Under the pieces are notes generated by a model. That model had not been told where the DNA came from. It saw nothing but the letters and a program-made list of their open reading frames with translations, and ran no database searches. Position numbers and translations under genes: made by a program. A DNA stretch of 22,867 nt from a virus, in IMG/VR virus record IMGVR_UViG_3300045999_001399, positions 1-22,867 of that record; one strand, 5' to 3'. Shown in pieces: positions 1 through 22,867 of the stretch. Each line of letters opens with the position of its first letter. Position 1 is the first letter of the stretch.

Positions 1-238
1 GGAACAAGAACAACACACCACCTTGTTGGTACGACACAGGAGTGCCGTCAGGCAACTGAGGTGCGGCGCCGAAACCGTACAAGACGGGTTCTTCGTGGTA
101 GTTACGTGGAATGCCTTCTTGTTCCGTGAAAACACGAGACCATTCATCGGCACGTTGGTCGTAGACACCGTCGAAACATTCATTCAAGATTGGTTCGACG
201 ATGCTACGAAAGTCGGTACTGCGCATTGGAGCGGCCAT
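1..238 (-). CDS. Major capsid protein, N-terminal part (runs off the left edge)
   Basis: An open frame starts at 238 and stays open to position 1, giving the first 79 residues; the gene continues beyond the window. It begins MAAPMRSTDFRSIVEPILNE and contains EEPVLYGFGAAPQLPDGTPV. I recall these stretches from capsid-like proteins of uvMED-type aquatic phages; this is memory, not a search. A strong AGGAGGA ribosome site at 247-253 ends 8 nt before the ATG, the strongest in the head operon, as expected for a highly expressed capsid. The gene follows the scaffold and two small head-region genes, which also fits. It would form the icosahedral shell. Alternative: another head protein; the missing C-terminal part prevents a fold check. 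Confidence 0.62.
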   Translation of the reverse strand, partial: MAAPMRSTDFRSIVEPILNECFDGVYDQRADEWSRVFTEQEGIPRNYHEEPVLYGFGAAPQLPDGTPVSYQQGGVLFLF

Positions 239-254
239 GGTTCATGTCCTCCTA

Positions 255-830
255 TTAAATTGCTGTGCCAGCCGCACCAGCAAACTGGTACTCGGCGATT
301 ACGGCACGAACGATGGTGTAAGAATCACCCCAAGCATTGTCAGGGTACGGTGCGAGGTTGATGATTCGCATTTGTGCACTGTTGCCAGAACCAGCTAAGG
401 TTGTTGACAAAGTAGCGGCGGACAAGCCTGTGGTTGTTGAACCAGCAGTTGTGTTGCTCAGATCAGCCTCGTCGCCAATGGAAGTCTGCGCCAGTGAACC
501 AGCGGCTTGAATTTCATAGACGATGTTGGGATCTTGGTAGAAGTACGCAATGCATGAACCAGTCTGGTATGCAGTAGATGCAGGCCAGTAGTTAGACACG
601 CGACGACGACCAGTAGTGTCAGTCCACTCGACGCCTGAGAAGGCACCCATGAACGCATCACCAGCGGCGGCAACAACGATAGTACCTGATGTGTCCATCT
701 TGACGGGCTGACCCTTCAAAATGGCGGTACTGTAACCAGAAGCGATACCGTCAGCCAACGCCGTAGCGCGATCCAACCCAGAAGGGTGGTACGCAGGACG
801 CAAACCGAACGGAGCATTTGTAGAAGACAT
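255..830 (-). CDS. Putative head structural/decoration protein (191 aa)
   Basis: This 191-residue protein starts APFGLRPAYHPSG after residue 4, is rich in Gly, Ala, Ser and Thr, and has almost no charged clusters; the Thr/Ser-rich stretch around residues 125-150 looks like a beta-rich surface protein. There is no signal peptide or membrane helix. Its ribosome site AAGGAG lies 8 nt before the ATG. It sits directly upstream of the capsid gene (16-nt gap), downstream of the scaffold, where small decoration or cement proteins are common in tailed phages. The opening motif recalls conserved proteins next to capsid genes in uvMED-type phages. Decoration is inferred from position and composition; a minor virion protein is the main alternative. 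Confidence 0.55.
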   Translation of the reverse strand: MSSTNAPFGLRPAYHPSGLDRATALADGIASGYSTAILKGQPVKMDTSGTIVVAAAGDAFMGAFSGVEWTDTTGRRRVSNYWPASTAYQTGSCIAYFYQDPNIVYEIQAAGSLAQTSIGDEADLSNTTAGSTTTGLSAATLSTTLAGSGNSAQMRIINLAPYPDNAWGDSYTIVRAVIAEYQFAGAAGTAI

Positions 831-848
831 AGTCTTACTCCTTAGAAG

Positions 849-1400
849 TTAGCCCTCGAAAACGGGGGCACGATTAGGTTGAGATTGGTCAAACCTGCCC
901 ATACCTTCGCCTTCCAACCGAACCAGCGACTTGCCACTGCTGTCACGCTGACCTTGAAGGTTCTCGAGCTGAACGCGGACTTTGTCCTGTTCTTCGAGGG
1001 GAGCTTCGTAGTGCAGTTGCGCCATAACATCTTGATAGATCTCCATGGGCAATTTGAACAGCAACATCTCGTTGCATGATATGTAGCCAACGTGTTCGCC
1101 TGCCTTGACTTTGTAGTTGTCGAACCCAGCCATCTCTTCCGCTTTCACGGGTACATAGCCTAGTCGCATCCTCTTGTCAATGGTGTCGTATGCGTTGGTG
1201 GTTGAAAGCCAAATGAGGTGCCAGCCCGGCATCTCTGGTACTTTTGGCAAAGCTGATTGGTTCCATTCATCACTCCACATCTTTCGACGTTCCTGTGAGC
1301 TTACGAACTTTGTTTCTGGAGCGGCGCGACTTGCGTCCTCGCTTGCGCGATCATTGCGTCCACCTGCGTTCAGAGATTTTTTCAAACGTGATTCGGTCAT
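849..1400 (-). CDS. Conserved head-operon protein of unknown function (183 aa)
   Basis: I do not recognise a function. The start at 1400 (MTESRLKKSL) is preferred over an upstream ATG at 1442 because AAGGAA (1407-1412) precedes it at normal spacing and it avoids a 32-nt overlap with the scaffold gene; this gives 183 residues. The first 50 residues are polar and probably disordered. The middle (about 55-125) is Trp/Tyr-rich and compact, with GWHLIWLSTTNAYDTIDKRM and the motif GEHVGYISCNEMLLFKLP. The end is charged, with a short helix-like stretch. It lies between the scaffold and the decoration-like gene in the head operon, so a role in head assembly or a minor virion protein is plausible but inferred. 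Confidence 0.7.
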   Translation of the reverse strand: MTESRLKKSLNAGGRNDRASEDASRAAPETKFVSSQERRKMWSDEWNQSALPKVPEMPGWHLIWLSTTNAYDTIDKRMRLGYVPVKAEEMAGFDNYKVKAGEHVGYISCNEMLLFKLPMEIYQDVMAQLHYEAPLEEQDKVRVQLENLQGQRDSSGKSLVRLEGEGMGRFDQSQPNRAPVFEG

Positions 1401-1410
1401 ACTTGTTTCC

Positions 1411-2364
1411 TTAGTAAGAGTTGTTTCTAGCTTCTTGCGCATATCGCTTAATCATCTTGGATCGCTTCTCGGGATCATCCCAAAAGCCAGCATCCTTCAT
1501 TGCGCGCACTTGTTCTGGTTTCAGTACAAATGTGTTCCTGTTGGTGCTTCCGTTGACGCTTTCGCGACCAGAACTTGTTACAACACTCCTTGGTCTCTTA
1601 GTAGACGAACGTACGTCCGTGGTGTCATTGTACTTGTGTGGCAAGTACTTATGCAAGCGATTGTCAAGTTCTTCCCAATATTCGGATGCAGTTGGATCCC
1701 AACCTTCCGAAACGAGAGCCTCGTCAATCTGTTTTGCAATCTTTGAATCGGTATCCCGACCGTTCGGGTCATACCAGTCGTTTCTTTCCATCCAGTTCGC
1801 CGCCAGACGTTGCAGGCGAGGATCTGGGACGTTTCCTTGAGCTTTGCGAGGCTCAACAGCCGCCTTTTTGACGTTGGACAAAGCTTCCATCTGGCGACGG
1901 GCTTCGTACATCATCTCTTGGGCTTCAGCCATGGCGTGACCATCTGAAGCGCTTGCCGCCTCAGAGATCTTCATCTTGGCGTACTGCAAGCGAAGCTCTT
2001 GGTCTTCGATAGCCTTGTCGATACGGGCTAAGTCAGCGGAGTGCGTCTTGCGCTCCACAACAGACAGACGCTCCATCAGTTCTTGGTTCTTGCGTTCCAA
2101 GAGCTGGAGTTTCATGTCCTTCTCTACGCCTGTCTTCTTGGCTAGTTCACGCTTGGCGCGGCGTTTCTCACGTCGTGCGCGCTGGTACTCGGTCTCATCT
2201 TCAGGGGCGACATCGTCGTCAGCATCAGAGGAGCCGCCAGCGGACATGCCGCGGTCGTCGTCTTGGTCGTCAGGGGATTCGATGCTGTCAGGAAGGTCAA
2301 TAACGGCTGAACCGTCTGCCTCTTCCGTGACAACAATCTTGTCAAGTTCGTTATCTGTGGTCAT
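1411..2364 (-). CDS. Putative scaffolding protein (317 aa)
   Basis: The protein has the layout of phage scaffolds: a very acidic, low-complexity N-terminus (residues 1-60, with runs of D/E/S), a long charged coiled coil (about 62-175, dense in K, R, E, L, Q), a compact Trp-containing middle (about 180-245), and a basic C-terminus ending in a helix (about 280-317, KRSKMIKRYAQEARNN). Scaffolds use a basic C-terminal helix to bind the capsid protein inside the procapsid. No protease motif was seen, so this is not obviously a protease-scaffold fusion. It starts at 2364 with an ATGA overlap with the co-chaperonin gene and has little ribosome site of its own, suggesting translational coupling. The call rests on composition and position between portal and capsid. 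Confidence 0.68.
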   Translation of the reverse strand: MTTDNELDKIVVTEEADGSAVIDLPDSIESPDDQDDDRGMSAGGSSDADDDVAPEDETEYQRARREKRRAKRELAKKTGVEKDMKLQLLERKNQELMERLSVVERKTHSADLARIDKAIEDQELRLQYAKMKISEAASASDGHAMAEAQEMMYEARRQMEALSNVKKAAVEPRKAQGNVPDPRLQRLAANWMERNDWYDPNGRDTDSKIAKQIDEALVSEGWDPTASEYWEELDNRLHKYLPHKYNDTTDVRSSTKRPRSVVTSSGRESVNGSTNRNTFVLKPEQVRAMKDAGFWDDPEKRSKMIKRYAQEARNNSY

Positions 2365-2804
2365 AAGAATGCTTTCATGGCTAAGGGATCACCAGTGACT
2401 TTGGCGATGATTTCATGGTCGTTTAGGATCATGAACAAGGCTGGATCTTCGTGATCGTCCTGTCCTTCAACCTTAACTTCCCAACGATCTCCGCCCCATT
2501 TAGGGACTCGGATGTAATCACCGACCTCGCACCACGAGCCTTCAGGCCAGCCTTGCATGGTGTCACGGTTTTTGAATGCGAGAGGGCCAACTTCGATGAC
2601 TTTTGCCACCATGTTGTTCCACTTCTCGGTCTCTTTGGTCTCTTCCACCAAAATGATCCCTGCGCTTGTCGTTTTCTGCTTTGTGCGACGTAATTGCACC
2701 AAAATTCGACCACCTAATGGCTTAGCACCCGGGTTCACAGCGGGGAATGCCCACTTCACTTCAGCGTTTTCCAACACTTCGGGGTTATCGCTCATCTTCT
2801 TCAT
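2361..2804 (-). CDS. Phage GroES-like co-chaperonin (Cpn10 family)
   Basis: The 147-residue protein carries the Cpn10 fold landmarks in order: the first beta strand GRILVQLRR (residues 32-40), the mobile loop KTTSAGIILVEETKETEKWN (44-63) whose I-I-L tripeptide corresponds to the GroEL-binding tripeptide of GroES, then VAKVIEVGPLAF, a VGDYIRVPKWGG segment, and FMILNDHEIIAKV matching the GroES C-terminal strand. An extra 25 residues precede the domain and an acidic insert (about 115-122) replaces part of the roof. Phage co-chaperonins such as T4 gp31 and RB49 CocO cap host GroEL so the capsid protein folds; its place among head genes fits that role. ATGs at 2804 and 2795 are both possible starts. 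Confidence 0.88.
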   Translation of the reverse strand: MKKMSDNPEVLENAEVKWAFPAVNPGAKPLGGRILVQLRRTKQKTTSAGIILVEETKETEKWNNMVAKVIEVGPLAFKNRDTMQGWPEGSWCEVGDYIRVPKWGGDRWEVKVEGQDDHEDPALFMILNDHEIIAKVTGDPLAMKAFL

Positions 2805-2973
2805 CTTTCTTTAACATGTTGTTAATAATGTCCAAGGAATCTTGTAGACCTTGGTACTGCCCGACCATGCGCTGGTAGGATTCGATATTGACAGCGTTTC
2901 CCAACGCTAACGAGAGGCGTATTTCAGCCATCCGTACCTCAATTGCGCCGATCAGATCTCTGACTGAGAACAT
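2785..2973 (-). CDS. Small helical protein of unknown function (62 aa)
   Basis: This 62-residue protein is predicted from its sequence to be mostly alpha-helical, with hydrophobic residues at three-to-four spacing (VRDLIGAIEVRMAEIRLSLA) and an acidic/basic end (KKDEEDER). It overlaps the start of the co-chaperonin gene by 20 nt and starts 2 nt after the stop of the 51-aa gene, so it is in the head operon. The ribosome site is weak (AAAAAGAAATAA), pointing to coupling with the gene before it. I recall similar small helical proteins beside portal genes in uvMED-type phages. Function unknown; a minor head or scaffold-assisting role is a guess. Confidence 0.6.
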   Translation of the reverse strand: MFSVRDLIGAIEVRMAEIRLSLALGNAVNIESYQRMVGQYQGLQDSLDIINNMLKKDEEDER

Positions 2974-2975
2974 AT

Positions 2976-3131
2976 TTATTTCTTTTTAGCTTGCGATAGG
3001 GCGCCTCCTTGTTTTTTGGCTGGCTGGTTGTTGCCAGAGGACTTCAAAGACGTGCCATCGAGCTTCTCGCCTGCGGCAATACGCTTGTGCATGGGCACTG
3101 CTTCGTTGTGATAAGGGTTAGATGTAGCCAT
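2976..3131 (-). CDS. Basic microprotein next to portal (51 aa)
   Basis: This gene is only 51 codons but well supported: ATG at 3131, AGGAGG at 3137-3142 with a 5-nt spacer, one nucleotide after the portal stop, and a TAA two nucleotides before the next ATG. The product starts MATSNPYHNEAVPMHKRIA and ends in a basic Lys/Gln/Gly tail (AKKQGGALSQAKKK). It has no hydrophobic core or membrane segment and is probably disordered. The tail could bind DNA or acidic protein, but no function is recognised. It fills what would otherwise look like a gap between the portal and the next gene. Confidence 0.65.
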   Translation of the reverse strand: MATSNPYHNEAVPMHKRIAAGEKLDGTSLKSSGNNQPAKKQGGALSQAKKK

Positions 3132-3132
3132 T

Positions 3133-5682
3133 TCAGCCTCCTAGGAATGATTGCGCTTCGTTTTGAAGCATGGATGCAGTTTTTACCTGCTCTTGTTGCA
3201 GTTTTGCCGCGTCTCGCGTCAACCTTGCAGACTCTATGCGCTCTTGCGTGAGGTTTTTCTCTGTTTCCATCGCCGCTTTGAGCTGTTGTTCGTCAGTGAA
3301 CTGCTGTTGGTTCAGTTCAAGCTTGGCAGTGTCAAGCTGTTGCTGGTTCTGGAGCTTCTGACCTTGCAATTGGATGTCCGCTTGGTCTTTGGCTGTCAGT
3401 CGCTGGGTCTCTGCCATGCTTGTTTGGAGCAAAACCTGAGCCTCTGGCGTCATTGGAGGGGTCTGCTGTTGCTTCAACTGAGCTAACTGCTGAGCCATCT
3501 GTTGCATTATTGGTACAACCTTGCCAAAAACCTTGGATGTATCGAGCGTAACGTTCTGAGAAGCACCTGCATACAGCTTGTCTGCCATAGGCGTGATACG
3601 TGGATCGTCGTAGTCTGTAGGTTTGCGACCCAAAGTCTTGGTCACATAGCCATTCATGCGGTTTAAGTACCACAAAGACAAGTGTTGCTTGATGTGCTCC
3701 ATCATCTGAGGGAGGATGATTGGCTGAATCGTTGGGTTTGAGCCAAAGATTGGGTCTTGGTAGAACTCCAAGTGGCTCTGGATGTGGGACAAGTGGTCTT
3801 GCTCGATGTAAGCAAAGGCTGGTTGTCCTAGCATCATGGCAACGTTCTCGTTGGCGGCATCACGCTTCTCAGGTGAAGGCACGTCTTTCATCAGCTCGTT
3901 GATCGCTGGAACCTTGATCTGCTTCAAGAACCGCTCAATCACCACCTTGCGGTTGAACAGGTCAGGGTTCTTCTCCATGATTGACATCACAGCTTGGCTC
4001 TGAGCCATACGCTGGGTCTCAGAGAAGATGTGGGGGTCAGAGACAGGGATCACATCGGTGTTAGATGCGAAGTCTTCCTTGCGAATATCAAGGTCAGCAA
4101 CCACTTCACCCTTGCGTTGCTCTTCCAAGTACCAGCGGTTCAGGCGACCGAGGATCTTCAGGACGCGACCTTGGGACTCGTGTAGTCGTGCATGGATGGC
4201 AGAGAACACTGCGGCGCCCTGCTCGATCAAAGCTTGAGTCGTGCCAACAGGGGTGTTGGAATTGACGTCAGCGATCTTTTCCTCTGCGGTGGTCACCACC
4301 CCCTTAGCCGCACCGTCTAACCAGCCCAGAAGCTGGAATAAGACCGCTGAAGGTGGGTTGAAGGGCATAGGCATGGCGATCTTGCGGATGTCGTCAACTC
4401 CGGGGGCCCCTTCGATCTCACACACCTGCGTCACATCCACCTGTTGAGACTGACCAGAGATCTTCGCTCCCTTGAGCTTGAGCATGGTTGCCGCATTGTT
4501 GATATGGGCAGAGTCCAGCAAAGCGCGTAGAGAGCCTGTAAGAGCCGCTGACAGCCCTCCAATGAGCTGTGGCAGACCGATAGCGTATGCACCACGCCAT
4601 GGGATGAACTTGAACTCGACCAACCAGTCAAGCTTAGTCTGGGTCTCGTCACCCTCTTCCCAGTTACGGTACAGACCAACGCACTCGTTCTCGTGCTCGT
4701 CAATCATCAGGATGTAAGGAGCTGACTCACCTTCTGTCAGAGGATCTTCTTCAAGCTCCAACCATGTGTAGATGTGATAGACCTTGCGAAGTCCGTCTTC
4801 GTTGTCTTCAAACTTGCGACCTTCGATCTTGTTGTTTGCCTTCTCAGCATGGGTTTCCTCTGGCTCAGCACTGACGCGGATCAGGTCGATGTCTCGGTAC
4901 AGACCTGAGCGGATGCGGTTCTTGAACTCCCACTCAGTGATAGTCTGCATCTCAGTGACGCGCTGGGCTGTGTAGAAGTTAGCCGCGGCAAAGGGTAGCA
5001 AGATGTTGTCGATAGGCATGAACTCAGCACAGGGACGCTTCTTTTTCTCGTCGTACCAGAGCTTCATGTACTGTGAGCCACCCAAGGGGAGCTGAGTCAG
5101 GAGCTGTTCTTGCTCATCGCGGAACTCTTCAATCTGCTCAGTCAACTGCCAGTTCATGTAGTCGCGCTTGCGCTCAGCTTTCTGGATCTTCTCCTCATCC
5201 ACGTCGCCAAGGATCTTGGTGCGGGTGGGGCCGTCTGGTGGGAACATCTCTTTGATGGCGCGAGAGGCAAAGTCAACGCAGGCTTCTGCCATGACAGGGT
5301 GAACGACCTTGCTGGCGCCCATGAAGGTAGCACCACCGGGGGCATCATTCCCCAAGCCCGTCCGCTTCAATCCCTCTTCGTACTTCTTGTCACGCTCCTC
5401 ACGGGACTTCTTGTCGTTCTCGACCAAGTCCATGTAGCGCAGGGCTATCTTGTTCAAGTCGTAGGGGTTGATCTCTTCTGCCAAGTTGGCGTAGAAGTCC
5501 GCATCCTCCATCGGGCCGCTTGTCTCCATGCGAACAATCGCAGAACCGTCAGGAAGCTCCTCAACGTCTGCGTCATCAGTTGGCATCTCAAACTCCATGC
5601 CCTCGTCAGCACTAGCCTGTTGGTCTGCTTGACCGTCAATGAAACGACCAGCGTTTGGGTCTTGTGGGAATGGGATTGCCAT
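3133..5682 (-). CDS. Portal protein (849 aa)
   Basis: A long portal-type protein. An acidic leader (1-60) precedes the core, with GGATFMGASKVVHPVMAEAC (about 113-135), LPLGGSQYMKLWYDEK and CAEFMPIDNILLPFAA, a pattern I recognise from portals of uvMED-type phages and distant P22-like ones. The last 140 residues are Gln-rich and strongly coiled-coil (QQMAQQLAQLKQQQ and onwards to QSFLGG), resembling in composition and place the C-terminal helical barrel of the P22 portal. Twelve copies would form the ring through which terminase packs DNA and the tail attaches. It follows the terminase pair after two giant genes, and has a good AAGGAA ribosome site. Length (849 against about 725 in P22) fits a portal with an extended barrel. 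Confidence 0.85.
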   Translation of the reverse strand: MAIPFPQDPNAGRFIDGQADQQASADEGMEFEMPTDDADVEELPDGSAIVRMETSGPMEDADFYANLAEEINPYDLNKIALRYMDLVENDKKSREERDKKYEEGLKRTGLGNDAPGGATFMGASKVVHPVMAEACVDFASRAIKEMFPPDGPTRTKILGDVDEEKIQKAERKRDYMNWQLTEQIEEFRDEQEQLLTQLPLGGSQYMKLWYDEKKKRPCAEFMPIDNILLPFAAANFYTAQRVTEMQTITEWEFKNRIRSGLYRDIDLIRVSAEPEETHAEKANNKIEGRKFEDNEDGLRKVYHIYTWLELEEDPLTEGESAPYILMIDEHENECVGLYRNWEEGDETQTKLDWLVEFKFIPWRGAYAIGLPQLIGGLSAALTGSLRALLDSAHINNAATMLKLKGAKISGQSQQVDVTQVCEIEGAPGVDDIRKIAMPMPFNPPSAVLFQLLGWLDGAAKGVVTTAEEKIADVNSNTPVGTTQALIEQGAAVFSAIHARLHESQGRVLKILGRLNRWYLEEQRKGEVVADLDIRKEDFASNTDVIPVSDPHIFSETQRMAQSQAVMSIMEKNPDLFNRKVVIERFLKQIKVPAINELMKDVPSPEKRDAANENVAMMLGQPAFAYIEQDHLSHIQSHLEFYQDPIFGSNPTIQPIILPQMMEHIKQHLSLWYLNRMNGYVTKTLGRKPTDYDDPRITPMADKLYAGASQNVTLDTSKVFGKVVPIMQQMAQQLAQLKQQQTPPMTPEAQVLLQTSMAETQRLTAKDQADIQLQGQKLQNQQQLDTAKLELNQQQFTDEQQLKAAMETEKNLTQERIESARLTRDAAKLQQEQVKTASMLQNEAQSFLGG

Positions 5683-5685
5683 AAC

Positions 5686-8100
5686 TTATTTCCTTTTGAG
5701 CTTCTTGTTGCTCAGTTCCAAAAACATGGTATCGCGGTTGGTAGTCATATTGACTTTACCTCCACGTTTAAATGGAGCACCCTGCATGATACGCTCTCCA
5801 TCAGTCATATCAGGTACTGTGTTGTAATTTATTGCTCCACCAACAGCCTTTTTAACTTGACGTTTAACTGCTCCGCCTTTGGCATAGATGTCAGGCAAGT
5901 CAATTGGTAGCCGTTCAATGAATAAGTTTTTAGGCAAGGAGTCATCAAAATATGACTCCGGCTTGACCTTGTTGCCTGTCATCTCTAGCTCTTGCCTCAT
6001 TGCATCAATGTACTCCTGTTGAGAGCGTCTGGGAAATGGCTCACGCAATTCAGCTCTAGGCAATAACTGCACAAGCCCAGACTTCTCACCTCTCTTAACC
6101 AAAGACCGATTGCGATGGCGACCCTCATGACCAGAGATAAAAGGCATCAAAGGCAAGCCCTGCTCTTCTTTGTTAATCAGCAAGAAAGGTACTTCATCAA
6201 AACGATTTAGACTTGTTAAATACTTGACGTAGTCTTCTGTTGATTGACGTTGCTTGTCACCAATGAACCCGGGCACAGAAACGTTTCTCGGAGACAAACG
6301 AGCCGCATACTCTTCAAAGTCTGCTGGGTTCATGGTCATTAAGGCTCTGGCATTGTCACCAGTAAAAACATCCTTTAACGCTCGTTCGTTATACAGCTTC
6401 TCAAGGTTAGGGATCTCATCAGCGGCACGTTCTAAGCGCCTTGAACCGTAGTCACCCTTCTCCTGCTGGACAATCTTTCTCAGCTCAGTCAATGCGCTAG
6501 GTCTAATGATCTCTGGCGCTCTGGTAGCAGGTATCGCCTTCTTTGCCATCTTAATAATGCCACCAGTAGCCAAGCCTGCTTCCTCTTCAGGCTCAAGCAT
6601 CTGCGATGCCGCACCAGCGCCAGCAGTTGGGATGCCGATCTGTTGGTACAGGGGTAAGCCCTTCTGCTTGATGGACTCACGCATCTGGGGCGTGATTGGG
6701 AAGTTGTGCAGTGTGATTGGTGGATCTTCCTTCATCCCAGACATACGACGAAGACCTTCAAGCGGATATTTAATGGGCGCTTGTATCTGCATCACCTGTG
6801 CGCCGTAAGGCTTGCCAAAGGTGTTTAGGTAGTCAGGAAGCATCTTGTCGTAGAAGCCCTTCATGCCCTCGCCACCGACCTCAAGGCTTTCCCCTCGAAG
6901 CACTCGTGAGGGGCCTTCAAACTCTGCTTGATTTAATCTTTCAGTGACGCCTACGCCAAGGTACTTCTCCAGATCCTCTGGGTTGACGTTGCTTTCATTT
7001 ACAACAGCGTTACCTGAACGGTCAAAAGCCATCAGGTTTTTGGTAGCTGGTGTGTAGCTTACTTGCTCAACTCGGTTTCTAAGGTTGAAGCGCTTTGCCT
7101 GCTCCGCACCGGGCGTTATGGCGATGCTGTCATAGCCGTTATCAGCGGCGTAGTTCAGCAGGCGTTTCATAGCTAGCTCGTGCCAGTTCTTCTTGAATGG
7201 GGCGTCTGGGACTGCATTGTCACCACCCATGCCAGCACTTCTATTGCGTTCTAAAACATTTAGTTGCTCATTACTTAAGTCAGAAAAAGCTGGGTCGCCC
7301 TCAAGTTTGTTTTGGTTGTACCAATTCTCCAAACGCTCTTTAGTTGCGTAACCCTTCTTGCGGCCCTCTTGATGCCAGTCAGACTGGATCTCTTCGACGT
7401 GCAAGATCTTCTCGCCATTAGGGCCTCTGCGGTCTTGGACACGCATGTGGGCTAGGACGTTGGGGTCTTCCTTCCAATGTTTCGATTGGTAGCTAGAAGG
7501 CGCACTTTGCTTCTTAGCTTGCAGGGCTAACAGCTCTTGCATCTTGTAAGCTGGCAATTCACTGCGACGCATATCAGCCTCAAGAGACATCAAGCGATTG
7601 GACTCAGCTTCTGAGAACCCCTCTGGCAACTTGAGCAAGATCTCGCGGTAATTCTTGCCGCCAGCAGTCTTGTAGTCGCCATACTTCTCGACGTTCTCTT
7701 CTAGCTCTTCTTCCCACTTGCGCATTATTCTGGGTGGCACGTCATCCCAAGACTCGTAACCAAAACGCTCCATGTTGTCACGTAGCGCCTCATCGCGCTC
7801 GTAATCGTCCATAGGCTCGGTAAATGTCTTCTCTTGAAGCCTAGGAGGAGGGTTATCTTTGAGGACTTGCTGAGCCTCTTCCTTGGTCATCTTGCCCTTG
7901 GCTTTGAATGCCTGCTCAAGCTTACGGTCAGCCAGCTCAGCCTTCTTGACGCCGGGCTGTTTGCTCAGCTCTGTAAAGAACTCAGCGCCTGTACCCTTGG
8001 GTCTCTTGACCGCGGCAAGCGCCTCATCCACAGCAGAGTAGAAGGGGGCAGTCTTGGCGGCTTTAGCGCCAGCCTGAGTCAACGCTCCTATAAGCTTCAT
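5686..8100 (-). CDS. Giant polyvalent-type multidomain protein A (804 aa)
   Basis: This 804-residue protein is modular. Residues about 215-490 form a domain with EEIQSDWHQEGRKKGY, DAPFKKNWHELAMKRLLNYA, MKGFYDKMLPDYLNTFGK (from 413) and ITPQMRESIKQKGLPLYQ (around 473). I recognise this set from large polyvalent proteins of phages and conjugative elements. A Gly-Gly linker (LATGGIIKMAKKA, about 510) leads to a second module (about 525-735) containing GHEGRHR at 657-663, which recalls the short Gly-rich/HR motif of ParB-like domains. A third part is a basic tail with KGG and RGG motifs and the repeat MFLELSNKK shared with the neighbouring giant protein. It overlaps that gene by 4 nt. Polyvalent proteins are often packaged and injected to counter host defences; that role is inferred here. 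Confidence 0.72.
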   Translation of the reverse strand: MKLIGALTQAGAKAAKTAPFYSAVDEALAAVKRPKGTGAEFFTELSKQPGVKKAELADRKLEQAFKAKGKMTKEEAQQVLKDNPPPRLQEKTFTEPMDDYERDEALRDNMERFGYESWDDVPPRIMRKWEEELEENVEKYGDYKTAGGKNYREILLKLPEGFSEAESNRLMSLEADMRRSELPAYKMQELLALQAKKQSAPSSYQSKHWKEDPNVLAHMRVQDRRGPNGEKILHVEEIQSDWHQEGRKKGYATKERLENWYNQNKLEGDPAFSDLSNEQLNVLERNRSAGMGGDNAVPDAPFKKNWHELAMKRLLNYAADNGYDSIAITPGAEQAKRFNLRNRVEQVSYTPATKNLMAFDRSGNAVVNESNVNPEDLEKYLGVGVTERLNQAEFEGPSRVLRGESLEVGGEGMKGFYDKMLPDYLNTFGKPYGAQVMQIQAPIKYPLEGLRRMSGMKEDPPITLHNFPITPQMRESIKQKGLPLYQQIGIPTAGAGAASQMLEPEEEAGLATGGIIKMAKKAIPATRAPEIIRPSALTELRKIVQQEKGDYGSRRLERAADEIPNLEKLYNERALKDVFTGDNARALMTMNPADFEEYAARLSPRNVSVPGFIGDKQRQSTEDYVKYLTSLNRFDEVPFLLINKEEQGLPLMPFISGHEGRHRNRSLVKRGEKSGLVQLLPRAELREPFPRRSQQEYIDAMRQELEMTGNKVKPESYFDDSLPKNLFIERLPIDLPDIYAKGGAVKRQVKKAVGGAINYNTVPDMTDGERIMQGAPFKRGGKVNMTTNRDTMFLELSNKKLKRK

Positions 8101-11100
8101 AGCGGTCTCTCTTCAAGGATTAGGTCATCACCACGGATAGCACCACCAGCGGCTTTGTGCATTCCACTGTCAGCGACTTGACGTGCCGCATCATCCACTG
8201 ACAAGCCCTTGTTGACAAGGTCTACGATCTTGTTCAGGTTGTTCATGCTGTCTTTGATGCCGTACTTCTTAGCGGCGTTCACGAACTCGTCGCCGTTGAG
8301 GTAGGCGGCAGGCTTCTTGATATATCCGCCTTCCTTCTTGCCTGTGTACTTCTTGATCATCTCCTGATACTGCTTGATCTCATCAATCAGTTGCTGGTCA
8401 ATGACTTGGCGAGGGCCGACGTACTTGAATGAGCCAAACTCCTGTGGGGCTTGCTTGGGGTTCTCGCGCACGGACTTGACGGTGTCAGGGAAGGACAGCT
8501 CGTAGGGGACTGGGTACTTGGAGGAGCCCATGAACTCACCGGGGATGTCATGCGAGTACGTAGGATGCTCAGACAGCCCTAGCTTGGTCACCTCTGGGCG
8601 CAGGCGACCTATGGACTTGCCTGTCACGCCAATCTCCAAGTCACGCAGGTCAGGCTCAGTCACAGCGTGGCGTATATCGATACCGCTTGGCAGGTTGTAC
8701 TTCTCAGTCACTGTAGGCATCTGCATCAGAGCGTTGAAGTACTTGCGCAGTTCTGGATCGATGGAGAAGTGCAGGTAGGCTTCGGATGGGTTCTCGATGC
8801 CGGGGAACGCGGGAAACACCCTCTGGCGCATGAAGTCCTCGCCCTTCTTCTTGTACGGGTAACCCTCACGCACCAAATTGTTAAACGCCTCCACCTGCGC
8901 CCTGTTCATCTTGTTCAGATCAATTGCGGCAAGGTTTGCGTCAGCGTAGTGCTGGGCGTAGTTAATGGAGTCAGGCCCCATCATCACGTAGTTCCCAAGC
9001 ACAGGCAGGTCATACTGCTCAGACGCCTCACGGGCTACGTTCTGCACACGGTTAGCCGCACTCAAGCCAGAAGCCCAGAATGCGTCATCTCGACCTAAGC
9101 CGTAGAAGGGGCCACCATGCTGAGGCGATGGGCTATCCAAGGGGACGCCATCAACAGAGTAGAGCGTCTGACCAGAGATTGTCGGATCACCAGCGATACC
9201 AACCATCACCTGATCCTTAAGCTCCTCGATGTCAACTTCCCTTGGCAACGGGCGTTCAGCACCTGTTGGACGGATGTCGTGCACCATCTCCTTCTCTTTG
9301 GCAAACTGTTTCTGAGTTTTGCCAGCTACAGACTGTGTGCCCTTCTCACCACGGACAAACTCGCCTAGCAGTTGAGGAGCCATGCGTCTGGCAATGACAT
9401 CGATCTCAGCCTTGCTCTTTGGTGCGGCTCTCAATAGCTTGGTCAGACCACCCTTAGCCATCTTCTGGTTGTTCAGCTCCAGCATCATGGCGTCTGGGTT
9501 GTTGGAGATGACCACACCTCCACGCTTCATGCCTTCAGGTGGTGGGAGCTTTCCTGCTTTACTCATTGCCTCAGACGACATCTTGATGGCTTCTTCTTGA
9601 GTCACGTACTTTGGTATTTCTACGCCTTGCGCTTTCAATGCCTGCATAGCCTCAGCGCCAATTGCATCTTCAGATAGGCGAAGTCCAGTGTTGCGGAAAT
9701 CGCCAACCTGAGCCCAGTTACCGCTTTTCACAAAGTCTTGAACGTATGGGATGTAATCGTCTTTGGGTTTGGCGTTGCCCTTGCCTTTGATCTGAATGAT
9801 ATTGGACGGCATGTTTTCTCTTGCCATACGAATCTCAATGTCTCTGACGTCGGCGTCCGTATATCCATTAGGCAATCTTTTAGCTTCTTCCAAAGCCGCC
9901 TCTTTGTACGGCAACAGATCGTCTGCTCGTAATTGATTGCGGTTTGGCCTAACCTCAACCGTCACATGCGGCTCACCTCTGGCATCACGCAAGCTATAGA
10001 TCTTTGTGTTGCCATCTCTAACGTCTTTACAGTAGCCACCAACGCAGTGACCCATAGTGTCGCCTTCGTACTTGAGGGCGTCTTCTAAACGTGGATCACG
10101 CTGTAAAGCATCAGCTATGGCTTCTTCAGCCGTCTTAAAGTAAGGTACGTTTATGTGACCAAGGTTGTTTGGTTTACGTGGAAAAGCTTCTTTGCCGTTT
10201 TCGTCTACCACCTTGTACGAGCTTGTAACGTCATCAAGTATGGCGCTGTACCCTTTTGGAAGCTCTTTAGGAGGAGCTATCTCAATCCACCTAAAGCCTT
10301 CGGGATATTCCTTGTAAGTGGGGAAGCCCTCTTGCTGTTTAAGCTGGGCCTCACGCATACGTTTAGCCATCTCTTGGTCGTACTCAAAGGTGCGGCGTAC
10401 TGCCTGCTCCATGCTGACCTTGCTCAACTGTTCAGGTCGAATGCGACCAGCGGCTACGTCTTCACGCAGAACGTCAATGATGTGGTCGAAGCCTAAGTTG
10501 TACGTTGATCCTGAATACAGCCTTGTTTCTGGGTCAAGCTTTGAGACGAACGGATTGAGTTCGCCAGCCGCTTTCTCAAACCCAGACTCTCTGGCAAGTA
10601 AATCGTTTACGTTGCCTTGCAACTCTCTTAATTTTTGTCTTTCACCTAAAATTTCTGCCTTTTGAACGGTTGGCATCATGTCAAATACTTTACGGTCTTT
10701 GTCGCTAAGACCGCCTTTGTCTTTCAAAAGGTCAATAAAGTCTTCATCGATTTGTTTCTTGTAGGCATCTAGCTCAGCTCTCGCTACCGCAAGCTTAGCG
10801 CCAGTGTTTGCCTGATCTTGAATAGCGCTAGCCTTAGTGACCCTGATTGCATCATCAGATAGGTTCTCCCATCTCCTAGCAAGATCAGACTTACCCATGC
10901 CCTCAGCAGGATAGCCCTCTGCTTTACGTGTGTCTTCTAAGTATCCTGCGCGATCTAGGTCATCACGTAATGGGGTGTGGATGATGCCCTCTTCCGCCAG
11001 CCTGCGGACTGGGTCGTCAGGTGTAGCCATTTGCTTCTTGACGTAGTTCTTTAGGTTGCTGTCAATCCACTTATCAATTGCGGCTTCACCCTTGGTCTGC

Positions 11101-11966
11101 TCAAGCTGATACAGAACGCGGTCAATCTGATCTTGGTTCAGTGTTGGGTCTTTCAGCAACTCTTCGTGCTTAGGGATTCGTTGTGCAGGAGTTTCTCCAG
11201 CTATTGTTTGCGTTTTCAGCCTGCGCAGATCGTTCTCGGGAACTGTCAACCTATCTTCGCCACTCAACCAGTTACCGCCAAATGGCTTGATCACATTTGA
11301 TTGCGTGTTAGCCCCCATCGCCATAACCATCTCACGAGGCAAGCCACCTTGCTCTAAGGCGCCCCTGACCACTGGCTCCATGCTTCGCTCCATCGCCCTA
11401 CCAGCCTGCTCTGCGCCCCTGCCTGCCGCTCTCGTGGCTTGGGATGTGGCTGGCGCTGTCAGGAACTGCAACGCCATCGCTTCGGGTAGCACTGGTGGGA
11501 TCTTGTATTCAGTCTCAAGCTTCTCAAGGAAGTCGCCAATGTCCTGCGCGTACTCATACGCCAAGGGTTGCTCAGGCTTGTAGATGCGCTCTTGGATGAA
11601 CTTGTCAGCCGCCTCGTCGCCTTTAGCTATACGGGTAGGCAGGGAGTTGATGGCTTGAGTCAGGGCTGAACCCATGAACCTTCCAGCCTGTAAGCCACCA
11701 GCAAGCTTCTCAGGGATAGACCTGTCAGCCTGCACCTGACGCATGAGGTCAGCATCGCGCTGGGTAATGCGTCTGTTGAGTTCTAGGTTCTGTTTGGTAG
11801 GGACGCTTAAGTCAACCCCGCCTAAGCCTCTGATGTTCTCGCTGTACTGCGGAAGCTCCATCGCACGTTCGTCATCAATGAACGGCATTGGCTTAGCCGA
11901 CCTGAAGTTCTTTGCCTTGATGTTCCCAACTCGTGGGTAGAACGCTGGTTTGTTTTCGTCAGCCAT
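8097..11966 (-). CDS. Giant polyvalent-type protein B with PcfJ-like motif (1289 aa)
   Basis: At 1289 residues this is the largest gene here. The N-terminal part (1-350) is mixed helical with IKPFGGNWLSGEDR near 230. Residues about 555-720 hold MGHCVGGYCKDVRDGNTKIYS (MGHCVGGYC at 638-646), the signature of PcfJ-like proteins found on conjugative elements and phages. At about 810-840 there is a Gly-Gly junction with NNPDAMMLELNNQKMAKGG, nearly the same as the end of protein A. A second module follows (about 890-1190), with PQHGGPFYGLGRDDAFWASG and VMMGPDSINYAQHYAD, also recalled from phage polyvalent proteins. The tail has more GG motifs (KEGGYIKK, AAGGAIRGDD). It lies between terminase and portal, an unusual slot. 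An effector injected with the DNA is the family-based inference. Confidence 0.75.
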   Translation of the reverse strand: MADENKPAFYPRVGNIKAKNFRSAKPMPFIDDERAMELPQYSENIRGLGGVDLSVPTKQNLELNRRITQRDADLMRQVQADRSIPEKLAGGLQAGRFMGSALTQAINSLPTRIAKGDEAADKFIQERIYKPEQPLAYEYAQDIGDFLEKLETEYKIPPVLPEAMALQFLTAPATSQATRAAGRGAEQAGRAMERSMEPVVRGALEQGGLPREMVMAMGANTQSNVIKPFGGNWLSGEDRLTVPENDLRRLKTQTIAGETPAQRIPKHEELLKDPTLNQDQIDRVLYQLEQTKGEAAIDKWIDSNLKNYVKKQMATPDDPVRRLAEEGIIHTPLRDDLDRAGYLEDTRKAEGYPAEGMGKSDLARRWENLSDDAIRVTKASAIQDQANTGAKLAVARAELDAYKKQIDEDFIDLLKDKGGLSDKDRKVFDMMPTVQKAEILGERQKLRELQGNVNDLLARESGFEKAAGELNPFVSKLDPETRLYSGSTYNLGFDHIIDVLREDVAAGRIRPEQLSKVSMEQAVRRTFEYDQEMAKRMREAQLKQQEGFPTYKEYPEGFRWIEIAPPKELPKGYSAILDDVTSSYKVVDENGKEAFPRKPNNLGHINVPYFKTAEEAIADALQRDPRLEDALKYEGDTMGHCVGGYCKDVRDGNTKIYSLRDARGEPHVTVEVRPNRNQLRADDLLPYKEAALEEAKRLPNGYTDADVRDIEIRMARENMPSNIIQIKGKGNAKPKDDYIPYVQDFVKSGNWAQVGDFRNTGLRLSEDAIGAEAMQALKAQGVEIPKYVTQEEAIKMSSEAMSKAGKLPPPEGMKRGGVVISNNPDAMMLELNNQKMAKGGLTKLLRAAPKSKAEIDVIARRMAPQLLGEFVRGEKGTQSVAGKTQKQFAKEKEMVHDIRPTGAERPLPREVDIEELKDQVMVGIAGDPTISGQTLYSVDGVPLDSPSPQHGGPFYGLGRDDAFWASGLSAANRVQNVAREASEQYDLPVLGNYVMMGPDSINYAQHYADANLAAIDLNKMNRAQVEAFNNLVREGYPYKKKGEDFMRQRVFPAFPGIENPSEAYLHFSIDPELRKYFNALMQMPTVTEKYNLPSGIDIRHAVTEPDLRDLEIGVTGKSIGRLRPEVTKLGLSEHPTYSHDIPGEFMGSSKYPVPYELSFPDTVKSVRENPKQAPQEFGSFKYVGPRQVIDQQLIDEIKQYQEMIKKYTGKKEGGYIKKPAAYLNGDEFVNAAKKYGIKDSMNNLNKIVDLVNKGLSVDDAARQVADSGMHKAAGGAIRGDDLILEERPL

Positions 11967-12025
11967 GGCTTATCCTGCTGAGTTGCTGTTGCCCCAATGA
12001 TACCTTGGGTGTTGGCATCCGTCCA

Positions 12026-13459
12026 TCATGCCGCGTACGGGTTCTCAAGCTTACGCTGACCACTGTCCACAAAGTCTTCCTCGTCGTAGTCATCCCTTGG
12101 CGCGCCATCGATGTCCAGCCACCCAGCGTCACGCAGGAACCGTAGCCCTTGGGTGCAGGCGTCCACAAAGTCATCATGCGTCGAGTCAGGGAAGCTACAG
12201 ATCTGGGAGACGAAGCCTTCAGCCCAGTCCTTGACGTAACCCTTCCTGACACTGCTCTCAGGGATCCATACGCGCCCAGCGGCAATGATGTTGGAGACAA
12301 TGTTTAGGCGCTGGATCTTGTCCGCTTTGCCGGGGTTATAGGCTCTGACAGGCAAGTGCCCACGCTGTAAGTCTTGGATCAGCGCTATGCCTGCGGACTT
12401 GTCTTCCACGAGGATCAGGTCAACCCGCTTCTTGTTCTTGCCCTCACCGTAGACCACGTCGTACTCCTCAATCACCTTGGGGCGCAGGTCTGGGTACTGG
12501 AGGCGGTCTTGCCAGCAGTCGATCACCATCGCGGACATCGGGCCATCAAGGGGCTTGAACACACCGAAGGTGATGGAGGCTGTCGGATCGTTGACAGTCT
12601 TCTCTGAGCTGGCGCAGTCATAGCTTTGCAGGATGTACTCGAACTTAGGGAACTCCTTGTTTGGCGCCCAGAGCTTGAACATCTCGCGCTTGACGATACC
12701 TGACTCCTCGGGATCTATGAGCTCCGCGTGGATCTCCTGCCTTCCTATGGTTGTTCCTTCATAGCTGAGGATCTGCTTTTGGAAGCTAGGAGCGAGGTTT
12801 GACAGGTTGACGTAGGTAGATGCCGTCGTCATGGCTACGTCGTCTCCTTCACGCCCTACAAGCTCTACGATCAGATCTTTGGGGCGTGGGGTAGTCGTGG
12901 CGATGATCTGTGTCCTGCCATCAGCCTTCTTAAGTCGAACAGCGAACTGGATGTTGTACCAAGCTTCGTCAAGGTAGTCCCATGCGGCTAGCTCGTCCAG
13001 CCATGCCCCATGATACTGACCACCACGGAAACGATCAGGCTCAGAAGCTGATATGCCCTTGATCAGGCTCCCGTTGACCAGCGTGATCTCGTGCAGGGCT
13101 TTATTGTAGTCAGCGATCAAGATAGGCGGTATCACAGCAATCAAGCCTGATTCGCCTTCAAAAGCCGTCCCGCGAATGTCCATCGATGTGGGGGCAGATA
13201 CCAGCCAGCGGGTCTTTGGGTTCTCCCATGCCCACCACCAAAGCTGTTCTGCCGCGGTTCTCGTCTTTCCCGCTCCCCTCCCCGCGAGCATCAACCAGAT
13301 TGACCAATATGTACCTTGGGGTAGCTTCTGGTGATTAAACGCGCCTGAGAGCCATTTAATGCGTGTAGCGTATGCGGCTCCGTGGTAGGGGCCAAGCTTG
13401 CGCAGGAGCTCTTTGTCTTGCAGGATGTCGAGGACATCTTTGTCAATGACTGCGCTCAT
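12026..13459 (-). CDS. terL: Terminase large subunit (477 aa)
   Basis: The packaging motor. The ATPase domain has Walker A GRGAGKT at 60-66, Walker B AWLDEL with D155-E156, and the coupling motif TTTPR (188-192). The nuclease domain has the expected acidic triad: D281 in QSYDCASSE, E352-D353 in LILVEDKSAG, and D429-D430 in THDDFVDA. All key residues are present and the length is typical of the terminase_6 group, so it should be active. It cuts concatemeric DNA and drives it through the portal. It overlaps the small subunit gene by 4 nt (ATGA), with little ribosome site of its own, so translation is probably coupled. A 59-nt gap separates it from giant protein B. Confidence 0.95.
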   Translation of the reverse strand: MSAVIDKDVLDILQDKELLRKLGPYHGAAYATRIKWLSGAFNHQKLPQGTYWSIWLMLAGRGAGKTRTAAEQLWWWAWENPKTRWLVSAPTSMDIRGTAFEGESGLIAVIPPILIADYNKALHEITLVNGSLIKGISASEPDRFRGGQYHGAWLDELAAWDYLDEAWYNIQFAVRLKKADGRTQIIATTTPRPKDLIVELVGREGDDVAMTTASTYVNLSNLAPSFQKQILSYEGTTIGRQEIHAELIDPEESGIVKREMFKLWAPNKEFPKFEYILQSYDCASSEKTVNDPTASITFGVFKPLDGPMSAMVIDCWQDRLQYPDLRPKVIEEYDVVYGEGKNKKRVDLILVEDKSAGIALIQDLQRGHLPVRAYNPGKADKIQRLNIVSNIIAAGRVWIPESSVRKGYVKDWAEGFVSQICSFPDSTHDDFVDACTQGLRFLRDAGWLDIDGAPRDDYDEEDFVDSGQRKLENPYAA

Positions 13460-14025
13460 TCAGCAATCCGAATCAACTCAAGGCGCTTGACAGCCACGTC
13501 CATCAGATCTCTGACCGACACATCAATGATCGTTGGGTCAGTCTTCTGCTCAGGGGCTTTGTAGTCACCATAGCGCTTGGGATTGAACTTAGCCAACAGC
13601 TTGAGACGAGTCTCGATTTGAAGCTTACGGTGACCAAGCATGTCCTCCTCAGTCACGGTCATGCTGTCCTCGCCCTCCTCAGCACCAGAGCTGTAAACCT
13701 TCTTGGTTCCTATGTGGAGGTTGTCGGCAATCCATAGGCATTCCTCTGCCATCTTGTCGTAGCCAATATCACGCGCACGGGCGATGGCTGTGGAAAGCTG
13801 TTCGTTCCTCCACATCCAATCGTAGACCGTTCTCCATGCAGGCATACCTTCTTGTCTGCATATCTCTCGTAACGGTACACCTTCGCTTAACTGCTCACAG
13901 ATCTTGAGTGCTATAGCTTCTGAGTACTTTGAAGGACGACCTGTCTTGGTCTCTTCTTTTGTTTGCGGCTCACCTGTCACGTCGGCGACAGTGTCGCTGG
14001 GAAGACTCTTTGGTTTCTTTGCCAT
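13456..14025 (-). CDS. terS: Terminase small subunit (189 aa)
   Basis: The DNA-recognition part of the packaging enzyme. After a disordered, polar start (1-30), residues about 28-85 form a helix-turn-helix of the phage small-terminase kind: GRPSKYSEAIALKICEQL, then GVPLREICRQEGMPAWRTVY as the recognition helices, then the helix AIARARDIGYDKMAEECL. A charged linker and the segment HRKLQIETRLKLLAKFNPKR, typical of these subunits, complete it. It is directly followed by the large subunit. A ribosome site AAAAGGAG lies 8 nt before the ATG, just downstream of a candidate promoter, making this the first gene of the late head operon. Confidence 0.9.
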   Translation of the reverse strand: MAKKPKSLPSDTVADVTGEPQTKEETKTGRPSKYSEAIALKICEQLSEGVPLREICRQEGMPAWRTVYDWMWRNEQLSTAIARARDIGYDKMAEECLWIADNLHIGTKKVYSSGAEEGEDSMTVTEEDMLGHRKLQIETRLKLLAKFNPKRYGDYKAPEQKTDPTIIDVSVRDLMDVAVKRLELIRIAE

Positions 14026-14039
14026 TGCTGGAACTCCTT

Positions 14040-14078
14040 TTAACGTGAAGTTTAACGCACGTTTGGTTTTGTTTGCAA
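14040..14078 (-). promoter_or_regulatory. Candidate late promoter before the terminase operon
   Basis: The 56-nt gap between the terminase small subunit and the gene before it holds TTGCAA (14073-14078), an 18-nt spacer, and TAAACT (14049-14054) on the minus strand. The same -35-like TTGCAA with 18-nt spacing occurs before the plus-strand operon at 21342. Two TTAA boxes (14040-14043 and 14052-14055) sit 12 bp apart, a looser form of the 11-bp-spaced pairs found elsewhere. The -10 match is weak, and the transcript leader would be short. Inferred. Confidence 0.35.
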
Positions 14079-14081
14079 CGG

Positions 14082-14294
14082 TTAGTCTTTCAATCCCCTC
14101 ATGATTCTTCTGTCCATGTCTTTGATGGTGAGCTTGTATTCTTTGTTTTGGCTTTCCAGTTTTGCGATTTTGTTGTTCGCGTGTTTCAGCTTTGACTCTA
14201 GCTCCTGCACCTGCGTCTGAAGCTCTGTGATGGCTTTGTTCGCCAGCTCAGGGTTCTCGCTGATCCAGTCTGCTTCCCAGATTTGCTCTGTCAT
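14082..14294 (-). CDS. Coiled-coil protein of unknown function (70 aa)
   Basis: A 70-residue protein with a nearly continuous heptad pattern from residue 20 on (ITELQTQVQELESKLKHANN), so probably a parallel coiled coil that dimerises. There is no membrane segment. It starts inside the stop of the 77-aa gene (ATGA overlap). It is the last gene before the candidate late promoter. No function recognised; in this position an accessory to the terminase or a regulator are both possible. Confidence 0.6.
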   Translation of the reverse strand: MTEQIWEADWISENPELANKAITELQTQVQELESKLKHANNKIAKLESQNKEYKLTIKDMDRRIMRGLKD

Positions 14295-14524
14295 TGCTTC
14301 ATACCCCTCACGTAACAGGCAAAGGACGCCGCTGTGTCTCCCAGTGAGTGCATAGCATCAAAGCGCTTTGCCACCTCTTCCAAGACCTGATTGCGTTGTG
14401 ATGGGGACACAAAAAGATCGTAGTGGTATGGCTGTCCTAGCTCACGCAGTATTTGTTTGCCAAGGTTACTGTGCTTCTCAACATCGTTGAAGGCTTCGTC
14501 CTCTTCTTGTGTCCAGTCAGTCAT
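14291..14524 (-). CDS. Small phage protein of unknown function (77 aa)
   Basis: A 77-residue acidic protein (MTDWTQEEDEAFNDVEKHSN), with an AAGGAG ribosome site at normal spacing and 4-nt overlaps with both neighbours. The sequence looks globular: LGKQILRELGQPYHYDLFVS followed by a helix QRNQVLEEVAKRFDAM. I recognise no family. It belongs to a chain of overlapping small genes (14.08-16.3 kb) transcribed towards the terminase. Confidence 0.6.
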   Translation of the reverse strand: MTDWTQEEDEAFNDVEKHSNLGKQILRELGQPYHYDLFVSPSQRNQVLEEVAKRFDAMHSLGDTAASFACYVRGMKQ

Positions 14525-14811
14525 GGTTTCTCCTTGAGTTTGGATTCAATGGCTCGGCCTTTGGTGTAAACATCATCTTGCCATTCCCAGTTTCCCGCAT
14601 CGCCGCTGGTGCGCAATTGCTCCATCCAATCAAGACAGGCGCTTAGTGCCGATAGCAACTCAACATTGAGTCTAGATGCCTCAATACCTTTACGAATCAG
14701 GTCGCTAGTCACTTGGTTGTTGCGGTGTTCCCAATCGCTGTACAACATATTTGTTCGGGCAAGGAACTCAATCTTTTCGTTTTGGCGTTTTATTTCTTCT
14801 TCGTGTGTCAT
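14521..14811 (-). CDS. Small helical phage protein of unknown function (96 aa)
   Basis: A 96-residue protein, mostly helical by composition (MTHEEEIKRQNEKIEFLART) with LNVELLSALSACLDWMEQL in the middle and GNWEWQDDVYTKGRAIESKL at the end. It overlaps the genes on both sides by 4 nt and has a GGAG ribosome site. No catalytic motif or known domain was seen. Probably an accessory early/middle protein. Confidence 0.58.
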   Translation of the reverse strand: MTHEEEIKRQNEKIEFLARTNMLYSDWEHRNNQVTSDLIRKGIEASRLNVELLSALSACLDWMEQLRTSGDAGNWEWQDDVYTKGRAIESKLKEKP

Positions 14812-14975
14812 GTGTTTTTCTCCAGAATTGCGGCTTCAATCTTCTTTGCCCACTCGAGCACCATGATCATGTTCCAGTTGGAGCTCTCAGAAGTTACGCC
14901 TAAAGCCTTCTGAATCTCTTCGTCCGTTAACCTCTTCCAAGGGCGAACGTAGTCTTGAATATCGTCGTCATCCAT
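14808..14975 (-). CDS. Microprotein of unknown function (55 aa)
   Basis: A 55-codon gene supported by a strong ribosome site (AAAAGGAG, 6 nt before ATG 14975) and an ATGA overlap with the 96-aa gene. The product begins MDDDDIQDYVRPWKRLTDEE and ends WAKKIEAAILEKNT. The KRLTDEEIQKALGV stretch resembles a short helix-turn, and the WAKKIEAAILEKN end resembles endings of many small phage proteins that carry a helix of this kind. Function unknown. Confidence 0.6.
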   Translation of the reverse strand: MDDDDIQDYVRPWKRLTDEEIQKALGVTSESSNWNMIMVLEWAKKIEAAILEKNT

Positions 14976-15213
14976 TGCTTACTCCTTTTGGTCTTGGGCA
15001 GTCAGTTGGGGGGATAACAGCACACCAGACAGCTTTGTACTGCCCTCTTGGCGCTACTTCCCATCGGTCAATGTATACGTCTGGCATGTTCTTTAAAACC
15101 TTCCTGACGTTGGTCTTTGGTCTGTTGAGCAAATCCGCTAGTTCTTCTAAGGTCATGCCATCAGGTATTCCGCGGAGCGCAACTCGTACGCTCTTGATCA
15201 CAGCCATGCTCAT
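14968..15213 (-). CDS. Putative winged-helix DNA-binding protein (81 aa)
   Basis: Residues about 14-45 read as a helix-turn-helix: GIPDGMTLEELADLLNRPKT, then NVRKVLKNMPDVYIDRWEVA, where the Asn-Val-Arg-Lys stretch would be the recognition helix and the following YIDRWEVAPRGQYKAVW the wing. This is the layout of small winged-helix regulators, but the overall family is not recognised. The end is Pro/Cys-containing (CPRPKG). Start at 15213 overlaps the 59-aa gene by 4 nt; an ATG 6 nt downstream is an alternative. It could regulate phage genes; inferred. Confidence 0.55.
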   Translation of the reverse strand: MSMAVIKSVRVALRGIPDGMTLEELADLLNRPKTNVRKVLKNMPDVYIDRWEVAPRGQYKAVWCAVIPPTDCPRPKGVSNG

Positions 15214-15389
15214 GGAGCCCCTTTATCGGGCTTTTGAGCCGTTTTCTGGTCGCGTTGAGGGTCAAGGTGCTTGATGAGCTGTTCGAGGCTTATAGGCCCG
15301 ATTTTCTCCAAGCGTTGTATTTCAGTCAAAACGCAGTTCACACCTGCGTCGAATCCTTTGATGTAGTCACTCATGATTGTTTCGCTCAT
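15210..15389 (-). CDS. Microprotein of unknown function (59 aa)
   Basis: A 59-codon gene ending in an ATGA overlap with the winged-helix-like gene. It begins MSETIMSDYIKGFDAGVNCV and continues with a helix LTEIQRLEKIGPISLEQLIKH, ending in a Lys/Gln/Pro-rich tail. The opening YIKGFDAGVN resembles starts of small phage helical proteins. An internal ATG at 15374 is an alternative start and would reduce the overlap with the upstream gene from 23 to 8 nt. Function unknown. Confidence 0.5.
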   Translation of the reverse strand: MSETIMSDYIKGFDAGVNCVLTEIQRLEKIGPISLEQLIKHLDPQRDQKTAQKPDKGAP

Positions 15390-15627
15390 TTTGTTGTGCC
15401 TTAGCCCTCATCTTGAGGGTTTGTTTGAGGCAAGCCTCCGCCTCTTCAACGGTCAGGATGCCCCTGCTTTGGAGTTGGGCAATGCCAGCCTTGAGGTGTG
15501 ACACAGCGCAGTTCTGTGGCTTGTCCCAGATCTTCTGCATGTTGTTCAGGAGCTGGTCTTCTGTCATGGAGATCCATGGCTTGTTGGATGGAACCACACG
15601 GCTCCATGTTGTGGAGTCGTACATCAT
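15367..15627 (-). CDS. Small phage protein of unknown function (86 aa)
   Basis: An 86-residue protein that begins MMYDSTTWSRVVPSNKPWIS, then a helical segment (MTEDQLLNNMQKIWDKPQNC) and a second helix (VSHLKAGIAQLQSRGILTV), ending in a charged KMRAKAQQNERNNHE tail. It starts in an ATGA overlap with the 62-aa gene, with AAGAGGT as ribosome site. No domain recognised. Confidence 0.55.
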   Translation of the reverse strand: MMYDSTTWSRVVPSNKPWISMTEDQLLNNMQKIWDKPQNCAVSHLKAGIAQLQSRGILTVEEAEACLKQTLKMRAKAQQNERNNHE

Positions 15628-15812
15628 GCCACCTCTTGAGCAAGAACCATCTGCAAGTTGGCAAGCAGTTGCTCAGCCTCTGCGCGAGTGAGAGGCAAGC
15701 CCATGCTGGCACGACGGCCTTGCAGGGACAGCCATACGCCGTCGTCATACTGGTCAACGCTGAGGCGAACCTCCGCCTCCGTGTTGAATGATGTTTCGAT
15801 TTCGGTAGTCAT
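15624..15812 (-). CDS. Small beta-rich protein of unknown function (62 aa)
   Basis: A 62-residue protein with a strong AAGGA ribosome site. The middle is a strand pattern (AEVRLSVDQYDDGVWLSLQG) and the end a helix (LTRAEAEQLLANLQMVLAQE). This strand-then-helix layout is common in tiny phage proteins that bind a partner, but no family is recognised. Confidence 0.55.
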   Translation of the reverse strand: MTTEIETSFNTEAEVRLSVDQYDDGVWLSLQGRRASMGLPLTRAEAEQLLANLQMVLAQEVA

Positions 15813-15821
15813 GATAGTTCC

Positions 15822-16004
15822 TTAAACAGCAAGAGATTGAATGTATTTTTTGGCGTCTTTCAGGCGAAGGTAATAGCCGATGCATTTACCCTCGTGCATG
15901 ACCTCCCACTCGCTTGACAGAGTGTTGCAACGGAAACCGTAGGACTGGATGCGCACGATTGAGTACGCGCCCACTGTGAGAACTGTTTTTTTGTTGTCGA
16001 TCAT
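15822..16004 (-). CDS. Small protein of unknown function (60 aa)
   Basis: A 60-residue protein, start at 16004 in an ATGA overlap with the upstream gene and with AGAGGTG before it. It has a strand-rich body (VLTVGAYSIVRIQSYGFRCN, then WEVMHEGKCIGYYLRLKDAK) and a short final helix. Two cysteines (in FRCN and GKCIG) could pair or bind metal, though two alone are not a zinc site. Function unknown. Confidence 0.55.
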   Translation of the reverse strand: MIDNKKTVLTVGAYSIVRIQSYGFRCNTLSSEWEVMHEGKCIGYYLRLKDAKKYIQSLAV

Positions 16005-16300
16005 GCTGTCACCTCTTGCAAGAAAGAGCGAACTGTTGCCATGTCTTCAGCAGACACTGTCCACACATTAGCGTTGCCGCCGTCCAAGCACAAGCCGCCT
16101 TCTGTGCCGCCCCATCCGTCTGTGCCCAAGATTGTGGACACATAGTAGCGAGACACGAACTGACCGAACTCAGTGTGTGGGTAACGAGCGTCATAGAACT
16201 CTACGAGGGGTCTGTCGCTGTCATGAGTCAAGCAGAAGTCACGACCGTACTTGTCGCCTTGGTTGACTACGCGAACATTGAATTTTGAAACTGTGATCAT
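16001..16300 (-). CDS. Unknown protein, first gene after the 16.3-kb promoter cassette (99 aa)
   Basis: The start at 16300 (MITVSKFNVRVVNQGDKYGR) is preferred over an ATG at 16351, because AAGGAAATC precedes it and the longer version would run back through the leader hairpin. The 99-residue product is acidic and aromatic, with a Gly-rich stretch GTDGWGGTEGGLCLDGGNAN (about 62-81) and a final helix (EDMATVRSFLQEV). No known family. It is the first gene of its transcription unit, directly under the duplicated promoter/leader cassette. Confidence 0.6.
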   Translation of the reverse strand: MITVSKFNVRVVNQGDKYGRDFCLTHDSDRPLVEFYDARYPHTEFGQFVSRYYVSTILGTDGWGGTEGGLCLDGGNANVWTVSAEDMATVRSFLQEVTA

Positions 16301-16310
16301 TTTGATTTCC

Positions 16311-16364
16311 TTCAAGTAACCTGCTGTATTGCAGTGAACGCATCTTAACATGAAATTAAAGCGG
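16311..16364 (-). promoter_or_regulatory. Promoter/leader cassette, copy 1
   Basis: Read on the minus strand: CCGCTTTAATTTCATGTTAA (TTAA boxes at 16356-16359 and 16345-16348, 11 bp apart), extended -10 TGTTAAGAT (TAAGAT at 16342-16347), seven nucleotides GCGTTCA, then the hairpin CTGC-AATACA-GCAG (16321-16334), then GGTTACTTGAA and the ribosome site. About 54 bp match copy 2 at 17328-17380 with few differences. The predicted transcript would start at or just before the hairpin. No good -35 box is visible; an extended -10 does not need one. Confidence 0.6.
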
Positions 16365-16365
16365 A

Positions 16366-16689
16366 TCAGACATAGGGACTTTCCCTAATATCATTAACAA
16401 CGGTTGAAATAATCTTTTTGGCGTCCGCAAAATACTCGGTGTAGGACGGCATCTTCTGTGCAATCTGCACTCCGATGTCAGAACTTCTGACGGGTTCGAA
16501 CTTCCAGATCTGCGAGGGTGTGCCGCGCTTCTTTTCGCTTTGCGCCCAGCCCTCTTTGGTGACCCGTAGGAAGCCAACGGTCTTGCCATCAACCTGCACC
16601 CTGCGCTGATTGCCGCCGGGGAACTGACCCTTGTCACCTATCGTGTGGTCAGTGTCAAACCAGTATGCTTGATATTGAATTTTTTTCAT
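16366..16689 (-). CDS. Small phage protein of unknown function (107 aa)
   Basis: A 107-residue basic protein with an AGGAAAC ribosome site. It starts MKKIQYQAYWFDTDHTIGDK, a strand-like, aromatic opening, continues RRVQVDGKTVGFLRVTKEGW and KRGTPSQIWKFEPV, and ends in a helix (SYTEYFADAKKIISTVVNDI). The arrangement suggests a small alpha/beta fold with basic surface, but no family is recognised. Its stop lies within the inverted repeat that precedes promoter cassette copy 1. Confidence 0.58.
   Translation of the reverse strand: MKKIQYQAYWFDTDHTIGDKGQFPGGNQRRVQVDGKTVGFLRVTKEGWAQSEKKRGTPSQIWKFEPVRSSDIGVQIAQKMPSYTEYFADAKKIISTVVNDIRESPYV
16371..16388. repeat. Inverted repeat at the end of the upstream gene (cassette copy 1)
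   Basis: ATAGGGAC-TTT-CCCTAAT surrounds the last codons of the 107-aa gene, with arms of 5-6 bp around a short loop. A similar sequence, TTAGGAC-AAA-CCCTAA (17408-17423), overlaps the stop of the gene upstream of copy 2. No T-run follows, so a classical terminator is doubtful. Low confidence in function. Confidence 0.4.
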
Positions 16690-16702
16690 GATGTTTCCTG
16701 AT

Positions 16703-16718
16703 GGGGGCCGAAGCCCCC
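16703..16718 (-). other. Very stable intergenic RNA hairpin with UUCG loop
   Basis: On the minus strand the 35-nt gap between the 88-aa and 107-aa genes contains GGGGGC-TTCG-GCCCCC, a six-pair GC stem closed by the exceptionally stable C(UUCG)G tetraloop. On the sense side it is not followed by a T-run, so an intrinsic terminator in the minus direction is unlikely; on the plus side it is followed by TTTGGTTT. An mRNA processing, stability or partial-attenuation role fits better. The downstream gene has its ribosome site (AGGAAAC) 5 nt past the hairpin. Confidence 0.6.
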
Positions 16719-16724
16719 TTTGGT

Positions 16725-16991
16725 TTAACTGTACTTCTTGATGAAGGCGTTCAACATGCGCACTTCGCTACGTGCCCACTTCTGTTGCTCTGGGCCGTTC
16801 TCACCGCGCAGATCTTCAGCGTTCCAATGAGTCTCGTTTGGATCTGTAAACAAAGACAAAACGTGCCGTGCTTCATGCAAGATCTCAGCGTCTGTGTAGT
16901 CTTCAATTTTCTTTTTGTCATCAGTAGAAATGTTATCCAAGTCATAGGCTAACTCACTGATTGCCATTGCAGATTTAATGATTGCTCTCAT
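16725..16991 (-). CDS. Small acidic protein of unknown function (88 aa)
   Basis: An 88-residue helical, acidic protein: MRAIIKSAMAISELAYDLDN, then TDDKKKIEDYTDAEILHEAR, and a tail with HWNAEDLRGENGPEQQKWAR. It starts with AAGGGGGC in the ribosome position. No recognised domain and no membrane segment. It is the second gene of the unit driven from cassette copy 2. Confidence 0.58.
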   Translation of the reverse strand: MRAIIKSAMAISELAYDLDNISTDDKKKIEDYTDAEILHEARHVLSLFTDPNETHWNAEDLRGENGPEQQKWARSEVRMLNAFIKKYS

Positions 16992-17000
16992 GGCGCCCCC

Positions 17001-17315
17001 TTAAGCTGTTGCTGAAACTTTGATAACGGCGATGGAGTCGCCACGGAACTGCTCTGCTTGCTCGGCAGTGATACCGAAATGAGCCATCAATGCTTCCATG
17101 TCGATGGAGCCTTTACGGTTCTCGATGGTGACGCGAACGCCGTACTTCTCACCGCGGTGCTTGCCTTCACCGTAGCTGTTAGCAATTTCGTCTTTGAGGG
17201 ATTTGACTTGAGCGGTCAAAGCTTTTTGCTGGCGATCCAACACTGAGAGTTGGTCAATGGGGTTTAGCAGTGATTCGACTGTTGCGACTGCTTGGATCTC
17301 TGTTGCTGTTGTCAT
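17001..17315 (-). CDS. Helical protein, first gene of the 17.3-kb unit (104 aa)
   Basis: A 104-residue protein whose middle is a coiled-coil-like helix (LNPIDQLSVLDRQQKALTAQ, then VKSLKDEIANSYGEGKHRGE) followed by a strand GVRVTIENRKGSIDMEALMA and a second helix. A coiled coil followed by a small alpha/beta end recalls short accessory proteins of phage nuclease or annealing systems, but I do not recognise it. Strong AAAAGGA ribosome site. It is directly under promoter cassette copy 2, so it is expected to be well expressed and early. Confidence 0.6.
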   Translation of the reverse strand: MTTATEIQAVATVESLLNPIDQLSVLDRQQKALTAQVKSLKDEIANSYGEGKHRGEKYGVRVTIENRKGSIDMEALMAHFGITAEQAEQFRGDSIAVIKVSATA

Positions 17316-17327
17316 GATGACTTCCTT

Positions 17328-17380
17328 TTCAAGTAACCTGCTTATTGCAGTGACGCTATCTTAACATCAAGTTAAAACGG
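17328..17380 (-). promoter_or_regulatory. Promoter/leader cassette, copy 2
   Basis: Read on the minus strand: CCGTTTTAACTTGATGTTAA (TTAA boxes at 17372-17375 and 17361-17364, 11 bp apart), extended -10 TGTTAAGAT (TAAGAT at 17358-17363), seven nucleotides AGCGTCA, hairpin CTGC-AATAA-GCAG (17338-17350), then GGTTACTTGAA as in copy 1. Upstream, around 17386-17408, lies an AT-rich stretch that could act as an UP element. The near-identity with copy 1 suggests duplication of a regulatory cassette. Confidence 0.62.
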
Positions 17381-17407
17381 TTTGGAAGTCTTTTTAAAAT
17401 ATTTTTA

Positions 17408-17423
17408 TTAGGACAAACCCTAA
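17408..17423. repeat. Inverted repeat at the end of the upstream gene (cassette copy 2)
   Basis: TTAGGACAAACCCTAA forms a 5-bp stem over the stop codon of the HNH nuclease gene. On the minus strand it is followed by TAAAAATATTTT, which may give a weak terminator. It matches the inverted repeat near copy 1 (16371-16388) in sequence and place. Confidence 0.4.
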
Positions 17424-17692
17424 CGTCTCATCAACAGCTCCATCACCCTCTGAATCGTCACGTTCAGGGCGTCGATCTCCTCCATCTTGGCTATGGCCCA
17501 CGCCCTACGCTCCCCGTGCCAGCCCATCTTGCTCCCTTGGTGGCAGGACTTGCACAGAGCCACTACGGTGTACTGCCTATGCTGTTTGACGTGGTGGGCG
17601 TCGCTAGGGCCTTCTTGGTCGCACACAGAGCAGGGGAGCTCCTTCACTAGCCCGACATAGGCTTTTTCTTTGGCGCTTAGGTTGTTGTTCAC
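17420..17692 (-). CDS. Ref-like HNH nuclease (90 aa)
   Basis: A small HNH-type metal-dependent nuclease. With the GTG start at 17692, residues C21-x-x-C24 and C47-x-x-C50 make a zinc site, and HH (33-34), H51 and H59 supply the HNH-like core (DAHHVKQHRQYTVVALCKSC, then GWHGERRAW). This resembles P1 Ref and its relatives, RecA-dependent nucleases used in phage recombination. The GTG start is chosen over an ATG at 17776 because its GTGA overlaps the stop of the upstream gene and GAGAAGG precedes it, and because the longer version would overlap that gene by 88 nt. Next to RusA, it belongs to a recombination module. Confidence 0.75.
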   Translation of the reverse strand: MNNNLSAKEKAYVGLVKELPCSVCDQEGPSDAHHVKQHRQYTVVALCKSCHQGSKMGWHGERRAWAIAKMEEIDALNVTIQRVMELLMRR

Positions 17693-18042
17693 AGGGTAGC
17701 CTTCTCGACGTGGCGGTTGGAAGCCTCCATAGAGCGCCATACGGCGATTCTTTCCTGACAGGCTATGAGGAGCCACCGAAGGCGTTCGCGCTCCTGTACG
17801 GCTTGTCTGAGGGCTTCTAGGTGTGCTTTGTAGCGTGGGGAGGCGTAGGCTTCGCGTTCCTGCATGGCGGCGGTCTTGTACTCGCCATTCCCATAGGCTT
17901 CAGCGTTCTTCATTTCCTCAGCCTTGATGGTCTTGCGTAGCTCCTCCATGAACACCTTGTTAGCCTCAGCCTCGGCGTACTTCGCAGAGTGGGCAATCAT
18001 GAAATCGACTGCGTCGTTTGGATCAATCATCTTCTCGCTCAT
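17689..18042 (-). CDS. Conserved protein paired with RusA/Ref-like genes (117 aa)
   Basis: A 117-residue helical, charged protein with the patterns IAHSAKYAEAEANKVFMEEL, RYKAHLEALRQAVQERERLR and ERIAVWRSMEASNRHVEKAT. I recognise this from many phages, where it sits between a RusA-type resolvase and an HNH/Ref-like gene, as here, with 4-nt overlaps on both sides. Its function is not known; the genomic link suggests an accessory role in recombination. Strong GAGGAG ribosome site. Confidence 0.72.
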   Translation of the reverse strand: MSEKMIDPNDAVDFMIAHSAKYAEAEANKVFMEELRKTIKAEEMKNAEAYGNGEYKTAAMQEREAYASPRYKAHLEALRQAVQERERLRWLLIACQERIAVWRSMEASNRHVEKATL

Positions 18043-18398
18043 GTCAGCTCCTCAATGTCTACGATAAGTTTCCCCGGCTTCTTGCCCTCCACCCTGTAGA
18101 TTAGGATCGGCTGGAACAGTTGGTCATTCACGAACAGCGCATCTGCCAATCCATCGAGGGCGCCCTTGGCGGCGGCAAGGCAGTTGTCTGCGTCACGCTT
18201 ACGCTTGTCAGGCATCTCGAACGTGATCGTCAGCTTGATGTTGCCGCCTTGGTGCTTCCAGCCATTGATCTGGTGCTTAGCAAGCCACGTACTGCTGTCG
18301 CGGTAGTCCGAGCGGAGTTTGTACAGCTTGCCCCAATGCGTACCCTTGGCACGGTTAGGGAACAGCTCCGCAGGTGGGAAGTCCAGCTCAATCCGCAC
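18039..18398 (-). CDS. rusA: RusA-family Holliday-junction resolvase (119 aa)
   Basis: RusA cuts Holliday junctions symmetrically as a dimer. The signature RKRDADNCLAAAKGALDGL (about 66-84) carries the acidic pair D69/D71, followed by K78 and D92 in FVNDQLF; these correspond to the RusA catalytic aspartates and lysine. The GTG start at 18398 gives 119 residues, the length of E. coli RusA (120). It is preceded by AAGGA at good spacing and overlaps the previous gene by 11 nt; an ATG at 18473 would add 25 residues lying inside the upstream gene. Role here: resolving branched replication intermediates before packaging. Confidence 0.9.
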   Translation of the reverse strand: MRIELDFPPAELFPNRAKGTHWGKLYKLRSDYRDSSTWLAKHQINGWKHQGGNIKLTITFEMPDKRKRDADNCLAAAKGALDGLADALFVNDQLFQPILIYRVEGKKPGKLIVDIEELT

Positions 18399-18636
18399 GG
18401 TGCATCCTTGTGCGGATAGCGTGTGCCAGCTCGTCAAAGCCTGCCTGCTGTGCAATCTGTGCGCAAGCTTCACGCTCTATGGCGATGGCTTGCTTCGTGG
18501 TCTGTATCGCTACAGCCATGATCTCAGCCTTGGCTTGTGCCATGCCCTCTTCAAATTCTTTTGCCGTGAACAACTGCTGTCCTGTGCCCTGTGCAAAGAA
18601 CTTACGCTGGAAGTCACTGAGTTCTACTTTTGCCAT
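18388..18636 (-). CDS. Small protein of the EREACA/IRxR family (82 aa)
   Basis: An 82-residue helical protein. It carries the short pattern IEREACAQIAQQAGFDELAH, then AIRTR, which recurs in two other genes of this operon (19304-19522 and 19509-19790). The first part is VELSDFQRKFFAQGTGQQLF. I recall such EREACA segments as common ends of small phage proteins, of unknown function. AGGAG ribosome site. The stop overlaps RusA. Confidence 0.62.
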   Translation of the reverse strand: MAKVELSDFQRKFFAQGTGQQLFTAKEFEEGMAQAKAEIMAVAIQTTKQAIAIEREACAQIAQQAGFDELAHAIRTRMHRAD

Positions 18637-18913
18637 TTTCTCGCTCCTGTTTCATACGGTTTACTAGGTCTAGCATGGCTTCAGTTCCACGCCTCTTTTC
18701 GATGTCACTCTTTACTTTTGCCCACCACAATTGCGCGCGCTCTAAGCCTACCTCGATAGCCTTCTTCGAGTAGCGGTTGATCCATTCTCTGGCTTCGCAC
18801 TGTCTCATGTGTTCCAAGGTCTCCTGTGAGATAGAGACATTCGATGGCGCAAGCCTCGGTGTAGGCATGACCATACCCTTCGCGGATTTGGTCAAGGATT
18901 TTTTGGGCGTCAT
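18614..18913 (-). CDS. Small basic helical protein, DUF7696-like (99 aa)
   Basis: A 99-residue basic protein. The first 30 residues (MTPKKSLTKSAKGMVMPTPR) look disordered; the rest is helical with MRQCEAREWINRY and KRRGTEAMLDLVNRMKQERE. This CEAR...RRG...L..M pattern resembles a short phage family that I know as DUF7696; the assignment is from memory and unconfirmed. It begins in an ATGA overlap with the upstream 64-aa gene and overlaps the next gene by 23 nt. Function unknown. Confidence 0.55.
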   Translation of the reverse strand: MTPKKSLTKSAKGMVMPTPRLAPSNVSISQETLEHMRQCEAREWINRYSKKAIEVGLERAQLWWAKVKSDIEKRRGTEAMLDLVNRMKQERENGKSRTQ

Positions 18914-19104
18914 GTCTTGTCACTTTCAACCCCCAATGCTTTGGCAATCTTGTGTTGCAATTCAGTGATTTTGTGCGTGTTGCCGCTAACCTGAGCATTT
19001 AGTAATCGTATGTAAGCCAACAATGTTTCGTTGTGGTCAACCTCGTTTCTGAGTTGCTCTTGCAGTATCTGAACATAGGTATATTGTTTTTTTTCTTCAG
19101 TCAT
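18910..19104 (-). CDS. Small coiled-coil protein (64 aa)
   Basis: A 64-residue helical protein, MTEEKKQYTYVQILQEQLRN then HNETLLAYIRLLNAQVSGNT and a second helix. Start at 19104 has AAGGATC in the ribosome position; a longer version (ATG 19227) is rejected because it would run through the upstream gene. Overlaps both neighbours by 4 nt. Unknown function. Confidence 0.55.
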   Translation of the reverse strand: MTEEKKQYTYVQILQEQLRNEVDHNETLLAYIRLLNAQVSGNTHKITELQHKIAKALGVESDKT

Positions 19105-19307
19105 TTTTGATCCTTTATTTTGGCTATCTTCACGCGGATGTTGCCTTCGCCCATGTGATGCATGAGCAGGTGAACAAACGTCTGGCTCATGTCCTTGGTT
19201 TCGATTTCGATGTAGGCTTCTTTGCACACTACTAGGCCATCGCTGATGAGCGTGGGGTTCTCATGCGTGATGGTCTTGCCTTGAACGCTGAATGTTGGGA
19301 TGGTCAT
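19101..19307 (-). CDS. Small beta-strand-rich protein (68 aa)
   Basis: A 68-residue protein, start at 19307 (MTIPTFSVQGKTITHENPTL) with AAGGGGA before it. The body is alternating strands (GLVVCKEAYIEIETKDMSQT) followed by VHLLMHHMGEGNIRVKIAKI. The His-His pair might bind metal, but no family is recognised. Translationally coupled to both neighbours. Confidence 0.52.
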   Translation of the reverse strand: MTIPTFSVQGKTITHENPTLISDGLVVCKEAYIEIETKDMSQTFVHLLMHHMGEGNIRVKIAKIKDQK

Positions 19308-19522
19308 GCTTGTCCCCTTGCTCGGATGGTTTCTCCAATCATTCTTGGTGTCCAACCACAATGGTTATCACACACCTTTGCACACGCCTCACGCTCATGC
19401 TGTGCTACTAGCTTGGCAAAGGCTTCAATATTGAACGGGCTACAACGCATACAGTCATCCCATGTATTTCCTTTGTCCCATCCACAACTTTCAGCCATCT
19501 CAATGATTTCATCTTGTGTCAT
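19304..19522 (-). CDS. EREACA-family small protein, copy (72 aa)
   Basis: A 72-residue protein, start at 19522 (MTQDEIIEMAESCGWDKGNT) with AAGGGGA before it. It ends with HEREACAKVCDNHCGWTPRM and IRARGQA. It shares the pattern VAQHEREACA...IRARG with the next gene upstream (19509-19790), and both contain LVAQH near the middle. Five cysteines lie in MTQ...CDNHCGW; metal binding is possible. These neighbours are probably diverged copies from a tandem duplication. Confidence 0.58.
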   Translation of the reverse strand: MTQDEIIEMAESCGWDKGNTWDDCMRCSPFNIEAFAKLVAQHEREACAKVCDNHCGWTPRMIGETIRARGQA

Positions 19523-19790
19523 GATTTCCCCTTGCTCGGATAGCTTCGGCACATTCATATGCAGTACCGTCATCTTCCCAAAGATCATCACACACTACTG
19601 CACACGCCTCACGCTCGGCTAAACGCCCTGCTTCCACGCCTTCTTGGAATGAAATGAACTTGCTTGGATCAATGTTGGCTAGCGTATGCTGTGCCACTAA
19701 GTTGGCGAAACGAACTAGACCATCCTCATCAAACTTCAAACCATGGATGGTGTGTTCTATCGCCAAGCGAATGATGTCTTCGTGTTTCAT
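19509..19790 (-). CDS. EREACA-family small protein, second copy (93 aa)
   Basis: A 93-residue protein that opens MKHEDIIRLAIEHTIHGLKF, then VRFANLVAQHTLANIDPSKF, and ends AEREACAVVCDDLWEDDGTA then IRARG. At DNA level a 17-base stretch, gcacacgcctcacgctc on the plus strand, is identical in both copies (here and near 19380). Compared with its neighbour it has an insertion of about 20 residues before EREACA. Ribosome site GAGGAAA. Unknown function. Confidence 0.6.
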   Translation of the reverse strand: MKHEDIIRLAIEHTIHGLKFDEDGLVRFANLVAQHTLANIDPSKFISFQEGVEAGRLAEREACAVVCDDLWEDDGTAYECAEAIRARGNHDTR

Positions 19791-20209
19791 GATTTCCTCT
19801 TTGCTAAGCCTGCACGGATAGCCAGCTCATTACGAAGGCGGTACTCGTACTTTGTTTTACGGATCTTCTCGTGGTCAGTGGGCTGAAGCTCAGGCTCGTT
19901 GTCAAACAGGGCGGCAAACTCTTGCCACTTTGGTGGGTAGCCATTGGTCGCTGATCCCCAAGAGATCATGTCAATCTTCATTACTTCACCAATCGCAACA
20001 CGGATGGTCTCGCAGTCACGCAAGGCTTGAGTTACTCGAGGCCACATGTCTGACGTGGCTTGATGGTGGTAGGCACAGACCCAGTTGCTACCAGTTGAGA
20101 TGCCACCAGCCATAGGGCAACCATTGGCGAAACAGTTGTGGTTGACGGGCTGGTCTTCAAACTCTGTTGTTTTTTCAACGTAGCGCTGTTTTGCTGATGT
20201 GTAACTCAT
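19787..20209 (-). CDS. Conserved phage protein with a Cys/His motif (140 aa)
   Basis: A 140-residue protein with a strong AAGGAG site and ATGA overlap with the DUF1376 gene. Near residues 26-50 it has NCFANGCPMAGGISTG then WVCAYHHQAT, with cysteines and histidines at about 26, 31, 45 and 48-49, which could form a small zinc site. A central helix region (DMWPRVTQALRDCETIRVAI) and a basic end (RLRNELAIRAGLAKRKS) follow. I have seen similar proteins beside phage replication genes; function unknown. The zinc site is inferred from spacing. Confidence 0.62.
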   Translation of the reverse strand: MSYTSAKQRYVEKTTEFEDQPVNHNCFANGCPMAGGISTGSNWVCAYHHQATSDMWPRVTQALRDCETIRVAIGEVMKIDMISWGSATNGYPPKWQEFAALFDNEPELQPTDHEKIRKTKYEYRLRNELAIRAGLAKRKS

Positions 20210-20964
20210 TTTTGCTCCTTGTGGTATGTGCCTTCGATGATTCGGGGAAACTTGCTTGGGTTGAACAGGAAGTCCATGTCAGCCTTCCAGTCTTTGGATT
20301 TGCCAGTCAGGAACTTGGATGTCTTGACCATCTCAAAGAACCACTTGAAAAAATCCAGACCACCTTGTCTGTCAAGTTTGTCAGCAGTGACAACCTCACG
20401 CCATCTGGCGGAGATAGCCCTCTTGCGAGATTCGTTGACAACAATGGTCTGTGGCAGTTCAGGAAGGATGGTGTTGTACAACTCAACTATTTCCTGAATC
20501 GGTGCAGATGGCACTGACTTCGGCTTGCCGAGGTCAGGAGAAGCTTTAGCTTCTTTAGATGGTTCTTGGTTATTGGTTAATGGTTCTTGGTTAGGGTTAT
20601 TTTGGCTATCGTTTGGGTTCCCAGAAATAACCGACTGGGTTTTCTTTGGCCTACCACCTAGCTTGCCGTTGTTCTTGTTTTTCTCTGCATTCTCGTGATA
20701 GTCCTTGATCTCGACATCAATCCGTTTATGGACGTAACCGTTCTTGCCCAAAACAAAGAAGTCTGACAGCACCATTTTGAGTGAATGCATATCCATTTCG
20801 GATCCCAAGCGTAACCGTCTGGCAACCACTTGGGTTTCCGCTGGGATAGGATGTTCGTCGAGGTAATACCAGTCTATGAGCTGACGATAGATGCCGTGCT
20901 CAAGAGTGGATAGGTGGCCTGTATCTTTCCGATAGTCGGCAATATTGAACTTGTAGTAATGCAT
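20206..20964 (-). CDS. DUF1376-type phage replication protein (252 aa)
   Basis: Residues 1-95 are a DUF1376 (YdaU-like) domain: YKFNIADYRKDTGHLSTLEH, YRQLIDWYYLDEHPI, then VARRLRLGSEMDMHSLKMVL and GYVHKRIDVEIKDYHE. This domain is found in phage replication/primosome proteins. A polar linker (about 96-150, containing NQEPLTNNQEP) is followed by a C-terminal domain with LYNTILPELPQTIVVNESRK, ISARWREV, then GGLDFFKWFFEMVKTSKFLT and DFLFNPSKFPRIIEGTY, the form of DnaT/helicase-loader-like ends. It likely brings the replicative helicase to the origin. The linker DNA carries direct repeats, see the repeat entry. Good AAGGCGG ribosome site. Confidence 0.82.
   Translation of the reverse strand: MHYYKFNIADYRKDTGHLSTLEHGIYRQLIDWYYLDEHPIPAETQVVARRLRLGSEMDMHSLKMVLSDFFVLGKNGYVHKRIDVEIKDYHENAEKNKNNGKLGGRPKKTQSVISGNPNDSQNNPNQEPLTNNQEPSKEAKASPDLGKPKSVPSAPIQEIVELYNTILPELPQTIVVNESRKRAISARWREVVTADKLDRQGGLDFFKWFFEMVKTSKFLTGKSKDWKADMDFLFNPSKFPRIIEGTYHKEQK
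20559..20593. repeat. Direct repeats inside the DUF1376 linker
   Basis: The 14-bp sequence ATGGTTCTTGGTTA occurs at 20559-20572 and 20580-20593 (21 bp, two helical turns, apart), with TTGGTTA a third time at 20573-20579 between them. An inverted repeat CCCAG-N10-CTGGG follows at 20620-20639. Lambda and relatives carry iterons inside the replication gene, so this could be an origin. It is also consistent with slippage in a flexible linker. Confidence 0.45.
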
Positions 20965-21063
20965 GATCCGCCTTTTAAAACACCCCTTAAAGAAACAGCG
21001 GCAGGAGAGGGGATAACTCTTTTCGGAACGGGTAATTAGTCCGTCCTAGCCGTGCTTCAAACT
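20965..21063. other. 99-nt gap between the Cro-like and DUF1376 genes
   Basis: This holds no gene I can support. On the minus strand it includes TTAA pairs 12 bp apart just before the DUF1376 ribosome site (20975-20978, 20987-20990), resembling those before the terminase. TTATCCCCT (21008-21016) is a partial match to a DnaA box. No clear terminator is seen. Confidence 0.4.
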
Positions 21064-21270
21064 TTACACGAAAAACAGATCTGGACGCAAGTCTTTTCTT
21101 GTGACCAGCCCTTGTGTTGCTTTTTCAATCTTGACCGCCAGTGCGGCAGACGCAGTTCTACGCTCGTGGATGAGCAGTGACATCCATGTCAGGCTGATGC
21201 CCAGATACTCAGCCATCTCACCTCTTGCGCCCAACGGCTCCGTCTCAAAATACTCTTGCAATGTCATCAT
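21064..21270 (-). CDS. Cro-like/YdaS-type helix-turn-helix repressor (68 aa)
   Basis: A DNA-binding regulator of the Cro superfamily, YdaS type: residues 14-38 are the helix-turn-helix (GARGEMAEYLGISLTWMSLL, then IHERRTASAALAVKIEKATQ), and it ends VTRKDLRPDLFFV, the typical tail of this family. The start at 21270 (MMTLQEYFETEP) has AAGGA before it; an upstream ATG at 21297 would lie inside the putative operator and is rejected. It is divergently placed from the plus-strand operon, so it probably represses one or both early promoters. Its candidate operators (TTAA pairs) recur elsewhere in the window. No CI-type partner was seen. Confidence 0.8.
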   Translation of the reverse strand: MMTLQEYFETEPLGARGEMAEYLGISLTWMSLLIHERRTASAALAVKIEKATQGLVTRKDLRPDLFFV

Positions 21271-21406
21271 TGTTTTTCCTTGGCGGCAAGTATACATTAA
21301 CTTTGAATTAAAAGAAACCCTTGAATTTAGTCAAGAATGTATTGCAAGGCTTTTTAATATCGTGTTAAGATTCGCTCACGCCGATACGGCGGTTAAGGAG
21401 AATCAA
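21271..21406. promoter_or_regulatory. Divergent promoter/operator region
   Basis: This 136-bp gap separates the Cro-like gene (minus) from the plus operon. Left promoter: -10-like TATACT on the minus strand, with TTAA boxes at 21297-21300 and 21308-21311 (11 bp apart). Centre: palindrome CTTGAATTTAGTCAAG (21320-21335). Right promoter: TTGCAA (21342-21347), 18 nt, extended -10 TGTTAAGAT (TAAGAT 21366-21371), with TTAA boxes at 21354-21357 and 21365-21368. The hairpin CGCCG-ATA-CGGCG (21379-21391) lies 7 nt after TAAGAT. Two promoters with a shared operator type fit autoregulation by the Cro-like protein. Confidence 0.65.
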
Positions 21407-21625
21407 ATGGAAAAACACCTTCCCTACACGACCAAGTCTGGTCTTCGCATTGGCTGTATGTACAGCCCTCCCCCACAGAACCACATGAGCGCTGATGCTG
21501 AACGCATCCAGATGGCTCTGCTTGGCATTGAGCCTGAGTTCTCAGAGCGTCGAGTGGTTGGCTTCATTGCGTACATCATCTTCTTGATGGCGCTGTTCAC
21601 AATTCTTTTTGCATTGGAGCTGTGA
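21407..21625 (+). CDS. Small membrane protein, first gene of plus operon (72 aa)
   Basis: The start is at 21407 (MEKHLPYTTKSGLRIGCMYS) because TAAGGAG precedes it by 6 nt; the open frame extends upstream into the regulatory region but without support. Residues 1-45 are soluble. Residues about 50-70 are one membrane segment (VVGFIAYIIFLMALFTILFA) with ERR before it, suggesting the N-terminus is cytoplasmic. It ends in a TGATG overlap with the next gene. As first gene under a strong-looking promoter, it may act early on the host membrane; function unknown. Confidence 0.65.
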   Translation: MEKHLPYTTKSGLRIGCMYSPPPQNHMSADAERIQMALLGIEPEFSERRVVGFIAYIIFLMALFTILFALEL

Positions 21626-21828
21626 TGAACACACCAGCATTCCCCGCACCAGCAGGTGTATCTCACATCACAGAGCAAGGAATGACCTTGCGTGACTACT
21701 TTGCGGCTAAGGCTATGCAAGGAATGCTTGCTAACCCCAAGCTAGAAAAACAAATCTTGTTAGCAGGAAAGTCTTGGATTGAAGAATCCGCATGGGCTGT
21801 AGCTGACGCAATGCTAAAAACGAGGTAA
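21625..21828 (+). CDS. Small conserved phage protein, GMTLRDYFAAK type (67 aa)
   Basis: A 67-residue protein with PAFPAPAGVSHITEQGMTLR then DYFAAKAMQGMLANPKLEKQ. I recognise the ITEQGMTLRDYFAAKAM pattern from many small phage proteins of unknown function. The rest is helical (SWIEESAWAVADAMLKT). The ATG at 21625 overlaps the stop of the membrane protein (TGATG); a GTG 3 nt upstream is an alternative. Translationally coupled. Confidence 0.68.
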   Translation: MNTPAFPAPAGVSHITEQGMTLRDYFAAKAMQGMLANPKLEKQILLAGKSWIEESAWAVADAMLKTR

Positions 21829-21830
21829 GT

Positions 21831-22034
21831 ATGCAACCAACACAAAAATTAAGATTTGTAGAGCGCAAATTTGCGATGGATCCTTTTTATAGAGACATTC
21901 AAACAGGCGGCACAGCGTACCGAACCTATCGTGTGCTTCAACAATGGTGGGAGCAAAAACAGTGGGCGCACGACGATTGGATTATTGTTGGCGGCGAATG
22001 GCGTGATGTGCCGTTAGAACAGGAGCAGGCATGA
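21831..22034 (+). CDS. Small phage protein of unknown function (67 aa)
   Basis: A 67-residue protein rich in Trp and Tyr: MQPTQKLRFVERKFAMDPFY, then GGTAYRTYRVLQQWWEQKQW. It follows the previous gene after 2 nt, with GAGGTA as ribosome site, and overlaps the next by 4 nt. It ends in an acidic tail. No known family. Confidence 0.58.
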   Translation: MQPTQKLRFVERKFAMDPFYRDIQTGGTAYRTYRVLQQWWEQKQWAHDDWIIVGGEWRDVPLEQEQA

Positions 22035-22123
22035 ACGACAACGAATTCGACGTAATTTACGTAGCCGCATTCATCATGGGTTTGATCACTGTAGCCCTTG
22101 ACCTTTTCATCTGGAGACCTTAA
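22031..22123 (+). CDS. Membrane microprotein (30 aa)
   Basis: Only 30 codons: MNDNEFDVIYVAAFIMGLIT then VALDLFIWRP. The middle (VIYVAAFIMGLITVALDLF) is a single membrane segment, with the basic tail R-P at the C-terminus. It has AGGAGCAGGC before the ATG, overlaps the preceding stop by 4 nt, and its TAA overlaps the next ATG (TAATG), so it is very tightly packed. Tiny membrane proteins of this size occur as phage holin-like, superinfection or host-membrane factors, but the function is unknown. Confidence 0.62.
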   Translation: MNDNEFDVIYVAAFIMGLITVALDLFIWRP

Positions 22124-22332
22124 TGAACTTACAAGACGTAATCTGGCTCGACACCAGCAAAGGTCGCATTGGTGTGATCATGGTGCTTGATTGGCACACA
22201 GAAACGCTCCACTACTTCTTAGGTTTGGCTAGTGGCATGAACGAGAGCATTGACATCAACCACATCTACAACGGTGGCGCCAAGCTTCCTGACTACGTGG
22301 GCATGGGTTTCTTCTTTGGAGACTGGGAATGA
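22123..22332 (+). CDS. Small phage protein of unknown function (69 aa)
   Basis: A 69-residue protein, coupled to both neighbours (TAATG at the start, ATGA at the end). It is strand-rich: MNLQDVIWLDTSKGRIGVIM then VLDWHTETLHYFLGLASGMN and a Gly-rich IYNGGAKLPDYVGMGFFFGD. No recognised motif. Confidence 0.57.
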   Translation: MNLQDVIWLDTSKGRIGVIMVLDWHTETLHYFLGLASGMNESIDINHIYNGGAKLPDYVGMGFFFGDWE

Positions 22333-22502
22333 TCACCATGTCAACGCACGGAGAATACGAGCAGTGGAAAAACGACCCTGTTGCACAGCAGGAATACACA
22401 AACTATTTACTTGAGGAAGCTAAAAAAACAGCACCAAACTTAGACCAATTTATTAACCAATTTACTTGCCAATTTAACGAAATTTTTAAGGAAAAAACAT
22501 GA
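22329..22502 (+). CDS. Small acidic helical protein (57 aa)
   Basis: A 57-codon gene whose ATG overlaps the stop of the previous gene (ATGA) and whose TGA overlaps the next ATG. The product, beginning MITMSTHGEYEQWKNDPVAQ, is helical, and its end has a DQF/NQF/CQF triplet corresponding to the 12-bp DNA repeat there. No family recognised. Confidence 0.55.
   Translation: MITMSTHGEYEQWKNDPVAQQEYTNYLLEEAKKTAPNLDQFINQFTCQFNEIFKEKT
22445..22476 (+). repeat. Three CCAATTTA repeats, 12-bp period
   Basis: CCAATTTA occurs at 22445-22452, 22457-22464 and 22469-22476. It lies inside the 57-aa gene and encodes the DQF-NQF-CQF run, so protein-level selection can explain it. It is listed because the period is close to one helical turn (12 versus 10.5 bp). 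Confidence 0.35.
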
Positions 22503-22867
22503 GCTTTATCGTAGAAGACACACCCTCTGGCGGTGATTTCACCCCAGTACCCGCAGGACTCCACTTGGCGCGTTGCTACCGCATCGTTGACCTTGGAACC
22601 CAACAAACAGAATACATGGGCGAGACTAAGCACCAGCGCAAGATCATGCTGGGCTGGGAGCTCCATGGCAAAGACGACGAAGATAACGAGCTAGTCACAA
22701 GCCGTGGTGATCCTCTCGCTATCTTCAAGAACTATACGCTGAGCTGGTCAGAGAAAGCGAACCTGCGCATTGACTTGCAGGGCTGGAGAAACAAACCCTT
22801 CTCAGAGGAAGAGATGAGGCGCTTTGACATCTCTACAGTCCTTGGGGCGTGGTGCATGGTGAACGTG
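22499..22867 (+). CDS. Conserved phage protein, possibly DNA-binding (truncated by right edge)
   Basis: The frame is open from 22499 to the end of the window (123 residues). It begins MSFIVEDTPSGGDFTPVPAG and contains ARCYRIVDLGTQQTEY, RKIMLGWELHG, then NYTLSWSEKANLRIDLQGWR, and ends LGAWCMVNV. I recognise this from phage early/replication regions, often beside recombination genes, and it resembles DUF669-like single-strand DNA-binding proteins. The DNA-binding assignment is inferred and weak; the missing C-terminal end would be needed. Ribosome site AAGGAAAAA. Coupled to the upstream gene. Confidence 0.55.
   Translation, partial: MSFIVEDTPSGGDFTPVPAGLHLARCYRIVDLGTQQTEYMGETKHQRKIMLGWELHGKDDEDNELVTSRGDPLAIFKNYTLSWSEKANLRIDLQGWRNKPFSEEEMRRFDISTVLGAWCMVNV

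Follow-up and report, generated by a model that had tools for sequence, protein, structure and literature searches.

The phage DNA analyzed here (the window: a stretch of 22,867 nt, positions 1 to 22,867 of IMG/VR record IMGVR_UViG_3300045999_001399) carries three short cassettes in which an extended −10 promoter overlaps a palindromic box and is followed, at a fixed distance, by a small hairpin. Comparison with the sequences of related phages established that the hairpin structure and its locked position are kept, that compensatory change acts at the RNA level, and that the cassette is dispersed and associated with a repressor gene. The best explanation, which we hold to be reasonably probable, is a repressor-controlled extended −10 promoter from which transcription would start one base ahead of the hairpin, so that the 5′-terminal structure would slow 5′-end-dependent decay of the mRNA.

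The window is a phage fragment encoding a terminase, a portal protein, a DUF1376-type replication protein, RusA and a YdaS/Cro-like regulator, and the best match of its terminase was MW202545 (deposited as Siphoviridae sp.; 66% identity). A search of the window with the pattern TTAA-N5-TG-TTAAGAT-N4-TCAC returned three sites only, even when three mismatches were permitted: 16359–16334 and 17375–17350 on the minus strand and 21354–21379 on the plus strand. The number expected from shuffled sequences was 0.08, and none of 100 shuffles reached three. The two cassettes of approximately 54 bp (16311–16364 and 17328–17380, minus strand) and the diverged copy (21354–21391, plus strand) reported in a preliminary description of this DNA proved correct at every base, and in all three, 7 nt that end in CA separate the −10 TAAGAT from the stem. 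Cassette A (minus strand) comprises a putative operator, TTAATTTCATGTTAA (16345–16359), which overlaps the promoter, is enriched as a pattern and is conserved in relatives; an extended −10, TGTTAAGAT (16342–16350), with the presumptive +1, from the purine/pyrimidine rule, at the A at 16335; and the hairpin CTGC-AATACA-GCAG (16321–16334; covariance model E = 0.00013), which would begin at +2. Cassette B, on the same strand, has the putative operator TTAACTTGATGTTAA (17361–17375), also identified by pattern enrichment, the same extended −10 (17358–17366; presumptive +1 A at 17351) and the hairpin CTGC-AATAA-GCAG (17338–17350). In cassette C (plus strand), the putative operator TTAATATCGTGTTAA (21354–21368), for which pattern enrichment and relatives both speak, stands at a divergent early promoter with the extended −10 at 21363–21371, the presumptive +1 A at 21378 and the hairpin CGCC-GATAC-GGCG, or CGCCG-ATA-CGGCG, at 21379–21391. 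The hairpins of cassettes B and C were recognized from the sequence, the leader fold and the covariance model.

Cassettes A and B lie within a minus-strand block, each ahead of one of two small genes that were unrelated in protein comparison: a 99-aa gene (16001–16300; no family was found for the translation of 16001–16303) and a 104-aa gene (17001–17315). Cassette C forms the promoter that diverges from the YdaS/Cro-like regulator; the divergent, early operon opens with a 72-aa gene (21407–21625, plus strand; no family found). Between A/B and C, two of the four stem pairs were changed on both sides (T-A to G-C and G-C to C-G), in agreement with the paired substitutions first claimed between the left copies and the right one. 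The leader of each window cassette has a single conserved stem, short at 4 bp, and the fold z-scores of the leaders were only −0.8 to −1.7. The sequence GGTTAYTTGAAAG is common to the cassettes 3′ of the hairpin; the 3′ arm is followed by GGTTACTTG or GGTTAAGG, with no U-tract, and no intrinsic terminator was called at the three hairpins, and we rejected a terminator reading on both counts. Neither the window nor seven relatives contained an Rfam family, cassette B with its cargo gene showed no DNA similarity to phage isolates, and the cassette pattern including the hairpin start had no match among genome contigs. Elsewhere in the window, repeated stretches in adjoining minus-strand small ORFs (19359–19420 and 19579–19709) suggest a duplicated protein segment.

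Five copies of the box TTAA-N7-TTAA stand in the window, compared with 0.2 expected: in the three cassettes, at the regulator's own promoter (21297–21311) and in a coding region (2811–2825). The last of these lies inside a minus-strand ORF (2785–2973), has equivalents such as TTAACAAAATGTTAA in many relatives, and is possibly an internal operator or a codon coincidence. The preliminary description had overlooked both the palindromic nature of the box (TTAAC-N5-GTTAA in cassette B) and the site adjoining the regulator gene, TTAACTTTGAATTAA, which the pattern and the relatives mark as a putative operator without a hairpin and which serves as an internal control. The regulator gene (21064–21270, minus strand; ATG at 21270, further in-frame starts being possible upstream) matched PF15943 (E = 1.9e-12; 47.2 bits against a cut-off of 30). 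A repressor gene of this family was present in 8/8 related contigs, the window included, and the pair of boxes beside it was mostly kept. YdaS, the Cro analogue of lambdoid prophage CP-933P, binds operators that overlap its divergent promoters and, together with PaaR2, regulates one further promoter (PMC8630535). Judging from enrichment and placement, the palindromic box is likely the operator of the phage's own YdaS/Cro-like repressor, a reading that the preliminary description did not offer. The arrangement resembles the CP-933P immunity region in the YdaS-family regulator at divergent promoters, the palindromic operators over promoters and a further regulated promoter besides the divergent pair (PMC8630535), but no CI-like partner was identified in this fragment, and here hairpin promoters at other places in the genome incorporate putative operators. 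No such hairpin was found at the repressor's own promoter region or in several YdaS-type lineages with other divergent genes; thus, the operator does not require the hairpin.

An exact pattern scan of IMG/VR yielded 50 further loci, most with the same layout and differing stems (CTGC, CGCC, CGCT), and protein searches with the regulator and three diverged homologues added about 200 more, some of them overlapping. In 142 distinct divergent regions the best extended −10 was picked blind to hairpins; 115 had one, this anchor rule having dropped promoters whose −10 was weak or not extended, and these formed 62 clusters at 85% identity. In 42 of the 62 promoter clusters beside a YdaS/Cro-like repressor gene, which share descent and do not count as independent events, a perfect 4-bp stem with a loop of 3–7 began exactly 7 nt after the −10. 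Offsets 0–6 and 10–25 gave 0–3 stems each, and the stems at offsets 8 (31) and 9 (10) were mostly inner portions of longer ones; in a few relatives the stem starts 8 nt after the −10. The counts rose at offsets 26–30, which fits a second stem-loop found in lineages with the −10 TATAGT. When the scan took in every one of the 4007 distinct extended −10 sites of all loci, most of which are not promoters, 263 stems stood at offset 7 compared with about 120 elsewhere. With G·U pairs counted, 46 clusters had a stem; the base preceding it was A (36), G (9) or C (1), and the base before that was T (26) or C (20), so that a purine after a pyrimidine precedes the stem in 45 of 46; the sole C belongs to locus L278, whose stem begins one base later. 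A purine (+1) preceded by a pyrimidine (−1) is the common start of bacterial transcription, and its spacing from the −10 here is the usual one. From the −10-to-stem distance and the pyrimidine–purine rule, we infer that the transcript probably begins one base before the stem, which would place the stem at +2 and leave a single unpaired 5′ base.

When 3′ arms were swapped between clusters, 6.3 of 62 still fitted on average, as against 42 before the swap (maximum 15 in 1000 shuffles). Because loop length was fitted, pairing counts alone favor structure, and the arm swap, which uses the same fitting, is the control. In two alignments (A5 and A3; A4 was set aside, two loop-6 rows having been misaligned by MAFFT), 97% and 100% of cells were paired, with double changes in 4/5 and 3/4 pairs; the observed covariation was reached by none of 500 shuffles and exceeded all slid controls. 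Stem and loop sequences and loop length varied, even among copies in one genome. Single-pair departures from Watson–Crick pairing in the hairpin lineages comprised five G·U and no A·C, indicating that the RNA strand is the conserved form. The check by covariance model and compensatory change in related phages, proposed when the cassettes were first noticed, came out strongly positive. Of the first interpretation, a promoter with a presumptive 5′-terminal hairpin, the paired stem changes and a likely anti-decay role are supported.

A covariance model built from 16 sequences was run over 391 kb and gave 23 matches with E<0.01, the three copies of the window among them; training members match by construction, and cassette A was outside the training set. 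Each of eight related contigs, the window included, carried one to four cassettes. In a rule-based scan, the downstream genes were unlike each other both between and within genomes, and MW202545 carries two cassettes, the second of which differs in its stem (CCAC/GTGG). At L145–L146 (contig G020, ~35584–35893) and L069, an antisense cassette (stem CGCA/TGCG) immediately precedes the portal gene in the structural operon, and the G020 copy is followed by an 83-aa ORF; the cassette was absent from 15 other distinct junctions.

The resemblance to the PeSLs of T4-type phages that was noted at the outset holds in part. PeSLs (promoter-early stem-loops; Arbiol 2010, Comeau 2014) are reportedly promoter–terminator composites, as a paper title listed in PMC5931544 has it. 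Like them, the cassettes are small, dispersed units of an early-type promoter and a stem-loop before small, variable genes, with several copies ahead of different genes in addition to the antisense insertion before the portal gene. Close kinship was not supported: the window phage is not T4-type, and whereas PeSL stem-loops are terminators, these hairpins lack a U-tract, were not called as terminators, would begin at +2 and come with a putative operator. No description of the cassette was found in the literature searched, coverage of which was partial, so that its absence is not proved.

We propose that the palindrome, at −24 to −10, would be bound by the YdaS/Cro-like repressor, and that when the promoter fires the mRNA would be born as 5′-pppA followed by CTGC...GCAG or CGCC...GGCG, that is, with a 5′-terminal hairpin and one unpaired base. 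Such an end would hinder pyrophosphate removal by RppH and slow 5′-end-dependent decay by RNase E, and the mRNA of early or small genes would last longer. Stabilizing 5′-terminal stem-loops are said to occur in ompA and papA (Emory 1992 and Bricker 1999, listed in PMC3997798). For RppH to act, two or more 5′ nucleotides must be unpaired, and three or more are preferred (PMC10667835); at the 5′ stem of DrrS one added nucleotide had a limited effect, while two or more were strongly destabilizing (PMC5360333). The RppH and RNase E/G families were present in four Burkholderiales/betaproteobacterial MAGs carrying relatives of the regulator. Against end protection, direct entry of RNase E could bypass a protected 5′ end (PMC3997798). 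The short stems of the window, the few relatives whose stem starts at 8 nt and the YdaS-type lineages in which the hairpin is missing also count against it. The cassettes share with the ompA and papA stem-loops and that of DrrS (PMC5360333) structure over sequence, compensatory change that keeps pairing and an expected block of RppH and RNase E, and their presumptive start would put the stem, as there, 0–1 nt from the 5′ end; they differ in being a multi-copy phage promoter element under putative repressor control and conserved across a large group.

A locked position and a free sequence speak for end protection more than for sequence-specific binding, antitermination or translation control. 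The stem-loop could be a translational element (a protein-binding site, a ribosome standby site or a spacer) whose nearness to +1 is incidental, and it does lie just ahead of the ribosome-binding region, with the conserved GGTTAYTTGAAAG following it. We consider this unlikely, as such an element has no need of a stem exactly at +2, loop sequence is not conserved across lineages, and the predicted folds leave the ribosome site unsequestered by the 5′ stem. That the hairpin acts on RNA polymerase in the manner of HK022 putL, as nascent 5′ RNA resisting pausing or termination in early operons, appears quite unlikely. In both cases a structured RNA lies close to the 5′ end of early phage transcripts; putL, with its two stem-loops, is found a short way downstream of PL (PMC9378689), and the TATAGT relatives carry a second stem-loop a few nucleotides on; however, put RNA spans about 70 nt and its two long stem-loops act on the polymerase, whereas the window leaders have one variable 4-bp stem, and the freedom of stem and loop sequence, even within one genome, misfits sequence-specific contacts. 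A DNA site for a dimeric protein would account for a palindrome at a fixed distance from the promoter, but we regard it as very improbable, since arms and loop length differ between copies of one genome and the G·U and A·C counts point to RNA. Equally remote is an effect on initiation or promoter escape (initial transcribed sequence, scrunching) instead of RNA fate: phasing to the −10 is exact, but the initially transcribed bases vary while pairing alone is kept, and the 3′ arm ends near +14, before an RNA so short leaves the polymerase.

A small hairpin built into the start of the putatively repressor-controlled messages of a large group of freshwater phages probably protects them from the decay enzymes of the host. 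More tentatively, and with rather less than even confidence, we suggest that a widespread phage group uses a sequence-independent, RppH-proof 5′ hairpin in its repressor-controlled promoters, spread as a promoter–operator–cap cassette that gives new genes both control and mRNA stability. Protection of bacterial mRNA 5′ ends is known mainly from single genes; the comparative evidence here is for selection that holds a stem at the presumptive +2 in tens of diverged phage promoters even as its sequence drifts. Nature thus offers a test of the RppH rule that two or more 5′ bases be unpaired, and the cassettes suggest a way in which some 40 bp may tie together repression, early expression and mRNA stability in a phage.

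Several other structured elements were observed near these promoters. In the TATAGT lineages (divergent leaders of L234–L282), the second stem-loop, GTCC-TACG-GGAC and variants, stands before the start codon and in some has GGAG in its loop. Between the YdaS-like regulator gene and its promoter, an inverted repeat with T-arm-like motifs (CCAACACGGCTGGGGACTG ... CAGTCCCCATGCGTGTTGG and variants) was found in L166, L171, L176, L184, L190, L226, L227, L287, L291, L293 and L296, and GGTACTCGCTACGTCTG ... CAGCATCCGCTTTCCCC at the same place in L234, L236, L242, L255, L256, L272, L273 and L277; ARAGORN and Rfam found nothing in the tested members of either set. In L298, a tRNA-Met lies between the YdaS-like gene and its promoter.
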